DNA from: Henriciella sp.
Lineage (GTDB): Bacteria; Pseudomonadota; Alphaproteobacteria; Caulobacterales; Hyphomonadaceae
DNA: 64,000 bases
Direction: 5' to 3'
NCBI GenBank assembly: GCA_017642885.1
Contig: JAEPOM010000016.1
Span: 18,262-82,261 of the forward strand
Part shown: positions 1 through 64,000 of the stretch, one piece after another
How the letters are laid out: each line of letters opens with the position of its first letter
Position numbering within the stretch: the stretch's first letter is position 1
Program-made: the position numbers and the translations under genes
Notes under the pieces: model-generated
Databases searched by the model: none
Seen by the model: only the letters and a program-made list of their open reading frames with translations
What the model was told of the DNA's origin: nothing

Positions 1-50
1 AAATCCATAGCCGCTTGAGCCGCGTTTTCTTTTTCTAGCTCATTTGCCAA
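1..50 (-). CDS. N-terminal fragment of a gene running off the left edge, possibly ribose-5-phosphate isomerase A
   Basis: Only 16 codons are inside the window. Read on the minus strand they begin with TTG at 50-48, six bases after a good GGAGG ribosome binding site (complement of 57-62). The nearest ATG (43-41) is followed at once by a stop, so TTG is the likely start. The peptide begins MANELEKENAAQAAMD. The pattern E-K-x-x-A-A-x-A-A-x-D resembles the first helix of RpiA proteins, which carry a similar lysine/alanine-rich helix before the phosphate-binding loop. With so little sequence this is a guess; only the start and the ribosome binding site are well supported. It lies 12 bp downstream of glmU and may share its transcript. 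Confidence 0.35.
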   Translation of the reverse strand, partial: MANELEKENAAQAAMD

Positions 51-62
51 ATTCAGCCTCCA

Positions 63-1407
63 TCAGCCCTTTTTTCTAGCGGCCTTTATCTCCGCCATCT
101 TATCTCGGAACGCCGTCGCCCAGCCGGCCTTTTGCATCTGCCGACCGCGCGCCACAGCCAGGGCATTCGCTTCGACATCTTTGGTGATCACAGACCCGGA
201 TCCGACAAAGGCGCCATCGCCAATGGCCACGGGCGCCACAAGCGCCGAGTTCGAGCCGATAAAGGCATCCTTGCCGACTGTGGTTTTGTGTTTCAGGAAC
301 CCGTCATAATTGCAGAAGATCGTCCCGGCACCGATATTCGCGCCCGCTCCAATCTCGCCATCGCCCAGATAGGATAGATGGCTTGCCTGGGCACCCGCCC
401 CCATTTTGGTGTTCTTGACCTCGACAAAGTTTCCGATCTTTACGTTCGATTCAAGCTCCGCGCCGGGGCGCAGCCTGACGAAGGGCCCGATGACGCTCTC
501 CGCGCCGACAACAGCCCCTTCCAGGTGCGAGAAAGCGCGGATCCGAGCACCGCTTTTCACGGTCACTCCGGGAGCGAATACAACATTAGGTTCGATGACC
601 GCATCGGTCTCGATTTCCGTGTCGTAGCTGAAATACACGGTTTCTGGTGCGGTCATCGTGACGCCAGACGCCAATACCTGCGACCGGGTGCGGGCCTGGA
701 ATGCCGCTTCCGCATTAGCCAGCTGGGCGCGCGTATTTATCCCCATCACCTGCGCTTCATCGCAGCTGACCGTCCGGCAAATACCGCCCGCTTCACGCGC
801 CAGTTCGACAATGTCCGTGAGGTAATACTCACCCTTGATATTATCGTTCGTCACTTTGCTGAGCAGATCGAACATGATCTTTGACGGCGCCGCGATCACA
901 CCGGAATTGCAGAACGAAACAGCGAGCTGCTCGGGCTTCGACAATGGCTTCGAGATTGCCGGCTGCATCGGTGATCAATCGTCCATAAGCGCCTGGGTCA
1001 GCGGCTTCAAATCCAAGGACGCCGACAGTGGCGCCTGCGCTGACTTCGGCAAAGAGGCCTTCAAGGGTTTCGGTTTCGATCAATGGTACGTCACCGCACA
1101 GGACGACAAGCTCACCTTCAAAATCGCTGAGCGCTTGCTGTGCCGTCAGGACGGCGTGCCCGGTTCCACGCGGAGGATCCTGGATCGTGACCGCGCTCGG
1201 CCCAAGCAAATCGACAACATGGTCCCGAACAGCCTCGCCCGCAGGCGAACACACGACCAAAATACGATCACATCCAACCGATTGCGCGAGCGCGATTGAC
1301 CAATCGATCATTGGGCGTCCGCCAACCGGATGCAAAACTTTGGGAAGAGCAGATTGCATGCGCGTTCCCTGCCCCGCCGCCAAGATCACTGCCGCACGAT
1401 TTGCCAT
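63..1407 (-). pseudogene. glmU: GlmU (N-acetylglucosamine-1-phosphate uridyltransferase / glucosamine-1-phosphate acetyltransferase), frameshifted
   Basis: GlmU makes UDP-GlcNAc for peptidoglycan and lipopolysaccharide. Here the gene is in two frames. The 5' part (841-1407) has the uridyltransferase start AAVILAAGQGTRM and runs in family register to GNLEAIVEA; the same frame then gives unrelated residues. The 3' part (63-968) matches the family from [12 protein letters not shown] onward and holds the rest of the nucleotidyltransferase domain plus the complete left-handed beta-helix acetyltransferase domain ([26 protein letters not shown]). The switch lies near 930-945. Compared with the usual E-x-K-D-A-x-x-E-Q linker, about four codons plus a frame-changing remainder are absent, so a deletion of roughly 11-17 bp fits better than a one-base error. 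The uridyltransferase domain would be broken; an ATG at 968 could in principle start the acetyltransferase part alone. Assembly error is possible because the gene is usually essential. Confidence 0.85.
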
Positions 1408-1555
1408 CGCAAAGTTCCCTCGTGAACGTTCTGGGACTGGACTAGAGCAAGATCTGAGTCGTTGCGAGCCCTATTGTGCCCGTCCGGGTGCAGATTCGAT
1501 TAGGTCTTTTGGGAAACACTCCCGAATGCGGTTTTGGGGAATGTTTTTTAGTCTC

Positions 1556-1722
1556 CAGACACACGAAAGGGCAGCTCGCGATGCGAAGCTGCCCTTCCTG
1601 TCCGTGTCACCAGGGTGTGGCACTCTCCTGCCACCCCCAATGTGACCGCCCGAATACATCTGATTCGCGGCGCGGTAATCGGTGAGCTCTCTCCAAAGCT
1701 CACCATCCAGACTTAGTCTGGA
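1556..1722. other. Cluster of strong hairpins between glmU and a small ORF; candidate structured RNA or 3' UTR
   Basis: Four stems lie side by side. (1) GGGCAGCT 1569-1576 pairs with 1587-1594, with outer ACACG 1561-1565 able to pair with CGTGT 1603-1607. (2) An extended stem 1606-1646 combines GTCAC/GTGAC, GGG/CCC and GTGGCA/TGCCAC around a six-base loop. (3) GGTGAGCT 1681-1688 pairs with 1697-1704. (4) TCCAGAC 1706-1712 pairs with 1716-1722 and covers the stop codon of the minus-strand small ORF. No long ORF explains the segment. On the minus strand it would be the 3' untranslated part of the small ORF, with stem 1 followed by TTTCGTG as a weak terminator. I do not recognise a named RNA family, and the strand is undecided. 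A separate plus-strand terminator-like hairpin (1514-1549, 9 of 10 pairs then six T) lies just to its left. Confidence 0.45.
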
Positions 1723-1937
1723 CGATACTCATTGCGAACTTCGTTCACATTCACGATCTTACGGCGAGGCATGCCGTTGACCATGTTGCTGCGCACATCG
1801 GTACGTGCACTGCGCATTGCAGGGACGAATCCAGCATCCACAAGGTCGACTTCGACATCGTAGCCACGCTCGGACCAATACTCAGCAATTTTGTCTTTCA
1901 GACGGCGAGCGCCGTCGTTGTTACACCAGTCTTTCAT
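1713..1937 (-). CDS. Small hypothetical protein, 74 aa
   Basis: No family is recognised. The protein begins MKDWCNNDGARRLKDKI and is basic and soluble: a predicted amphipathic helix (GARRLKDKIAEYWSERG), a short beta-like stretch (YDVEVDLV), then an Arg-rich C-terminal part with MRSARTDVRSNMVNG and PRRK. Composition is typical of a real, folded small protein, and it has no signal peptide or membrane segment. The frame also allows a start six codons earlier (1955); the ATG at 1937 is preferred because it follows a GAGAG-containing stretch and gives the compact domain. The stop codon sits inside a perfect 7-bp hairpin (1706-1722), and more hairpins follow downstream. Confidence 0.65.
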   Translation of the reverse strand: MKDWCNNDGARRLKDKIAEYWSERGYDVEVDLVDAGFVPAMRSARTDVRSNMVNGMPRRKIVNVNEVRNEYRPD

Positions 1938-2085
1938 TGTTCTCACTCTCTGCATCTTGGTCGTTGCCCGCAGATATTTTCGGCAACTGTTAAAAGATGT
2001 CCTTCACTGCATTTCGGGGCTTGCTGCCCGCTCTAAGCGCTTCCTAGATGCCTGTTATAAATCTTACATACAAGGTCTTTTTTGG

Positions 2086-2151
2086 ATGAACTTTCGATAA
2101 GGAAACTCGATGAACAGCCGTTCATAATGAACAGATGTTCATCGCATGAAC
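2086..2151. promoter_or_regulatory. Tandem ATGAAC-N4-GTTCAT palindromes, probable repressor operators
   Basis: Two perfect palindromes of the same form, ATGAAC-N4-GTTCAT, lie at 2110-2125 and 2127-2142, a 17-bp period. Extra ATGAAC half-sites lie at 2086 and 2146. Symmetry plus tandem spacing is what a dimeric helix-turn-helix regulator site looks like. The sites are about 150-170 bp upstream of the minus-strand small ORF and about 370 bp upstream of the plus-strand flavin reductase, and no regulator gene lies next to them. They do not fit the alphaproteobacterial SOS box (direct repeat GTTC-N7-GTTC) or an FNR site. The regulator is unknown. Confidence 0.6.
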
Positions 2152-2152
2152 C

Positions 2153-2251
2153 GTTAACATCCAGCTTTCACAAAAGTGTCGAAAATCCAATAATTGCCTT
2201 GATTTATAGCACACCGCACGAAGGCTTCCCTAGTTAACGGCAGCTTTCACA
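2153..2251 (+). repeat. Two copies of a GTTAAC...CAGCTTTCACA motif in the 1938-2514 intergenic region
   Basis: GTTAAC, two or three variable bases, then CAGCTTTCACA occurs at 2153-2172 and again at 2233-2251, about 80 bp apart. The surrounding 1938-2514 region is AT-richer than the genes. Its short ORFs on both strands have no credible start signals or protein-like composition, so I regard the region as non-coding apart from this repeat and the palindromes to its left. The copies may be binding sites for one regulator; GTTAAC resembles half of a CtrA site, but no TTAA-N7-TTAA pair is present. Confidence 0.4.
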
Positions 2252-2514
2252 CTGGTTGCGAACACAACCAATATTCCAAATACGCATAGCAGCCATGCTC
2301 TTTTGGGGTATCTGTTTTTTGCGATATGACAGCGCTCGCCATTTTTTCGCATTGGATTCGTCGACGTCAGCACCATTTTCGCTCACGAAAAGAATCAATT
2401 CAGAAACAAACATTCGAGGCATTAGATACATTCTCGCCATCGAACGCGGAAATTGAGTGTTACTTACGCAATCAGGGGCTGGACCCGTGTCTCAAATAGT
2501 CCAAATAGACCAAC

Positions 2515-3003
2515 ATGAGTTTTGACCTCCGCACCTTCCGCGAGACGCTCGGACTGTTTGTTACGGGCGTGACCATCATCACTACACGTGACGATCGCGG
2601 TGACCCAGTTGGCATCACTGCGAATTCCTTCAACTCCGTCTCGCTCGATCCACCTCTCATTCTCTGGTCAGTGGGACAGAAGGCGCTCAGCTTAAACGCC
2701 TTTTCTGACGCTGAAGCTTTTGCCGTGCATATCCTGCGGGACGATCAGGCTGACCTGTCGCAAAGGTTTGCTACATCCGGAACAGATAAGTTTCGCCAGC
2801 TCGCCGTAGAACCCGGCCTGGGCGGCGTGCCTCTGCTGCCAGATTGCGCCGCACGCCTGGAGTGCTCTTTGTTCGCTAAATATCCCGCCGGCGATCACTT
2901 ACTCTTCATCGCCAAAGTGGAGCGTCTCTCATCAGACCCGTCCTCGATGCCGCTGGTTTATCATGGCGGTCGCTATGCGGAGCTCTCCGACAAGCCGAAT
3001 TAG
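2515..3003 (+). CDS. Flavin reductase-like FMN-binding split-barrel protein
   Basis: At 162 aa the protein has the length and order of the flavin reductase-like domain: FRETLGLFVTGVTIITTRD at the start, GITANSFNSVSLDPPLILWS (the loop that contacts FMN phosphate), AFAVHILRDDQ, and a closing barrel ending LVYHGGRYAEL. Such proteins use NAD(P)H to reduce FMN or FAD, often supplying a two-component monooxygenase; none is next to it, so the partner is unknown. It is cytoplasmic, with no signal peptide. It stands alone, 0.58 kb from the previous gene, with a weak ribosome binding site, so regulation through the long upstream region is plausible. Confidence 0.88.
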   Translation: MSFDLRTFRETLGLFVTGVTIITTRDDRGDPVGITANSFNSVSLDPPLILWSVGQKALSLNAFSDAEAFAVHILRDDQADLSQRFATSGTDKFRQLAVEPGLGGVPLLPDCAARLECSLFAKYPAGDHLLFIAKVERLSSDPSSMPLVYHGGRYAELSDKPN

Positions 3004-3146
3004 CCTCCTAAAACATGGTTAACGAAGCAAAACAGAATTTCGTATGCTTTTAGCGGAATATAAGAATTTTTCTGAGACATTGGGAACATGAGGTCAAAAG
3101 GCCCGTACGGCGGCAATCACGCTGCCATCCAATGGAGATGAAAATA

Positions 3147-3974
3147 ATGAGCTTTCGCAAACTGCTTCTGGCAGGTGCCGCACTTGCGGCCAGTACTGCC
3201 GCTGTCGCCACTCCGGCACATGCCTCGATCATTGACCGCCCGCACTTTAAAGTGCTCGGCGTTGTGATTGTCTGGGCAGCTGACGAGACGAATGGCAACA
3301 CGCCAATCGCAACAGACTTCATCATTGATGACAGCGTTGGTGGCACTGCTTCTAACGATACAGACCTGATTGGCGGAGCCGCTCTTGACGGTCGAACTGT
3401 GGTCACTGGTTCTTTGACACCAACTAAAGACTCCACGTCTACCGCCGCTCTTGGCGACATCCTGACAATCGACAATGATGGTGACGCGACGAATGGCGTG
3501 ACGCAGTCGGTCGATACAGGCACGCCAACATCTTTTGGCGCTTTTGATGTCACAGGTGAGTCGCTGTCTGGCGATCTGACACACAATTCAAGCTTCTTCG
3601 TTGCTTCGAACACAGGCTTCAACATCAATGGCGCCGCGACGCCACTGACTGAATCTGGTGATTTCGACATGACCGATATCAGCTTCTCTATGGGCGTCAC
3701 TGTCGCAGGTACGGCTGCCAATGACGGCATCGACTTTGGTGGCAACGCTCAGGACCCAGGTGGTTCGTTCGGCACGTTCGCTAATCTCGGCGCGATGACC
3801 GGAGCAACTCCTGTCTATACAGGTAACCTGCGCACGGCGGCATCTGCTGGCTCGATCACCGCTCAGTCTGTTCGCTTTGACGCGACTTATGAGCTGGGCA
3901 CAACCGGATACGACCTGTCTATGGGTGCCGGTGAAGTCGAAGCAGAAGTCGTTTACACGGTCTACGTCCCGTAA
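3147..3974 (+). CDS. Secreted acidic protein of unknown function
   Basis: The 275-residue protein begins with a classical signal peptide (MSFRKLLLAGAALAAS, then cleavage after PAHA). The mature part is rich in Asp, Thr, Gly, Ala and Ser, has few basic residues and no cysteine, and ends in a beta-like EVVYTVYVP. Alternating short beta-prone and Gly/Asp-rich stretches suggest an all-beta surface or fimbrial-type subunit, but I recognise no family. In-frame ATGs exist at 3132, 3138 and 3147. The last is chosen because GGAG at 3134-3137 lies nine bases before it. A perfect 12-bp terminator follows the stop, so it is probably transcribed alone. Confidence 0.75.
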   Translation: MSFRKLLLAGAALAASTAAVATPAHASIIDRPHFKVLGVVIVWAADETNGNTPIATDFIIDDSVGGTASNDTDLIGGAALDGRTVVTGSLTPTKDSTSTAALGDILTIDNDGDATNGVTQSVDTGTPTSFGAFDVTGESLSGDLTHNSSFFVASNTGFNINGAATPLTESGDFDMTDISFSMGVTVAGTAANDGIDFGGNAQDPGGSFGTFANLGAMTGATPVYTGNLRTAASAGSITAQSVRFDATYELGTTGYDLSMGAGEVEAEVVYTVYVP

Positions 3975-4011
3975 GCGACGACACCGACCTTCTCGAGCCA
4001 TCGAGCAAAAG

Positions 4012-4043
4012 CGCTCAGCCCTGTTCGTCAGGGCTGAGCGTTT
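4012..4043 (+). terminator. Rho-independent terminator after the secreted acidic protein gene
   Basis: CGCTCAGCCCTG (4012-4023) pairs perfectly with 4029-4040 around the loop TTCGT, followed by TTT. It begins 38 bp after the stop at 3974. Confidence 0.88.
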
Positions 4044-4093
4044 CTGTATCGGCCTCTATGCGCCGCCTGCAATCACCGCTACATAACGGCGCC

Positions 4094-4807
4094 ATGAAAG
4101 CGATCCTGCGAAGTGCATTTGTCGCCAGTCTTCTGGGCTGGTTGATTTGGGCCTACATGGCCTTGTGCAACCGCACCATTCGTTGGACCGTTGAGGGAGA
4201 CGAAGAAGCCCTGAAGGTCTGGTTAGAAAACCCAGGCATCATCATCGCAGCCTGGCACTCAACTATCTTATTGTTGCCGTCGGGGTGGAACCGGATCATC
4301 CAGAAGTGGCCAGGGCAAAAAACTCGGTCCGCCATGTTGATTTCACTGTCCAAAGACGGCGAACCGGTTGCCAAGGCGATCAAGCATCTCGGACTCGAAG
4401 CGGTACGAGGATCATCGACGCACAAGCGCAAGAAACGCGACAAAGGCGGAATGAAAGCGCTCGCAGAAGCATTGCGCATCCTCAAGAATGGGGGCGGCAT
4501 TTGCATCACGCCTGATGGACCGCGTGGCCCAGCCGAAATTGCTCAGAATGGCCCGATCATCATGGCGCAACGTACAAGCGCTCCGATTCTTCCTTATGCA
4601 ATTGTCTCCGCCCCTCGACGGCGCCTCAACACCTGGGATGGATTTCGCATCCCTTATCCCTTCACACGCGGGGCGTTGGTTTTCGGCGAAGCGGTGTTTC
4701 CGAATGAGACCGACGATCGCGAAACGCTTCGCCAGCGACTTGAAGACAATCTGAACACGGCAATGGCCCGCGCCGAAAGCATCGCGCAAAAAAAAGGCCG
4801 TTCATAA
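4094..4807 (+). CDS. DUF374 lysophospholipid acyltransferase family protein
   Basis: The 237-residue protein starts with an N-terminal membrane segment (AFVASLLGWLIWAYMALC). It then shows the acyltransferase-like sequence IIAAWHSTILLLP, the basic stretch HKRKKRDKGG and the hallmark ITPDGPRGPAE typical of DUF374. This family is related to LpxL-type acyltransferases and is expected at the inner membrane, acylating a lipid A or phospholipid precursor; the exact substrate is not established. The frame is open from 4058, but MKAILRSAF at 4094 gives a normal start with the membrane helix at the N-terminus. Its stop codon lies inside the loop of a hairpin that acts as a terminator for the opposite strand. 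Confidence 0.82.
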   Translation: MKAILRSAFVASLLGWLIWAYMALCNRTIRWTVEGDEEALKVWLENPGIIIAAWHSTILLLPSGWNRIIQKWPGQKTRSAMLISLSKDGEPVAKAIKHLGLEAVRGSSTHKRKKRDKGGMKALAEALRILKNGGGICITPDGPRGPAEIAQNGPIIMAQRTSAPILPYAIVSAPRRRLNTWDGFRIPYPFTRGALVFGEAVFPNETDDRETLRQRLEDNLNTAMARAESIAQKKGRS

Positions 4808-4815
4808 GAACGGCC
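4788..4815 (-). terminator. Minus-strand Rho-independent terminator overlapping the DUF374 stop codon
   Basis: GGCCGTTC (4796-4803) and GAACGGCC (4808-4815) form a perfect 8-bp stem with a 4-base loop. On the minus strand it is followed by eight T (complement of 4788-4795), a textbook terminator. It would end transcripts arriving from the 38-codon ORF and histidine phosphatase to the right. On the plus strand there is no T run. Confidence 0.85.
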
Positions 4816-4819
4816 AAGG

Positions 4820-4936
4820 TCAAGCAAGAAGGACGTCGTCGGACCGTCTGAAACCAGACGGGAACTCCGTCGACATCACCTGTATAGTCGAACCAACATG
4901 AACGCAGTCGGAGCCGTTTCTGTAGGTTCCGTTCAT
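4820..4936 (-). CDS. Possible small protein, 38 aa, immediately before a terminator
   Basis: An ORF from ATG 4936 to TGA 4820 encodes MNGTYRNGSDCVHVGSTI, then about 20 more residues ending RRSDDVLLA. The stop is only four bases before a strong minus-strand terminator, and the start is 35 bp after the histidine phosphatase stop, so it fills the gap neatly. The start lacks an obvious Shine-Dalgarno sequence, and an internal hairpin (CCGTCTG/CAGACGG, 4844-4861) also leaves open a small RNA. No family is recognised. Coding status is plausible but unproven. Confidence 0.4.
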   Translation of the reverse strand: MNGTYRNGSDCVHVGSTIQVMSTEFPSGFRRSDDVLLA

Positions 4937-4971
4937 TTTCGCGCCCGGTTTCTGCCTTAGTTGGAACTGGT

Positions 4972-5706
4972 TCAGGCTTCGGCGCGGGTAAAAATTGCCT
5001 CGAGCGAGCGCAAATTCATTCCATTTTTCAGATAGTTAGCGGGGGTCAGATTAACCGCCTTGATCATCGCGCGCTCGATACGCGTGTTTCCAACTTCATC
5101 CGGCACCAGATCGAAATCGATAATATTAATGCAGCCGGTATCCTGTTCGAAGCCAGCGCTAGATCCGAGCGGCGCTCCAATTGCCCAGGCCAGAATCATT
5201 CGATTGACGACCTCGTGCGCCACTAAAAGCGCAGACGCCCAACCTGGACGAGAGAGCAGGCCTTTCAGTCCATCCTCGATCCGCTCCATGGCATCGGAGA
5301 ATTTCTCACCGCCATCCAGAAACGTCGCGCCCGGTTTTCCGGCCTGCTCGAACTGGAACGTCATCGTTGCTGCAAGGTGCTCTGCGGACTTGAAATCAAT
5401 ATACTGACCAGACCGCAGCTCCTGAAACCGGGATTCCTTTTCAAGCTCCGGCGTCTCTAGTTCGTGTTCCGATAGCACAATCTCGGCAGTCTCCTGCGTT
5501 CGGCGCAGACCCGTATGGAAGGCCGCGTCGAGTGAAACTTCCGACAGCGCAATGCCCGCTGCGCGCGCTTCGTCACGCCCTCGCTCGGTGAGATAAGCAA
5601 TCGTCGGATCCTGAGCCGCGCGAACTTCTGGCGACGTATAGTCGACAAAACCGTGTCGCATCAGATAGATCCGCCGTCGTCCGGTGGTGCCGGGAAGTGC
5701 GCCCAT
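4972..5706 (-). CDS. Histidine phosphatase family (phosphoglycerate-mutase-like) protein
   Basis: This 244-residue protein has the catalytic RHG motif at residues 17-19 (YLMRHGFVDY), a TERGRDEARAAG helix, the acidic GLRRTQETAEIV region, and a second catalytic His in LLVAHEVVNR. These are the marks of the branch-1 histidine phosphatase family, which forms a phosphohistidine while hydrolysing phosphate esters or acting as mutase. The substrate cannot be read from sequence; a small metabolite phosphatase is more likely than glycolytic phosphoglycerate mutase. It is cytoplasmic. It follows the CoA-transferase-family gene by 36 bp on the same strand, so the two are probably co-transcribed and end at the terminator at 4788-4815. 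Confidence 0.88.
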   Translation of the reverse strand: MGALPGTTGRRRIYLMRHGFVDYTSPEVRAAQDPTIAYLTERGRDEARAAGIALSEVSLDAAFHTGLRRTQETAEIVLSEHELETPELEKESRFQELRSGQYIDFKSAEHLAATMTFQFEQAGKPGATFLDGGEKFSDAMERIEDGLKGLLSRPGWASALLVAHEVVNRMILAWAIGAPLGSSAGFEQDTGCINIIDFDLVPDEVGNTRIERAMIKAVNLTPANYLKNGMNLRSLEAIFTRAEA

Positions 5707-5742
5707 TCATGTCTCCGCTCAATAAGGTTCAGGAGGCGGGTT

Positions 5743-6837
5743 TTAAGCGATTCCCCAGTCTTTGAGCACCTCTTCCTGATGCTGCCCGATTCCGGCGGGT
5801 TTGCCCTGAATGGCACCCGGCGTTTTTGAAAAGCGCGGCGCAGGGCCCGGCTGGACGACTCCGTCAATCGTCTCAAACGTTCCGCGATCCGTATTGTGCT
5901 TGTACTCTGGTGCTTCAGACATGGAGAGAACAGGGGCGAAGCAGATATCCGTGCCTTCCATGATCTCGCACCACTCATCGCGTGTTTTGGTTTTCATCAC
6001 CGCCATAAGTTTTGCCTTTAAATCCGGCCACTTGGAGCGATCCATCTGAGCCTGGAAGTCAGGATCTGTGAGACCCGCCTTTTCAACCAACAATGCGTAG
6101 AATTGCGGCTCGATCGAACCAATCGAGACCCATTTCCCGTCTGCACACTCATACGTGTCGTAGAAATGAGCGCCGCCATCCAGTAGGTTGGCTTCGCGAT
6201 CATCGGTCCAGATACCCATGGCGCGCATGCCGTAAAACATGGTTGCAAGGGACGCTGCCCCATCTGACATAGCACAATCAATCACTTGTCCGCCGCCGCC
6301 ATTCTTTACGCTGATGATGCCTGCCAACAGCCCCATCGCCAGATACAACGCGCCGCCACCATAATCGCCAATCAGGTTCAGAGGTGGGCGCGGGCGACCA
6401 TCTCCATCCCCCATCGCATGCAGTGCACCCGTAATTGCAATATAATTGAGGTCATGCCCCGCTGAGTGTGAAAGCGCGCCATGCTGCCCCCATCCGGTCA
6501 TGCGCCCGTAAACAAGCTTTGGATTGCGCGCCAGGACCTCATCTGGACCGAGACCATTGCGTTCCATGACACCAGGACGAAATCCTTCAATCAGGCCATC
6601 GGCTTGTTCCAGTAGCTTGAATGCGGTTTCGCGATCCGCATCGTCTTTCAGATTGAGCGCGATCGAGCGACGGCCGCGACTCATAACGTCTGCCGGATTG
6701 CCGGGTCGATTCGAGCCCGCCCGATCGATTCGCACGACATCTGCTCCCATGTCGCTGAGCAACATCCCGCAAAACGGACCAGGACCGATCCCTGCAAATT
6801 CGACAATTTTTACGCCATCCAATGGACCTTGCGCCAT
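5743..6837 (-). CDS. Alpha-methylacyl-CoA racemase-type CaiB/BaiF family enzyme
   Basis: The 364-residue protein begins [20 protein letters not shown] and has the [12 protein letters not shown] segment of class III CoA-transferase-fold proteins. It keeps the two motifs that mark the racemase branch: GHDLNYIA (catalytic His) and [11 protein letters not shown] (catalytic Asp). Its length matches bacterial methylacyl-CoA racemase. The enzyme would interconvert R and S 2-methylacyl-CoA esters, allowing beta-oxidation of branched-chain or sterol side-chain acids in the cytoplasm. It probably shares a transcript with the histidine phosphatase, although no functional link between them is known to me. 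Confidence 0.87.
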
Positions 6838-6946
6838 CGTTCTCTCCCTATTGTGCGGGCTAAATAACCACTCAGATCAACCAGACCTTAAGACTCAAGG
6901 GCGCAAAGGAAAGGCATGACGCAACGTCGACTCGAGGGCGAACAAA

Positions 6947-8143
6947 ATGCTCAATGACCAACGGTTCGATGCACCGGTGATACATGTCGTATCCGAAAGC
7001 CCCCGCCTGGAAATGCTCCAGACGCGGCTTCGGCAAGCTGGCCTGCGGCCAGTTCCGGTGCGTGGATCTTACCTTCCACCAGATTCAGCCCCCGCCCTGA
7101 TCGATAATCTGACCCACCGTAGCGAGTTTGACGGATTGGATAATCGACTGATTGTCACCATCGGCAAGCAAGGCCTTTCTACGGTGCATAGCGATATCCA
7201 CCTCGCCGATGTCGCCCAGATCGAATCGTTGCCGGCGCGGCTGGCCATTCGACAGCGCGAAAGTCAGCGTCAGCGCGAAATTCAATTGCGCGCCCGAACA
7301 GCTGAAAAGTTTGGAACCGGCACTGCTTCGGCAACCCCTGTCGGCCGCGCCCGTGTGCTGTGGCTTGGCCAGGACGCCCCGTTTCTGAACGCCATCAAGT
7401 CCAACCTCGCCGAAGCGCAAGTCACGCTCGTTGCCGCCATAAGCCGGTTGACGGCGGAAGACTATCTCGCGAGCGGGCGGTTCCAGACTCTGGTCCTCTG
7501 CCCCGCTAGCGCCAACGACGAAGCGGCGAAACTTCTGACCCGAGTAAAGTCGATGCAAATCGTCACAATCCCGCGCGTGGTATTGCTTCTTCGTCCTGAA
7601 CTGGCTGGCCAAATTTCGAGCGAAGACATGTCCAACGCGGATGAGATTCTGGACCTGAGCTCGAACCTTGAAAGCATCGCCAACAATTTGCACGCCTTGT
7701 CCCATGAAGTATTGGTCGAACGCGATGCACATCAGATACCCGCCGGTATGATTGAAGATCACGCGACGGGATTGGTCTCTCGGGAATATCTTGAATCGCA
7801 TCTCGAAGCCCAAATGGAACAAGCCGATCGTCTGCTCATCCCGCTCACTGTCGTCGCCTTCACGCTGACACCGGAACATGACATTCGCTCGGTTGCGCTG
7901 ACAATCAAGTCGATGCTGCGCGACACAGATCTGGCCGCACGCCTCGATTCCCAGCATGTTTGCATTACATTGCCTGAAACCTCTTATCGAGGGGCGGTCG
8001 TGCTATCGCGCCGTATCGAGGAAGCTGTGGGCGGACGTCTGTCTTGGCGCGCGATTGAGCGACGTCAGTTCCATACGCTGAAAACTCTGATCGGCGGCCT
8101 GACGGCAAAGTCGCCCTTCACGCGGCAGCGAACCGCATCCTAA
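6947..8143 (+). CDS. PopA-like protein: degenerate receiver domains plus degenerate GGDEF domain with intact I-site
   Basis: The 398-residue protein begins with a receiver-like fold (PVIHVVSESPRLEMLQTRL). A second follows at about residues 125-260 (RARVLWLGQDAPFLNA). In its beta-3 strand (LVLCPAS) the phospho-acceptor Asp is missing. Residues about 270-390 form a GGDEF domain (DHATGLVSREYLESHL), but the active-site motif is D-S-Q-H-V (334-338), so cyclase activity is not expected. The inhibitory c-di-GMP-binding motif RxxD is intact (R325-D-T-D328), five residues upstream as in real cyclases. This matches Caulobacter PopA, which binds c-di-GMP and recruits CtrA to the ClpXP protease. Orthology is inferred from architecture. 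It converges on mfd with a 4-bp overlap. Confidence 0.72.
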   Translation: MLNDQRFDAPVIHVVSESPRLEMLQTRLRQAGLRPVPVRGSYLPPDSAPALIDNLTHRSEFDGLDNRLIVTIGKQGLSTVHSDIHLADVAQIESLPARLAIRQRESQRQREIQLRARTAEKFGTGTASATPVGRARVLWLGQDAPFLNAIKSNLAEAQVTLVAAISRLTAEDYLASGRFQTLVLCPASANDEAAKLLTRVKSMQIVTIPRVVLLLRPELAGQISSEDMSNADEILDLSSNLESIANNLHALSHEVLVERDAHQIPAGMIEDHATGLVSREYLESHLEAQMEQADRLLIPLTVVAFTLTPEHDIRSVALTIKSMLRDTDLAARLDSQHVCITLPETSYRGAVVLSRRIEEAVGGRLSWRAIERRQFHTLKTLIGGLTAKSPFTRQRTAS

Positions 8144-11100
8144 GCCGATACCGCCGTTGCGGCTAACTCAGTCAGCAGACCTTTAACAGATAACATTCGC
8201 GCGTCTGCATCGGCAGGCACGCCCATGATGACCAGCTTGCTGTCTGGGCGCAGCTTCATTTTTCCAGGCCGCGACCGGACCAACATCATAAGCTTGGCAG
8301 GGTCCACGGCGGTGTCTTCCCGGAACGTAAGCACGACACCTTTAGGTCCAGCGTCGAGCTTGGAAATGCCAAGCGATTTGCACGTTACTTTGACGGCGGT
8401 GACATCGAGCAGTTGCTGGGTCTCTTTCGGCAAAGGTCCGAAACGGTCGATCAATTCGGCCGCAAAAGCCTCGCGCTCCTGCTCAGTCGCAAGATCGGCA
8501 AGCCGGCGATACAAGCCAAGGCGCACTCCAAGGTCTTCAACATATCCTTCTGGAATAAGAACTGAGAGCCCCAGATTGATCTGCGGCGACCATTCGTCCG
8601 CCACATCATCAACATCGTTCGATCCGGACTGAAGCGCCTTGACCGCGTCTTCTAGCATCTGCTGGTAAAGCTCGACGCCGACTTCGCGAACATGTCCGGA
8701 TTGCTGATCGCCCAAGAGGTTGCCGCCCCCGCGCATGTCCAGGTCATGACTGGCGAGCTGGAATCCAGCGCCAAGGCTGTCGAGCGATTGCAAAACGCGT
8801 AGTCGCCGTTCCGCGGATTGCGAGATCACCCGGTCTGCCGGGGTGGTCAGATAGGCATAAGCGCGCAGTTTTGATCGTCCGACACGGCCGCGAAGCTGGT
8901 AAAGCTGCGCCAGACCAAACCGATCTGCCTTGTGAATGACCAGCGTGTTGGCGCGCGGAATATCAAGACCACTTTCGACAATCGTGGTCGAGAGCAGCAC
9001 GTCATACTCGCCCTCGTAAAACGCCGTCATCAGGTCTTCGAGTTCGCCGGCCGGCATCTGGCCATGGGCCACGCAGAACTTCACTTCCGGGACGTTCGAT
9101 CTGAGGAAGTTCTCCAGGTAATCCAGGTCTGAAATGCGCGGCGCAACATAGTAGCTTTGGCCGCCGCGATACTTTTCACGCAGCAGCGCTTCGCGGACCG
9201 TGACGGTATCGAATTCAGTGACATACGTGCGCACCGCAAGACGGTCGACGGGAGGTGTCGCAATGATAGAAAGATCACGGATCCCCGTGAGCGCCATTTG
9301 CAGCGTGCGGGGGATCGGCGTCGCCGACAAGGTCAGGACGTGCACGTCTGCCTTCAGTTCTTTCAAACGCTCTTTGTGCTTCACCCCAAAACGCTGTTCC
9401 TCATCAACGATGAGCAGACCCAGCCGTTTGAACTCGACATTCTTAGCCAGCAACGCGTGAGTGCCGATGACGACATCAACCGTCCCGTTCGTCATACCCG
9501 CTTTCGTTTCATTCGCCTCTTTTGCTGACACGAAACGCGACAGCGGACGGACATTGAGCGGCCAACCTGCGAACCGTGCTGCGAACGTATTATAGTGCTG
9601 CCGGGCCAACAGCGTTGTCGGCGCGATGATCGCCACTTGTTGCCCAGCCATTGCGGCGACAAAAGCCGCACGCAGCGCAACTTCGGTTTTGCCAAATCCG
9701 ACATCACCGCAAACCAGGCGGTCCATTGGCTTTCCGGATGACAAGTCCGACAATGCATCTTCGATGGCGTTCAACTGGTCATCGGTCTCTTCATATGGGA
9801 AGCGCGCCGCGAACTCTTCGTACAAGCCATCTCCGGTTACGACGGAATCGGCTTTCTTCATCTCGCGGGCCGCCGCGATAGCCATGAGCTCGGCCGCCAT
9901 TTCGAGGATTTTCTTCTTGGCTTTCGCCTTGCGGGTCTGCCAGCCAGCACCGCCGAGCGCGTCAATCGCGCTCTCGGCATCTTCGCTGCCATACCGACTG
10001 ATCAGATCGATATTCTCAACCGGCAGGAAAACCTTGTCGCCTTTGCTATAGCCAAGCTCCAGGCAATCATGCGCCGCCCCTGCCAGGTCGAGCGTTTTCA
10101 GCCCGACATAGCGCCCGACGCCGTGGTCAACGTGAACCACCAAATCACCGGGGTTGAGACTTCCCGCCTCTGCTATGAAGTTCGCAGCCTTGCGCTTGCG
10201 GCGCGGAGCCGCGAGGCGGTCTCCCAGAATATCCGGCTCGCCAATGATAACGAGGTCATCGGTCTCAAAGCCACTCTCCAGCGGCAGCTCACAGATTGCG
10301 ATCTCGGCCTGTTTCGCAGCTTCGAGCGAGTAAATTCGCGTCGCATCGGGAAGGCCGTGATCTTCCAGAACCCCTTCGAGGCGACTGGCTGAGCCTTCCG
10401 TCCAGGCGCCGAAGATGATGGTTTTTCCAGCATCATGTTTGCCCTTTGCGTGGGCGGCGGCAACTTCGAAAATATTGACCTCAGGCTGGGCACGCTCTGG
10501 CGCAAAGTCACGCCCCTGCGCGCCGCCAAGGTCCAAGCCCCCTTCCCCAGAACCGCTATGGAACCGAGCGACGCCGCGTGTTTGCAACGCCTCAGTCAGC
10601 TCTTTCTCCGTCAGATAGAGATGGTCGGGCGGCAATACCCGGGCTTGGCGCTCTTCACCCGCCGCTTCGAGCCTCGCTTCATAATAATCCTTGGCCTGCG
10701 CCAAGCGTTCACCCGCCGCCTCTGCGGACAAAGCGCCAAGCCCGATCAGGACCCCAGGGCCAAGATAGTCGAACAGCGTTTGCAAGCGGTCATGAAACAG
10801 CGACAACCAGCTTTCGATACCGCCGCGGCGGATCTCCGCTCGGGCGGCCTCATACATCGGGTCACCGACGGGCGATCCCAGCGCTTCCAGATAGCGCGTC
10901 CGGAACAATCCAAGCGTTTGCTCATTGAACAAAACTTCCGAAACCGGAGCGAGCGCGACACGGTTCAGGACGCGGGTCGAGATCTGTGTTTCCGGATCGA
11001 ACGCCTTGATCGTCTCGATTTCATCGCCGAACAGGTCGAGGCGAACTGGCTCGTCACCGATTGGCGGATATATGTCCACCTTGCCGCCTCGGATCGAATA

Positions 11101-11589
11101 CTCGCCTTTCTCCGATACGGACGCAACGCGAATGTATCCATTGATCGCGAGATATGAGGACAGCTCATCCTGCTGTATTCTGCCGCCTGTATATACGGAG
11201 AGCGAGCTGGCGCGCATCGTCTCAATTGGCGGCACCCGCTGGACCAAAGAGCTCGCCGTCGTGATGACGAGGCACGGTTCTGCATTTGCCGCACGCTGAG
11301 CAAGAAACGCCAATCCCGCACATCGCGCAGCAGCGACGGCGGGCGATGGACTAACCCGGTCATAAGGTAGAACGTCCCATCCCGGCAGGCGCACAATCTC
11401 GAGCGAGGGGCGGTAGAACTGCGCCAATTTGAACGCCGTCGCCGCCTGCTTGTCATCCCGCGCGACATACAGAGCTGCAGAGCCGCGCTCGTCCAACGCC
11501 TCAATCAGGCGCAACACGTCAAGCCCGAACGGCGCTCCATAAACGGAAGCCGGGCTGGAGAGATTAGACAGCATCGAGACCGGGCTCAT
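8140..11589 (-). CDS. mfd: Transcription-repair coupling factor Mfd
   Basis: At 1149 aa this is full length. It has the UvrB-homology domains at the N-terminus (VARLPGWDVLPYDRVSPSP-like segment, then IRGGKVDIYPP), an RNA-polymerase-interacting domain (LNPGDLVVHVDHGVGRYVGL) and the RecG-like translocase with Walker A CGDVGFGKTEVA, the DEEQRFGVKHKE box and ESGLDIPRANT. A C-terminal TRCF domain closes the protein. Mfd displaces RNA polymerase stalled at lesions and recruits UvrA for nucleotide excision repair. It is divergent from dnaB and shares a 4-bp convergent overlap with the PopA-like gene. Confidence 0.98.
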   Translation of the reverse strand: MSPVSMLSNLSSPASVYGAPFGLDVLRLIEALDERGSAALYVARDDKQAATAFKLAQFYRPSLEIVRLPGWDVLPYDRVSPSPAVAAARCAGLAFLAQRAANAEPCLVITTASSLVQRVPPIETMRASSLSVYTGGRIQQDELSSYLAINGYIRVASVSEKGEYSIRGGKVDIYPPIGDEPVRLDLFGDEIETIKAFDPETQISTRVLNRVALAPVSEVLFNEQTLGLFRTRYLEALGSPVGDPMYEAARAEIRRGGIESWLSLFHDRLQTLFDYLGPGVLIGLGALSAEAAGERLAQAKDYYEARLEAAGEERQARVLPPDHLYLTEKELTEALQTRGVARFHSGSGEGGLDLGGAQGRDFAPERAQPEVNIFEVAAAHAKGKHDAGKTIIFGAWTEGSASRLEGVLEDHGLPDATRIYSLEAAKQAEIAICELPLESGFETDDLVIIGEPDILGDRLAAPRRKRKAANFIAEAGSLNPGDLVVHVDHGVGRYVGLKTLDLAGAAHDCLELGYSKGDKVFLPVENIDLISRYGSEDAESAIDALGGAGWQTRKAKAKKKILEMAAELMAIAAAREMKKADSVVTGDGLYEEFAARFPYEETDDQLNAIEDALSDLSSGKPMDRLVCGDVGFGKTEVALRAAFVAAMAGQQVAIIAPTTLLARQHYNTFAARFAGWPLNVRPLSRFVSAKEANETKAGMTNGTVDVVIGTHALLAKNVEFKRLGLLIVDEEQRFGVKHKERLKELKADVHVLTLSATPIPRTLQMALTGIRDLSIIATPPVDRLAVRTYVTEFDTVTVREALLREKYRGGQSYYVAPRISDLDYLENFLRSNVPEVKFCVAHGQMPAGELEDLMTAFYEGEYDVLLSTTIVESGLDIPRANTLVIHKADRFGLAQLYQLRGRVGRSKLRAYAYLTTPADRVISQSAERRLRVLQSLDSLGAGFQLASHDLDMRGGGNLLGDQQSGHVREVGVELYQQMLEDAVKALQSGSNDVDDVADEWSPQINLGLSVLIPEGYVEDLGVRLGLYRRLADLATEQEREAFAAELIDRFGPLPKETQQLLDVTAVKVTCKSLGISKLDAGPKGVVLTFREDTAVDPAKLMMLVRSRPGKMKLRPDSKLVIMGVPADADARMLSVKGLLTELAATAVSA

Positions 11590-11719
11590 GAAGAAAGCTC
11601 TCCGCGGAGTTTTGGTGAATCAAATCAGAGCGAAGGGCGCTACATAGCGTATAGAATCAGAAACGCCACCCGATGCGTTGCAGCCACCATTTCCGTGCAA
11701 TAATGCAGGCGTGGTCAAC

Positions 11720-11728
11720 TGTGGATAA
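11720..11728 (-). promoter_or_regulatory. Consensus DnaA box upstream of dnaB
   Basis: TGTGGATAA on the plus strand is the reverse complement of the consensus DnaA box TTATCCACA. It lies in the 211-bp mfd-dnaB divergent spacer, 73 bp before the dnaB start. A single perfect box suggests control of one or both genes by DnaA. It is not an origin: no cluster of boxes or AT-rich unwinding element is present. Confidence 0.6.
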
Positions 11729-11800
11729 GTTGCATGAAGTCCGTGGGTTTCCTGCATCCGGGGGATGATCAAAACTCATAACTATGGTTAACACTTGCGC

Positions 11801-13303
11801 ATGAGCACTGCTATCTCACCCCTTCCGGAATCGGATGAACCTGGACGCGAACTGCCGCACAATTTGTCTGCAGAGGCCGCCGTCATCGGGTCGATCCTGT
11901 ATGATAATAACGCGTTTCAGCGCGTCTCTGACTTTCTACGTCCGGGTGATTTTTACGCACCCGCACATCAGGAGATCTTTGAAGCCTGCATGATGCTCAT
12001 TCAAAATGGTCGCGTGGCGGATGGTGTCACCTTGCGCGAACAGTTTGAGAAGGATGAGCGGCTGACTCAGATCGGCGGCGCGCAATACCTCGCTGACCTG
12101 CTCGACAGCGCTGCGTTCGGACCAGAGGTCCAGGACTATGCGCGCATTATCCGCGACCTCGCGATGCGCCGGGAGCTCATCGATATTGGCGCCGGAGTTC
12201 AGTCGCGTGCGCAGCATCACGACCGAGAAGTTGATGGCACGCAACAGATTGAGCTGGCCGAGCGCGAGCTATTCTCCCTGGCCGAACGTGGATCCACCGG
12301 ACGCGGCTTCTCCACCTTCTCGGAAGCACTAACCGAGTCCCTGCAAATGGCGGAAGCCGCCTTCAAGCGTGAGGGCAAGATTGCAGGCATTGCGACGCTT
12401 CTGGACGATCTCGATCACAAGATGGGCGGGCTGCATAAATCCGATCTGATCATCCTCGCAGGTCGTCCCTCGATGGGTAAGACGTCGCTGGTCACCAATA
12501 TCGCTTACAATGTCGCTGCAAGTTATCGCGGTGAGAAACAAGAAGACGGTTCGACCAAGACCATGGATGGCGGCAAGGTCGCTTTCTTCTCTCTGGAAAT
12601 GTCATCAGAGCAGCTCGCAACTCGGATTTTGGCTGAGCGCACCAGCATCAACGCACACAAGATCAGACAGGGCGATCTCGATAAGAACGATTTCGAAACC
12701 CTGCGCGAAGCGACCGAAGAACTGCAAAACCTGCCGCTCTATATCGATGACCAGGGCGGCATCTCGGTCAGCCAACTAGCCGCCCGCGCGCGCCGTCTGC
12801 AGCGCGCACAAGGGATAGACCTGATCGTTATCGACTACCTTCAGCTGCTCACTGGCACGTCCGGTAAGTCAGATGTGAACCGGGTCCAGGAAATCACCCA
12901 GATCACAACGACGCTGAAGGCGCTTGCTAAAGAACTCCACGTCCCTGTGATCGCGCTGTCCCAGCTGTCGCGTCAGGTCGAACAGCGTGACGATAAACGC
13001 CCACAACTCTCTGACTTGCGTGAATCTGGTTCGATCGAGCAAGACGCTGACGTGGTGATGTTTGTCTATCGCGAGAGCTACTATCTCGAGCGAACTGAAC
13101 CGCAGGCAGATGGCGGCGATCCGGCGGCGGCTGATAAGTGGGCCTCCTGGCGACAACGCATGGACGAGGTATACGGAACTGCAGAAGTCATTCTCGGCAA
13201 ACAGCGCCACGGTCCTATCGGCAAAGTGGTTCTCACGTTCGACGCCAATGTGACGCGTTTCGGCAACCTCGCACGACCATCGCAGAGTGCATTTGAGGAA
13301 TAG
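11801..13303 (+). CDS. dnaB: Replicative DNA helicase DnaB
   Basis: The 500-residue protein has the DnaB N-terminal domain (LPHNLSAEAAVIGSILYD) and the RecA-fold helicase domain. That domain carries Walker A GRPSMGKTSLV, KVAFFSLEMSSEQLA, Walker B DLIVIDYLQLL, and the sensor/arginine region ALSQLSRQVEQRDDKRPQLSDLRESGSIEQDADVV. It is the hexameric helicase that unwinds the replication fork. The frame allows a TTG two codons earlier (11795), but ATG at 11801 is the usual start. There is little Shine-Dalgarno sequence. A GTTAAC motif (11788-11793) and a DnaA box lie just upstream. Confidence 0.98.
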   Translation: MSTAISPLPESDEPGRELPHNLSAEAAVIGSILYDNNAFQRVSDFLRPGDFYAPAHQEIFEACMMLIQNGRVADGVTLREQFEKDERLTQIGGAQYLADLLDSAAFGPEVQDYARIIRDLAMRRELIDIGAGVQSRAQHHDREVDGTQQIELAERELFSLAERGSTGRGFSTFSEALTESLQMAEAAFKREGKIAGIATLLDDLDHKMGGLHKSDLIILAGRPSMGKTSLVTNIAYNVAASYRGEKQEDGSTKTMDGGKVAFFSLEMSSEQLATRILAERTSINAHKIRQGDLDKNDFETLREATEELQNLPLYIDDQGGISVSQLAARARRLQRAQGIDLIVIDYLQLLTGTSGKSDVNRVQEITQITTTLKALAKELHVPVIALSQLSRQVEQRDDKRPQLSDLRESGSIEQDADVVMFVYRESYYLERTEPQADGGDPAAADKWASWRQRMDEVYGTAEVILGKQRHGPIGKVVLTFDANVTRFGNLARPSQSAFEE

Positions 13304-13341
13304 GCCTTACATCTGCCGCAAAGCGCTGTAATCCGGCGCGT

Positions 13342-14418
13342 ATGAGCCTGAGACCACGCGCCCATATCCATCTGTCCAATATCGCCGACAATTGGCGCAC
13401 GGTTAGCGCTGCGCAAGTGGGCGGCGTAACGGCTGCGGTCATCAAGGCGGACGCCTATGGACATGGCTTGCCGCACGTTGCGGCGACCTTGCATGATGCA
13501 GGGTGCGACCACTTTTTCGTCGCCCACATTCATGAAGCAGAAGTGACGCGCGCGACACTGGGCAGCCATCCGAATATTTATGTCCTGAACGGTCCCTCCC
13601 CGGATGAAGAAGCGCTTTACCGCGAGAACGCGCTCATCCCGGTGATCAATTCCAGTTTTCAGTTCCGGACAATGGCGGACTGGCTGGTCGACGGCGTGAA
13701 GATGCCTCGCGGTTACGTCCTGCACTTTGACACCGGCATGAACCGGCTGGGTCTGCCGCCAAAGGACGCCCACGATCTCGCAGCGGCGAGTGAAGCCCAG
13801 GACCCCGTTTTGATCATCTCGCATCTGGCTTGTTCTGAAGATGCGAGCGCGATGATGAACGCGCATCAACTTGAGGCGCTCAAGACACTCTCCAATGCAT
13901 TTCCGGATGTACCGCTCAGCCTCAGCAATTCTGGCGGCGTCTGGCTGGGCGCCGACTATCACCAGACGCTGACCCGGCCTGGTATTGCACTCTATGGCGG
14001 CGGGCATCCGCCAGAAGGCCTAATTCTTAAGCCCGGACTGACTCTCGAAGCCCCAATTCTTCAGGTTCGCCAGCTCGAAGCCGGAGACACGGTTGGCTAT
14101 GGCGCCACATGGCGGGCGACCGAGCCCACATTAGTTGCAACGCTGGCAATCGGCTATGGTGACGGGTTTCCGCGGTCTGCCTCAAACAAGAGCTTTGCGA
14201 TCCTGGGCAAGAAGCGTTGTCCGATTATCGGGCGTGTCTCGATGGATTTGATTACTGTTGACGTCACAAATGCCGCGGACCTTGCACGTCCCGGTGTTTA
14301 TGCCCAATTGATCGGGCCTGACGCTCCTTTAGAAGAACAAGCCGCCCTGGCGGGCACCATTGGTTACGAACTCACCACAGGACTGACGCCTCGTGTCAAA
14401 CGCATCTACGAAAGCTAA
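13342..14418 (+). CDS. alr: Alanine racemase
   Basis: This 358-residue PLP enzyme converts L- to D-alanine for peptidoglycan. The PLP lysine is K35 in AVIKADAYGHG. The TIM-barrel motifs HFDTGMNRLG and LSNSGG, and the C-terminal domain with VGYGATWRA, IGYGDGFPR and GRVSMDLITVDVT, are all present. The gene starts 38 bp after dnaB, a common arrangement in alphaproteobacteria, and its last 26 bp overlap the start of the mlaE-like permease gene, indicating translational coupling. Confidence 0.96.
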   Translation: MSLRPRAHIHLSNIADNWRTVSAAQVGGVTAAVIKADAYGHGLPHVAATLHDAGCDHFFVAHIHEAEVTRATLGSHPNIYVLNGPSPDEEALYRENALIPVINSSFQFRTMADWLVDGVKMPRGYVLHFDTGMNRLGLPPKDAHDLAAASEAQDPVLIISHLACSEDASAMMNAHQLEALKTLSNAFPDVPLSLSNSGGVWLGADYHQTLTRPGIALYGGGHPPEGLILKPGLTLEAPILQVRQLEAGDTVGYGATWRATEPTLVATLAIGYGDGFPRSASNKSFAILGKKRCPIIGRVSMDLITVDVTNAADLARPGVYAQLIGPDAPLEEQAALAGTIGYELTTGLTPRVKRIYES

Positions 14419-15208
14419 ATCGGGTTTCCCCAATCCGCTCCAATGGCTCGGCGGCGCAACGCTGGCCATGCTGGGCGAGATGGGTCGTCTCTCGATTTTC
14501 ACCGCGAAAACCATGGGTGCGAGCTTTAGCCCGCGTTGGTACCCGTCTCAGATCATCCGGCAAATGATCGCGATTGGTTTCTACAGCCTGCCTGTGGTCG
14601 GTCTATCCGCGATCTTTATCGGCGCTGCGCTTGCTCTGAACATCTATTCTGGCGGCAGCCGGTTTGGCGCGGAGCAATTCGTTCCGAACATTGTCGTCCT
14701 CGGCATCACCCGCGAGCTCGGCGTCACGATTACCGGCTTGATGCTGGCCGGGCGTGTCTCTGCCGGAATCGCGGCGGAGATTGGCGCCATGCGCGTCACC
14801 GAACAGATCGACGCGCTGAAGACGCTGAGCGCCAATCCATTTCGTTATCTGTACGCGCCGCGCTTTCTGGCCGGGATCCTAACCCTGCCCATTCTGGTCC
14901 TGATTGCCGACGTCATCGGGGTCATGGGCGGCTGGGCCGTCAGTACGTTAGGGCTCGGCTTCGACTCAACCACTTATTTGCGCAACACAATCGATTTCCT
15001 GACCTGGCAGGACGTGACAGTCGGCCTGATCAAGGCGGTAGTCTTCGGCGGCGTGATCGCGATCCTCGGCTGTTATCACGGAGACAAGTCCACGGCTGGC
15101 GCGACAGGCGTTGGTCGCGCTGCGACCTTTGCGATGGTCGGCGCTGCGGTCCTGATCCTTGCGTTCAACTACCTCATCTCAACCGTCCTGGTGGATTTCG
15201 GATCATGA
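14393..15208 (+). CDS. mlaE: MlaE family ABC transporter permease
   Basis: The 271-residue inner-membrane permease has an N-terminal amphipathic stretch, then five or six hydrophobic segments, with family motifs FIGAALALN, TRELGVTITGLMLAGRVSAGIAAEIGAMRVTEQIDAL (quoted in pieces) and YHGDKSTAGATGVGRA near the C-terminus. With its ATPase it forms the core of a Mla-type system moving phospholipids between the inner and outer membranes. Translation starts at GTG 14393, inside alr. The stop overlaps the ATPase start (ATGA at 15205-15208). No MCE-domain substrate-binding gene or other mla genes follow, so these must lie elsewhere. Confidence 0.93.
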   Translation: MSNASTKAKSGFPNPLQWLGGATLAMLGEMGRLSIFTAKTMGASFSPRWYPSQIIRQMIAIGFYSLPVVGLSAIFIGAALALNIYSGGSRFGAEQFVPNIVVLGITRELGVTITGLMLAGRVSAGIAAEIGAMRVTEQIDALKTLSANPFRYLYAPRFLAGILTLPILVLIADVIGVMGGWAVSTLGLGFDSTTYLRNTIDFLTWQDVTVGLIKAVVFGGVIAILGCYHGDKSTAGATGVGRAATFAMVGAAVLILAFNYLISTVLVDFGS

Positions 15209-15972
15209 GCACGAAACCTCTTCTCGAACTGAAGGACGTGCATAAGTCCTTTGGCCCCAAACAAGTCCTGAAGGGCGTGGATATCGACGTCGCTCCGGGC
15301 AAATCCCTGGTTGTGCTGGGAGGCTCAGGTTCGGGCAAATCGGTCATGCTCAAGAATGCGCTTGGCCTGATGACGCCAAACCAGGGGAAAATCCTGTTCG
15401 ATGGTGAAGACGTCACTCATGATCAGGGCAAAACCCGTGAGGCGATGCGCGCGCGCATCGGCATGTTGTTCCAGTCAGCGGCTTTGTTCGACAGCCTGAC
15501 CGTGTGGGAGAACATAGCCTTCAGACTGCTAAATGCGGACGGCATGAAGCGCAAAGAAGCCAAGGAACGCGCCATCGAAACACTGAAGCAGGTTCGCCTC
15601 GGATCCGACGTCGCTGATCTCACCCCAGCCGAAATCTCAGGCGGCATGCAAAAGCGGGTTGGCCTCGCTCGCGCTATCGCCTCGCGCCCGGAACTGATTT
15701 TCTTTGACGAGCCAACCACCGGCCTCGACCCAATAACCGCGGACGCCATCAACGACCTGATCGTTGAGCAAACCAAAGCCCTCGGCGCTGCAGCGATATC
15801 GATCACCCATGATATGGCGAGCGCGCGCAAGATTGCCGATGAGATCGCCATGCTGTTCGAGGGCAAGATCATCTGGCGCGGCCCGGCAAGCATGATTGAC
15901 GACAGCGGCAACGCTCATGTCGATCAATTCGTGCACGGACGCGCAGACGGCCCGATCCAACCCGCACTATAG
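15205..15972 (+). CDS. mlaF: MlaF-type ABC transporter ATP-binding protein
   Basis: This is the 255-residue ATPase of the MlaE permease. Walker A GGSGSGKS is at residues 39-46, the Q-loop in GMLFQSAALFDSLTV, the signature EISGGMQKR, Walker B LIFFDEPTTGLDP and the switch His in ISITHDMASA. The first methionine is placed at 15205, where ATGA overlaps the permease stop; the open frame extends far upstream but only as a shadow of mlaE. The DEPTTGLDPIT motif and its adjacency to the permease mark the Mla subfamily of lipid exporters/importers. Confidence 0.95.
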   Translation: MSTKPLLELKDVHKSFGPKQVLKGVDIDVAPGKSLVVLGGSGSGKSVMLKNALGLMTPNQGKILFDGEDVTHDQGKTREAMRARIGMLFQSAALFDSLTVWENIAFRLLNADGMKRKEAKERAIETLKQVRLGSDVADLTPAEISGGMQKRVGLARAIASRPELIFFDEPTTGLDPITADAINDLIVEQTKALGAAAISITHDMASARKIADEIAMLFEGKIIWRGPASMIDDSGNAHVDQFVHGRADGPIQPAL

Positions 15973-16039
15973 CTACCGGCTTACCCTCTGACACAGCTTC
16001 GGCTAAGCTGACCCTCGAGAGATCTGAGGGGATTGGGCA

Positions 16040-16663
16040 ATGTTGGAATTTATCAAATACGCGTCCGTAGCATTTACCGCGACCACCGCGGTCGTGACGG
16101 GCTGGATGCAGTACGAGAAATTCAGACTGGATGGGGAATGGCAAATCGACACCTGTACGGAGACGGCAGACCTTTCAACATATCAAGGGCTGCATCTGGC
16201 CTGGCGGGTGTTTCTGTCAGATGACCCGCTCGCTGCGCCGGTGGTGGGGAACGGTGAAAAAGTCGAAGAGGCGTTCCAGCTAATCGCACCAAGAGGGCGG
16301 TTTCCGGTGAGCTTCGTCGGCACGAAGGAAATCAATCGTGTCTCTCTGACCGGCCGGTTCGAAGGCGCGCGCCGAGCCTCGACGGGGCGGTTTGAACTCG
16401 CACCAACTTTGACGCGCAGGACCTGGTCGGGATACCTGCCCTTCTATCAGCGCAACGTGAATGTGCTTGAGGGCACGTTCGCGCTGACCGCAGGCAATGC
16501 CCGCGGCACCGCGCGGGCCGTTCGCTTGATCGAGGGGAAGCCTGTAGCTGCCGAACCATTTGCCTGCGAAGGCGTAGCCACGCAGATACCGCCCGCCGTG
16601 GAGGAAGCGTCAGAGCCAGATCAAGATCCGGATACTGTTGAGGCTGTGCCTGACGAAAACTAG
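16040..16663 (+). CDS. Membrane-anchored hypothetical protein
   Basis: A 207-residue protein of unrecognised family. Residues about 3-22 (FIKYASVAFTATTAVVTGW) form one hydrophobic segment that would anchor it in the inner membrane. The rest appears to be a beta-rich domain (DGEWQIDTCTETADLS, GRFPVSFVGTKEINRV, GTFALTAG) resembling small lipocalin-like folds, with two cysteines about 110 residues apart. The tail is Pro/Glu/Asp-rich and probably disordered. AGGGGAT lies 8-10 bases before the ATG. It follows mlaF by 67 bp and may be co-transcribed. Its stop overlaps that of the converging dehydrogenase gene by four bases. Confidence 0.7.
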   Translation: MLEFIKYASVAFTATTAVVTGWMQYEKFRLDGEWQIDTCTETADLSTYQGLHLAWRVFLSDDPLAAPVVGNGEKVEEAFQLIAPRGRFPVSFVGTKEINRVSLTGRFEGARRASTGRFELAPTLTRRTWSGYLPFYQRNVNVLEGTFALTAGNARGTARAVRLIEGKPVAAEPFACEGVATQIPPAVEEASEPDQDPDTVEAVPDEN

Positions 16664-17703
16664 GTTCGCGCAGCAGCGATCCGGGCGCGAGCAATCTCGT
16701 CCGCGACCTCGTTCGTCGGTCGCCCGCTATCCAATGCAGTATCGAGAACGCTGCCAAGCGTAACGATCAAAGTCTCAAGCTTCTGATCGACCCAGGCGCG
16801 CGAATAGTCGCCGGAGATTTCAGCCGCCACGTTGATGATCCCGCCGCCATTTATAACGTAATCAGGCGCGTACAGGATGCCCGCGCGGCGCACAAACTCG
16901 CCCATCGCAGGTGTCACCAGCTGATTGTTCGCGCCGCCCGCAATGACCTTCACTTTGAGGCGTTTCAACGTGTCTTCATTGATGATCGCACCCAAAGCAT
17001 TGGGGGAGAAGATGTCGGCGTCGACATCATAGATGTCATCCGGCGCGACAATCTTGGCCCCGGTATTTTTTGCAATCTCCGCCAGGGCGTCCTGATCAAT
17101 GTCGGTGATCACCAGATTGGCTCCCGCGTCGGCGAGGTGTTCGCAAGTATATCCGCCAACGGATCCAACGCCTTGAACAGCGACCGTCTTGCCGTTCAGA
17201 TCGTCACTGCCGAAGGCGCGCAGCGCGGTTTGTTGAATGCCCTTAAAGACGCCCAGCGCCGTTACGGGCGATGGGTCGCCGCTCGCAGCATCGCCAGTTG
17301 TGAGCCCGGCGGCATAGCGGGTCTCCTGAGCCGCAATTTCGATGTCCGCGGTATCGATACCAACGTCTTCAGCCGTCCAGTAACGCCCTTGCAGGCTGTC
17401 GACGGCACGCCCGAAAGCCAGGAACAAGGCTTCAGTCTTATCGGTTTTGGAGTTACCCCAGATGACCGCCTTGCCACCGCCGTGCGGAATGGAAGCCATG
17501 GCATTCTTATAGCTCATGCCCTGGCTCAACCGCAGCACATCCGTGACCATGGAATGGCTATCCGAATAGTCCCACATCCGCGTTCCGCCGGATGATGGGC
17601 CGAGCGCCGTTGAGTGGATCGCTATGACTGCGCGCAGACCACTTGGCTCGTCCGAGAAAAAGTGTACGCCCTCGTGATTATCGAATGCGGGATTGTCAAA
17701 CAT
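16660..17703 (-). CDS. Leucine dehydrogenase-like Glu/Leu/Phe/Val dehydrogenase
   Basis: The 347-residue protein has the substrate-binding domain with LGPSSGGTRMWDY, the glycine-rich stretch and catalytic lysine in MASIPHGGGKAVI, and YWTAEDVGI. The Rossmann domain follows with VAVQGVGSVGG and VITDID, as in leucine/phenylalanine/valine dehydrogenases. These enzymes reversibly deaminate branched-chain or aromatic amino acids to 2-oxo acids using NAD. Leucine or valine is the likeliest substrate, by length and by the GGGKAVI and APDYVINGGG motifs. It is cytoplasmic and monocistronic as far as can be seen, or a loose unit with the hydrolase gene 73 bp upstream. Confidence 0.88.
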   Translation of the reverse strand: MFDNPAFDNHEGVHFFSDEPSGLRAVIAIHSTALGPSSGGTRMWDYSDSHSMVTDVLRLSQGMSYKNAMASIPHGGGKAVIWGNSKTDKTEALFLAFGRAVDSLQGRYWTAEDVGIDTADIEIAAQETRYAAGLTTGDAASGDPSPVTALGVFKGIQQTALRAFGSDDLNGKTVAVQGVGSVGGYTCEHLADAGANLVITDIDQDALAEIAKNTGAKIVAPDDIYDVDADIFSPNALGAIINEDTLKRLKVKVIAGGANNQLVTPAMGEFVRRAGILYAPDYVINGGGIINVAAEISGDYSRAWVDQKLETLIVTLGSVLDTALDSGRPTNEVADEIARARIAAART

Positions 17704-17776
17704 ACCGGCTGCCCATCGTCATGGTTGCATTTGAAACAAAGCGGCGGTGTAACGCCTCTTCGCGCTGGGTCAACAA

Positions 17777-18832
17777 TCAGTCGGACGTTCGTCCCGGAAC
17801 TTCGTTCACATTGCTGGGAAGTGGCGCGTTTGGATCACGCAGGAATGTGAGCACATCTTCGAACACCGTTTCTGCCTGCAAGTCACGAAGCAGCATGTGA
17901 TAGCCATTGGGATAGTACGCGGTGCGCACATGACCCGGTAGGCGTTTTGCGGTGCGACGGACGCCATTTTTTGGAATGACAATATCCTTTGCCCCATAGG
18001 TCAGGAGCATTGGAATATCCGATTTCAGGTTCGGCGCTGCCTTATGGGCATTTTCCATCAGAGAGACGACGCCGTGCACTTGTTCAATCTTATTGGTGCG
18101 GATGCCGAGCGGGTCAGTCCACAGACGCTGGAGCATTTCGACATTGTCGCTCGGCTCGATCTTCACGAAGCGTGGCGGTCGGACCACCCAGCCAGGACGC
18201 GCGCGGACACTCGTCCACAGCGCCACACGTTGCACGACGGGAATGGACCCCCACCCGCGTAGGCCCGGCCCGGAAAATACGACTCGATCAACGCCCTGAG
18301 GCGGCCGGTCCGATCCAAACGCAGTCATCGTCACAGCGCCGCCCATCGAGATCCCGACCACAGCCAGTACGGCGTCTGGGTGATCCGCTCTCACCAGACG
18401 AACCGCTGTGCGCAGGTCTTCGCGCATGGACTCTTCATCCGGCCATTCTCCACGCCCGTAAGACCGCCCAAAGCCTCGCTGATCGTACGCGTACGTCTTT
18501 ACTCCGCGCGCTGACCAGTAGGGTGCCGCCATGTGAAAGGCGTTGGCGTAGTCATTCATGCCGTGCACACCGACAATAACGATTTCCGGCGGCGTCTCTG
18601 TATCCCAAACGGTGAGGCCAAGCTCGGCTCCGTCGAAGCTGATCATTCGGTTGGCATCTGGCTCCAGCATGGGCATGGGCGGGTTCTCGAGGTTAAGCGA
18701 TTTCAAAGTGGCCGGCGTGACACAGGCGGCCAGAAACCCAAAGCCGATTGCAATCAGGAGAGCAAGGAGCGAACCCGCTTTCGCAATTCGGGCAACAGAT
18801 CGGTTTCGAACCAAGGATTGCGCTTCAACCAT
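17777..18832 (-). CDS. Alpha/beta hydrolase, monoacylglycerol-lipase-like, predicted lipoprotein
   Basis: The 351-residue protein has an N-terminal hydrophobic segment ending in the lipobox-like LAAC (about residues 34-37), so it is likely a lipid-anchored envelope protein. The hydrolase fold shows VGVHGMNDYANAF, AYDQRGFGRS, the nucleophile elbow VGISMGGA (catalytic Ser), and late Asp and His in GAKDIVIP and NGYHMLLRD. This matches serine aminopeptidase-S33/monoglyceride lipase-type enzymes. The natural ester substrate is unknown. Its first 79 bp overlap the end of the upstream DNA-glycosylase-like gene in a different frame, so the two are co-transcribed. Confidence 0.84.
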   Translation of the reverse strand: MVEAQSLVRNRSVARIAKAGSLLALLIAIGFGFLAACVTPATLKSLNLENPPMPMLEPDANRMISFDGAELGLTVWDTETPPEIVIVGVHGMNDYANAFHMAAPYWSARGVKTYAYDQRGFGRSYGRGEWPDEESMREDLRTAVRLVRADHPDAVLAVVGISMGGAVTMTAFGSDRPPQGVDRVVFSGPGLRGWGSIPVVQRVALWTSVRARPGWVVRPPRFVKIEPSDNVEMLQRLWTDPLGIRTNKIEQVHGVVSLMENAHKAAPNLKSDIPMLLTYGAKDIVIPKNGVRRTAKRLPGHVRTAYYPNGYHMLLRDLQAETVFEDVLTFLRDPNAPLPSNVNEVPGRTSD

Positions 18833-19344
18833 GCATTATTTCTCCAGCTGGGATGTGGCGTAACGATGACACCCTGATCCAGAAAGCTCTGCCATTTTTG
18901 CACCGTGGCCGTGAGCGTCTTTTCCATCTGATCGCCGATATGCCACTTCTGAGCATAGCCGCCGATCAAAACGGTCAGTCCGATATTCGACATCCGGTCC
19001 AGCAGCGGCTGACGCCAGGTTTCGGCGCAGCGCTTCATCGGTGGAATATCGCCGCCATTCTTGTCATATCCCGGAAAACAGAATCCCATCGGGACAATCG
19101 CAACTTTGGATGCGTCGTAGAACGTCTTTTCATCCACGTTCAGCCAGTCCCGCAATCGAACGCCGGACGGATCGGTGAAAGGCCGACCCGACTCCATCGC
19201 GAGATTACCCGGCGCCTGACCCGCAATCAAAATTCTGGCCGTATTGGACACTTGCAATATCGGTTTCGGCGGACGCTCCATGTCAGCTTTGCATAATTGA
19301 CATGCGCGGATCTCGGCTACGAAATTATGGAGATCGGTGCTCAT
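18754..19344 (-). CDS. Uracil-DNA glycosylase family protein with Fe-S-type cysteines
   Basis: The 196-residue protein carries the superfamily motifs GQAPGNLAMESGRPFTDPSG (motif A region) and TPHPSWRNNAWL (motif B). Cysteines C15 and C18 (CQLC) plus two more in GFCFPG and KRC have the arrangement that binds a [4Fe-4S] cluster in family 4/5 glycosylases. It probably removes uracil or another damaged base from DNA, but the GQAPG motif differs from classical Ung, so activity should not be assumed. The frame is open from 19398; the start at 19344 (MSTDLHNFV) is preferred because the earlier residues are not family-like. Confidence 0.82.
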   Translation of the reverse strand: MSTDLHNFVAEIRACQLCKADMERPPKPILQVSNTARILIAGQAPGNLAMESGRPFTDPSGVRLRDWLNVDEKTFYDASKVAIVPMGFCFPGYDKNGGDIPPMKRCAETWRQPLLDRMSNIGLTVLIGGYAQKWHIGDQMEKTLTATVQKWQSFLDQGVIVTPHPSWRNNAWLKRNPWFETDLLPELRKRVRSLLS

Positions 19345-19388
19345 TGGACTAATTACTTCCTGAATCTCAAATACTGAGGACGAGAACC

Positions 19389-20291
19389 ATGAGTGCACAA
19401 ATCGAGCAAATCATAAAACCGCGAGAAAAAGACCTAGGTGACGGATTTGTCGTGCGACGGATCCTCCCATTCCACAGTCGCAAAATGGTTGGTCCATTCA
19501 TATTCTTCGATCATTTCGGGCCGGTTGAGTATGCACCAGGACAGGGATTCGATGTCCGCCCGCATCCGCATATAGGTCTCTCAACCGTGACCTTTCTGTT
19601 CGAAGGTGCCATCCGGCACAAGGACAATCTGGGGAATGATCTCGTCATTCGACCGGGCGCTGTGAACTGGATGACGGCCGGGCGCGGGATCTGCCACTCC
19701 GAGCGGACACCCGACGCAGAACGCGTGGCGGGCCAGTCCATGCACGGCATCCAGACCTGGGTCGCCCTGCCGAAGGAATATGCGGAAGTTGCCCCGGATT
19801 TCGTTCACCACCCAGCAGATGCGATACCCGCGTTTGATCTTGGCGGCGCCAACGCACGTGTCCTTGCAGGAACCGCCTTTGGGCATACCTCGCCAGTCGA
19901 GTTTCCATGGGGCATCTGGTATGTCGGCGCAGAAGCTGACGCTGGCGCCGACTTCACCATTGGCGCAAATGAGGCAGAGGAACGGGCGCTGTACGTGGCT
20001 TTTGGGTCCGCCTCAATCAACAACGAAACGATTGAAGCCGGTCAGATGGCCATTCTGACGCCAGGTGCTGATGTCGAAGTGTCTGTTTCTGCGGGTACGC
20101 GCTTCATGCTGGCAGGCGGAGAACCGATGGACGGACCGCGCAAGATTGACTGGAATTTTGTTGCCACTGACAAAGCACGCATTGAACAGGCCAAGGCCGA
20201 CTGGCGGGCCTCTATTGAAGGCAATTGGAATGGCACGCCGTTCACGTTGCCAGACGGCGAGGTCGAGCACATTCCCCTGCCCGGGGAATAA
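19389..20291 (+). CDS. Pirin family protein
   Basis: This 300-residue bicupin has the metal ligands of pirin: RPHPHIGLSTVTFLFEG (two His) and the paired His/Glu in GRGICHSERTP. The family signature GPFIFFDHFGP is near residue 40, and a pirin C-terminal cupin (residues about 180-285) follows. Several bacterial pirins have quercetin 2,3-dioxygenase activity or regulate pyruvate metabolism; the role here is not known. It is cytoplasmic, starts 45 bp from the divergent glycosylase gene and is 80 bp from the next gene on the same strand. Confidence 0.93.
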   Translation: MSAQIEQIIKPREKDLGDGFVVRRILPFHSRKMVGPFIFFDHFGPVEYAPGQGFDVRPHPHIGLSTVTFLFEGAIRHKDNLGNDLVIRPGAVNWMTAGRGICHSERTPDAERVAGQSMHGIQTWVALPKEYAEVAPDFVHHPADAIPAFDLGGANARVLAGTAFGHTSPVEFPWGIWYVGAEADAGADFTIGANEAEERALYVAFGSASINNETIEAGQMAILTPGADVEVSVSAGTRFMLAGGEPMDGPRKIDWNFVATDKARIEQAKADWRASIEGNWNGTPFTLPDGEVEHIPLPGE

Positions 20292-20371
20292 ACGGTTTCA
20301 GAAGCAACCTTGTCGCTCTGAGCGCCCTGTGCCACACCGGGCGCCATAGAAAATCACAGGAGCGAGAGACC

Positions 20372-22138
20372 ATGATTCGTCTCACAATTGCGGCATCAGC
20401 GCTGGTGCTGATCACGGCTTGCGGGCAGACCGCGGAAGACACCGACCCAATCACACCGGAAACTCCACCCGCGGAAACTGAGACGAGCGAGGGCGACGCC
20501 CTGCTCATGCCGCTTCCTGAAGGGACGAGCCCGGCGATTAGCGCGGATGATCTGCGCCAGCGCATCGCAGCGCTTGCAGATGACGCATTTGAAGGACGTG
20601 GACCAGCCGCCGAAAAAGGCGAACAGGCTGCCGACTGGATCGCCGCTGAGATGGCGCGTGTCGGCCTTCAACCCGCAGGCGAGAATGGCAGCTGGTTCCA
20701 GACTGTCGGAATGGTCGAGCAGACGTTGGACGAAAACGCATCAGCGCTCACATTCTCTGGCGGCGCATCTGGTGAAGACTTCCCGATGGCGCTGAAGGAA
20801 GACGCAGTTCTGTGGACCAAGAAGCAAGACCGCGACCAGGCCGAATGGACGGATTCCGAGTTGGTTTTTGTCGGCTATGGTGTCGTCGCGCCTGAATATG
20901 GCTGGAACGATTATGAAGGCCTCGATGTCGAGGGAAAAACCGTCGTCATGCTGGTCAATGACCCAGGCTACGCACTGGAAGGCGAGCTCTTCAAAGGCAA
21001 GTCCATGACCTATTATGGCCGCTGGACCTACAAGTTCGAAGAAGCCGGTCGCCGGGGCGCAACAGGCGCAATTGTCGTGCACGAAACCGCACCCGCTTCA
21101 TATGGCTGGGACGTGGTTGGAAATTCCTGGTCGGGCGCGCAAGCGGATCTGGTGCGGACCGATGGCGGCGACAATCGCACTCTGTTTGAGTCCTGGATCA
21201 CCGAAGAAACCGCGCGATCCCTGTTCGCGGAGGCGGGCCTTGATTTTTCCGAGATGAAAATCGCTGCCAAAACGCAAGGGTTCCGTCCGGTCGACATGGG
21301 CGGCCTCACGGCTAGCGGAAACCTGGTTCAATCGGTGACCACCACACAGTCCCGCAACGTTGTCGGCATGCTGCCGGGCTCAACGGCGCCGGACGAATAT
21401 ATGCTGTTCACCGCGCACTGGGATCATCTCGGCAAAAAGTCCGAGGAAAAGGCCGGAGAGCCTAATCAGGATTTCTACCAGGACGACATCTTCAACGGAG
21501 CGGTCGACAATGCGACTGGCACATCGGCCCTGTTGGAGATGGCGGAGGCAATGGCGGTTGAGGACCTCAATCGCTCGGCCTTGTTCCTCGCCGTGACTCT
21601 GGAAGAATCCGGTCTACTCGGCTCAGCTTACTATGCTGAGAACCCAACCATTCCGATGAACCAGATCGTCGCTGGTCTGAATATGGACGGTATGCTGCCG
21701 GTGGGCCAGACGAATGATATGGTCGTTGTCGGTTATGGTGCATCTGAGCTGGAAGACTTGCTCAAAGAGCATCTCGACGAGACCGGCCGTGTCATCGTGC
21801 CCGACCCGAACCCACAAGCCGGATACTTCTATCGCTCCGACCACGTGTCTTTTGCCAAGAAAGGCGTGCCCATGCTGTACGCTGATGGTGGTGTCGACAA
21901 AGTAGATGGCGGGATCGCAGCCGGTAAAGCAATTGGCGACACCTACACGGCGCAGCGCTACCACAAGCCGATGGACGAATATAATGACAATTGGGATCTG
22001 TCCGGCATGGAGCAAGACATCGCAGCGCTCTATTCTGTCGGATTGAAGATTGCCCAGTCTGATGCCTGGCCAACCTGGTATCCCGGCAACGAGTTCGAAG
22101 CGATCCGCCAGGCATCGCTCGCCGAACGCGAAGAGTAG
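20372..22138 (+). CDS. M28 family metallopeptidase, lipoprotein
   Basis: The 588-residue protein begins MIRLTIAASALVLITACGQ, a lipoprotein signal peptide with lipobox ITAC, followed by an acidic Pro/Thr linker. A PA-type insert (about residues 170-340, GRRGATGAIVVHET) precedes the zinc peptidase domain with AHWDHLG, DNATGTSALLEMAEA (bridging Asp), VTLEESGLLGSAYY (catalytic and metal Glu), NMDGM and RSDHVSFAKKGVP. It should be a di-zinc aminopeptidase or related exopeptidase in the periplasm or outer membrane. The start at 20372 follows CAGGAGCG; the longer frame upstream is a shadow of the pirin gene. Confidence 0.92.
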   Translation: MIRLTIAASALVLITACGQTAEDTDPITPETPPAETETSEGDALLMPLPEGTSPAISADDLRQRIAALADDAFEGRGPAAEKGEQAADWIAAEMARVGLQPAGENGSWFQTVGMVEQTLDENASALTFSGGASGEDFPMALKEDAVLWTKKQDRDQAEWTDSELVFVGYGVVAPEYGWNDYEGLDVEGKTVVMLVNDPGYALEGELFKGKSMTYYGRWTYKFEEAGRRGATGAIVVHETAPASYGWDVVGNSWSGAQADLVRTDGGDNRTLFESWITEETARSLFAEAGLDFSEMKIAAKTQGFRPVDMGGLTASGNLVQSVTTTQSRNVVGMLPGSTAPDEYMLFTAHWDHLGKKSEEKAGEPNQDFYQDDIFNGAVDNATGTSALLEMAEAMAVEDLNRSALFLAVTLEESGLLGSAYYAENPTIPMNQIVAGLNMDGMLPVGQTNDMVVVGYGASELEDLLKEHLDETGRVIVPDPNPQAGYFYRSDHVSFAKKGVPMLYADGGVDKVDGGIAAGKAIGDTYTAQRYHKPMDEYNDNWDLSGMEQDIAALYSVGLKIAQSDAWPTWYPGNEFEAIRQASLAEREE

Positions 22139-22146
22139 ACAAGGCG

Positions 22147-22932
22147 TTGCTGTCCTACCAGCACGGCTTCCACGCAGGTAACAAGGCGGACGTGCTGAAG
22201 CACGCCGTCTTGCATGCTGTGCTAGAAACCGAAGCCGAGGCAGACCGTCCGTTGCTCTATGTCGAGACTCACGCTGCACGCGGTTTCTATGATTTGAACA
22301 GTGCGCAATCGATCAAGACGGGCGAAGCGCTGACGGGCGTTCTCGCCATGCCTAAAGCCAAAAAGGCGGCGAACGCTCTGCAGCCATGGTTGCGTCATGT
22401 GCAATCGAAAGGTCCGGGGTCTTATCCGGGATCCCCTGCCCTAGCTTCGCAGATCCTCGGCCCCAAGGCCAGACTGGCCCTGTTCGAGCTGCATCCAGCT
22501 GAGCACACGGCGCTATCTCAGGCTTTGCGCAAAGATGATCGCGTGCAGATTCGCAAGGAAGACGGGTATCGCGGTGCCCTGCGCCTGCAACCGCGCCGAG
22601 CCGAAGACATGCTGGTCGTGCTGGATCCAAGCTACGAGACCGAAGCCGATATGGACGCACTCGCCAATTGGGTACCTCGCGCCATGCGTAAATGGCCGAA
22701 AGCGAAGTTTCTGATCTGGCTACCGCTCTTCGCAGACGGCCGCGAGGAAGACTTTGGTGCGTTCCTATCCGAGTTGGACGAAGGCTTTGTCGCCGGAAGC
22801 AGATGGGCGCGCAACAGCGATGATCCGTCTGCCCTCGAAGGGTCTGCCATGATCGGCCTGCGCATCGGGGGTGGCGCGGCGAGGAAGTCGTTTGCGATTG
22901 CAGCAGAATTGGACAAGCTTTGGCGCGACTAA
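22147..22932 (+). CDS. rlmJ: 23S rRNA (adenine-2030-N6)-methyltransferase RlmJ
   Basis: The 261-residue protein starts LLSYQHGFHAGNKADVLKH, nearly the same as the E. coli RlmJ start, and reads from TTG at 22147. Other motifs are YVETHAARGFYDL (SAM site), ALFELHPAEH, EDGYRGALRL and LDPSYE, the catalytic DPPY-like element written D-P-S-Y as in this family. RlmJ methylates A2030 of 23S rRNA. It lies 8 bp after the M28 peptidase gene and is translated without an obvious Shine-Dalgarno sequence, suggesting coupling to the preceding gene. Confidence 0.93.
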   Translation: MLSYQHGFHAGNKADVLKHAVLHAVLETEAEADRPLLYVETHAARGFYDLNSAQSIKTGEALTGVLAMPKAKKAANALQPWLRHVQSKGPGSYPGSPALASQILGPKARLALFELHPAEHTALSQALRKDDRVQIRKEDGYRGALRLQPRRAEDMLVVLDPSYETEADMDALANWVPRAMRKWPKAKFLIWLPLFADGREEDFGAFLSELDEGFVAGSRWARNSDDPSALEGSAMIGLRIGGGAARKSFAIAAELDKLWRD

Positions 22933-23071
22933 TTTAACAAATTGGCGCTTGAATTGTGTCTCCCATTGGGTTGCAACTCATCGCACCAAGCCCCCACGCA
23001 AAGAACATGATCGCTTATTCCAGTTATTCCTTTCTGCGCCCGTCAGAGCGCGCCAGCTCTAGGTTTCCGGC

Positions 23072-23608
23072 ATGAACCTGTTGTTTCGCCTTCTGTGGGT
23101 TATGCTGCGAGCGCGCTTTGGCGCCAGGCATACGCCGGTGACTGCGCCAGCATTCCTGAAGTTTCGGGTTTGGCTGACGGATCAGGACATGTTCATGCAC
23201 ATGACCAATAGCCGATACCTGTCCTTCAGCGATCTTGGTCGCATTGATCTGTTCAGCCGCTCCGGTTTGCGAAACGTCTTGAAAGCGAACGGGTGGAAGA
23301 CCGAAATCTACGGTCAGACCATGACCATCAACCGCATGCTACGGGCTCCGAAACCGTTTTCCCTCGAAACACAAATTCATGGGTGGGATGACGCGTTTCT
23401 CGTGCTGGGGCAGCGCTTCCTGCGCAACGCGAAAAACCATGCAGGCGTCGTGACACTGCTCGCAATCAAAGACAAAACTGGTGCCGCGGTCTCACCCCAG
23501 AAGGTCCTCGATCAGATCGAGACGGGCATTCAATCTCCTGAATTGTCGCTCCCTTTTGCCGACCTAATCGAGAGCACGAAACGGTCCCGCGCATCCGACA
23601 GCAAATAA
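23072..23608 (+). CDS. Thioesterase family (hotdog fold) protein
   Basis: This 178-residue protein starts with an amphipathic N-terminal helix (NLLFRLLWVMLRARFG) and a 4HBT-type hotdog domain: FRVWLTDQDMFMHMTNSRYL, a version of the D-x-N-x-H-x-N-N-x-x-Y signature with Asp and Asn at the active-site positions. It then has YGQTMTINRMLRAPKPFSLE. It resembles the THEM6/acyl-CoA thioesterase branch. It likely hydrolyses an acyl-CoA or acyl-ACP, possibly at the membrane surface. It stands alone, 139 bp after rlmJ. Confidence 0.8.
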   Translation: MNLLFRLLWVMLRARFGARHTPVTAPAFLKFRVWLTDQDMFMHMTNSRYLSFSDLGRIDLFSRSGLRNVLKANGWKTEIYGQTMTINRMLRAPKPFSLETQIHGWDDAFLVLGQRFLRNAKNHAGVVTLLAIKDKTGAAVSPQKVLDQIETGIQSPELSLPFADLIESTKRSRASDSK

Positions 23609-23711
23609 TCGATAAGTCTACTTTTGAATGTATTCGTATTTTTGCACTTTGTAATTGTTTGAATACTTATTTCCGTGCATCAGGAAGTTGATTCTTTTTT
23701 CGGAAATCAAA

Positions 23712-23945
23712 ATGGCTTTGAAATCCTCTCCGTGGACGTTTTATGCGCAGGTGCTTTCACGGGCGTTGAACGAACTCGAATCCGCCTGCACGGCGGCGCC
23801 TGAAAGTCCGGAATACAAGTTCTATCGATCAGAAGCCCCGGTCGTTCTGGAAGAAGCGCGTGAAGCCCTCGCGGCCTTGAAACATCATGTGCGCGACCTG
23901 GAACTGGCGCAGCCCAAAAGCACGGCGAATCCGACTCACCATTAG
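23712..23945 (+). CDS. Small hypothetical helical protein, 77 aa
   Basis: Starting at MALKSSPWTFYAQ, the 77-residue protein is predicted to be almost all helical (ALNELESACTAAP, APVVLEEAREALAALKHH) with a short disordered tail rich in Pro, Thr and His. No family is recognised. The frame extends upstream to 23655, but the extra residues (hydrophobic, from an AT-rich spacer) look like readthrough of non-coding DNA. The spacer 23609-23711 is AT-rich and may hold the promoter. Confidence 0.6.
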   Translation: MALKSSPWTFYAQVLSRALNELESACTAAPESPEYKFYRSEAPVVLEEAREALAALKHHVRDLELAQPKSTANPTHH

Positions 23946-24023
23946 GTCCTCCAACGTCAAGCTTGATTATCGTCCGCCATCCGCACATGGTGTCGCCAAC
24001 GACCGACAGAGGCGGAGAATTCC

Positions 24024-25097
24024 ATGGCCAAGCAGCACCACATTTCGAAATCCAATCTGCGTGAGACGCAATGGGTCGACCAGCCTGCGGGCGATCTGGC
24101 AGATGGAGATGTCCGTCTGCGCCTCGATGCGTTCGCGCTCACAGCCAACAATGTCACATACGCCGCTTTTGGTGGCGCACCGATGCACTACTGGAATTTC
24201 TTTCCGACGAGCAGCGATGCTCAGGGACGCGTTCCGGTCTGGGGCTTCGCAACGATTGCCGAGTCCAAAGCCGATGGCGTATCCGAAGGGCAACGCGTGT
24301 ATGGCTATTTCCCGATTTCTGAGGAACTCATCGTCAGCCCAACTCGGGTATCTGAGCGAGGGTTCATGGACGGTGCCGCGCATCGGCAAGGTCTTGCGCC
24401 GATTTATAATACCTACGCCTTCACCTCGACTGATCCCGCCTATCTGGAGGGCGCCGAGCCAGAGCAGATGCTATTTCGACCGCTTTACCTGACCGGATGG
24501 ATGATTTGCGATTTCCTGATGCAGGCAGAACCACGGCCAGACGCTGCGCTGATCTCCAGCGCCTCATCGAAGACAGCGATTGCCGCTGCCCACAGCTTGC
24601 AGCGCCAAGGCGTTCGCACCGTCGGTATCACGTCCCCCCGGAACGTGGAGTTCGTCAAGAAGAGCGGTTTGTATGATGAAGTGCTGACCTATGACGAAGT
24701 CAGTTCCTATAGGGCATCTGGCGCGGTTGCTTACGTTGATTTTGTCGGACGTCCCGAACTTACAAAAGCCGTTCACGTCGCATGTGGCGATAGTCTGGCG
24801 CACAGCATGATCATCGGCGCTACGGATTGGGAAACCGACCGCATGCCGACAGCAGATCTTCCCGGCCCAACTCCGACGCTGTTCTTCGTACCGGATTATG
24901 CCGCCAATCGTTCAAAACAGCTCCCACCCGGCGAGCTCGACGCCCGCACAGGGAAAGACCTGGTAGCTTTCTACCCGGTTTCACGGTCCTTCGTGACACC
25001 TAAAATGGTGGAAGGTACAGACGCGATCACGCAAGCCTGGCTGGAGACAGTTGAGGCGAACGTTCCCGCCGATCAGGGCCTGGTCTGTAAGTTCTAG
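24024..25097 (+). CDS. DUF2855 family protein (medium-chain reductase-like)
   Basis: At 357 residues this matches DUF2855. It opens with a GroES-like part (VRLRLDAFALTANNVTYAAFG, MHYWNFFP, VWGFATIAES, GQRVYGYFPI), where quinone oxidoreductases have their substrate domain. A Rossmann-like half follows (ALISSASSKTAIAAAHSLQR, VGITSPRN), with the family-typical SSASSKTA in place of the AxGGVG loop. It is probably an NAD(P)-dependent oxidoreductase of unknown substrate. Its stop overlaps the stop of the converging OmpA-like gene by four bases. Confidence 0.87.
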   Translation: MAKQHHISKSNLRETQWVDQPAGDLADGDVRLRLDAFALTANNVTYAAFGGAPMHYWNFFPTSSDAQGRVPVWGFATIAESKADGVSEGQRVYGYFPISEELIVSPTRVSERGFMDGAAHRQGLAPIYNTYAFTSTDPAYLEGAEPEQMLFRPLYLTGWMICDFLMQAEPRPDAALISSASSKTAIAAAHSLQRQGVRTVGITSPRNVEFVKKSGLYDEVLTYDEVSSYRASGAVAYVDFVGRPELTKAVHVACGDSLAHSMIIGATDWETDRMPTADLPGPTPTLFFVPDYAANRSKQLPPGELDARTGKDLVAFYPVSRSFVTPKMVEGTDAITQAWLETVEANVPADQGLVCKF

Positions 25098-26146
25098 TCT
25101 TCGCGTTCGTGCACCATGAATACCGTACGCTGATTGCGGGCGCGCGCTTCCGGCGTGTCACTGGTATCCACCGGGTTTTGCGCGCCAAACCCGCGCGCAT
25201 CGATAGAGTCTCGATCAGCGAAAATGGACAGCTGGTCCCGGATCGCCGAAGCACGATTTTGAGATAGTTCCAGCACGTCCACATCGTCTGATGGTCCGGC
25301 GGCGTGCTGCCGGATTTCGATCTCGTAACCACGGCAAAGACTTGCCACTCCCGCAAGCGCGTCCATAAGCGGCTTGCTCGAATTCGCGACGATCGCCTCC
25401 CCTTCGACGAAGGCAATAGACTGGTCATCCATCGTTTCGAAAAAAGCATTGTCGCATTCGATCAACGATGGCGCATCGCTGAGTGTCAGCAAGGCCTCAC
25501 CAACCGGTTCCGTCTGACCGGCAACCGAAATCGCGTCGACAGCAACATATACCGTATCATCATCGTTTAGCTGAATACTGATCGCATTCATGGCAGCGCG
25601 GTAGGCGTCCTGCTTCGTTGCTCCATCCGGTGCCATTCCGTGCAGAATGACGACCTGGTTTTTGACATCGGCTTTCAACCAGGAGATCCGCATCGCGGCG
25701 AACGCATCATCCAGGGTGGAGGAGACATCAGCATTCTGGAACCGTAATTCGATATTGTTGACGACCTGCTGAACAGTCTCGCCGATCTTTGGATCTTTCT
25801 CGAAAGCATCCCTCGCATTTCGAAATCCATCGATCCGGCTGGCTTCGTTTGGTGCCAGGCCGCCAATCGTTGCGGTTTGGCCGTCCCAGGCCACCGTGAG
25901 CCATGGGAAACCCTGTCCGGCGAGACTGCGCCCGATACGCTGCGCCGTCAGGATAGACTGCTCGCCCCCCTGTTCATCCAATGAAGACACCGCAACTAGC
26001 TTGCCATCGATAAACTCGAAGAACTGCCCATCCGGAATGTCGACGCATTGGGCCGCGTTGGTTAAGGTCGCATCGCTGATCGGGTTGCAAGCCGCAAGGC
26101 CTGCGCCCAATACAATCGCAATCACGCCCGTGCGCGTTGAGTGCAT
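25094..26146 (-). CDS. OmpA family outer-membrane lipoprotein with BON-like repeats
   Basis: The 350-residue protein starts MHSTRTGVIAIVLGAGLAACN, a lipoprotein signal with lipobox LAAC. Residues about 60-200 look like two BON-type domains (PWLTVAWDGQTATIGGLAP and ISWLKADVKNQVVILHGMAP). The C-terminal 115 residues are an OmpA-like peptidoglycan-binding domain with ELSQNRASAIRDQL, FGAQNPV and ARNQRTVFMV. It would tether the outer membrane or a periplasmic complex to peptidoglycan, like ArfA-type proteins. The frame offers a start four codons upstream (26158). Confidence 0.84.
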   Translation of the reverse strand: MHSTRTGVIAIVLGAGLAACNPISDATLTNAAQCVDIPDGQFFEFIDGKLVAVSSLDEQGGEQSILTAQRIGRSLAGQGFPWLTVAWDGQTATIGGLAPNEASRIDGFRNARDAFEKDPKIGETVQQVVNNIELRFQNADVSSTLDDAFAAMRISWLKADVKNQVVILHGMAPDGATKQDAYRAAMNAISIQLNDDDTVYVAVDAISVAGQTEPVGEALLTLSDAPSLIECDNAFFETMDDQSIAFVEGEAIVANSSKPLMDALAGVASLCRGYEIEIRQHAAGPSDDVDVLELSQNRASAIRDQLSIFADRDSIDARGFGAQNPVDTSDTPEARARNQRTVFMVHERED

Positions 26147-26219
26147 ATCTCGCCCCAAATCTTACTCTACATCCGAGACCTAGCTCTGATCGCCGTATAT
26201 TGGAAGGGAATGCGTGGGA

Positions 26220-27509
26220 TTACTGGCGATATTCTTCGCCATTCTTGATGACAAATCCGACAGACTTAAGCACAGAGATATCGTCTAGAGGATCCTCCTC
26301 GAGAACCACCATGTCCGCGAACTTCCCTTCCTCGATCGTGCCGATCTGATCCGACATTTCCAGGTGCTCCGCCGCTACGATTGTCGCGGCACGAATGGCC
26401 TCCTCTGGCGTGAACCCCGCCTCGACCATCAGGACAAACTCTTCCGCATTGTCACCGTGCTTGGAGACGCCTGTATCGGTTCCAAACGCGATTTTCACAC
26501 CGCCCTCTCGTGCGCGGCGCATCATATCCACCATGAGCGGACCAATGATGGCAGCTTTTTCCCTGGACGGCGCTGGCAACCATGGTTGATCGGTCCAGCC
26601 AGAAACGGTGACACCCGCAAGCACGGTCGGAACCAAGGTCCCTCCGGTCGATTTGAAGAGATCGATTGTCTCGTCGTCGAGATAGGTACCGTGTTCGATC
26701 GATTGCACGCCGTTTCGCAGAGCGGCTTCTATGCCGCCCTTACCGTGTGCGTGAGCGGTCACTTTCCGGCCCATCATCTCAGCCGTCTCAACAATCGCGG
26801 CGATTTCGTCATCGAAGAACTGCTGTTCCAGGCCGGCCCTTGTGTTTGAGAGCACGCCGCCCGTCGCGGTGATCTTGATGACGTCTGCGCCGGAGCGGAT
26901 GGTTTCGCGCACCGCGCGGCGGCAATCGTCTACGCCGTTACACGCGTTCGGACCGGTAAAGATCTTGGTCAATGCGGGCGAGAACCCGTTCGCGTCGCCA
27001 TGGCCGCCGCTCGGCGTGATTGCGGCCCCCGACGCGCGGATTCTAGGTCCCGGAACCTTGCCAGCCCGAATCGCATCACGAAGTGAGAAAATCGCTTCAT
27101 TTGCACCGCCGACATCCTGAACCGTGGTAAAACCCGCCAGAAGTGTTTTCTTGGCATGGGACGCCCCGTCGAGCGCGGCGTCGACTTCAGAATCACTCAA
27201 AATGTTCAGCCGCATGGTCGGTGAGAATTCGCTGGTCAGATGAACGTGGCTGTCGATCAGACCTGGGATCACATAGGCATCTCGCAGATTGATCACCTTT
27301 GTGGAGTCCGTCTGATTTTTAAAGCCGCGCTCTATGCGGACAATACGTCCATCCTCGATCGTGATCGTGCGGTTTTTCAGGTAGCCTTCACCCGGCTGCG
27401 CAAGCAGGTAGCCTGCTTCGATCACTGTCTTGGTTTCCTGCGCCCCAGCGCCCGCAACAAATGCCAGTCCAGCCAGCGCGCCGAGGCAGGCTTTCGCGAA
27501 TGATTTCAT
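26220..27509 (-). CDS. Exported amidohydrolase family protein
   Basis: The 429-residue protein has a signal peptide (MKSFAKACLGALAGLAFVAGAGA) and the amidohydrolase-superfamily metal site: HVHL in IDSHVHLTSEF, a putative carboxylated-lysine or equivalent position in ADVIKITATGG, His in TAHAHG and IEHGTYLDD, and the catalytic Asp in FGTDTGVSKHG. This is the imidazolonepropionase/Xaa-Pro-dipeptidase-like branch, whose exported members often hydrolyse dipeptides containing Pro, Lys or Arg. The substrate is undetermined. It sits alone, 73 bp downstream of the OmpA-like gene start on the same strand. Confidence 0.88.
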   Translation of the reverse strand: MKSFAKACLGALAGLAFVAGAGAQETKTVIEAGYLLAQPGEGYLKNRTITIEDGRIVRIERGFKNQTDSTKVINLRDAYVIPGLIDSHVHLTSEFSPTMRLNILSDSEVDAALDGASHAKKTLLAGFTTVQDVGGANEAIFSLRDAIRAGKVPGPRIRASGAAITPSGGHGDANGFSPALTKIFTGPNACNGVDDCRRAVRETIRSGADVIKITATGGVLSNTRAGLEQQFFDDEIAAIVETAEMMGRKVTAHAHGKGGIEAALRNGVQSIEHGTYLDDETIDLFKSTGGTLVPTVLAGVTVSGWTDQPWLPAPSREKAAIIGPLMVDMMRRAREGGVKIAFGTDTGVSKHGDNAEEFVLMVEAGFTPEEAIRAATIVAAEHLEMSDQIGTIEEGKFADMVVLEEDPLDDISVLKSVGFVIKNGEEYRQ

Positions 27510-27631
27510 CGTACTCTCCCGTTTTCAGCACCTTGAACCTCGCTGCTATGATCCGCAAGTCTGAGAGCGGTCGCGGCCTTGGATTTGCCGGAATCTTCAC
27601 GCATGTTTGAATGGTCAGGAAAGGAACCAAG

Positions 27632-28489
27632 ATGAGATCATGGTTGTTTGCATTGCTGGGCGCATTGGCTATTGCGCCGCTTGTACAGGCCCAAGTTCAG
27701 GACCACGCTCAGGCAATAGGTGCACCAGCGTTCGACCGCCCAGACGCAAGAACCGACCAACTGGTCGAGCAATGTCTGGCGACCGAGGGCGTTACGATGC
27801 TCGAGGGCACGGATGTAATCTGCTATAACGCGGCAATCTTCCCCGAACAGTTCTTGAAACTGAATGCCCTCCCTGAAGCTAGCCGGATCATCATAACCAG
27901 CCCGGGCGGAAACGTGGCGACAGCGCGCGGAATGAGCACCATTCTGGACAATCGTGGTGAGCCAGCGGTGATCGCGGGCCAATGCATGTCCGCCTGCGCC
28001 ATGGTCATTCTGCCTGGTCTTGATGAAGTCCATATCCACCACTCGGCGCATATTGCCGTTCACGGGATCACGATGATGGACTATCGAACCTGGTGGGGCT
28101 GGTTGAAAAATGATGCCCCGCCTACCCCAATTGCACTCATGTCAGCGCAGCTTGGCTATGATTTCGGATACGTCATGCACCGCAGCGGCGCTGATCACAT
28201 GCGCGATCACCTCAAGGGTCAACGTGTCGATGTCGCCTATATCGAGCGTATCAGCTTAAAAATGCTGGATGCCGCGCTCGACCATGAGTGCCGGGTCGAT
28301 CCGAAGGACTATTGGGGTATGCTTGATGCGAAACACATTCGCGCGTTCCTTGGTGACCGGATCGTCAGGATGGAAGCTTTCGCGCAGTCGTGGAGCGACC
28401 CGAACAATCAAGTTTACAAAGAGATCACCGAACCGATCTCCGATGAGACGTACATCTTCAATAGAGACCTGGACGGCGCAGACTGCTGA
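27632..28489 (+). CDS. Exported ClpP/crotonase-like serine-protease-fold protein of unknown function
   Basis: The 285-residue protein begins MRSWLFALLGALAIAPLVQA, a clear signal peptide. The following domain shows ASRIIITSPGGNVATARGM and GQCMSACAMVILPG, matching the two core motifs of exported ClpP/crotonase-fold proteins (oxyanion-loop S-P-G-G and a nucleophile Ser in the x-S-A-C turn). Then come two histidines in VHIHHSAHIAVHG. Homologous hypothetical periplasmic proteins are common in alphaproteobacteria; activity is not established. The start at 27632 is chosen because GGAAAGGA lies just upstream; the frame itself opens at 27611. Confidence 0.7.
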   Translation: MRSWLFALLGALAIAPLVQAQVQDHAQAIGAPAFDRPDARTDQLVEQCLATEGVTMLEGTDVICYNAAIFPEQFLKLNALPEASRIIITSPGGNVATARGMSTILDNRGEPAVIAGQCMSACAMVILPGLDEVHIHHSAHIAVHGITMMDYRTWWGWLKNDAPPTPIALMSAQLGYDFGYVMHRSGADHMRDHLKGQRVDVAYIERISLKMLDAALDHECRVDPKDYWGMLDAKHIRAFLGDRIVRMEAFAQSWSDPNNQVYKEITEPISDETYIFNRDLDGADC

Positions 28490-28598
28490 GGCATTTTTTG
28501 CAAGCGTCTCAATAAATCCAAACTGAACTTTCCGCTCTTGCGGGAAGATCTGAACCATGCCAACAGATGCAAATCATTCTCATTTGCAGGAGAGCTTC

Positions 28599-28826
28599 AT
28601 GTGCTATCATTTCCAGTCCAGCGATATGCTTGAATGGCTGAAAACCCAGGTCCGCGTCATTGAAGCGTGGCGCGAAGACGTGGCCAGCCGACCGGATCTC
28701 GATATGGATTTGATCACGCGGATAGAGCAACACTATCAATGGCTGACCGCGGAGGTCATGAATTTGGAGACAGGCTTAACCCGTCGCGTAAACAAATCGG
28801 CCCTTGGAAGGCTGCGTGCGATCTAG
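28599..28826 (+). CDS. Small hypothetical protein, 75 aa
   Basis: The chosen start (MCYHFQSSDMLEWLK) follows CAGGAGAG with good spacing; an upstream ATG at 28557 has no such site. The protein is mostly helical and acidic-amphipathic (RVIEAWREDVASRPD, LITRIEQHYQWLTAEV) with a basic C-terminus (TRRVNKSALGRLR). No family is recognised. It converges on the hotdog protein gene with a 1-bp gap. Confidence 0.58.
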   Translation: MCYHFQSSDMLEWLKTQVRVIEAWREDVASRPDLDMDLITRIEQHYQWLTAEVMNLETGLTRRVNKSALGRLRAI

Positions 28827-28827
28827 C

Positions 28828-29757
28828 TCAAGCCAGTAATTCGGACGGATAGCCTTCATAGGAATGCTTCAGCACGCCGTGATTGAGCAGTGTCTCGGCT
28901 TTCTGAACTGTGCCCGTCGCATCAAAAATGCGGGTCCGGGTCCAATAATTCTCAGTTCGCCGCCCCTGGGACAGGCCAACAATCTCACGGCGAATGAGAT
29001 AAGGCTCATCGACGAAGACCGGACCGTCCAGATAGCGAATTTCCAGATCCGCAAAAAGGCCAATCGCTGGGCCTTTTACCGGAAATCCAGCCAATCGATT
29101 GGTGTACTCAGCGAGGACGCTGATCATCTCGGTTGGAATGATGGCTCGCTCCCAGGGAGACGCCTCGGCACTGTCATACCAGGTCGAGCGTTCTGTAATC
29201 TTCTGGAGCTTCTCATTCAGCGAAAACGGGTAAAGAGCGCCCATATTCTGGTCCGCTGCCATCCGGATCGGCTCATCCTGTTTGCCAACCATACCAACGG
29301 TCAGATCGGAAAGGATCACCAGCTCGCCGGCTGGGCGAAGCTTTTCCATCCGGGCTTCCAGCAAGGTCTGACCATGATCCGGCCCAAGCGTGGCTGACGC
29401 TTCCAGCACCGGAGTACCATCTGACTTTTCGGCCCAGCACTCTGCGCTCGTGTCGGAAACAGGCTTCACGAAGACGCGGACCTCTTCGCCCTCAACCACC
29501 ATGTTCTTATAATGGCAGGAGATGCAGCCTTGCTCGAACCAGGCCTGCCCCCAAAGCCGCACAAGCAGGGGATCGAACTGACTGAAATGTGTCGGCCCCT
29601 CAATTGGACCCGCTTTGAATCCAAGCCGTTCGGCTTCGGCGTCATCATGGATGGATTTATGTCCGCCATATTCCTGTTCGATCAGCATGTTTGCAGGTGA
29701 TCGAAACGGACCGCTCAGGACTCCGTCTTGCTCCGAAATCGGCGTGTCGAAACTCAT
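28828..29757 (-). CDS. Double-hotdog (MaoC-like) protein of unknown substrate
   Basis: The 309-residue protein has two hotdog-like halves. The first carries GPIEGPTHFSQFDPLLVRLWG, where MaoC dehydratases have their His-containing turn. The second includes IPTEMISVLAEYTNRLAGF and FADLEIRYLDGPVFVDEPY. The complete catalytic D-x-x-x-H motif is not clear, so hydratase activity is uncertain. Its start overlaps the stop of the upstream phosphotransferase gene (ATGA, 29754-29757), a strong sign of co-translation, so the pair probably acts on the same acyl-CoA-type substrate. Confidence 0.72.
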   Translation of the reverse strand: MSFDTPISEQDGVLSGPFRSPANMLIEQEYGGHKSIHDDAEAERLGFKAGPIEGPTHFSQFDPLLVRLWGQAWFEQGCISCHYKNMVVEGEEVRVFVKPVSDTSAECWAEKSDGTPVLEASATLGPDHGQTLLEARMEKLRPAGELVILSDLTVGMVGKQDEPIRMAADQNMGALYPFSLNEKLQKITERSTWYDSAEASPWERAIIPTEMISVLAEYTNRLAGFPVKGPAIGLFADLEIRYLDGPVFVDEPYLIRREIVGLSQGRRTENYWTRTRIFDATGTVQKAETLLNHGVLKHSYEGYPSELLA

Positions 29758-30842
29758 CCTTCCATCCCGGCTTTACGGGCGCAGTCCGCCGCGAACTCCG
29801 CGAGCGGTGCGACCCGTGCCTCCATGGTCGCCGCCGCTGCGTTGGACGCTGTCCCATCACGAACACGGCCTACTATGCCTTGGCAAATCGCGGCTAGGCG
29901 GAACGCGTTATACGCGAAGTAAAAGTCAACTTCCGGCAGGCCATCCCGGCCCGTGTGCTCGCAATAGAGCGCCGTGTATTCTTCCATGGTCGGGATGCCA
30001 TAGGCTTTCATGTCATCAATATCGACCAGGGCCCCGCGAGAGGGATCAGAACTCGGCATGACCCAATTCATCAGGTGATACGTAAAGTCTGCCAGTGGGT
30101 CGCCCAGCGTGCAAAGCTCCCAATCGAGGACGGCAATCACTTTCGGCTCCGTCGGATGCAGGATCATATTGTCGAGGCGATAGTCGCCATGCACGATCGT
30201 CGTCCTGTCGCCATCCGGAATATTCTTCGGCAACCATTCGATCAGCGCATCCATTTCCGGGATTTTCTTGGTTTCGGAGGCAACATATTGCTTGGTCCAG
30301 CGGTGGGTCTGGCGAGCGATATAATCGCCTTCCTTGCCGAAGCCTTCGAGGCCGGCAGCGCGCCAATCCACATTGTGTAGATCTGCGAACGTCTTGATCT
30401 TGGCTTCGTAGATCGCACGGCGCTCCGACGGCTCCAGGTCCGGCAACGTCCCGTCCCAGAGAATCCGGCCTTCGACGCAATCCATGACGTAGAATATCGT
30501 ACCCACCACACTCTCATCCATGCAGAGACCGTACGGCCGCGCGACTGGGAACCCGAGCGGGTAGAGCGCGTCAATGACCCGAAATTCGCGGTCTACCGCA
30601 TGCGCGGAAGGCAGCAATTTACCCGGGGGCTTGCGGCGCATCACATAGGTCTTGCCACCCGCGAACAATTTATAGGTCGGATTGGACTGGCCACCTTTGA
30701 ACTGTTTGACCGTCAGAGGGCCTTCAAACCCTTCAACATTCTCGACCATCCAGGCTTCGAGACTGGCCTCATCAAATTTGTGGCTATCGACCACATCTTT
30801 AGTGCCGGTGAACATTTCTTGTGCATTGCCGCTGTGGACCAT
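29754..30842 (-). CDS. Phosphotransferase family protein (ACAD10/11-type kinase-like)
   Basis: At 362 residues it has the aminoglycoside-phosphotransferase-like kinase fold: QFKGGQSNPTYKLFAGGKTYVMRRKPPG (nucleotide-binding Lys), catalytic loop IVHGDYRLDNMILHP and metal site VIAVLDWELCTLGDPLADF. In bacteria this branch usually sits with acyl-CoA dehydrogenases and synthetases. In mammals the equivalent domain of ACAD10/11 phosphorylates 4-hydroxy fatty acyl-CoA. A similar role in hydroxy-fatty-acid use is a reasonable inference, supported by the overlapping hotdog gene. Confidence 0.88.
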   Translation of the reverse strand: MVHSGNAQEMFTGTKDVVDSHKFDEASLEAWMVENVEGFEGPLTVKQFKGGQSNPTYKLFAGGKTYVMRRKPPGKLLPSAHAVDREFRVIDALYPLGFPVARPYGLCMDESVVGTIFYVMDCVEGRILWDGTLPDLEPSERRAIYEAKIKTFADLHNVDWRAAGLEGFGKEGDYIARQTHRWTKQYVASETKKIPEMDALIEWLPKNIPDGDRTTIVHGDYRLDNMILHPTEPKVIAVLDWELCTLGDPLADFTYHLMNWVMPSSDPSRGALVDIDDMKAYGIPTMEEYTALYCEHTGRDGLPEVDFYFAYNAFRLAAICQGIVGRVRDGTASNAAAATMEARVAPLAEFAADCARKAGMEG

Positions 30843-30919
30843 GGCGCACCTCCCAAAGTGGAATTCTCTTCTGAAACCTGTTTAGCGAAGCCGTCACGCG
30901 CGACAAGTCAGACGCAGGG

Positions 30920-31327
30920 TCAGCTGCGCGGTCGAAGCGCCAGAATGGCTTCGGAAGCGTCTTTGGCGCGCGCTTCCGGCACGAAAATATGATCATGGTG
31001 GAATGCGGCGACGGCGTTGCAGGGAATTCCTGCCTCAGAGAGCGCTGCCGCCACCCGCGCAAGGAACCCCACAGCTTGCAAATCGGAGTAAACAGTCAGC
31101 TCAAGCCACGCCCAACGATTGGCTTCGGGCGTTTCGTCTGTGGCCTGGGTCACAACCGTCAGCCCCTCACGCTCTTGAAATAGCATTGCGATGCCGCGCG
31201 TATCCTTGAGATTGACCAGCTCGACCCATGAGGCCTGGTCCGCCGCGATTGTCTCGAACCGCCACACGCCATCATGCTGTTCGACTTGCAAGCTCGATAG
31301 AAGCGTCGAGAGGTCTCGTTCTGCCAC
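30920..31327 (-). CDS. ACT domain-containing protein
   Basis: The 135-residue protein consists of two ACT-like halves: GVWRFETIAADQASWVELVN with LFQEREGLTVVT, and WAWLELTVYSDLQAVGFLA with AFHHDHIFVPE. This matches the small ACT_7/CASTOR-like proteins of alphaproteobacteria, thought to bind amino acids. No catalytic domain is attached. Its start shares one base with the purD stop at 31327, so it is translated from the purD transcript. Whether it influences purine synthesis is unknown. Confidence 0.8.
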   Translation of the reverse strand: MAERDLSTLLSSLQVEQHDGVWRFETIAADQASWVELVNLKDTRGIAMLFQEREGLTVVTQATDETPEANRWAWLELTVYSDLQAVGFLARVAAALSEAGIPCNAVAAFHHDHIFVPEARAKDASEAILALRPRS

Positions 31328-32616
31328 TATTTCAGGGCCCGCCAGCCAATATCTCTGCGATTGAAGCCTTGCGGCCAGTTGATCGCGTCTACTCCCGCAT
31401 AAGCACTATCAACCGCGGCGCGCAGATCAGGCCCCGTAGCGGTAACCCCCAGCACCCGACCACCGACCGCAATCAGCTTTCCGTCGCTGTCTTTGTCCGT
31501 GCCCGCATGGAACACCGTGACGTTTTCAACCGCATCGGCCGCCTCGACCCCTTCAATGATCGAGCCTTTGGCATAGGATTCCGGGTAGCCTTCGGTTGCC
31601 ATCACAACACATGCGGTTGGTTGGAACGCATTTACGCCCATCATTTCAGCGACTTCACGATGGCCATGCACCAGACCGCCTGTCGCGCAGATCAGCAGCG
31701 CAGGCACGATATCACCGGGCAATCCCGCCATCAGGACCTGACATTCCGGATCTCCAAATCGAGCGTTGAACTCGACCACTCTCGGACCAGACTCGGTCAC
31801 CATGATCCCGACATAAAGCACGCCCTGATACGGCATGCCTTGTTCTGCCATGCCCGAGAGCAGCGGCTCAACGATGAGCGTTTGAACCAGCTCCATGATC
31901 CGGGGTGTAACGACAGGCGCAGGTGCGTAAGATCCCATGCCGCCCGTATTCGGTCCCTTGTCGCCATCACCAACGCGCTTGTGATCCTGGGCCGGCGGCA
32001 AATAAATTGCGCCGTCGCCATCGGTCAGCACGAAGATAGACGCTTCTTCGCCGTCCATGAACTCTTCGATCACGACTTCAGTCGAGGCATCCCCGAACTT
32101 GCCGGTCATCATGGCTTCGACTTCGTTTTCAGCCTCTTCGAGTGTGTCGCAGATGACGACACCCTTCCCTGCCGCAAGGCCATCGGCCTTGATCACATAA
32201 GGGGCGTCCATCGTTTCGAGGAAATCGAGCGCCTCAGTGAGATCCGTGAACCGGCCATAGGCGGCGGTCGGGATATCAAACTGCTTCATCATGTCCTTTG
32301 AGAAACCCTTGGAGCTTTCCAATTGCGCCGCTTTCTCGCTCGGCCCGAACACATCAAATCCTCGGGCACGCAGAGCATCGGACAATCCCGCGGCCAGCGG
32401 GGCCTCAGGACCGATGACAATCAGGTCAGGTGAGAGCTGCAAGACCAGTTCCTGCATCTTGTGCAGATCGGTTGGCTCGACGTCGAAACAGGGGCCAATC
32501 GCATCCATTCCGGGATTGCCCGGCGTGCAGAACACTTCGTCGACGATTTCAGACTTCGCGATTTTCCATGCGAGGGCGTGTTCGCGGCCGCCCGATCCGA
32601 CAACAAGAACTTTCAT
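31327..32616 (-). CDS. purD: Phosphoribosylamine-glycine ligase
   Basis: The 429-residue protein has the start MKVLVVGSGGREHALAWKI, the ATP-grasp lysine region VIKADGLAAGKGVVI, GPNTGGMGSYAPAP and FNARFGDPECQVLM. It joins glycine to phosphoribosylamine with ATP, the second step of purine synthesis; purF, the first step, lies at 58.8-60.2 kb. It overlaps the ACT gene and diverges from xseA across 124 bp with no recognisable purine regulatory site. Confidence 0.97.
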   Translation of the reverse strand: MKVLVVGSGGREHALAWKIAKSEIVDEVFCTPGNPGMDAIGPCFDVEPTDLHKMQELVLQLSPDLIVIGPEAPLAAGLSDALRARGFDVFGPSEKAAQLESSKGFSKDMMKQFDIPTAAYGRFTDLTEALDFLETMDAPYVIKADGLAAGKGVVICDTLEEAENEVEAMMTGKFGDASTEVVIEEFMDGEEASIFVLTDGDGAIYLPPAQDHKRVGDGDKGPNTGGMGSYAPAPVVTPRIMELVQTLIVEPLLSGMAEQGMPYQGVLYVGIMVTESGPRVVEFNARFGDPECQVLMAGLPGDIVPALLICATGGLVHGHREVAEMMGVNAFQPTACVVMATEGYPESYAKGSIIEGVEAADAVENVTVFHAGTDKDSDGKLIAVGGRVLGVTATGPDLRAAVDSAYAGVDAINWPQGFNRRDIGWRALK

Positions 32617-32740
32617 GCGCGCAGCTACTGGACCGGACTGGATGAGGGATCAAGTCCCCAGTTGAAGGCTGCTCCTAAAACAAGCTGGCAACGCGTAGAC
32701 AAAGGGTGACGCACGAGACCGTCGACGCTAAGTTCAAATT

Positions 32741-34282
32741 ATGGCTGATTCACCCGCGTCCAACATGCCCGAACTCACCGTTTCAGAGCTGTCTTCGGCG
32801 CTGAAGCGAACGATTGAGACGGCCTATGACCATGTCCGCGTGCGCGGGGAACTTGGCCGGGTGACGATCGCGCGCTCCGGTCATATGTATGCTGACCTGA
32901 AGGACGAAAAAGCGGTCCTCAATACGATTATGTGGAAAGGTCAGGTCTCTCGCCTGCCCTTCCGCCCGGAAGAAGGCCTGGAGGTTATCGCGACGGGGCG
33001 GATGTCGACTTATCCCGGACGATCCAATTATCAGCTGATCGCTGACGATATGCGTCCGGCTGGCGTCGGCGCGCTGATGGCTCTGCTGGAAGAGCGAAAG
33101 AAGAAACTCGCCGCTGAGGGCTTGTTCGATCAGCAGCATAAAAAGCCGTTGCCCTTCTTGCCGCGCACCGTCGGGGTCGTCACCTCGCCGACCGGCGCCG
33201 TTATCCGAGACATCCTCCATCGCATCCGGGACAGGTTTCCCGTGCGCGTCATTTTGTGGCCGGCTCTGGTCCAGGGCGATACCGCGGCCCCGCAAATCAC
33301 CGCAGCCATTCGCGGCTTCAACGAAATGACTGGTGCAAACCGACCCGATGTCCTGATTGTCGGTCGCGGCGGCGGTTCGATTGAAGACCTTTGGCCGTTC
33401 AATGAAGAAGACGTGGTGCGCGCCGCCTTTGAGAGCGAGATCCCACTCATCTCAGCTGTCGGACACGAGACGGACACCACGCTGATCGACTTCGTCTCTG
33501 ATGCGCGCGCACCAACGCCGACCGGTGCAGCTGAAATCGCCGTCCCCGTCCGATCCGATCTGCAATTGCAAATCGGCGATATGGAACAACGTCTCAAACG
33601 CGCACTGGTGCGATACATCAAGCGAGGTCAGGATCGGATTGAGGCAAACCGGCTACCACCGCCGAACCGTCTGCTCGACGCCAAACGCCAGCGATACGAT
33701 GCGGTCGCCGATCGCCTGCCCTCTGCCGTGCGGACACTGGTGCAACGAAACCGTGCGAAGCTCGATACGATCAGTGCGGGGCTGATCAGCCCGAAGCAAA
33801 TCGTCTCCGCCAAGCTCGCCAAACTCGAAAACCTTTCCATGCGCCTAGGGTCTGGATTGGCGAGCGCGGCTTCGAGGAAACGGATCGCGTTTGCGAAAAC
33901 TGCGTCGCGCCTGCGCCCTGAACCGGTAGCCGCTGATGCGAAACGAGCACGGACAGCACTCACTGACGCAGCCCGACGCGCCCGCCCAGCGCTGAACAGG
34001 ATCTGGGATGCGAAGCAAACCGCACTGAGCGCGCAAGCGAAACTCCTAGAGACGCTGTCCTATCAGGCAACTCTCGATCGCGGGTACGCAATTGTGCGCG
34101 ACGACAAAGGTAAAGTGCTGCGCACCGCTAAAGCGGTGACGGCATCCAGTCAGGTCGACCTGACCCTCTCCGACGGCACCGTTTCGCTCAAGCCGTCCGG
34201 CCAAGCTGCGGCGCCGACGCCATCGAGGCCTCCGAAAACAAAGCCGAAAACGGATCCAACCGATCAAGGTGATTTGTTCTAG
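32741..34282 (+). CDS. xseA: Exodeoxyribonuclease VII large subunit
   Basis: The 513-residue protein has the N-terminal OB fold (ELTVSELSSALKRTIETAYD, VRVRGELGRVTIARSGHMY) and the catalytic region VGVVTSPTGAVIRDILHRI, VGRGGGSIEDLWPFNEEDV, AVGHETDTTLIDFVSD, APTPTGAAEIAVPV. A long helical coiled segment and a C-terminal LDRGYAIVRD motif follow. With XseB it degrades single-stranded DNA. The C-terminus carries a low-complexity Pro/Lys/Thr tail. The small-subunit gene is not in the window. Confidence 0.96.
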   Translation: MADSPASNMPELTVSELSSALKRTIETAYDHVRVRGELGRVTIARSGHMYADLKDEKAVLNTIMWKGQVSRLPFRPEEGLEVIATGRMSTYPGRSNYQLIADDMRPAGVGALMALLEERKKKLAAEGLFDQQHKKPLPFLPRTVGVVTSPTGAVIRDILHRIRDRFPVRVILWPALVQGDTAAPQITAAIRGFNEMTGANRPDVLIVGRGGGSIEDLWPFNEEDVVRAAFESEIPLISAVGHETDTTLIDFVSDARAPTPTGAAEIAVPVRSDLQLQIGDMEQRLKRALVRYIKRGQDRIEANRLPPPNRLLDAKRQRYDAVADRLPSAVRTLVQRNRAKLDTISAGLISPKQIVSAKLAKLENLSMRLGSGLASAASRKRIAFAKTASRLRPEPVAADAKRARTALTDAARRARPALNRIWDAKQTALSAQAKLLETLSYQATLDRGYAIVRDDKGKVLRTAKAVTASSQVDLTLSDGTVSLKPSGQAAAPTPSRPPKTKPKTDPTDQGDLF

Positions 34283-34361
34283 GCTCTTGCCCCTGCGGCG
34301 GCCCTTTTCGATAGGCAATTCATCGCTAAGCTCAAAAAAAAGCTTTTGGAGGCCCGGCGAC

Positions 34362-35990
34362 ATGGCCAAATCGATTTGGAATTTCGGAGATCTTCTGGAC
34401 GACAATGCGACGCATCTCGGTTCGGAGGACCCTGCGCTCATCCACGGGGACAGGATCGTATCCTGGCCGGAAATGTCGGCCCGGTCGAACAATGTAGCCC
34501 GAGCGCTCCTTGATCGCGGCGCCCAACCTGGCGACAAGATTGGCTTCTATCTGCGCAATCAACCTGAATATGTCGAAGGACTCGCCGCGGCGTTCAAAGC
34601 CAGGCTCACGCAAGTCAACGTCAATTACCGCTATCTCGATGATGAACTGTCCTACATTATCGACAATTCAGACAGCGCCGTCGTGCTCTATGATATCGAG
34701 TTTCGGGACAATGTAGAGCGCGTCCGAGAGCGACTACCCAAGGTCAAGATCTGGGTCGAAGTTGGTGGCGCCGGCGATGCTCCAGACTTTGCGACAGATT
34801 ATGAAGACCTCGCCAAGGGCGGTGACGGCAGTCCGCTCGAGATTGACCGCTCACCGGACGATCAGATGTTCCTCTATACCGGTGGAACGACCGGCATGCC
34901 GAAAGGCGTGATGTGGTCTCACGGGATCTGGCGTGAAGCCAATCTAGATGGGCTCAAACGCATCTATGGCGCCGCGCCGGAAACGTGGGAAGAGCATCGC
35001 GCGTTCGTGCAGGAGGTTGGCAAGCATGGCCGCCAGCTTCCGGCGTGCCCGCTCATGCACGGCACCGGCCTGTTTACCGCCCTTGGCGCATTCCTCATGG
35101 GGGGCGCAATCGTCACCCTGGAGAACAAGAAGAAGTTTGTTCCCGATGAGCTCTGGCAAACCGTGGACCGCCACGGCGTCACCGCAATGGCGATTGTCGG
35201 TGATGCCTTCGCAAAGCCGATGCTTGCCGTCTTGAATGACGCCCCTGGCAAATATGACTTATCAAGCGTTGCCAGCATCACCTCTTCAGGCGTGATGTGG
35301 AGCCACGAAGTCAAACAGGGCTTGATCGAACACCTGCCACAAGTCGCCTTGATGGACAGTTTCGGGGCGTCGGAAGCGGTAGGGTTCGGGATGTCCGTCA
35401 CCACGGCTGAGGGCATCATCGAAACTGCAAAGTTCGAGATCGGGGAGCATTGCAAAGTCTTCGACGAGAACGGCGTCGAAGTCGAACCCGGATCTGACAA
35501 ACCCGGCTTGATCGCTCGCGGCGGCGCCGTCCCGCTCGGCTATTACAAAGACGAGAAGAAATCCGCTGAAACCTTCAAGACGATCAATGGCGTCCGCTAC
35601 GCGATCCCTGGTGACTGGTGTCTTGTGGCTAAAGATGGAACTATGACGCTGCTCGGGCGCGGTTCAAACTGCATCAACTCGGCGGGCGAGAAGATTTATC
35701 CGGAAGAAGTCGAAGAAGCACTGAAAGAGCACGAAGCGGTCCGCGATGCGCTCGTGGTCGGCATTCCAGACGATAAATGGGGGCAAGCGGTCACCGGCGT
35801 GGTCGAACTCGCTGAGAATGCCAGCGTGTCTGAGGACGAACTCAAAGCCTTCGTTCGAACCCGGCTAGCCGCCTACAAATCCCCGAAGCGCGTCCTTGTC
35901 AGCTCCGACTTGAAGCGCGCCCCAAATGGCAAAGCCGACTATAAAAGTATTCGAGCTTTCGCCTATGACGCGCTCGGAATTGAAGGCTAG
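34362..35990 (+). CDS. Acyl-CoA synthetase (AMP-forming)
   Basis: The 542-residue protein starts at 34362 after TTGGAGG. It has the ANL-superfamily motifs: P-loop LYTGGTTGMPKGVMWSH, MDSFGASEAVGFGMS, and the hinge GDWCLVAKDGTMTLLGRG, with the C-terminal catalytic lysine in KRAPNGKADYKSI. It activates a fatty or other carboxylic acid to acyl-CoA via acyl-adenylate. The SFGASEAVGFG motif and length place it near FadD3-like enzymes, but the chain length preferred is not evident. It is probably a single gene following xseA by 79 bp. Confidence 0.93.
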   Translation: MAKSIWNFGDLLDDNATHLGSEDPALIHGDRIVSWPEMSARSNNVARALLDRGAQPGDKIGFYLRNQPEYVEGLAAAFKARLTQVNVNYRYLDDELSYIIDNSDSAVVLYDIEFRDNVERVRERLPKVKIWVEVGGAGDAPDFATDYEDLAKGGDGSPLEIDRSPDDQMFLYTGGTTGMPKGVMWSHGIWREANLDGLKRIYGAAPETWEEHRAFVQEVGKHGRQLPACPLMHGTGLFTALGAFLMGGAIVTLENKKKFVPDELWQTVDRHGVTAMAIVGDAFAKPMLAVLNDAPGKYDLSSVASITSSGVMWSHEVKQGLIEHLPQVALMDSFGASEAVGFGMSVTTAEGIIETAKFEIGEHCKVFDENGVEVEPGSDKPGLIARGGAVPLGYYKDEKKSAETFKTINGVRYAIPGDWCLVAKDGTMTLLGRGSNCINSAGEKIYPEEVEEALKEHEAVRDALVVGIPDDKWGQAVTGVVELAENASVSEDELKAFVRTRLAAYKSPKRVLVSSDLKRAPNGKADYKSIRAFAYDALGIEG

Positions 35991-36222
35991 TCAGCCGCAG
36001 GCAGCGTGCCAAATTAGTCCAGAATTGGTCGTCAATTCTGCCGTATATCGCCGCGCGACAATTCGGGGGCTCAAATTCCCTGAAAAATGAACTATATGTT
36101 TATCCGTTCAATCAAAATCCCGGCCCGTCTTTTCTGGATGGAAATCTCTGGTCGCTATTACGGTTAACGCCGATCAACCAAAGCCGATTGCGCGCGCGCA
36201 AAAGAAAAAGAGCTTCCTCCCG

Positions 36223-37311
36223 ATGCCATCCATGCCCAATTCCGTCCGTATAGCAGGGTTCATTTTGCTAGCACTGCTTATCTATTTTGTCGCCAGTGCG
36301 CTGTTTCGTGCCCCTGCTGAAGAAAGTGCGCCGGCCGACAGCGCGCCTGTAACTTCTACTGAGCGGGCCATTCCGCAAGTAATCGTGACTCCGGCACAAT
36401 TGAAGCCGCACACGGTGTTCGCGACTTTGAAAGGTAGCACCGAGCCAGATCGCGAGGTTACCGTGCGGTCCGAGACTATGGGCACCGTCATCGACGCCCG
36501 GATTTCCGAGGGCCAGGTGGTCTCGCGCGGTACAGTTTTGTGTGGACTGGATGTTGAAAGCCGCGCTGCTCGGATTGCTGAAGCAGAGGCAAGCGTCGCA
36601 TCCGCGCAACTGGATTTTGATGCCGCTCAGCAACTTCAAGAAAAAGGCTGGACGACGTCCAACAACGCAGCGGCAGCAAAAGCTGCGCTCGATCGCGCTG
36701 AAGCGGGCCTTGCAGCTGCCAAGATCGAACTGAACAAGACCCGGATTACAGCCCCGTTCAATGGCGTGTTCGAAACCCGTCTCGCGGAGCGCGGCGACTT
36801 CTTGTCAGTCGGCGCTGCCTGCGGTCGTCTCGTCGATCTTGATCCAATCATTGTGGCCGTGGATGCCACTGAAAATCAGCTTACGGCGATTAATCCGGAA
36901 ACGCCGGTTAGTGTTGAACTCGCAACGGGCGTGGAAACCACGGGAAATGTCCGCTACATCGCTCGGACGGCAAACGCTCAGACCCGGACGTTTCGGGTTG
37001 AAATTGAAATCCCGAACCCAGACAATGGCATCGCAGCCGGATTGACCGCGTCTGTACAGGTCGGCCTCGGCGTTGCGCCGGCGTTACTGATGACCCCTGC
37101 TTCATTGGTTCTTCACGATGATGGACGAGTTGGCGTACGCTACGTTGATGACACTGACATAGTACAATTCACCGAAGTTTCGGTGGTCGATGACGCCCAG
37201 GACGGGATTTGGGTCACCGGCATCCCGGAAGGGGCAAACTTGCTAGCCGCCGGACAGGACTTTCTTCGCGAAGGCGTGAAGGTCGAACCTCAGCTGGTTC
37301 AGGAGCGATAG
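36223..37311 (+). CDS. Efflux RND transporter periplasmic adaptor subunit
   Basis: The 362-residue HlyD-type protein has an N-terminal membrane anchor (IAGFILLALLIYFVASALF), a lipoyl-like domain (DREVTVRSETMGTVIDARIS), a short helical hairpin (AEASVASAQLDFDAAQQLQ), and the beta-barrel motif KTRITAPFNGVFETRLAERG. It links the inner-membrane RND pump to an outer-membrane channel in the periplasm. The permease gene follows after 3 bp. The 232-bp upstream spacer has no clear Shine-Dalgarno sequence before this start. No TolC-type gene is present. Confidence 0.92.
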   Translation: MPSMPNSVRIAGFILLALLIYFVASALFRAPAEESAPADSAPVTSTERAIPQVIVTPAQLKPHTVFATLKGSTEPDREVTVRSETMGTVIDARISEGQVVSRGTVLCGLDVESRAARIAEAEASVASAQLDFDAAQQLQEKGWTTSNNAAAAKAALDRAEAGLAAAKIELNKTRITAPFNGVFETRLAERGDFLSVGAACGRLVDLDPIIVAVDATENQLTAINPETPVSVELATGVETTGNVRYIARTANAQTRTFRVEIEIPNPDNGIAAGLTASVQVGLGVAPALLMTPASLVLHDDGRVGVRYVDDTDIVQFTEVSVVDDAQDGIWVTGIPEGANLLAAGQDFLREGVKVEPQLVQER

Positions 37312-37314
37312 ACG

Positions 37315-40300
37315 ATGAACGCTCTGATTGATGGCGCAATTGATCGGGCACGGATGGTCCTCGCTATCCTGCTCGTTGCCCTGATTGCCGGAACGATTAC
37401 CTATATTGGTCTGCCTAAAGAAGCCGACCCCGATGTTCCGATCCCATTTGTCGGCGTGACGATCCCGCTTGAAGGGGTTTCACCTGAGGACGCGGAGCGG
37501 TTGCTCGTGCGACCGGTAGAAACGGAGCTGAAGAGTATTGAGGGGGTCAAGCAAATCGACTCTTTCGCGCTCGAAGGTGCGGGTCAGATCATCATCGAAT
37601 TTGACGTTTCTTTCGATCAGGATCAGGCGGTTCTGGACGTTCAGGAGAAGGTAGATCTCGCCCAACGCGAATTCCCAGAAGAGGCGCGCGAGCCGATTAT
37701 CACCGAGATCAATGCCTCGCTGTTTCCGATCCTGAACATCAACCTGTACGGCGACGCCCCGGAGCGCGGCCTGTACAAGATTGGCCAGGAATTACAGGAA
37801 GAACTGGAAGGCCTTGAAGGTGTTCTCGAAGCGCGGCTGCAGGGCGATCGGGAAGAAGTGCTCGAAATCGTCGTCGATCCGGCGAAACTTGAAACCTACA
37901 ATCTGTCTTACCAGGAAATCTTCGCCGCGGTTGCCAACAATAACCGCCTCGTGCCCGCCGGGCGGATCGATATGGGTGAAGGCCGGTTCCCGGTCAAAGT
38001 CCCCGGATTGATCAAGACCGCACAAGACGCCTTTGACCTGCCCGTGAAATCGCAGGGCGATTCCTCAATTACCCTTGCGGACGTCTCGACCGTGCGCCGT
38101 ACATTTAAGGACCGCGAACAGTACGCCAAGTTCAACGGTCAGCCTGCCGTCTCAATTCAAATCGTGAAGCGGACCGGGGCAAATATTCTCGACACCGTCG
38201 CTGAAGTTCAGGACGTGGTCGCCGTGCAACAATCGCGGTGGCCAGAAACGGTCAACGTAACACTGACATCCGACATGTCCGAGATGATCGACAGCCAGCT
38301 GGGGCAACTTCAATCCTCCATTGGTGTGGCGGTGGTTCTGGTGATGATCATTGTCGTCGCTGCGCTTGGCCTCCGATCTGCCGCGATGGTAGGTCTCGCG
38401 ATCCCGGGATCGTTTGTGATGGCCTTCCTGATGCTCGGAATGTTTGGCTACACGATCAATATGATGGTGATGTTCGGCATGGTCATCGCGGTCGGAATCC
38501 TCGTCGATGGTGCGATTGTCGTCGTCGAATATGCTGACCGAAAAATGGCGGAAGGGCTGGACCGAAAACAGGCCTATGCAATGGCGGCGAAACGCATGTT
38601 CTGGCCGATCGTTGCCTCATCCGCGACAACACTCGCAGCGTTCTTCCCGTTCCTCTTCTGGGACAGCTTGGTCGGCAAGTTCATGTCCTACCTGCCGATC
38701 ACGCTGATCTTTGTTCTGGTGGCATCGCTGGTCATGGCGCTGATCTTTCTCCCAGTGCTTGGCTCTGTGCTTGGCGGCCGCGGGACCAAGGAAGCCACTG
38801 GTGGCCTGGTTGAAGTGTCCGGTGTCGGCGGCGATCCGCTTGAGGCGCCCGGCTGGTTTGGTCGCTATGCCCGCGCAACAAACGAATTGATCAAACGTCC
38901 CTTCCTCGTGACGGGTGGCGCGGTGGCGGTGATCATCGCGATATTCATGTGGTTCGGAGCCACTGATCACAAATCCGAGCTCTTCCTGGATGTGGAACCT
39001 GAGCAGCTTTATGTGTTTGTTCAGGCGCAAGGAAACCTGTCCGCGGACGAAGAGTATGAAATCGTGGACCGTGTTGTGGATCGCCTCTTGCCGCTCGATG
39101 GCATCGAATCCATGGCATCGACCTCTGGGAGCGAAGGATCTGGTTCGTTCAATTTCGACGGCGTCGGCTCTCCCCCGCAAGACACGGTAGGCCGGATCCT
39201 GATCAACCTGAAAGACCGCGATACCGGCTATGATGGCCGCGTCACCGAGCAGAATATTCGTGATGCGCTCGTCGGTGTTCCCGGTGTTCGAACCGAGGTT
39301 CAAAAACTGGAACAAGGCCCACCCGTGGGCAAGGATGTTCAGATCGCCATTCGCTCCAATGATGGGGCCGCCCTGCTAGAAGTTGCGGCGCAAGTCAGCG
39401 AGTTCGTCGCCAGCATGGAAGGCTTGCGGGAAGTCGAAGACAGCCGTCCGCTGCCGGGCATTGAATACCAGCTGGAAGTCGATCGCGCGCAAGCTGGTAA
39501 GTTTGGAATTGATGTCAGCCAGGTGGGCGCAGCCGTTCAATTGGTCACCAATGGTATCCTCGTCGGCCGGTATCGACCAGACGATGCCCTCGATGAGATC
39601 GATATCCGGGTCCGTCTACCCGAAGACGAACGCAGCGTTCAGGCGCTGGATCGACTTCGGATCGCGACGCCGGGTGGGCAGGTTCCGCTGTCACAGTTCG
39701 TAACGCGTGTACCCGCGCAAAAAGTCACCAAGATTGAACGCCGAGACGGCAAGCGCCTCATCCTCGTTCGCGCCAATGCCGTCGTTCAAGGCGAAGGTGC
39801 AGCCAAGGTTGCCGAAATCAAAGACTGGCTGGAAACCGCCAACCTCAATCCTGCGGTCGACGTTCAGTTCGAAGGGGCGGATGAAGACGCTGCAGAAGCC
39901 GCTGCCTTCTTCCAGATTGCGGCCCTGTCGGCTCTGTTCCTCATGGGCATTATCCTGCTTTGGGAGTTCAACAATTTCTACCATGTGGTGCTCACGCTCT
40001 CGGCCGTCGTGCTTTCGACTGCGGGCGTGCTGATCGGTATTCAGCTGATCCTGCCTTACATTTCGACCCTCATGATCGGAACGGGAATAGTCGCGCTTGC
40101 GGGTATTGTTGTGAACAATAACATCGTGCTCATCGATACATATCAACGTCTCAAGCGTGACGGTCGGACCAGCGAGCAAGCTGCGATTGCAGCGGCTGCC
40201 CAACGCATTCGCCCGATCCTGTTGACCACACTGACGACCATCTGTGGGCTGTTGCCAATGGTGTTCATGATGAATGTGAGCTTCATCAAAGGGGCCATCT

Positions 40301-40548
40301 CATTTGGCGGCATTACAGCTGAATGGTGGGTGCCACTGGCCACGGCGGTCGTATTTGGACTTGGTTTCTCGACCATGCTGACGCTGATCGTGACACCCGT
40401 CTGGCTCGCCGCTCCAGCAAAGATGGGCCGCTGGCGCGATCGAATGATCAACCGGATGCTGGGCCGCGATGCCCCTGCCAACGACCCGTTCGTCGAAGAC
40501 AAGGCGTGGGCCGAGCCCGACGCCGACATTCGCCCAGCCGCCGAATAA
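37315..40548 (+). CDS. Efflux RND transporter permease subunit
   Basis: At 1077 residues it is a full-length RND pump of the AcrB/MexB type: 12 transmembrane segments in two repeats of one plus five, and two large periplasmic loops. Diagnostic sequences are the start ALIDGAIDRARMVLAILLVAL, PFVGVTIPLEGVSPEDAERL, the TM4 region GMVIAVGILVDGAIVVVEYADRKM with a charged Asp, and VNNNIVLIDTYQRLKRDG in the second repeat. Proton-driven efflux of drugs, metals or lipids is expected; the substrate cannot be read from sequence. It is co-transcribed with the adaptor. Confidence 0.95.
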   Translation: MNALIDGAIDRARMVLAILLVALIAGTITYIGLPKEADPDVPIPFVGVTIPLEGVSPEDAERLLVRPVETELKSIEGVKQIDSFALEGAGQIIIEFDVSFDQDQAVLDVQEKVDLAQREFPEEAREPIITEINASLFPILNINLYGDAPERGLYKIGQELQEELEGLEGVLEARLQGDREEVLEIVVDPAKLETYNLSYQEIFAAVANNNRLVPAGRIDMGEGRFPVKVPGLIKTAQDAFDLPVKSQGDSSITLADVSTVRRTFKDREQYAKFNGQPAVSIQIVKRTGANILDTVAEVQDVVAVQQSRWPETVNVTLTSDMSEMIDSQLGQLQSSIGVAVVLVMIIVVAALGLRSAAMVGLAIPGSFVMAFLMLGMFGYTINMMVMFGMVIAVGILVDGAIVVVEYADRKMAEGLDRKQAYAMAAKRMFWPIVASSATTLAAFFPFLFWDSLVGKFMSYLPITLIFVLVASLVMALIFLPVLGSVLGGRGTKEATGGLVEVSGVGGDPLEAPGWFGRYARATNELIKRPFLVTGGAVAVIIAIFMWFGATDHKSELFLDVEPEQLYVFVQAQGNLSADEEYEIVDRVVDRLLPLDGIESMASTSGSEGSGSFNFDGVGSPPQDTVGRILINLKDRDTGYDGRVTEQNIRDALVGVPGVRTEVQKLEQGPPVGKDVQIAIRSNDGAALLEVAAQVSEFVASMEGLREVEDSRPLPGIEYQLEVDRAQAGKFGIDVSQVGAAVQLVTNGILVGRYRPDDALDEIDIRVRLPEDERSVQALDRLRIATPGGQVPLSQFVTRVPAQKVTKIERRDGKRLILVRANAVVQGEGAAKVAEIKDWLETANLNPAVDVQFEGADEDAAEAAAFFQIAALSALFLMGIILLWEFNNFYHVVLTLSAVVLSTAGVLIGIQLILPYISTLMIGTGIVALAGIVVNNNIVLIDTYQRLKRDGRTSEQAAIAAAAQRIRPILLTTLTTICGLLPMVFMMNVSFIKGAISFGGITAEWWVPLATAVVFGLGFSTMLTLIVTPVWLAAPAKMGRWRDRMINRMLGRDAPANDPFVEDKAWAEPDADIRPAAE

Positions 40549-40555
40549 GACCCGG

Positions 40556-42469
40556 TCAGGTCATATCTTCGTAGGGATTTTCGGTCGGCAGTGAGATCGG
40601 ATTGCTAGCGCCTTTCAGCGAGATCGCTGTATCGGTCATCAGGACATCGGCATCAGATATAACCTCTTCGCCGAAGCGATAGATCGGTGCATATTCTCCG
40701 CGATCTGCCTGTTCGTGATAATCTCGCGACCTGGTCAGCGCAGTTTCCCGGCGTTTCGCATAGTCGGCAAACGCTTCACTGCCGTGACGCTTCTCGAGCA
40801 TCGCCTCAGTCCGGTGCGGTGACAGAACGACGGCGGAGGCGTTGTTACCGCCAAACCCCTTCGAATTCAGGATCGCAACCTCGAGCTCACTCGGGTCTCG
40901 TTTTTGATGCTCGGATCCAAGCACAAGTCGATCCTGATGAACATCGTCGGCCACGCGGTCCAGGGTTGGGATCCCCGGCAAGATGCCATGCTCAAAACAG
41001 CCAAGCGCGGTCGCCAGCTGGTCGCCACTCGCGGGTGCAATCGTATGGCCGAGATAGGCTTTCACCGCGATGAGCGGCCAGTCCTCGATCCCAAACACCG
41101 CCGCCACCTGATCAAAGATCTGAGACTCAGTCGTCCGGTTCTGAGGCGTGCTTGATCCATGAGCGAGGATGAAACTGTGCTTCTGAACTGTATCGCGTCC
41201 GGCAACAGCACAAGCCGCCGCAACGGCTTTGGCCATGCTGATATGGTTTCCGGGGCCCGGCGCGGTGATCGATTTCTTGGTGCCGTCCGCGTCGACAAAC
41301 ACATCCGTGATGGAGCCGAGACAAGGCGCCCCCAGCTCGAGCGCTAAGGCATCATCCATTAGGATGAAGTACTGACTGGCCTCGCCGATCGTGAACCCGC
41401 AATTTTCGCCGAACGGGCGACTGGCACGGCGATAATCGATTTCGCCGTCGCCGTAGATCGTGGTCATGTTGTCGTCGGTGGCGAGCGCGCCCATCGTGCC
41501 AAAACCATCCATGATCTCTGGCACAACCGGCGCTTCGCTATTGCCGACCATGGCGACACGAACCTTGCCGGCTTGAATGTCGGCGACGGCGTGGCGCAGA
41601 TTGGAAAGGAACGTCGCACAAGCGGCTACGGCACTGCTGGCGATCCCGACATTGGACAGGACATAAGCATTGATGAAATCCGTCGGCATCGAATTGATAC
41701 CCATGACGAGCGATTTGGCCGTGACGCGCTGGCCCGACATGCGGGCCTGATGCATGCCGCCATAGCCTTCTTTGTCCATCTGACCGAACCCGCTGCTGGA
41801 ATAGACGCCAACGTCATCCGGCTCGATACGCGCAAGGACATCGTCCCACTCGATGCCGAGCGAGCGAAGCGCGTCGGTGGCACCGAACAAGGCCATTTGC
41901 AAGCCACGCGGTTGGAAGCGAGAATTGTAGAGGCTCGCCATATCGAAGCCGCTGGGTAACTGTCCCGCGGCCTTTACGGGGAATTCGCGGACGTTCGACA
42001 AGAAGACGTTCAAGTCCCCTTTGATGGTGATCTGGACGCGCCCCTCATCATGAGGCGCGACCGTCCAGGTGTCCGGCAGTGGATCCGGAATCGCTGATTT
42101 GTCGGCGACCACGCGGATCGTGTCATCGCCATCCTCGGAAAGCGGCGAGAGGGCCGCGTTTGACTGCCAGTAAAGCGCGTCAACGTTGAACCGTTCTGGC
42201 TCGATCCGGCGAACGAGTGTTCCGTTCAAAACGTCGGCTTTGTATCGATCCGCAACCTCTGCGGCGCTCAGCGTCTCATTGTCCGCATTTACGAAGCCAG
42301 CCTCTCCGTTGGCTTTCACCAGCCCCATCATGACCGCGAGACCCACAATCGTTTTGTTGGCTTCATCCTCAGCCAAGGCGTCGATGATCATTCTGCGATA
42401 GGCCTGATGCCCCGATGTGCGGCCAGCGGCGTTCACTCCGCCCATGCTGACAATGACTGGTAGACGCAT
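40556..42469 (-). CDS. fabY: FabY-type beta-ketoacyl-ACP synthase
   Basis: The 637-residue protein closely follows Pseudomonas aeruginosa FabY in order and length: RLPVIVSMGGVNAAGRTSGH at the start, then NSMPTDFINAYVLSNVG. Catalytic Cys is in AACATFLSN, followed by the ASRPFGENCGF segment, His in HGSSTPQNRTTES and the third catalytic His in KAYLGHTIAPASG. FabY condenses acetyl-CoA with malonyl-ACP to start fatty-acid synthesis. It is twice the size of FabH and unrelated to it. The gene is convergent with the RND permease gene and divergent from selA, with a perfect palindrome in the shared spacer. Confidence 0.88.
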   Translation of the reverse strand: MRLPVIVSMGGVNAAGRTSGHQAYRRMIIDALAEDEANKTIVGLAVMMGLVKANGEAGFVNADNETLSAAEVADRYKADVLNGTLVRRIEPERFNVDALYWQSNAALSPLSEDGDDTIRVVADKSAIPDPLPDTWTVAPHDEGRVQITIKGDLNVFLSNVREFPVKAAGQLPSGFDMASLYNSRFQPRGLQMALFGATDALRSLGIEWDDVLARIEPDDVGVYSSSGFGQMDKEGYGGMHQARMSGQRVTAKSLVMGINSMPTDFINAYVLSNVGIASSAVAACATFLSNLRHAVADIQAGKVRVAMVGNSEAPVVPEIMDGFGTMGALATDDNMTTIYGDGEIDYRRASRPFGENCGFTIGEASQYFILMDDALALELGAPCLGSITDVFVDADGTKKSITAPGPGNHISMAKAVAAACAVAGRDTVQKHSFILAHGSSTPQNRTTESQIFDQVAAVFGIEDWPLIAVKAYLGHTIAPASGDQLATALGCFEHGILPGIPTLDRVADDVHQDRLVLGSEHQKRDPSELEVAILNSKGFGGNNASAVVLSPHRTEAMLEKRHGSEAFADYAKRRETALTRSRDYHEQADRGEYAPIYRFGEEVISDADVLMTDTAISLKGASNPISLPTENPYEDMT

Positions 42470-42560
42470 AAAAAGACATCCGTTTGGGTTGCGTTAGACG
42501 TGCGCCAGCGGCGCGATAAACCGGGACACTAGAAGCTATTCGAGACCCGGCTCAACACCT

Positions 42561-42582
42561 AATTGCAATCAAGGTTGCAATT
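42561..42582. promoter_or_regulatory. Perfect palindrome AATTGCAA-N6-TTGCAATT between fabY and selA
   Basis: AATTGCAA at 42561-42568 and TTGCAATT at 42575-42582 form an exact inverted repeat with a 6-bp centre, in the 166-bp spacer between divergent fabY and selA. It is well placed, 92 bp before fabY and 54 bp before selA, as an operator for either gene. The regulator is unknown. As a hairpin it has no T run on either strand, so it is not a terminator. Confidence 0.5.
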
Positions 42583-42635
42583 CACGCCCCTCCACCCGGT
42601 CTTGCACCTGCGCCGGAGTTCGGAAACAATAGGCT

Positions 42636-44033
42636 ATGCAAGATGAATTGAGACGCCTCCCGAAAGTCCAGACCCTGCTGGAATCTGACGCTGCAGCGCG
42701 ATTGATTTCACTACATGGGCGCGAAGACGTTGCCGATGCGGTCCGAGCGAAACTCAACATTGCCCGATCTAAAATCATGGCCGCAGGCGGCGCCTCGACG
42801 AGCCCGATCTCCGAGCCGGTCTTTTTCAATGAAATCGCCGACGACCTGAGCGCCAGGAACGCCAACACCCTTAAGCGCGCTATCAATGCCACAGGCGTGA
42901 TTATTCACACCAACCTCGGACGCGCTAGGCTCGCACCGGAAGCGATAGAGGCGGTACAGACTGTCGCCGCGAATTACTCTTCTCTCGAACTGACCCTCCA
43001 AGACGGCAAGCGGGGATCGCGTCACGCACATGTGGAGACTTTGATCTGCCAACTCACCGGCGCCGAAGCTGCCATGGTCGTGAATAATTGCGCTGCGGCC
43101 ATCCTGTCTTGCCTGAGCGCACTCGCAAGCGGAAAGCATGTCATCGCCTCAAGAGGAGAATTGGTGGAGATTGGCGGGTCCTTCCGCATGCCAGACGTCA
43201 TTACCCAAAGCGGCGCTGTGTTGCGCGAAGTGGGGACGACCAACAAAACTCATCTCAGCGACTATGAGCAAGCCATCGATGATGATGCCGCCATTCTGCT
43301 GAAGAGCCACACCAGCAATTTCAGCATAGTCGGGTTCACATCCGCACCAAGCCGACAGGCGCTCTCTGCGCTCGCTCGAAAAACCGGAACCATCCTGGTC
43401 GAGGACCTGGGAAGCGGCGTCCTCATCAATCTCGCAGAGTATGGATTGAAAGAAGAACCGGTGGTTCGAGACGTCATCGCAGACGGCGTCGATCTGGTGA
43501 CATTTTCAGGCGACAAATTGCTCGGCGGGCCCCAGGCCGGGATCATCGCTGGAAAGCGGGCACTCGTGGATACCGTTCGCCGCCACCCGATTGCCCGCGC
43601 CGTTCGCATCGACAAGCTCTCGCTCGCCGCCTTGCGTGCAACGCTGGAATTGTATCGCGCTCCGCACGATCCCATGGCCCGCATCCCGGTCTTGCAAATG
43701 CTAGCAGAGCCGATTGAAGCGATCGAAACACGCGCCAGGAAACTGGCTCAGGCGATCCGCGATGAGACACGACTGAATGCAGAGGTGGTGGAGACCACGG
43801 CTCGTGCTGGCGCCGGTTCATTACCGCAACAGGACTTGCCGAGCGCCGCCGTCGCGGTTTCGAACGAACAGTCATCCGCGGAGCACGTCTCCGCCCAATT
43901 CAGGAGCGCCAATCTGCCCGTGATTGGCCGCATATCCAAGGATACGTTCCTGCTGGATATGCGCGCGGTTTCCGATGAAGAAGTCGATTTGATCGCACGT
44001 GTCGCGCAAACCCTTTGGCCGCATGACGCATAA
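42636..44033 (+). CDS. selA: L-seryl-tRNA(Sec) selenium transferase
   Basis: SelA converts seryl-tRNA(Sec) to selenocysteyl-tRNA(Sec) using selenophosphate. The 465-residue protein begins LRRLPKVQTLLESDAAARLI, the family's N-terminal helical region that binds tRNA-Sec. INATGVIIHTNLGRARL and SRHAHVE (PLP phosphate region) follow, with the PLP lysine at K294 (TFSGDKLLGGPQAG) and the C-terminal GRISKDTFLLDMR. The length equals E. coli SelA. Its stop overlaps the start of selB, and selC follows, so selA, selB and selC form one compact unit. Confidence 0.97.
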   Translation: MQDELRRLPKVQTLLESDAAARLISLHGREDVADAVRAKLNIARSKIMAAGGASTSPISEPVFFNEIADDLSARNANTLKRAINATGVIIHTNLGRARLAPEAIEAVQTVAANYSSLELTLQDGKRGSRHAHVETLICQLTGAEAAMVVNNCAAAILSCLSALASGKHVIASRGELVEIGGSFRMPDVITQSGAVLREVGTTNKTHLSDYEQAIDDDAAILLKSHTSNFSIVGFTSAPSRQALSALARKTGTILVEDLGSGVLINLAEYGLKEEPVVRDVIADGVDLVTFSGDKLLGGPQAGIIAGKRALVDTVRRHPIARAVRIDKLSLAALRATLELYRAPHDPMARIPVLQMLAEPIEAIETRARKLAQAIRDETRLNAEVVETTARAGAGSLPQQDLPSAAVAVSNEQSSAEHVSAQFRSANLPVIGRISKDTFLLDMRAVSDEEVDLIARVAQTLWPHDA

Positions 44034-45900
44034 ATCGATCGCCGTTATCGGCCACGTGGATCACGGTAAAACAGCTCTGGTCGAGGCACTTACGGGTACC
44101 AATACCGACACACTGGCTGAGGAACGCGCGCGCGGCCTCACAATCACACTTGGGTTTGCACATCTTCAGATGTCTGCCGGAACCCTACACTTCATTGATG
44201 CTCCGGGGCATGCGGATTTTATCCGCACCACGGTGTCAGGGCTCAGCGGCGTCGACTCTGTTTTGCTGGTCGTCTCAGCGAGCGAAGGCATCGAAGCCCA
44301 GACGCGAGAGCATTTCAGACTCGCCCGCCTCCTGGGGATCGAGCGCGTGATGGTCACGCTTACAAAGTGCGACCTGGCGAGCGAGGCGATAATCGAAACC
44401 CGGAGAGCGGAGATCAATGCCCTGGCGGTTGAAGCAGGCGATTCATCTCTGCCCATCATCAGCTGCTCAGCACGCGCATCGGATGGACTGCGCGACCTCA
44501 TACACGAGCTGGTCTCGTTCCTCTCAGTGCCCGCGAGTCGAGCGAAACTGACGGATTTCTTTCTTCCTATTGATCGCGTCTTCAACGCCCCCGGCGTCGG
44601 GACAATCGTTACGGGAACGCTGATCGGTGGCGGAGTTGAGAGAGGAACCGGCGCCTCCATCGGAACGGAACTTGTTACCATTCGGGGGATCCAGGTAGCC
44701 GGTGTGCCGGTCGGGTCAGCCTCCGCCGGATCGCGCGTGGCTCTAAACCTTCGCGGGATCAATCAATCCGAGGTTCGGAAAGGCGATGTTGTGTGTGCGC
44801 CAAACGCGTTCGAGCCGTCTTCACGATTTGACGTTGTGCTGCGGGGCGCAAGTGGAGAGCGTCCAAAACTGAAACACACGGATCAGGTGATGATTATGGC
44901 GGGCACGGCTTACCTACCGGCGCGCGTGCGAATGATCTCTAGCGGGACTGAACCTGGCGAACCAGTCTTCGCCCAACTCGAACTCCGTCAACCGCTTGTC
45001 GGGTATCACGGGCAGCATTTCGTCTTACGGAATCCAGCCGCTTCGGAGACCGTGGTCGGCGGCACGATTTTAGATCCGATCGCACCGACTGTCCCGCGCA
45101 GGAAGCCTTTGCACTTGGCCGTGTTGCGCGCCGCGGAGACCAGCAATCCTGTCGCAATTTCACACGCCTTGGCCGACCGTGATCGCGGAGAGGTTCGCGT
45201 GAAGGACGCCGCCCGGCTTTCCGGTAAAACCGTGTCGGAAGTTGAGGACGCCCTTCGCAGAGAGTTCCTCCTGGCCTCACCCAAGCTCGCCCTTCGTCAT
45301 TCCGAAGTCCGGTCGGCTACAGGCGAGTTCCGCGAAGCCCTTACATCCTTGCACCGAGCGCGCCCGATCCGCCCCTTCCACGCGTCTGCCACCGTCACAT
45401 CGAAGCTGCGTCAGGCCCCTGCGTCTATCCTGGACTGGGTTGAGCGCGATTTGGTCCGATCCGGGGAGGTGCTCGAAACCGCATCTGGACTAGCGTTAGC
45501 ATCTCATGACCCACACACTTCTATGACGCCCCAACAGCTGCTGGACTACGAGCAAGCGGCGGCGCGGCTTGCAGAAATGGGCTTGCGACCGACACCGCTC
45601 TTCGCTGACCAAACCACCAGCGCTGAGCAGGAAGACCTAATCGAATTATTGATCCATCTGGGCGTTGCCGTACGCCTCTATAATCACGGATTGCGACAGC
45701 ACATTCTCTTGCATGCAGACGTCGTCGCCGCTGCTCAAGACACCTTGAGGAAACAGTTTCCTCACGGAACGCCTTTCACGACGGGAGAGGCCCGCGCCGC
45801 GCTCGCGACGAACCGCAAAACCGTCGTACCGCTGCTCGAATTGTTTGACCGAAAAGGTGTCACGTCTCGTGAAGAAGATGTCCGGATTCTCGCGGCGTAA
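44023..45900 (+). CDS. selB: Selenocysteine-specific elongation factor SelB
   Basis: SelB is an EF-Tu-like GTPase that binds selenocysteyl-tRNA(Sec) and the SECIS element of the mRNA. The 625-residue protein starts at ATG 44023 (an earlier in-frame codon at 43999 lies in selA). G1 is GHVDHGKTALVEA; DAPGHADF, the guanine-recognition TKCDLAS and a domain-2 FNAPGVGTIVTGTL follow. The C-terminal third is predicted to be winged-helix domains that contact the SECIS hairpin (for example PFTTGEARAALATNRKTVVPLLE). It overlaps selA by 11 bp, and selC begins 56 bp after its stop. Confidence 0.97.
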   Translation: MTHKSIAVIGHVDHGKTALVEALTGTNTDTLAEERARGLTITLGFAHLQMSAGTLHFIDAPGHADFIRTTVSGLSGVDSVLLVVSASEGIEAQTREHFRLARLLGIERVMVTLTKCDLASEAIIETRRAEINALAVEAGDSSLPIISCSARASDGLRDLIHELVSFLSVPASRAKLTDFFLPIDRVFNAPGVGTIVTGTLIGGGVERGTGASIGTELVTIRGIQVAGVPVGSASAGSRVALNLRGINQSEVRKGDVVCAPNAFEPSSRFDVVLRGASGERPKLKHTDQVMIMAGTAYLPARVRMISSGTEPGEPVFAQLELRQPLVGYHGQHFVLRNPAASETVVGGTILDPIAPTVPRRKPLHLAVLRAAETSNPVAISHALADRDRGEVRVKDAARLSGKTVSEVEDALRREFLLASPKLALRHSEVRSATGEFREALTSLHRARPIRPFHASATVTSKLRQAPASILDWVERDLVRSGEVLETASGLALASHDPHTSMTPQQLLDYEQAAARLAEMGLRPTPLFADQTTSAEQEDLIELLIHLGVAVRLYNHGLRQHILLHADVVAAAQDTLRKQFPHGTPFTTGEARAALATNRKTVVPLLELFDRKGVTSREEDVRILAA

Positions 45901-45956
45901 GCCTGTCCGATTCTCACTTGCGCCTCTCCTTCACGGGTCTAAGTCTGAACAAATGC

Positions 45957-46052
45957 GGAGGCGACTGGAGTCTGGTGGCTTCCCTGGTCTTCAAAACCAG
46001 CGACGCGTCGTAACCGGCGTGTGGTGGGTTCGATTCCCATCCGCCTCCGCCA
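45957..46052 (+). tRNA. selC: tRNA-Sec (anticodon TCA)
   Basis: 96 nt with encoded CCA. The 5' acceptor GGAGGCGA pairs with the 3' strand (seven clear pairs plus an eighth position), the long acceptor stem of tRNA-Sec. The D-arm has the six-base-pair stem GGAGTC/GGCTTC closing a TGGT loop. The anticodon stem is CTGGT/ACCAG with loop CTTCAAA and anticodon TCA. A long variable arm follows, and the T arm is GTGGG-TTCGATT-CCCAT. Folding is the same as E. coli selC in every arm. The gene lies between selB and the thioredoxin-like gene. Confidence 0.96.
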
Positions 46053-46121
46053 AAGACATGACGCGGCGCAACTGATGGACAACCCCGTCGAGTTAAGCCT
46101 AGCATCGCGCAGGAGGTGACG

Positions 46122-47708
46122 ATGGCTGAGATTTCGGGTTTCGAACTAGATGACCTCGACGGCGCACCGCGAACGTTCCCGTCGACGGACCCAACGCTCA
46201 TCTGCTTCGTCAAAGAGGATTGCGAAACCTGCAATCTTGCCGCTCCGGTCCTGGAGGCCTTTGCGCAAGCTTATAGCGACACCGCAAATGTCTGGATGAT
46301 CAGCCAGACACGCGAGGGTAGCCTGGTCTTGAAAGACCGGCACGGACTGAGCCTTCCGATTCTGGAAGATGCCGACCTGCAAACCTCGTTCGCCTACGGG
46401 TTCGATATTGTTCCCGCGCTTTATTGGTGCCCCGACGGCGCAGCACTCGACACCCATTTCGAGGGGTTCGTGAAAAGCGAATGGCAAGGCGTGGATCAAA
46501 AAATAGCCGAAATGCTCGACACGGAAGTTGCCAAGATCGATTGGGACACCCTGCCCGATTGGCGGCCCGGATGCGGGTCCAAACATCTGGATCCGGAGAT
46601 CCACGACCGACTGCTCGCAGAAGCCTCGGACAGCCCGATCCGTGCCCGGAAAATCGAAATCGCCAGTGCCGACGACGTCGCTGAATTCATGTTTGACCAA
46701 GGCTTCTCCGACGGCCTTCCGATCGTCCCCCCGACGCCAGAGCGCGTGGTGCGCATGCTCAGCGGCACGCGGCGCTCGCCCAAAGACGTGATCGCTCAAA
46801 TGCCGCCCAATATGGGCGAAGCAACGGTGGAAAAGATCGCCATCAACGCGGTCATGGCAGGGTGCAAGCCGGAATATCTGCCGGTGGTGATCGCCGCGAT
46901 CGAAGCCGTCTGCACGGATGAGTTCAACATTCACGGCGTGATGGCCACGACCATGGGCGCATCGCCGGTCCTCGTCGTGAACGGCCCTATTCGCGATCGC
47001 CTCGATATGAATAGCGGTTTGATGGCATTGGGCACGGGCAATCGCGCGAACGCCACGATCGGGCGCGCCGTGCGCCTCGCCATTCGTAATATCGGGGGAT
47101 CAAAACCAGGCGGCACGGATCGCTCCACGCTGGGCTCACCGATGAAATTCACAATGTGCTTTGCTGAACGCGAGGATCGCTCGCCCTGGGCGCCTCTCCA
47201 TGTTGAGCGCGGGTTCAAAGCGGAAGACTCCGTGGTCACAGCCTTCGCCATGACGTCCGGACCGGTTCATATCGTCGATCAGGAATCGCGCGCGCCAGAC
47301 GAGATCGCTGGAACACTGGGTTTGGGACTCGAGTCGCTCTTCCTGCCCAAATACCACATGATGCCAGTCGACACGCTTCTGGTGGTCTGCCCAGAGCATG
47401 TCGATACGTTGATGCGGGATGGTGCATACGACAAGGATCGTCTGCGTGCTCGCGTCCAGGTGGTCACGATGCGGCCGCTCCGCGATATGGTTGCAAATGA
47501 AGTCTCTGGCGCAGGAATGACCCGGGCGGCTGCGGCTAATCTTGATGAGGATCAGCTCGATAGACTCGTCCCGAAATTTGCCAAGCCAGACCATATCCAT
47601 ATTGTGGTCGCAGGATCAGATGCTGGGAAATTCTCGAGTGCTTATCATGGCTGGGTCACCGGACCGATGGGCTCGCAGTCAGTTTCCCGCAAGATTGAAG
47701 ATGTTTAG
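46122..47708 (+). CDS. Thioredoxin-like plus conserved-domain protein, probable UGSC-selenoprotein partner
   Basis: 528 residues. The first about 140 form a thioredoxin-like fold with CxxC at C34-C37 (FVKEDCETCNLAAPVLEAF) and the cis-proline-like DIVPALYW. The rest (about residues 180-528) is a separate conserved-looking domain, starting EFMFDQGFSDGLPIVPPTPE and containing AVMAGCKPEYLPVVIAAIEA and VMATTMGASPVLVVNGP. I cannot name it. A strong AGGAGG lies five bases before ATG 46122; the earlier in-frame GTG (46116) lies within that site. It begins 69 bp after selC, and the selenoprotein gene follows 14 bp later, so the pair is probably a thiol-redox system. No in-frame TGA is used here. Confidence 0.75.
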   Translation: MAEISGFELDDLDGAPRTFPSTDPTLICFVKEDCETCNLAAPVLEAFAQAYSDTANVWMISQTREGSLVLKDRHGLSLPILEDADLQTSFAYGFDIVPALYWCPDGAALDTHFEGFVKSEWQGVDQKIAEMLDTEVAKIDWDTLPDWRPGCGSKHLDPEIHDRLLAEASDSPIRARKIEIASADDVAEFMFDQGFSDGLPIVPPTPERVVRMLSGTRRSPKDVIAQMPPNMGEATVEKIAINAVMAGCKPEYLPVVIAAIEAVCTDEFNIHGVMATTMGASPVLVVNGPIRDRLDMNSGLMALGTGNRANATIGRAVRLAIRNIGGSKPGGTDRSTLGSPMKFTMCFAEREDRSPWAPLHVERGFKAEDSVVTAFAMTSGPVHIVDQESRAPDEIAGTLGLGLESLFLPKYHMMPVDTLLVVCPEHVDTLMRDGAYDKDRLRARVQVVTMRPLRDMVANEVSGAGMTRAAAANLDEDQLDRLVPKFAKPDHIHIVVAGSDAGKFSSAYHGWVTGPMGSQSVSRKIEDV

Positions 47709-47722
47709 AAGAAGGAGGACGA

Positions 47723-48241
47723 ATGACAGTCATTCTAGATCCAACTGACGAAGCTGTACCGGTCAGTCGGCAAATTACGCCGCGCTCTGGCCAGGTCACC
47801 GGCGTGGTTGGCTTGATGGACATTCGAAAACCGAGAGGCGACATTTTGCTCGATGAGCTTGAACGTCTTCTCGGGGAACGAATGCCGGGTATCGAAGTCC
47901 GGCGCTACGCCAAGCCAACCTTCACCAAGCCCTGCCCCGACGATTTACGGACGCAGATGAAGGCTGAATGTGATTTCGTCGTTGAAGGGTTAGCTGACTG
48001 AGGGTCTTGTACGACGTGCAGTATGCACGACACAGTCTGGTTTGAAATCCAGGGCCTTCCGGCAGTTACCATCGCTTCTAGCGAATTTCATAACGCCGCC
48101 GTGACCCAGCGCGACGCGCTCGGCATGAGCGATGCGCGATTTGTCCTCGTCGATCATCCGATTCAGGATGCGACCGATGATGAAATGCGCACCAAGGCGG
48201 CGGCGGTCTATGATCAAGTGGTCGACGCACTGACGACGTGA
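47723..48241 (+). CDS. UGSC-motif selenoprotein; in-frame TGA at 47999-48001 read as selenocysteine
   Basis: The reading frame opens at ATG 47723 after AAGGAGG, runs 92 codons, meets TGA at 47999, and continues in the same frame for another 79 codons to a TGA at 48239. Read through, the protein has 172 residues with Sec at 93: LAD-U-GSC-TTC-SMHD. U-G-S-C is the signature of the UGSC selenoprotein family, in which Sec93 and Cys96 form a CxxC-like redox pair. A second Cys (C99) follows. The half after the Sec continues with normal protein-like sequence (VWFEIQGLPAVTIASSEFHN). A SECIS-like hairpin follows the TGA at the expected distance. A gene caller that stops at TGA would report two unrelated short ORFs here. 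Confidence 0.93.
47999..48034 (+). promoter_or_regulatory. SECIS-like element (UGA codon plus hairpin)
   Basis: After the TGA, CGTGC (48015-48019) pairs with GCACG (48025-48029) around a five-base loop AGTAT, with flanking TGT/ACA (48008-48010 / 48032-48034) extending the stem. The apical loop starts 19 nt after the TGA. In E. coli fdhF the recognised loop is about 18-23 nt after the UGA, and its apex (UGCAG-GU-CUGCA) resembles the sequence here (TGCAG-TA-TGCA). This is inside the coding region, as bacterial SECIS elements are. It would bring SelB to the ribosome at the UGA. Position and apex are seen; recognition is inferred. Confidence 0.72.
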
Positions 48242-48262
48242 TCGTAGCTTGTTCCGATCTGG

Positions 48263-48297
48263 TCAGCCCGGTTGGAAAACCGGGCTGATCGCTTTTT
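48263..48297 (+). terminator. Rho-independent terminator after the selenoprotein gene
   Basis: TCAGCCCGGTT (48263-48273) pairs perfectly with 48278-48288 around the loop GGAA, followed by TCGC and five T (48293-48297). It begins 22 bp after the selenoprotein stop and separates it from selD. Confidence 0.9.
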
Positions 48298-48341
48298 GGC
48301 GACCATGGTTCGCCTCAACCTGAATCCTGGAGCCGCCGCGC

Positions 48342-50513
48342 TTGCAATCAAATCGACCACTCCCAATCACGCGCGACCTGGTTCTGCTGGGCGGAGGGCA
48401 CGCGCATGCCTTGGTCTTGAAAAAGTGGGCGATGGCGCCGCTCCCCGGAGCGCAAGTCACCTTGGTCAATCCGGATGCGAAAGCGCCTTATACCGGGATG
48501 CTCCCTGGCTTTGTCGCCGGTCACTACCAGCGCGCCGATCTGGATATCGATATGGTGCGTCTGGCCCGGCAAGCGGGCGCGCGGCTCATCATCGACCGCG
48601 CCATCGGCATCGATACAGAGGCCAAGACGGTCCAACTGAAATCGCGACCCGACATCTGCTATGACACGCTGTCCATCGACATTGGCATCACGTCCGCCTT
48701 GATGGATTTACCCGGAGCGTCAGACCATCTCGTCCCGGCCAAGCCGCTGGGCCGGTTCGCAGATTCCTGGTCAGCTTTGATCGAAGACGCGCAATTGAAA
48801 CGCCGCCCCCTCAACATTGCAGTCATCGGCGCCGGTGTCGCAGGGATCGAGCTCGCACTCGCCATGGACCACCGATTGAAAGAGCTCGGCATCTCCGGAA
48901 CGGTTGGTTTGATTGAGGCGGCGGATACGATCCTGAGAGAAGCCAGCTCTGGCGCACGGCGCAAACTAATCTCGGAACTAAAACACGCAGAGATCGAAGT
49001 CATAACGGAGACGACGGTCACCGCGTTCACTGAACAGGGCTTTTGCCGGGGCCCAGATGACGCGCTCGTTCCAGCGGACTTTATCGTCAGCACCGCCGGG
49101 GCGATGCCGCATTGCTGGCTATCTGAAACATCGCTCGACCTGGAGGCGGGGTATATTGCGGTGGCGCCAACGCTGCGCTCAACCAACACACCAAACGTCT
49201 TTGCCACAGGCGATTGCGCCCACCTGACCCACGCGCCTCGCCCCAAAGCTGGCGTGTTTGCCGTCCGCCAGGCGCCCGTTCTGTTTGAGAACCTCTGCGC
49301 CGATCTTGCCGATCAACCGCTCCGAAATTTCACCCCTCAAAAGTCTTATTTGAAGCTCATCTCGACCGGACGAAAATCTGCGATCACTGATAAATGGGGC
49401 ATTGGGCTGTCGGGGAAGCGCATCTGGCGACTAAAGAATCGCATCGATCAAGCGTTCATGGATCAGTTTCGACATCCTACAAACATGGAGATCCCGGATC
49501 TGCCTGCGAGGCGCGCGTCCGGGCTCGACGACTTGTATGAGGCGCACACGCATCAGTGCGGAGCTTGCGGCGCCAAAGTCGCGCAAGGCACTTTGGAGAA
49601 AGGTCTGGACAACGCACTTGATGGATCGCTTGAGGACGCAGCGATCATCAATCATGGCGCGACATCCCAAGTCTTCAGCACGGACCACCTGCGCGCCTTC
49701 AATCAAGACCCGTATACGTTGGCCAAGGTCGCAGCGATCCACGCGCTTGGAGATATCTGGGCCATGGGCGCGACGCCAGACGCGGTGCTCGCTCATATAG
49801 TTCTGCCGCCGCTTTCTCCCAAGAAGCAGGCTCAAATGATGCGCGAAATCATGGCCGGCGCCGGAGACGTGTTTTCCGCCTGCGACACGAAGATTTCCGG
49901 CGGACATACGAGCAATGGTGCAGAATTGATGATTGGGTTTTCGATTGCAGGAAACCTTGACCACGCCCCGATCACCCAATCCGGAGCGTCGCCCGGTGAT
50001 TGCCTGATCCTGACCAAACCCATCGGCACAGGCGTCCTCCTCGCAGCAGAAATGCGCCAGCTTGCCGATGGCGACGATTATCAGGCGGCGCTCACGAGCA
50101 TGACGCGACTGCAGTCTGAGGCGTCTAGCTTGCTCCGAGACCATGCGACCGCGCTAACCGATGTCACCGGCTTCGGCCTCGCCGGTCACTTGTTCAATAT
50201 TCTGAACACTTCCGGCGTAGCGGCGCGTATCGATCTCTCAGACATTCCGCTCCTGGAAGGTGCGTTGAACCTGGCGAGCGACGGCGTCCGCTCGACCCTT
50301 TGGCCGTCAAATGCAGAGAGAGCGGAACAGATGACCATGACCGCTTCGCCGCTGACCGACCTTCTCTTCGACCCTCAAACATGCGGCGGCTTGTTAGCCA
50401 CGATCCCCGCAGCAAAGACCGCGCAGGTATTCGAGGCATTTGAGGCTGCGGAAGAGCCAATCTGGAAGATTGGTGACATCACGCAAGGCGCACCCCATAT
50501 CGAGGTGCAATGA
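48342..50513 (+). CDS. selD: Fused pyridine-nucleotide-disulfide-oxidoreductase-like / selenophosphate synthetase SelD
   Basis: 723 residues in two parts. Residues 1 to about 390 form an FAD/NAD(P)-dependent oxidoreductase related to type II NADH dehydrogenases (LVLLGGGHAHALVLKKW, IAVIGAGVAGIELALAMD, NVFATGDCAHL). From about 400 it is SelD, which makes selenophosphate from selenide and ATP. The catalytic Cys region is QCGACGAKVAQ (C406, C409, K412); DPYTLAKVAAIHALGDIWAMG, KISGGHTSNGAELMIGF and LTDVTGFGLAGHLF follow. The active-site residue is Cys, not Sec, so translation does not need Sec. Translation appears to begin at TTG 48342 after GGAG. The fusion is known in several bacteria; its first half may reduce a selenium precursor. 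Confidence 0.92.
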   Translation: MQSNRPLPITRDLVLLGGGHAHALVLKKWAMAPLPGAQVTLVNPDAKAPYTGMLPGFVAGHYQRADLDIDMVRLARQAGARLIIDRAIGIDTEAKTVQLKSRPDICYDTLSIDIGITSALMDLPGASDHLVPAKPLGRFADSWSALIEDAQLKRRPLNIAVIGAGVAGIELALAMDHRLKELGISGTVGLIEAADTILREASSGARRKLISELKHAEIEVITETTVTAFTEQGFCRGPDDALVPADFIVSTAGAMPHCWLSETSLDLEAGYIAVAPTLRSTNTPNVFATGDCAHLTHAPRPKAGVFAVRQAPVLFENLCADLADQPLRNFTPQKSYLKLISTGRKSAITDKWGIGLSGKRIWRLKNRIDQAFMDQFRHPTNMEIPDLPARRASGLDDLYEAHTHQCGACGAKVAQGTLEKGLDNALDGSLEDAAIINHGATSQVFSTDHLRAFNQDPYTLAKVAAIHALGDIWAMGATPDAVLAHIVLPPLSPKKQAQMMREIMAGAGDVFSACDTKISGGHTSNGAELMIGFSIAGNLDHAPITQSGASPGDCLILTKPIGTGVLLAAEMRQLADGDDYQAALTSMTRLQSEASSLLRDHATALTDVTGFGLAGHLFNILNTSGVAARIDLSDIPLLEGALNLASDGVRSTLWPSNAERAEQMTMTASPLTDLLFDPQTCGGLLATIPAAKTAQVFEAFEAAEEPIWKIGDITQGAPHIEVQ

Positions 50514-50534
50514 GATAGAACAAGGACCCGAGAC

Positions 50535-51371
50535 ATGAACAATGATGCGATGATCGAATACTGGAACGGCGCCGCCGGACAGAAATGGGTCGACCAGTCG
50601 GATCGATTGGATGCCATGCTCGGCCAATTCGCTGATGGCGTACTCGACGCAGCGGCGATCCAGTCAGGCGAACGCGCGTTAGACATCGGTTGTGGCGCAG
50701 GCGTTCTGACGCTCGGCGCAACCGCGAAGTCTGGGGGAGCTGTCGGATCGCTCGGTGTAGATGTCTCGACGCCGCTTCTTGCCCTGGCTCGCAAGCGCGC
50801 CGCCGAGGCAGGTTCACCCGCCACATTCGAGCAAGCAGATGCGAGTGCTTACACCGCAGAATATAAGCTCGATCTTATGATCTCTCGCTTTGGCGTGATG
50901 TTTTTTGAAGATCCGGCAGCCGCCTTTGCCAAAATCCATGGACAGATTCGCACCGACGGGCGCATGGCTTTCATGTGCTGGCAAGCGCTCTCGTTGAACG
51001 ATTGGGCCTTTGCGCCATTCCAGGCCGCGTTGCCATTGTTGAAAGAAGCGCCGCCTAGCCCTGATCCAACCGCGCCAGGGCCTTTCGCGTTTGCCGACAA
51101 GGAGCGGCTCGCGGACATACTGACCGAGGCTGGCTGGCGGAACAGCTCGATCGAGCCTTTCGAAACAGAGATCACGTTGCCCGGCAACGATGTTGAAACC
51201 AGCGCCCGTTTCATGTTGCAGCTCGGGCCTTTGTCCCGATTGATCGCTGAACAAGATCTCGACCCGCAATCCATCCTATCAGCGGTCACGGACCGGCTCG
51301 CCGAAAACGCTGAGCCTGATGGACGGGTAAAAATGAAATCGGCTTGCTGGCTGGTTCAGGCAAATGCGTGA
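50535..51371 (+). CDS. SAM-dependent class I methyltransferase
   Basis: The 278-residue protein begins MNNDAMIEYWNGAAGQKWVD, typical of UbiE/methyltransferase-11-like proteins. SAM motif I is LDIGCGAGVLTLG, followed by VDVSTPLLALARKRA and the motif-III-like sequence LDLMISRFGVMFFEDPA. The substrate is unknown. It starts 21 bp after selD on the same strand with no terminator between, so it probably shares that transcript. A role in selenium chemistry (for example methylation of selenide) is possible but has no direct support in the sequence. Confidence 0.82.
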   Translation: MNNDAMIEYWNGAAGQKWVDQSDRLDAMLGQFADGVLDAAAIQSGERALDIGCGAGVLTLGATAKSGGAVGSLGVDVSTPLLALARKRAAEAGSPATFEQADASAYTAEYKLDLMISRFGVMFFEDPAAAFAKIHGQIRTDGRMAFMCWQALSLNDWAFAPFQAALPLLKEAPPSPDPTAPGPFAFADKERLADILTEAGWRNSSIEPFETEITLPGNDVETSARFMLQLGPLSRLIAEQDLDPQSILSAVTDRLAENAEPDGRVKMKSACWLVQANA

Positions 51372-51452
51372 CGCGTAAGAAACATTACAGGTGCCCTTGC
51401 CCGATCGGGTTGAACTTCTAAGGTCATCAAAGACGTAAACCTGGGGCATCAA

Positions 51453-54400
51453 ATGAAGAATTCACTGCTCGCAATCGCGACGCTTTCCATCGCGACATTC
51501 GCAGGCATCGCGAGCGCGCAGGAGCGCGGCTATTATCAGACACCCGCCCTCCACGGCGACACATTGGTCTTTTCAAGTGAAGGCGATTTATGGCGAGCGA
51601 ATACCAATGGCGGAACCGCCGTGCGCTTGACCACCCATCCGGAAGTCGAAACCGCGCCGGTCTTGTCGCCAGATGGAAAATGGATCGCGTTCCAGGCAAG
51701 CTATGATGGCCCTTCGGAAGTTTACATAATGTCCGTCACAGGCGGCACGCCGCAACGTCTGACACATGAAGGCGGCGGCGCCACCGTACGGGGCTGGGTC
51801 GACGATGATCGCGTCCTCTATCGCACCACGAATATTTCAGGACGCATTCCGCGCATCCTTAGAACGGTTGATCATCGCAACCTGAGCGTTTCCGACATCC
51901 CATACGACAATGCGGATCTCGCTACGATCGATTCCACCAACGATCAGATCTTCTTCACTCGATATGGCCTGTCGATGTTCTCCGACAATGCCGTCCTCTA
52001 TCGCGGAGGACGCATGGCGCAGCTTTGGCGCGGCGACCTCGATGGCGAGGCTGAAGCGGTGCGCTTAGCCGCCGATTTCGCTGCACCCATTCGCCACCCG
52101 ATGTATGCGAATCGTCGCGTCTACTTCGTCAGCGACAAATCCGGCGCGGACAATATCTGGTCGGTTGCGCAAGACGGCAGTGACGCGCAGCAACATACCG
52201 ACCGCCAGCAGTGGCAGATCCGGACGCCATATCTGAACGGCGACACGATCGTGTTCCAAAGCGGCGCTGACCTGTTCACCTACGATCTCGGCGGCGGTGA
52301 AATAACGCAAGTCGATCTGTTCCTGATGAGCGATGGCGATTACGGACGCGAGCGCTGGATTGATGATCCGCTAGCTTACCTCGAAAACGCCCGAATGAAC
52401 CCACAAGGCGATGCAGTTGTCGTCACGGCCCGCGGGCGCATGGCGTCTGCCTTTACCGGACAACGCCGGCGCATCGATCACCAGTTCCCAAAAGAACAGC
52501 GCGCTCGGTCAGCGGCCTATAGCGGCGATGGCGAGTCCATTTATGCCATTCTTGATCATGATGATTCCGGCGAGATCTGGCAGTTTCCGGCCAATGGCCA
52601 GGGCGAGCCCGTTCAGCTCACACGCGATACCGATAAATATATTTGGGAGCTGTATCCTTCGCCGCACGACAATACGCTCCTGTATTCAGACAAAGGCGGA
52701 CGCCTCTACCAGCTTGATCCCGAAACACGTCGAAGCCAATTGATCGAGACCACGACCAGTGGCGGTGATTTTGCTTTCTTTGACTTTAACTGGTCGGCCG
52801 GTGGGCGTTATCTCGCATACACCTATTTGGACGATCGTGCGATGCGCCGGATCGGGCTTTATGACACCCAATCGGGGAAGAAAGCCGTCGTCACGACTGG
52901 TAAGTACGAATCCTTCGCGCCGGCCTTATCCGCCGACGGCGCATGGCTCTATTTCCTCTCAAACCGGAACTTTAATGCGACGCCGGGTTCGCCGTGGGGC
53001 GACAGGAATATGGGACCTGCCTTCGATTCGCGAGGATTGATCTATGCCGTCCAACTTGATCCTGAAGCGGCGTTTCCGTTTGATCCGCCAAGCGAACTCT
53101 CATCGTCTGACAGCTCAGGGACAAGCGAATCTGATGAGAATGGGGATGAGAGCGGCGAACCCGATATTGACTTTAACGGCTTGTCGTCGCGCCTCTATCA
53201 AGTGCCGGTTGAGGCAGGAAATTTTGCGGCTCTGGCGGCAACAGCGAAACACCTTTTCGTCGTCTCCGTCGACGGCAACGCCCCGCTAAAACGCGTGCGG
53301 TTCACTCACGAAGATCCCGAGCTTTCAGACTATGCTTCCAACGTTCAGAACTTCGAGCTTTCTGCAGACGGCAAAAAGCTTTTCGTGCAGACAGGGAATG
53401 GGCGAACTCCAAACTTTGTCATCGCGCCCTCCGACAAGGACTACCCTTCAGACACCCGCAACCAAACCGTTCGTCTGTCTGACTGGACCCTGAAAATCGA
53501 TCCAAGAGATGAGTGGCGGCAACTGGTTCTGGATGCCTGGCGTCTGCATCGTGACTTTGCTTATGATCCTGAATTGCGCGGCGTCGACTGGGACGCTGTG
53601 CGAGAGCGATACGTCCCCTTGCGGGACCGAATTGGGCACCGTTCCGAAGTGAACGACCTGCTGCGCCAGATGTCAGCCGAGCTCGGGATTCTGCACAGTC
53701 AGGTCCGCGGCGGCGATCAGCCCGAAGACTCAGAAAGCGGTGAACCAAGCTTCCTGGGTGCAACCTACAAGGCGCGATCCAACGGGTTGGAAATCACCAA
53801 TATCTTTTCCGGGGAAGCAGACCGGATCGATACGCTCGGCACGCTTCAGACCCCCGGCATAGACGTGGCGGTCGGTGATATCATTCGCGCCGTCGATGGC
53901 ACGCCGGTCCGGACGCAAAGCGAACTCGCAAATGCGCTGACCATGAAAGCGGGTGAAGAAGTTTTACTCGACCTCTTGCGAGGGCGTGACGCCCGCCAGG
54001 AAATCGTCAAGCCAATGACAGCCCGGCAAACATCCATGCTTCGGTATCGCGACTGGGTAGAGCGCAACCGCGCGCGCGTCGCGGAACAATCCGGCGGAGA
54101 GATCGGATATATGCACATTCGCGCCATGGGGTCCGGTGACCTTGCGAGCTTCGCTCGCGATTTCTACGAGCATCACGACAAGTCCGGCCTGATCATTGAC
54201 GTCCGCGGAAACAGTGGCGGCAATGTCGACAGCATCATCCTGAGCACCTTGCTTCGCCAGGCCTGGGCGTTCTGGAAGTCTCCAGCCGGCGGCCCCGCCA
54301 CCACGAACATGCAGCAAACCTTCCGCGGACACCTGACTGTTCTCATCAATGAGGGCACCTATTCTGATGGCGAGACTTTCGCTGCAGGGATTAAGGCGCT

Positions 54401-54722
54401 GGAGCTCGGTCCGACGATCGGGACGCAGACGGCAGGCGCTGGGATCTGGTTGTCAGACCGCAATCCGCTGAGCGACCGCGGTCAGGCGCGCGTCGCCGAG
54501 TTCGCGCAATATGGCGCCGATGGTCGCTGGCTGATTGAAGGGCGGGGTGTTTCGCCAGACATCGAAGTCATCAACCCACCAAGAGCTACCTATTCTGGAG
54601 AGGATGCGCAACTCGCGCGCGCCCTGGCCTACCTTGACGATAAGATCGACGCGGAACCGATTCCCAACCTCACACCAAAACCCCTGCCTCGCCTCGGCGT
54701 GACGGGAGAGGATGTCGAATAG
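51453..54722 (+). CDS. Tricorn-like S41 family peptidase
   Basis: 1089 residues. A signal peptide (MKNSLLAIATLSIATFAGIASA) is followed by about 650 residues of TolB/WD40-type beta-propeller (LVFSSEGDLWRANTNGGTAV, LSPDGKWIAFQA, LSADGAWLYFLS). A low-complexity acidic stretch with many Ser, Asp and Glu lies near residue 560, then a PDZ domain (DVAVGDIIRAVDGTPVRT). The S41 protease core has the substrate loop DVRGNSGGNVDSI and the nucleophile in INEGTYSDGETF. This is the domain order of tricorn and its bacterial homologues, which process peptides. Export to the periplasm is expected. It stands alone after the methyltransferase gene. Confidence 0.92.
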   Translation: MKNSLLAIATLSIATFAGIASAQERGYYQTPALHGDTLVFSSEGDLWRANTNGGTAVRLTTHPEVETAPVLSPDGKWIAFQASYDGPSEVYIMSVTGGTPQRLTHEGGGATVRGWVDDDRVLYRTTNISGRIPRILRTVDHRNLSVSDIPYDNADLATIDSTNDQIFFTRYGLSMFSDNAVLYRGGRMAQLWRGDLDGEAEAVRLAADFAAPIRHPMYANRRVYFVSDKSGADNIWSVAQDGSDAQQHTDRQQWQIRTPYLNGDTIVFQSGADLFTYDLGGGEITQVDLFLMSDGDYGRERWIDDPLAYLENARMNPQGDAVVVTARGRMASAFTGQRRRIDHQFPKEQRARSAAYSGDGESIYAILDHDDSGEIWQFPANGQGEPVQLTRDTDKYIWELYPSPHDNTLLYSDKGGRLYQLDPETRRSQLIETTTSGGDFAFFDFNWSAGGRYLAYTYLDDRAMRRIGLYDTQSGKKAVVTTGKYESFAPALSADGAWLYFLSNRNFNATPGSPWGDRNMGPAFDSRGLIYAVQLDPEAAFPFDPPSELSSSDSSGTSESDENGDESGEPDIDFNGLSSRLYQVPVEAGNFAALAATAKHLFVVSVDGNAPLKRVRFTHEDPELSDYASNVQNFELSADGKKLFVQTGNGRTPNFVIAPSDKDYPSDTRNQTVRLSDWTLKIDPRDEWRQLVLDAWRLHRDFAYDPELRGVDWDAVRERYVPLRDRIGHRSEVNDLLRQMSAELGILHSQVRGGDQPEDSESGEPSFLGATYKARSNGLEITNIFSGEADRIDTLGTLQTPGIDVAVGDIIRAVDGTPVRTQSELANALTMKAGEEVLLDLLRGRDARQEIVKPMTARQTSMLRYRDWVERNRARVAEQSGGEIGYMHIRAMGSGDLASFARDFYEHHDKSGLIIDVRGNSGGNVDSIILSTLLRQAWAFWKSPAGGPATTNMQQTFRGHLTVLINEGTYSDGETFAAGIKALELGPTIGTQTAGAGIWLSDRNPLSDRGQARVAEFAQYGADGRWLIEGRGVSPDIEVINPPRATYSGEDAQLARALAYLDDKIDAEPIPNLTPKPLPRLGVTGEDVE

Positions 54723-54811
54723 TCATTGATTAAGCAGGATCGAGCGCGCAACTGCGCCATCGATCCGGCGGTCAATGCATGGATATTGTTTGGGCTTACT
54801 GACTGGAAAAA

Positions 54812-54886
54812 TGGTGCCCGGGGGCGGATTTGAACCACCGACACGCGGATTTTCAATCCGCTGCTCTACCCCTGAGCTACCCGGGC
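54812..54886 (-). tRNA. tRNA-Phe (anticodon GAA)
   Basis: On the minus strand GCCCGGG pairs with CCCGGGC in the acceptor. The D-arm has GCTC...GAGC. The anticodon arm is GCGGA-TTGAAAA-TCCGC with anticodon GAA. The T arm is GGTGG-TTCAAAT-CCGCC. The discriminator is A, followed by an encoded CCA. Size, arms and anticodon are all normal for tRNA-Phe. Confidence 0.97.
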
Positions 54887-54995
54887 AGGCCAAACAGGGA
54901 AGCGGCTTATTAGCCGCCCTTCCCGCGCTTGTCCAATAGGGAAATTGTTTTTTTGCAGATGCCGTTCGCTGCGCCCTGAACACGTCGGTCGTGGG

Positions 54996-56240
54996 TTAGC
55001 TATAGCGGGCTTCGACTTTCAGTTTTTCGGCGTCCGCGCTGGCCTCGACCGCCCGCAAGCTGGCCTCTAGATCGGCTAGATATTCCTCAATGAAATCGGC
55101 GTGTTTGGGAGATAGCATGAGATGCAGGCTCGGGGGTTCTTTGGTCACTGAAGTGAACCAGCCACGGCGATATATCTCGCCGTAAATCGCAAAGGCATGG
55201 TGATCGGGATGGCGAAATGCGATCAGGCCCAACATCGGATTGCCCAGCACTTCAAAGCCGAGACGCTTCACACCCTCCTCGACCCGCTCCCGCGTGGCGC
55301 ATACCTGGCCTTGCAGGCGCTTGTAACCTTCTATGCCGAGATGGTTCATCACCGCCCAAGCCGCTGAGATCGCGCCACCGGGGCGTGTCCCGGCGAGCGT
55401 TGGCGTCTTCATCGGAGCCCCCGACCATTGATTCATGTCGAAGGGCATGTGCTTGAATAGTTCTTCAGAGCGAAACAGGACCGTCGAAGCGCCTTTGGCC
55501 GCGTAGCCATACTTGTGCAGGTCCGCGCTCATTGAGTGAACGGCGGGCACGTCGAAATCGAAGGCGGGAACCGGAACACCGTTCATCCGGGCGAAGGGCG
55601 CGAAGTATCCGCCGACGCAGGCATCCACATGCAGCCAGACGCCCTTCTGCTTGGCAATCTCTCCAAGAGCTTCAATCGGATCGATGATGCCATGGGGGAA
55701 ATTTGGGGCGGAGCCAACCATCATGATCGTGTCGTCATCACACGCCTCGCCCATCGCGCTCGAATCCGCCTCGAACGTACCATCGGTCTTGAGGGCGACG
55801 CGGCGGACCTCAATATCCATCAGGTGAGCGGCTTTATCAAAAGCCAGATGCGCCGATTGAGGCAGGACAATGTTGGATCGTTCACGCGCCCGTCCGTCGG
55901 CGCGCGCAAAGTCCCGTGCGGTCTTGATCGCCATAGTGATGGAGTCAGTGCCACCTGAGGTCATCGCACCAGTGCTTCCCTCAGGTCCGTGCAGCAATCC
56001 AAGCCCCATGGATATCACGTCCTTCTCCATTTGTGCCAAAGACGGGAATGCGAGTGGCCCCAGACCATTCTCGGACATGAAGGCGGCATAAGCCTCTTTC
56101 TGGATCGCAGCGATCTCCTCGCCAGCATTGAATACATAGACGGCTGTGCGACCGTCTCGCCATTTGGCATCCCCGGCGCCCCGCTTGATCATGTCGCTCT
56201 GGATGTCTTGCCAAGCGCGTCCTTGCTCAGGCATTTTCAT
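54996..56240 (-). CDS. PLP-dependent lyase of the sphingosine-1-phosphate lyase / group II decarboxylase type
   Basis: The 414-residue protein lacks a membrane anchor. It shows NGLGPLAFPSLAQMEKDVISM (shared with sphingosine-1-phosphate lyases), STGAMTSGGTDSITMAIKTA, LPQSAHLAFDKAAHLM, LHVDACVGGYFAPFA (the PLP-contacting Asp), and the PLP lysine in SMSADLHKYGYAAKGAS. Members cleave sphingoid-base phosphates to an aldehyde and phosphoethanolamine, or decarboxylate amino acids. The PAFDFDVPAVHSMSADLHKYG segment matches the lyase branch better than glutamate decarboxylase. Sphingolipids are known in related Caulobacterales, so a degradative role is plausible. The tRNA-Phe gene is to its left. Confidence 0.82.
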   Translation of the reverse strand: MKMPEQGRAWQDIQSDMIKRGAGDAKWRDGRTAVYVFNAGEEIAAIQKEAYAAFMSENGLGPLAFPSLAQMEKDVISMGLGLLHGPEGSTGAMTSGGTDSITMAIKTARDFARADGRARERSNIVLPQSAHLAFDKAAHLMDIEVRRVALKTDGTFEADSSAMGEACDDDTIMMVGSAPNFPHGIIDPIEALGEIAKQKGVWLHVDACVGGYFAPFARMNGVPVPAFDFDVPAVHSMSADLHKYGYAAKGASTVLFRSEELFKHMPFDMNQWSGAPMKTPTLAGTRPGGAISAAWAVMNHLGIEGYKRLQGQVCATRERVEEGVKRLGFEVLGNPMLGLIAFRHPDHHAFAIYGEIYRRGWFTSVTKEPPSLHLMLSPKHADFIEEYLADLEASLRAVEASADAEKLKVEARYS

Positions 56241-56286
56241 ATCTCAGTCTCCCGCATTTGACGGGCAGAGTGCGCCAGCGCGTTCA

Positions 56287-56326
56287 GAAAAGCGAGAGGG
56301 CGCAGCAAAATTTTGCCACGCCCTCT
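56287..56326 (-). terminator. Terminator downstream of urcA (minus strand)
   Basis: AGAGGGCG (56295-56302) pairs with CGCCCTCT (56319-56326), with an inner palindrome GCAAAATTTTGC. On the minus strand the stem is followed after three bases by TTTT (complement of 56287-56291). It starts 27 bp after the urcA stop. Confidence 0.65.
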
Positions 56327-56352
56327 TCTGTGCAAGGCAGTCGTCTGACGGA

Positions 56353-56682
56353 TTAGCTTTCGCGCGAGGCGATCAAGGCTTCCGACAGCGTTGGGGACTT
56401 CAATGATTTGACCGCGATATCGATGGCTTTCTCAGCACATTGCTGGCGAAGCTTGCGTTCCTGGATCGTCACCCGAGCCGTAGAGAGCGTGCATACGCGC
56501 TCTGCCGCTGATTCAATTTTGCTGAGCACGCGCTCTGCGTCTGCACGGTCGGACAAGTCGTATCCCAAGATGGAAACGTTCTGAGTTTTCACATGCGCGT
56601 CGCTGGTTGCGGCAAATGCCGGAACCATGGCGGTGACGGAAGTTGCGAGGGCGATTGAAACAAGTGCTTTGGGAAGGGTCAT
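56353..56682 (-). CDS. UrcA family protein
   Basis: The 109-residue exported protein has a signal peptide (MTLPKALVSIALATSVTAMV, cleaved after AFA). The mature domain has two cysteines, RVCTLSTARV and RQQCAEKAID, that could form a disulfide, plus the family pattern SILGYDLSDRADAERVLSKIE. UrcA proteins are small periplasmic proteins of unknown function, mainly in Caulobacterales and sphingomonads. It diverges from radA across 164 bp. Confidence 0.87.
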   Translation of the reverse strand: MTLPKALVSIALATSVTAMVPAFAATSDAHVKTQNVSILGYDLSDRADAERVLSKIESAAERVCTLSTARVTIQERKLRQQCAEKAIDIAVKSLKSPTLSEALIASRES

Positions 56683-56846
56683 TTTGTATCCTACTGCTGA
56701 GGTTTATTGTTGTTCTCTCTTCCCGGTAGATGATGCATAGCACGGTTTTATCGAAAAACAATATGAACTTTTTGTTACTACACTTGTAACATCGATCCGC
56801 ATATTCTCTCTTTTACTCAAGCGCGGACCCCGCTAACCACAAGGTC

Positions 56847-58217
56847 ATGGCGAAATCTCACTTCATCTGTCAGTCCTGCGGGGCCGCACATTCCAAATGG
56901 TCTGGCCGCTGTGATGCCTGCGGCGAATGGAATACGCTGGTCGAGGAAGCCATGTCCGGACCACCTGGAGGATTGAAGTCGCCAAAGTCTGGCGCAAAGC
57001 GCTCGAGCAAAGCCGCATTCTCTGCCTTGAATGGCGACGATGCCCCGCCGGATCGGATTGTTATTGGCGTCGATGAGCTGGACCGGGTCTTCGGTGGCGG
57101 AATTGTACCGTCTAGCGCGACTTTGATTGGCGGTGACCCCGGTATTGGCAAGTCCACACTTCTCCTCCAAGTCGCGGCGCGGCTGGCGCGCAATGGACTG
57201 ACATCTGTCTACGTGTCCGGCGAGGAAGCGATTGCGCAAATCCAGGACCGGGCTCGACGTCTCAAAGTTGCCGACAGCCCGGTGCAACTCGCAACTGAGA
57301 CCGACCTACGTAAAGTTCTGGCCGCGCTGAAATCTGCTAAGCCGGATTTCGTGGTGATCGATTCTATCCAAACCATGTGGTCGGATAGTCTTGAAGCTGC
57401 GCCCGGCAGCGTCAGCCAGGTTCGGGCCTGCGGGCAGGAACTAACCCGCTGGGCGAAAACGTCTGGTGCCGCTTTGGTCCTGGTGGGGCATGTGACCAAA
57501 GAAGGACAGATTGCTGGACCCCGTGTCGTTGAACACATGGTCGACACGGTCTTCTATTTCGAAGGCGAACGCGGTCACCAGTTCCGGATCTTGCGGGCAG
57601 TCAAAAACAGATTCGGCCCGACAGACGAGATTGGTATTTTCGAGATGCATCAATACGGTCTGGCGCCCGCGCCTGAGCCGTCCGCGCTGTTCCTCTCATC
57701 AGAAGCTGATGAGAATGGCGGCACTGCCGTTTTCGCAGCGATGGAAGGCTCACGCCCGGTTCTGGCGGAAGTTCAGGCGCTGGTTGCCCCAAGCACCTAT
57801 GGTACGCCACGCAGATCGATCGTCGGCTGGGACAGTAATCGACTGGCCATGCTCCTCGCTGTGCTCGAGTCCAGGTGCGGCGTCTCTCTGGGCAGCCGGG
57901 ATGTCTATCTCTCGGTAGCAGGAGGTTACAGGATGTCTGAACCGGCAGGTGATCTCGCCGCCGCTGCAGCCCTATTGACGTCGGCCTCGTCAAATCCGGG
58001 TCCGAACAAGGCAATCTATTTCGGTGAGCTATCGCTCTCGGGCGCCATCCGACCGGTATCGCGCATGGAGCAGCGTTTAAAGGAAGCTGCAAGGCTCGGA
58101 TTCGAGCATGCGTTCGTCCCGGATGGCAGTCCAACAGCTGTAGAAGGCTTGACGATTACGCCAATCAAGCGCCTATCTCAATTAGTAGAGTTGATCGCAC
58201 CGGAAGCTGCCCCATGA
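56847..58217 (+). CDS. radA: DNA repair protein RadA
   Basis: The 456-residue protein has all parts: a zinc finger (ICQSCGAAHSKWSGRCDACG), a RecA-like domain with Walker A IGGDPGIGKSTLL, the RadA-specific KNRFG motif (AVKNRFGPTDE), and a C-terminal Lon-protease-like domain (GDLAAAAALLTSASS). RadA drives branch migration in recombination as a hexameric DnaB-like helicase. Its last four bases overlap the cvpA start. Confidence 0.96.
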   Translation: MAKSHFICQSCGAAHSKWSGRCDACGEWNTLVEEAMSGPPGGLKSPKSGAKRSSKAAFSALNGDDAPPDRIVIGVDELDRVFGGGIVPSSATLIGGDPGIGKSTLLLQVAARLARNGLTSVYVSGEEAIAQIQDRARRLKVADSPVQLATETDLRKVLAALKSAKPDFVVIDSIQTMWSDSLEAAPGSVSQVRACGQELTRWAKTSGAALVLVGHVTKEGQIAGPRVVEHMVDTVFYFEGERGHQFRILRAVKNRFGPTDEIGIFEMHQYGLAPAPEPSALFLSSEADENGGTAVFAAMEGSRPVLAEVQALVAPSTYGTPRRSIVGWDSNRLAMLLAVLESRCGVSLGSRDVYLSVAGGYRMSEPAGDLAAAAALLTSASSNPGPNKAIYFGELSLSGAIRPVSRMEQRLKEAARLGFEHAFVPDGSPTAVEGLTITPIKRLSQLVELIAPEAAP

Positions 58218-58762
58218 TGGAAGCCCTTACAGCCTTTGATGCCGTGGCGATTGTGATTGTGATCGTTTCAACATTAATGGCTCTGGCACGTGGCTTCATG
58301 CGCGAGCTTGCAACGCTCGGTGCTTTCATAGCTGCCATCGCGGCAGCCTTTTTCGCCAGACGGTACTTTGTTGACCAATTGGACGGGTTATTGCCCACCG
58401 GCTCTCCGGAATGGATGCCGGACGCGATTATCTTTGTCGTCGTGTTTCTAGTCGTCTATGTCGCCGTTGCCTGGTTTGGGGCAAATCTGTCCAAAACCAT
58501 TCAAGGCGTCGATGGAATCGGTTTGTTAGACCGCGTTGCCGGAGGCCTGTTCGGATTTGCGCGCGGCGGCGTTGTGCTGGTTTTCTTTGTTTATCTGCTT
58601 AACCTTGCCATGGACCGGGACCAGATTCCGGAATTCGTAACGCAGGCAAGGACTTATCCGATCATTTCCGCCGGCGCTGACTATCTCACCGACCGCGCGC
58701 CAGAGCTCGCAGAGCGTACGGCACAGACATCAGACCTTGACGCGGAGACGTCGTCAGAATAA
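58214..58762 (+). CDS. cvpA: CvpA family membrane protein
   Basis: The 182-residue protein has four hydrophobic segments (DAVAIVIVIVSTLMALARGF; LGAFIAAIAAAFFA; MPDAIIFVVVFLVVYVAVAW; GGLFGFARGGVVLVFFVYLL) and a charged, likely cytoplasmic C-terminus. The order radA-cvpA-purF is common in alphaproteobacteria. CvpA proteins are inner-membrane proteins first found through colicin V production. It starts within the radA stop (ATGA at 58214-58217), and purF follows after 34 bp. Confidence 0.92.
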   Translation: MMEALTAFDAVAIVIVIVSTLMALARGFMRELATLGAFIAAIAAAFFARRYFVDQLDGLLPTGSPEWMPDAIIFVVVFLVVYVAVAWFGANLSKTIQGVDGIGLLDRVAGGLFGFARGGVVLVFFVYLLNLAMDRDQIPEFVTQARTYPIISAGADYLTDRAPELAERTAQTSDLDAETSSE

Positions 58763-58796
58763 TTCGCGCACGAACAAGACCGCGAGGGTTAGTCGA

Positions 58797-60236
58797 ATGT
58801 TGTTTGACCATGATGACGACAAGCCTCGCGAAGAATGTGGCGTCGTTGGCGTCTACGGACACCCCCAAGCCGCCCTTCTCGTTGCTCTCGGATTGCACGC
58901 GCTTCAACATCGCGGTCAGGAAGCTTGCGGCATTACCAGTTTTGATGGCGAGAAGTTTCACGGCGAACGCCATATGGGCCTCGTCGGCGAAAACTTCGGC
59001 GGCGACGTTTCGGATCGCCTGCCCGGCAGCTTCAGCATCGGTCACAACCGCTACTCGACGCAGGGCAAGCCAGCGATCCGCAACATTCAGCCGATTTATG
59101 CCGACCTGGATACCGGTGGGTTTGCGATCGCTCATAATGGCAACCTGACCAATGCCAGGGCCTTGCGAAAGAAACTGGTGCGCAAGGGATCGATCTTCCA
59201 GTCCACCATGGACACCGAAGTCATCCTGCACCTCCTCGCCCGCAGCGACCAAGAGACAGTTTCAGACCGCTTTCTAGATGCCATCCGTCAAATTGAGGGT
59301 GGCTTTTCTTTTATCGGCATGACGAACAAGAAGCTGATCGGCGCGCGCGATCCTTCAGGGCTTAGACCTCTGGTACTCGGCCAGATTGGAACATCTTATG
59401 TGTTGGCATCTGAGACCTGCGCATTGGACTTGATGGGCGCAGAATTTGTCCGTGAGATTGATCCTGGCGAAGTCGTTATTATCACCAAGGAAGGCGTGCG
59501 TTCTTACAATCCGTTCCCGTCCCGTCCGGTACGCCCTTGTCTGTTCGAGTATGTCTACTTCGCGCGTCCGGATAGCATCGTTCAGGGGCGGTCAGTTTAC
59601 GATGTCCGTCGGAAGATGGGGCACCAGCTGGCCATGGAACATCCAGCAGAGATCGACGTTGTTGTTCCAGTTCCAGATTCAGGCGTGCCTGCTGCGATCG
59701 GCTTCTCGGAGCATTCCGGTGTACCGTTTCAGCTCGGTATTATCCGGAGCCACTATGTCGGGCGGACGTTCATCCAGCCAACGCAAACCGGTCGCCAGCG
59801 GGCGGTGTCGCGTAAGCACTCACCGAACAAGGCGGTCCTCGATGGGAAGCGCGTATTGCTTGTCGATGACTCCATCGTTCGCGGCAACACGTCCCGCAAA
59901 ATCGTACAGATGGTCCGCGATGCTGGCGCCAAGGAAATCCACTTCCGGTCAGCAAGTCCGCCGATCACGCATCAGGACTTTTATGGCATCGACATGGCCG
60001 ATAGATCCGAACTTCTGGCGGCCAATCACTCTCTGGAAGAGATGCGCGACTATCTAAAAGTCGAAAGCCTGGGCTTCCTGTCCGTACCCGGTCTGTATCG
60101 CGCGATTGGGGTTGATTATGACCCTGAGACACCGGCTTTTGCTGACCATTGCTTCACCGGCGACTATCCCACACGCCTGATCGATCACGATCAAAACGAA
60201 AGCAGCAAAGAAAGACAGCTTTCGCTTCTGGACTAG
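58797..60236 (+). CDS. purF: Amidophosphoribosyltransferase
   Basis: The 479-residue protein starts at ATG 58797 after GAGGG. The catalytic Cys (C14, REECGVVGVYG) would be exposed after removal of the 13-residue propeptide. Glutaminase motifs GLHALQHRGQEACGI and NGNLTNARALRKKL and the PRPP loop VLLVDDSIVRGNTSRKIV follow. The Cys ligands of the Fe-S cluster found in Bacillus PurF are largely absent (PPITHQDFYGID instead of a Cys, and only one Cys in ADHCFTGDYP), so a cluster-free enzyme is likely. It makes phosphoribosylamine from PRPP and glutamine, the first step of purine synthesis. purD lies at 31-32 kb. Confidence 0.96.
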   Translation: MLFDHDDDKPREECGVVGVYGHPQAALLVALGLHALQHRGQEACGITSFDGEKFHGERHMGLVGENFGGDVSDRLPGSFSIGHNRYSTQGKPAIRNIQPIYADLDTGGFAIAHNGNLTNARALRKKLVRKGSIFQSTMDTEVILHLLARSDQETVSDRFLDAIRQIEGGFSFIGMTNKKLIGARDPSGLRPLVLGQIGTSYVLASETCALDLMGAEFVREIDPGEVVIITKEGVRSYNPFPSRPVRPCLFEYVYFARPDSIVQGRSVYDVRRKMGHQLAMEHPAEIDVVVPVPDSGVPAAIGFSEHSGVPFQLGIIRSHYVGRTFIQPTQTGRQRAVSRKHSPNKAVLDGKRVLLVDDSIVRGNTSRKIVQMVRDAGAKEIHFRSASPPITHQDFYGIDMADRSELLAANHSLEEMRDYLKVESLGFLSVPGLYRAIGVDYDPETPAFADHCFTGDYPTRLIDHDQNESSKERQLSLLD

Positions 60237-60263
60237 TCTGAAATGCTTAGTTAGGCCGCGCGC

Positions 60264-60968
60264 ATGGATAAACGCATCACCCTCGTTACCGGCGCGTCGC
60301 AAGGCATTGGCCGCGCCGCGTGTCTGGCTCTTGCCAAAGCTGGCCATCACGTCATCGGCCTCGCGCGTTCGAAGAAAGCGCTCGAGGCGCTCGATGATGA
60401 AATTCGTGCTGCGGGCGGGTCAATGACCCTGATCCCGTTCGACCTCAAGGATGCGGCGGCCTACGAGCCTCTTGGTCAGGCGATCAATGAGAAGTTTGGG
60501 CGACTTGATGGTTTGTTGGGAAACGCTGGATTGCTCGGCCATATCGGCCCATTGCAGGCGGGCGGCGAGCGTCAGTTCAACGAGACAATCGATGTCAATC
60601 TGAGCGCAAACTGGCGTCTGATCCGCGTCATGGACCCGCTACTGCGTCGATCGGAAGCTCCGCGCGCCGTGTTCGTGACCTCCGGCGTGGTTCCGCGCCC
60701 TAGAGCGTTCTGGGGCCCATACCAGGCTTCGAAGGCTGGGCTCGAGGCTTTGGTCTATGCCTGGGCAGACGAAAACGAACAGACGGCGCTTCGCGTCAAC
60801 CTGTTCGACCCTGGCGCCACTCGAACTCAAATGCGCGCGGATGCGATGCCAGGTGAAGATCCGATGACGCTGCCTTCAGCCGAGGCCGTTGCGGCGCACA
60901 TTGTGCCGCTTCTGGAAGCCACCGAAGCACGGACTAAAGCCCGCATCGACGTGCGCGAATTGCTGTAG
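60264..60968 (+). CDS. SDR family NAD(P)-dependent oxidoreductase, YciK-like
   Basis: The 234-residue Rossmann protein has TGASQGIGRAACLALAKAG, NAGLLGHIGPL, a Ser in VFVTSGVVPRP and the catalytic pair in GPYQASKAGLEALVYAWA. The PLAEYDPELWDR-like step of other SDRs is replaced by GGERQFNETIDVNL, as in YciK. The substrate is unknown. It starts 27 bp after purF. Confidence 0.88.
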   Translation: MDKRITLVTGASQGIGRAACLALAKAGHHVIGLARSKKALEALDDEIRAAGGSMTLIPFDLKDAAAYEPLGQAINEKFGRLDGLLGNAGLLGHIGPLQAGGERQFNETIDVNLSANWRLIRVMDPLLRRSEAPRAVFVTSGVVPRPRAFWGPYQASKAGLEALVYAWADENEQTALRVNLFDPGATRTQMRADAMPGEDPMTLPSAEAVAAHIVPLLEATEARTKARIDVRELL

Positions 60969-61053
60969 CGCCGCATCTCGCGACGACACGGTTTGGGATT
61001 CCCGTCGATCCATGCCACCTTTCTAATAGGTCAGGTGAGACGGAGCGAGCCAA

Positions 61054-62973
61054 ATGCGTTGGTGGGTATGGGCCATTCTGGGTGTTGCGGGTTTGGGCGC
61101 CGCCGGATTCTTCTACGTTCAATCACGCCTGAACGCGCCGGTCGTCTCCGAGGATGCGATCGCGGAATTGCGGTCCGAAGTCGCGGCCCAGAACGAGACC
61201 GCTTTTAATGCGCCTCAGCCAGAACCCGCTTTGTATCCTCCGACGCAGCCAACAAAGAATGTATACTTCGGCGATCTGCACGTGCACTCGGCGAATTCGT
61301 TCGACTCCTATTTGTTCGGTAATCGCTTGTCGCTGGATGACGCCTATCGTTTCGCACGGGGAGAAAGGGTCGAAAACGCAGTCGGCGAGGTGATGCAGTT
61401 AACCCGGCCACTTGATTTTGTCGCCATCACGGATCACGCCGAGGGTTTCGGCCTGCACGAAGCGTGTGATCTCGCACAAAAGTCTGCAGACTTGCAGGCC
61501 TATTGTGATCGGATGGAACGCCCAGATGCCCGGTTCTTCCTGGAACTCCGCGCCCAAGGCGAAAAGCGCCCGCCCCAACAGATCCTGGATGGCTTTGTTG
61601 GTGAAGCGGACACTGCGAACGCCCTCAAGACCGCCACATGGCGCCGGACCGTCGAGGCCGCGGACCGACACAATGCGCCCGGTGAACTCACGGCCTTTGC
61701 GGCTTACGAGTACTCCCCGCCCCTCCTCGATCGAGGGAAAATTCATCGCAATGTGATCTTCAAATCCAGCGACACGCCAAACCATGCGCCGTCGGCATTC
61801 GACGCGCTCACCGAGCTCGACCTGTGGCGACAACTGAATGAGGGCTGCCAGCAACCCTGCTCCTATCTCACCATTCCCCACAATCCGAACAAGTCATGGG
61901 GCCTCGCTTTCGCAGGCGTTACGATTGATGGTGATGCGTATACTGACGAAGATTGGCGTCTTCGCCAGGAGGTGGAACCGCTGGTTGAGATGTTCCAGGT
62001 CAAAGGCAATTCCGAATGCGTAATCGGGTTTGGTACAACCGACGAAGATTGCGCGTTCGAACAGTTCCTCCCCGTTTGCAAGGACGGTCAGGAGACGGGC
62101 TGTATCTTCCCGACATCGATGATTCGAGATGGCCTCAAAAAGGGCCTGACCTTGGAAGATGATCTCGGGTTCAACCCGCTCGCTTTTGGACTGATCGGCA
62201 GCACGGACGTCCACAACTCTAATCCGGGTGACGCGGAAGAGTATGACTATCGCGGTGCTAGTGGGATATTCTCAGCCCCCGCAAAAACCCGCCTGACCGC
62301 CCCGCGCGCGCGCAGCCTGAACAATAATCCAGGCGGTCTCGCAGCGATCTGGTCTGAAGAAAACACGCGCGCCGCGCTGTTCGAGGCGATGCAGCGCAAG
62401 GAGGTGTATGCCACCAGCGGCACGCGCATTCGGCTGCGCTTCTTTGCCGGCTTCGACCTCGCACCAGAGCTGTTGAGCACGCCCGACCTTGCCGAAGCAG
62501 CATACGCGTCAGGGGTTCCAATGGGTGGAGCTTTGCAGGCCTCCACGGACGGTCCGCCCTCTTTCCTGGTCTGGGCCATGCGTGATCCATTGTCTGCCCC
62601 CCTCGATCGTATTCAGATTATCAAAGCCTGGACGGAAAACGGTGAAGCGCAGGAGCAAGTGTTCGACATCGTCTGCAGCAACGGGCGCACACCAGACGCG
62701 GAAACGGCTCGGTGCTCGGAGACAGACGCGTCGGTAGATCTCTCAGACTGCTCGCTGACGTCGACTGGCGCTGCAGATTTGAAACGGGTCTGGACCGACA
62801 TGGATTACGCGCCGGACCAAAACGCGTTTTACTATGCGCGGGTGATTGAGAATCCGACCTGTCGCTGGTCCACCTATGACAGCCTCCGTCTCGGCCAGGC
62901 ACCGCTCTCTGTGATCGCCCCCACGATCCAGGAGATGGCATGGTCATCGCCCATATGGATCAGCCCTCATTGA
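61054..62973 (+). CDS. DUF3604 domain-containing membrane-anchored protein
   Basis: 639 residues. An N-terminal membrane segment (WWVWAILGVAGLGAAGFFYV) is followed by a large DUF3604 domain: KNVYFGDLHVHSANSFDSYL, FVAITDHAEGFG, GDAEEYDYRGASGI, KEVYATSGTRIRLRF, plus a C-terminal DMDYAPDQNAFYYARVIENP and final conserved W and S. The DLHVHS and TDHAE motifs resemble the metal site of PHP phosphoesterases, suggesting a metal-dependent hydrolase in the envelope. No function is established for the family. It stands alone downstream of the SDR gene. Confidence 0.87.
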   Translation: MRWWVWAILGVAGLGAAGFFYVQSRLNAPVVSEDAIAELRSEVAAQNETAFNAPQPEPALYPPTQPTKNVYFGDLHVHSANSFDSYLFGNRLSLDDAYRFARGERVENAVGEVMQLTRPLDFVAITDHAEGFGLHEACDLAQKSADLQAYCDRMERPDARFFLELRAQGEKRPPQQILDGFVGEADTANALKTATWRRTVEAADRHNAPGELTAFAAYEYSPPLLDRGKIHRNVIFKSSDTPNHAPSAFDALTELDLWRQLNEGCQQPCSYLTIPHNPNKSWGLAFAGVTIDGDAYTDEDWRLRQEVEPLVEMFQVKGNSECVIGFGTTDEDCAFEQFLPVCKDGQETGCIFPTSMIRDGLKKGLTLEDDLGFNPLAFGLIGSTDVHNSNPGDAEEYDYRGASGIFSAPAKTRLTAPRARSLNNNPGGLAAIWSEENTRAALFEAMQRKEVYATSGTRIRLRFFAGFDLAPELLSTPDLAEAAYASGVPMGGALQASTDGPPSFLVWAMRDPLSAPLDRIQIIKAWTENGEAQEQVFDIVCSNGRTPDAETARCSETDASVDLSDCSLTSTGAADLKRVWTDMDYAPDQNAFYYARVIENPTCRWSTYDSLRLGQAPLSVIAPTIQEMAWSSPIWISPH

Positions 62974-63083
62974 GTTTGTTCCTGCTGCCCTTGAGCTAAG
63001 TAGTTTCACATATTTGTTCCCACTCTCAGCGCCCTAGAGTCCCACGATTGGGATTGGCATTACTATGAGAACGAGGGAACCAC

Positions 63084-63501
63084 ATGGCGACCAACGCAAC
63101 AGGGAATGGTGCGGACAAACAGACCGAGACACCATCCAAGGTCACAATCGGACAGCAACGCCACGACCCTGATCGTATTCGCGAGCTTTTTGAGAATGGC
63201 GAGTATCCCTACAAAACAAGAATGCCGCGCAAGACCTATGAGCGTCACAAAGCCGAGCTGCAGGTCGAGTTGCTGAAGGTGCAGCACTGGGTCAAAGAGA
63301 CCGGACAGAAAATCGTCATCCTATTCGAAGGCCGCGACGCTGCCGGTAAGGGCGGCACGATCAAGCGCTTTACCGAACACCTCAACCCACGCGGCGCGCG
63401 CGTTGTCGCCCTGGAGAAGCCCACCGAGACCGAACGCGGTCAGTGGTACTTTCAGCGCTATATCCGACACCTGCCAACTGAAGGTGAAATCGTCCTGTTC
63501 G
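63084..63501 (+). pseudogene. ppk2: Polyphosphate kinase 2, interrupted by an IS3-family element
   Basis: The ORF encodes the first 139 residues of a class I PPK2: a charged N-terminal stretch, [20 protein letters not shown], Walker [38 protein letters not shown], and [19 protein letters not shown]. In intact PPK2 the next residues are the Walker B region D-R-S-W-Y-N-R, but here the sequence changes at 63502 to an IS end (TGACCTGCTCC), giving a 37-residue unrelated tail. The lid and C-terminal part are missing from the window and may lie beyond the element. PPK2 uses polyphosphate to phosphorylate nucleotides, so the copy is probably inactive. Confidence 0.9.
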
Positions 63502-63603
63502 TGACCTGCTCCCCATCTCTGGGCCACCCGGTTGGAGGACTTTCCGGGTTTTTTGACCTGCTCCCCATCTCTGGGCCACCCGGTTGGAGGACTTTCCGGG
63601 TTT
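63502..63603 (-). repeat. Tandem duplication of the IS3-family right end (two 50-bp copies, period 52)
   Basis: The 50-bp end TGACCTGCTCCCCATC... to GGGTTT occurs at 63502-63551 and again, identically, at 63554-63603, separated by TT. The outer copy abuts ppk2; the inner copy abuts the transposase stop codon (63603-63605). Each copy contains ACCCGG/CCGGGT arms that can form a hairpin. The 5' TGACCTGC terminus matches IS3-family ends. Confidence 0.88.
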
Positions 63604-64000
63604 CAGGTGCATGATGGTTGATTTGCCATCGCGCGTTTCATGAGCGCCTTCGGGACTTCGTATCCGATGGCGCTATGCGGTCTTACCTCGTTGTAGTCTC
63701 TACGCCAAGCTTCCAGTTTCGAACGGGCATCTTCGAGCCCCATGAACCAGTGTGCGTTCAGGCATTCGGCACGGAATTTCCCATTGAACGACTCGATGAA
63801 GGCGTTGTCGGTCGGTTTGCCAGGCCGTGAGAAGTCCAAGATGACGTCGTTCTGGTATGCCCAGAGATCGAGATCTCGGGAGACAAACTCCGGACCATTG
63901 TCTGCCCTAATCGATTTTGGATAGCCAAAGATTTTGCAAGCCTGGTCGAGGGTTTGCACGACATCTTCTCCTTTGTAGCTGAACCGTGGATCGACCACGG
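63603..64000 (-). CDS. IS3-family transposase OrfB, C-terminal part
   Basis: The frame is open to the right edge. It contains [20 protein letters not shown], the second catalytic Asp in [15 protein letters not shown], the catalytic Glu in [20 protein letters not shown], and [18 protein letters not shown], typical of rve-domain transposases of the IS407-like group. The DDE motif is complete as far as seen (D and E of the triad). The first Asp is beyond the window. It appears intact up to its normal C-terminus. Confidence 0.92.

Follow-up and report, generated by a model that had tools for sequence, protein, structure and literature searches.

Genes and features at the UGSC locus

The window, i.e. 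the whole stretch of DNA that was analysed, comprises 64,000 nucleotides of a Henriciella sp. contig. A UGSC-family selenoprotein gene lies on its forward strand at 47723..48241 and spans 172 codons, with the stop TGA at 48239-48241. The frame from ATG 47723 is broken only by a TGA at 47999..48001, also on the forward strand, predicted to encode selenocysteine (Sec) at residue 93 in the motif U-G-S-C-T-T-C; the wider reading around the codon is E-G-L-A-D-U-G-S-C-T-T-C-S-M-H-D. The first-pass annotation of this DNA had described such a frame, with codons spelling U-G-S-C, and its coordinates and reading were exact. The strong ribosome binding site it had noted is likewise present: the forward-strand sequence AAGGAGG (47712..47718) is separated from the ATG by 4 bases, and the stop codon of the preceding gene by 14 bases. 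Directly 3' of the UGSC gene, a forward-strand terminator-like stem with a T run occupies 48260..48291, as found by a consensus scan only, which returned 4 such sites in the region compared with 2.8 in shuffled sequences. Rfam also matched this stem to CC0196, though below threshold (21.8 vs 35 bits).

When the TGA was translated as Cys, the window protein scored 171.6 bits with the NF041046 model, 'UGSC family (seleno)protein' (cut-off 125), and 167.8 bits with PF24696 (cut-off 25). Both matches run across the codon and cover residue 93, in line with the earlier remark that the sequence past the TGA is protein-like. UGSC had also been called a recognised but functionally obscure family, and this description holds: the family has two curated models, and the UGSC passages of a 2026 review list it among selenoproteins with largely uncharacterised functions (PMC13188914). 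The window gene is a real and typical member of this known, uncharacterised selenoprotein family. Like other members, it places Sec at U-G-S-C, encodes about 170 aa and adjoins Sec genes, and we found no feature that sets it apart. The family has been seen in sequenced genomes and in marine metagenomes; in aquatic metagenomes it ranks among the most frequent selenoprotein families, with 8.2% of selenoprotein genes in one marine survey (PMC9402790).

The adjacency to selA, selB and selC, which had been proposed from the sequence, was confirmed by curated models and by ARAGORN/Rfam. On the forward strand, selA occupies 42636..44033 (TIGR00474, 577.3 vs 267.9 bits) and selB 43999..45900 (TIGR00475, 256.6 vs 242.25 bits), followed by selC, the tRNA-Sec with anticodon tca, at 45957..46052 (ARAGORN/Rfam). 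Downstream of UGSC, an NDH-like/SelD fusion gene at 48342..50513 on the same strand encodes the selenophosphate synthetase (TIGR03169, 481 vs 310 bits; TIGR00476, 262 vs 125 bits), so that selA, selB, selC and selD all adjoin UGSC. The fusion gene itself contains no in-frame TGA.

Reading of the in-frame TGA

In bacterial selenoprotein genes, a hairpin with a G in its loop lies just 3' of the UGA. A SECIS-like hairpin, CGUGCA-GUA-UGCACG, was located on the forward strand at 48015..48029, i.e. 14-28 bases after the TGA, with a loop that starts with G; codon constraint, pair counts and folding bear on it. The 21-base hairpin alone folded at -7.4 kcal/mol (z -2.54 vs shuffles), and the 45 bases from the TGA onward folded no better than shuffles (z 0.75). 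We ranked synonymous variation over 81 aligned loci at codons whose residue was conserved in >80% of the 81 rows. The least variable codons were +5, +6, +7, +8 and +10 after Sec, all of them within the hairpin; codon +6 was TGC and codon +7 was AGT, encoding a Ser for which six codons are possible, in 81/81 rows each. The sixth hairpin codon, +9, varied freely between CAC and CAT, both of which pair with the opposite G. Among 30 close loci, the tool counted no hairpin pair with changes on both sides. In a second alignment, formed by 22 of the 30 close rows and Acidovorax, all 138 of 138 cells were paired and two pairs had changes on both sides, a value reached in 13 of 500 shuffles. The Acidovorax hairpin has 8 pairs and folded at -12.6 kcal/mol. 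None of the Rfam models, SECIS included, matched the hairpin at 48015-48029.

The codon was compared in the DNA of relatives. A protein search with UGSC covered the genome of the window together with 60 relatives (61 genomes) and gave matches in 14, and the matches that spanned the codon contained exactly one in-frame TGA in 12 of 12 cases. In genome G011, the UGSC gene is divided between two contig ends with the break at the codon, and the match in genome G032 consists of two short pieces only. From a scan of genome contigs, the best 80 of 520 confirmed UGSC loci were kept; TGA followed by G-S-C was present in all 81 sequences (these 80 and the window), a count that says little about distant members, since the 80 loci are the closest relatives. 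Eight further matches came from plasmid records, with Cys at the site in seven and TGA in the eighth (Acidovorax sp. T1).

The annotated proteins look different at first sight. Among the 120 listed of 268 database matches, 114 align before the TGA only, two after it only and four across it. The first-pass annotation had expected ordinary annotation to lose this protein, which is what these numbers reflect. It had also stated that homologues all ending at the TGA would speak against its reading; on the surface the annotated proteins give that picture, but the relatives' DNA continues in frame and overturns it, and we attribute the truncated homologues to annotation that is unaware of Sec. Homologues do align before as well as after residue 93, as the earlier database test had asked, with TGA as the DNA codon in each of the aligned loci and with Cys forms as well. 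We must also note that read-through proteins do not all carry Cys. Among the seven found in two protein listings (an eighth, P0008, was dropped as garbled at the Sec site), two have Cys (P0244 and P0245) and in the other five the Sec position is occupied by G, R or W (P0002, P0003, P0004, P0242 and P0243), which counts against the Sec reading. Each of these three residues is one base change from TGA, and four of the five proteins come from contigs shorter than 1 kb; it is possible that the substitutions are errors. Sequencing error as the source of the TGA itself was ruled out, the codon being common to many separate genomes.

The distribution of the Sec machinery was compared using selA rather than tRNA-Sec counts. 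Of the 61 genomes, 13 scored above cut-off with the selA model, and exactly these 13 contain UGSC; the fourteenth UGSC-matching genome, G032, lacks selA and retains UGSC only as a decayed remnant. With G032 included among the UGSC genomes, Fisher's exact test on the association gave 2e-12, a value that ignores kinship; the 13 genomes belong to a small number of genera. In this clade, most likely the Hyphomonadaceae, Sec genes and UGSC thus tend to be gained and lost jointly. The tRNA-Sec model matched in 61/61 genomes, above cut-off in 34; most matches, at 47-53 bits, were taken as tRNA-Ser-like, and only the 12 at ≥67 bits were counted as real. No tRNA-Sec match at ≥67 bits was obtained in genome G026, which has both UGSC and selA and whose assembly is 84% complete. 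In the selA-less G032 (loci L014 and L016), the remnant is frameshifted and shortened, and the partner match described below is absent. Near UGSC among the best 80 of 520 loci, selA was found in 36, selB in 37 and selC in 37, and gammaproteobacterial loci had no sel genes within the fetched stretch of up to 8 kb per side.

Support for the predicted readthrough as Sec that had been proposed for this gene comes from the TGA conservation, the hairpin, the presence of Sec machinery and the selA co-occurrence. That TGA 47999 is instead a plain stop of a 92-residue protein, the remainder being decay or a separate frame, agrees with the database proteins that align up to the TGA only, but we rejected this reading as having virtually no probability on account of the TGA and following frame kept in 81/81 loci with codon-level constraint on the hairpin, the relatives and Cys forms that span the codon, and the 13 genomes in which selA and UGSC co-occur.

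Partner protein and predicted folds

The gene directly upstream of UGSC, in the window as in 79 of 80 loci, encodes a partner protein with a thioredoxin-like domain and a second domain, D2. It occupies 46122..47708 on the forward strand and yields 528 aa from ATG 46122, the length of most listed homologues. The mechanical open reading frame begins at GTG 46116, but AGGAGG precedes ATG 46122. The thioredoxin/ResA-like domain (46122..46526, forward strand) was assigned from a profile and from the predicted fold and contains a CxxC motif; in the window, D2 (46671..47654, forward strand) is fused behind it. D2 has many invariant polar residues and an invariant Cys, Cys250 as counted from GTG 46116, and no Pfam or NCBIfam model matched it above cut-off. 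Its predicted model is confident in part only, with 10-residue means of 43-96 within the domain. Thioredoxin-like proteins took up the matches listed in both fold searches with the partner.

D2 stands beside UGSC or is fused with it in 87 of 88 loci, i.e. the 80 best of 520 and the eight plasmid loci; the exception is cut by a contig edge, and all eight plasmid records have the pair. In Arthrobacter, the gene order is trxB-trxA-D2-UGSC. The partner search in the 61 genomes gave 12 strong matches and a weak one (G052, E 2.8e-4), which was disregarded; G026 has no partner match because its contig begins at UGSC. Relatives of the partner protein are numerous, at least 7,983 of the 8,000 candidates scored, some of which may match via the thioredoxin-like part alone. 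The pairing rule of UGSC and D2 and the thioredoxin-fused partner are new additions to what is known of the UGSC family, for which the UGSC passages of PMC2398784 record a UGSC/Unknown_1 fusion. UGSC and the partner were also considered as mutual relatives and gave no signal (hhalign probability 0.2%).

The predicted model of UGSC has a mean pLDDT of 92.6 and a strictly alternating (beta-alpha)5 arrangement, in which Sec93 lies ahead of the helix 94-109. The fold matches listed include flavodoxin-like, lumazine-synthase-like and response-regulator folds, and the thioredoxin fold was absent from the 50 matches listed in either UGSC fold search. By sequence, no solved relatives of UGSC were found up to E 10. 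The predicted alternating alpha/beta fold, which is new here, would differ from the Trx-like fold suggested in the UGSC passages of PMC2398784.

Probable relation to GrdB/PrdB and a possible function

In an NCBIfam scan of 20 diverse UGSC members, the UGSC model matched 20/20. Models of the GrdB/PrdB group followed (GrdB in 8, GrdF in 5, PrdB in 2, TIGR01918 in 2 and GrdH in 1), and five families outside UGSC and this group matched one of the 20 members each. The best match to the group had E 0.00044, and the single matches were weak (E 0.0004-0.18, 10.7-19 bits); those to the GrdB model cover the Sec region, starting at model position 333-342 of 431. The window protein matched no GrdB/PrdB model in scans to E 10, in which HMMER filters drop most matches above 0.1. 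As no UGSC member scanned reached the curated GrdB/PrdB cut-offs (PF07355, TIGR01917 and TIGR04483), we do not class UGSC as GrdB or PrdB.

PF07355 matches occurred in 30 of 289 alphaproteobacterial genomes, and the 30 corresponding loci were fetched (L110-L139); the set is therefore alphaproteobacterial and does not represent clostridial GrdB/PrdB. Twelve read-throughs with a [UC]xxC site were picked by pattern (set A5) and the other 18 left out. Eleven of the 12 have TGA at the site, so that annotation would likely cut those proteins too. Locus L119, not among the pattern-picked ones, has Cys at the site. A Pfam scan of the 12 proteins gave one match to PF24696 (E 0.0043). In hhalign comparisons of UGSC with the PF07355 proteins, Sec fell on Sec, with P 3.5e-4 and probability 37% with A2, and P 8.6e-4 and probability 24% with the diverse UGSC set A7. 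In hmmsearch with the UGSC profile, the 12 proteins outranked 917 neighbour ORFs (rank test P 3e-8), counted after removal of 16 ORFs that overlap UGSC itself, and also 252 sequences made by shuffling or reversal (P 2e-9), and Sec was in register in the two alignments printed. The ranks overlap with those of the decoys: the ten best non-UGSC sequences were five PF07355 proteins and five decoys, one neighbour ORF stood above all but two of the 12, and two of the 12 scored below zero. A further PF07355 search in 398 genomes of the phylum gave weak matches in seven genomes, with UGSC-unlike match lengths and at best 39 bits, which were kept out of the comparison. Among solved structures, the PF07355-type proteins had no convincing relative, the best match (E 0.019) being to a designed protein.

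Moreover, the window protein has the motif UxxCxxC at the Sec site (U93-G-S-C96-T-T-C99), which it has in common with GrdB/PrdB and which the GrdB passage of PMC13188914 gives for that protein; Cys99 is lost in haloarchaeal, Embleya, Acidovorax and Variovorax members. Glycine reductase also has thioredoxin genes alongside, as at the Arthrobacter UGSC. With the model matches, the alignments and the profile ranking combined, each of them weak singly, the Sec region of UGSC appears related by sequence to that of GrdB/PrdB. Such a kinship is not proposed in the UGSC passages of the open-access selenoprotein papers found on the family, and it joins the D2/thioredoxin partner rule and the fold prediction as a new addition to the knowledge of UGSC.

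The differences are considerable. UGSC, at 172 aa, is without the long N-terminal part that precedes the Sec domain in GrdB. The partner of GrdB/PrdB is GrdE/PrdA, made from a pyruvoyl proprotein (PF09338), in place of which UGSC has D2, not recognisable as GrdE/PrdA: D2 matched no GrdE/PrdA model, PF09338 gave no match up to E 10 in eight D2 proteins (seven free, one fused) and the window partner. A PF09338 search of 398 genomes was empty, but its 14 control genomes were silent as well, so that it carries no information. Also in contrast to GrdB/PrdB, UGSC members were seen in proteobacterial, acidobacterial and planctomycete records and in haloarchaeal and actinobacterial plasmids.

For D-proline reductase, the mechanistic proposal in PMC3091704, in the passages concerned, has the PrdB selenolate attack the alpha-carbon of the pyruvoyl-bound substrate, after which a PrdB Cys cleaves the selenoether, leaving a Se-S bond for reduction; glycine reduction, by the same passages, draws on thioredoxin reductase and thioredoxin. 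Parts of PMC10298544 add that two steps of the proline-reductase scheme are undocumented in organic chemistry and that proline reductase is not thioredoxin-driven. According to portions of PMC10838667, a GrdB-like operon in Synergistota is implicated in fluoroacetate reduction, i.e. GrdB-related proteins are implicated in the reductive loss of a non-amine leaving group, for which reason such leaving groups are conceivable for UGSC. That operon is anaerobic and has other partner genes, and those portions mention neither UGSC nor D2.

On balance, we lean towards UGSC, with its predicted Sec, being the catalytic half of a thioredoxin-driven reductase related to GrdB/PrdB. SelB and tRNA-Sec would read the UGA, aided by the hairpin at 48015-48029, and Sec93, predicted at the start of the helix after the third strand of the alpha/beta sheet, would act as nucleophile. 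The partner's D2 would stand in for the substrate-activating partner, holding and activating a small carboxylate or a CoA-linked acid. Attack of the selenolate on the substrate carbon would displace the leaving group, Cys96 would then cleave the Se-C adduct with formation of a Se-S bond, and the CxxC thioredoxin-like domain of the partner, supplied in cis, would re-reduce that bond. More tentatively, and with somewhat less than even confidence, UGSC-D2 could form an unrecognised branch of the glycine/proline-reductase superfamily outside strict anaerobes, which would cleave C-N or C-X bonds of small acids and bring its own thioredoxin. In such a branch, to be held just as tentatively, UGSC would be a stripped-down Sec/Cys subunit and D2 a new substrate-activating domain, serving organic-acid catabolism, and the invariant Cys250 of D2 might act as a second nucleophile or as a cofactor derived from Cys. 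What lends the locus interest beyond the known family is the constant pairing of UGSC with D2 and thioredoxin and its likely kinship with GrdB/PrdB, which make the function of UGSC testable. Should UGSC indeed form the catalytic core of a reductase of the GrdB/PrdB kind, with D2 as constant partner, it would gain a concrete, testable chemistry, as would D2 with its many relatives.

The gene neighbourhoods bear on this reading. Neighbour clusters were built from mechanical ORFs, some in the wrong frame, and ten representatives were scanned, one naming each cluster. Recurrent neighbours in the best 80 of 520 loci, mostly gammaproteobacterial, included CoA-transferase III (14 loci), MFS transporters (9), TauD-type dioxygenases, RraA-like proteins and SDRs (7 each), amidohydrolases (7 and 6), and MaoC and AMP-binding proteins (5 each). 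Four haloarchaeal plasmids have differing mixes of CoA-transferases, CoA lyases, RraA-like proteins and TRAP/tricarboxylate transporters. Together, the gammaproteobacterial and haloarchaeal neighbours point to organic-acid catabolism rather than stress defence.

UGSC could alternatively be a thiol oxidoreductase or peroxidase of the Trx/Prx type, with Sec93 and Cys96 as a redox pair acting on protein disulphides or peroxides and the partner as reductant. The UxxC motif, the thioredoxin-like domain of the partner and the placement of UGSC among Trx-like-fold redox proteins in the relevant passages of PMC2398784 and PMC13188914 agree with this role. Nevertheless, we consider it unlikely: the predicted (beta-alpha)5 fold has its listed matches among other alpha/beta folds, a constant, large D2 with invariant polar residues would be needless for a simple peroxidase, and the neighbours look catabolic in many gammaproteobacterial loci and on the haloarchaeal plasmids. 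Quite improbable is a role of UGSC-D2 in handling a metal or metalloid, such as selenium, mercury or arsenic detoxification with Sec and Cys as ligands; the UxxCxxC motif and the selenium locus present in about half of the loci (36-37 of 80 for each sel gene) would suit it, but Cys99 is not conserved, the ten recurrent-neighbour representatives include no metal-resistance family, and the gammaproteobacterial loci are without sel genes over the stretch fetched.

Two variations on the UGSC-D2 arrangement were also seen. On two haloarchaeal plasmids (L150 and L154), D2 genes flank UGSC on both sides, and the Arthrobacter UGSC (L152, 7989-8804) carries a C-terminal NifU-like domain that scored 27.2 bits with a cut-off of 27.
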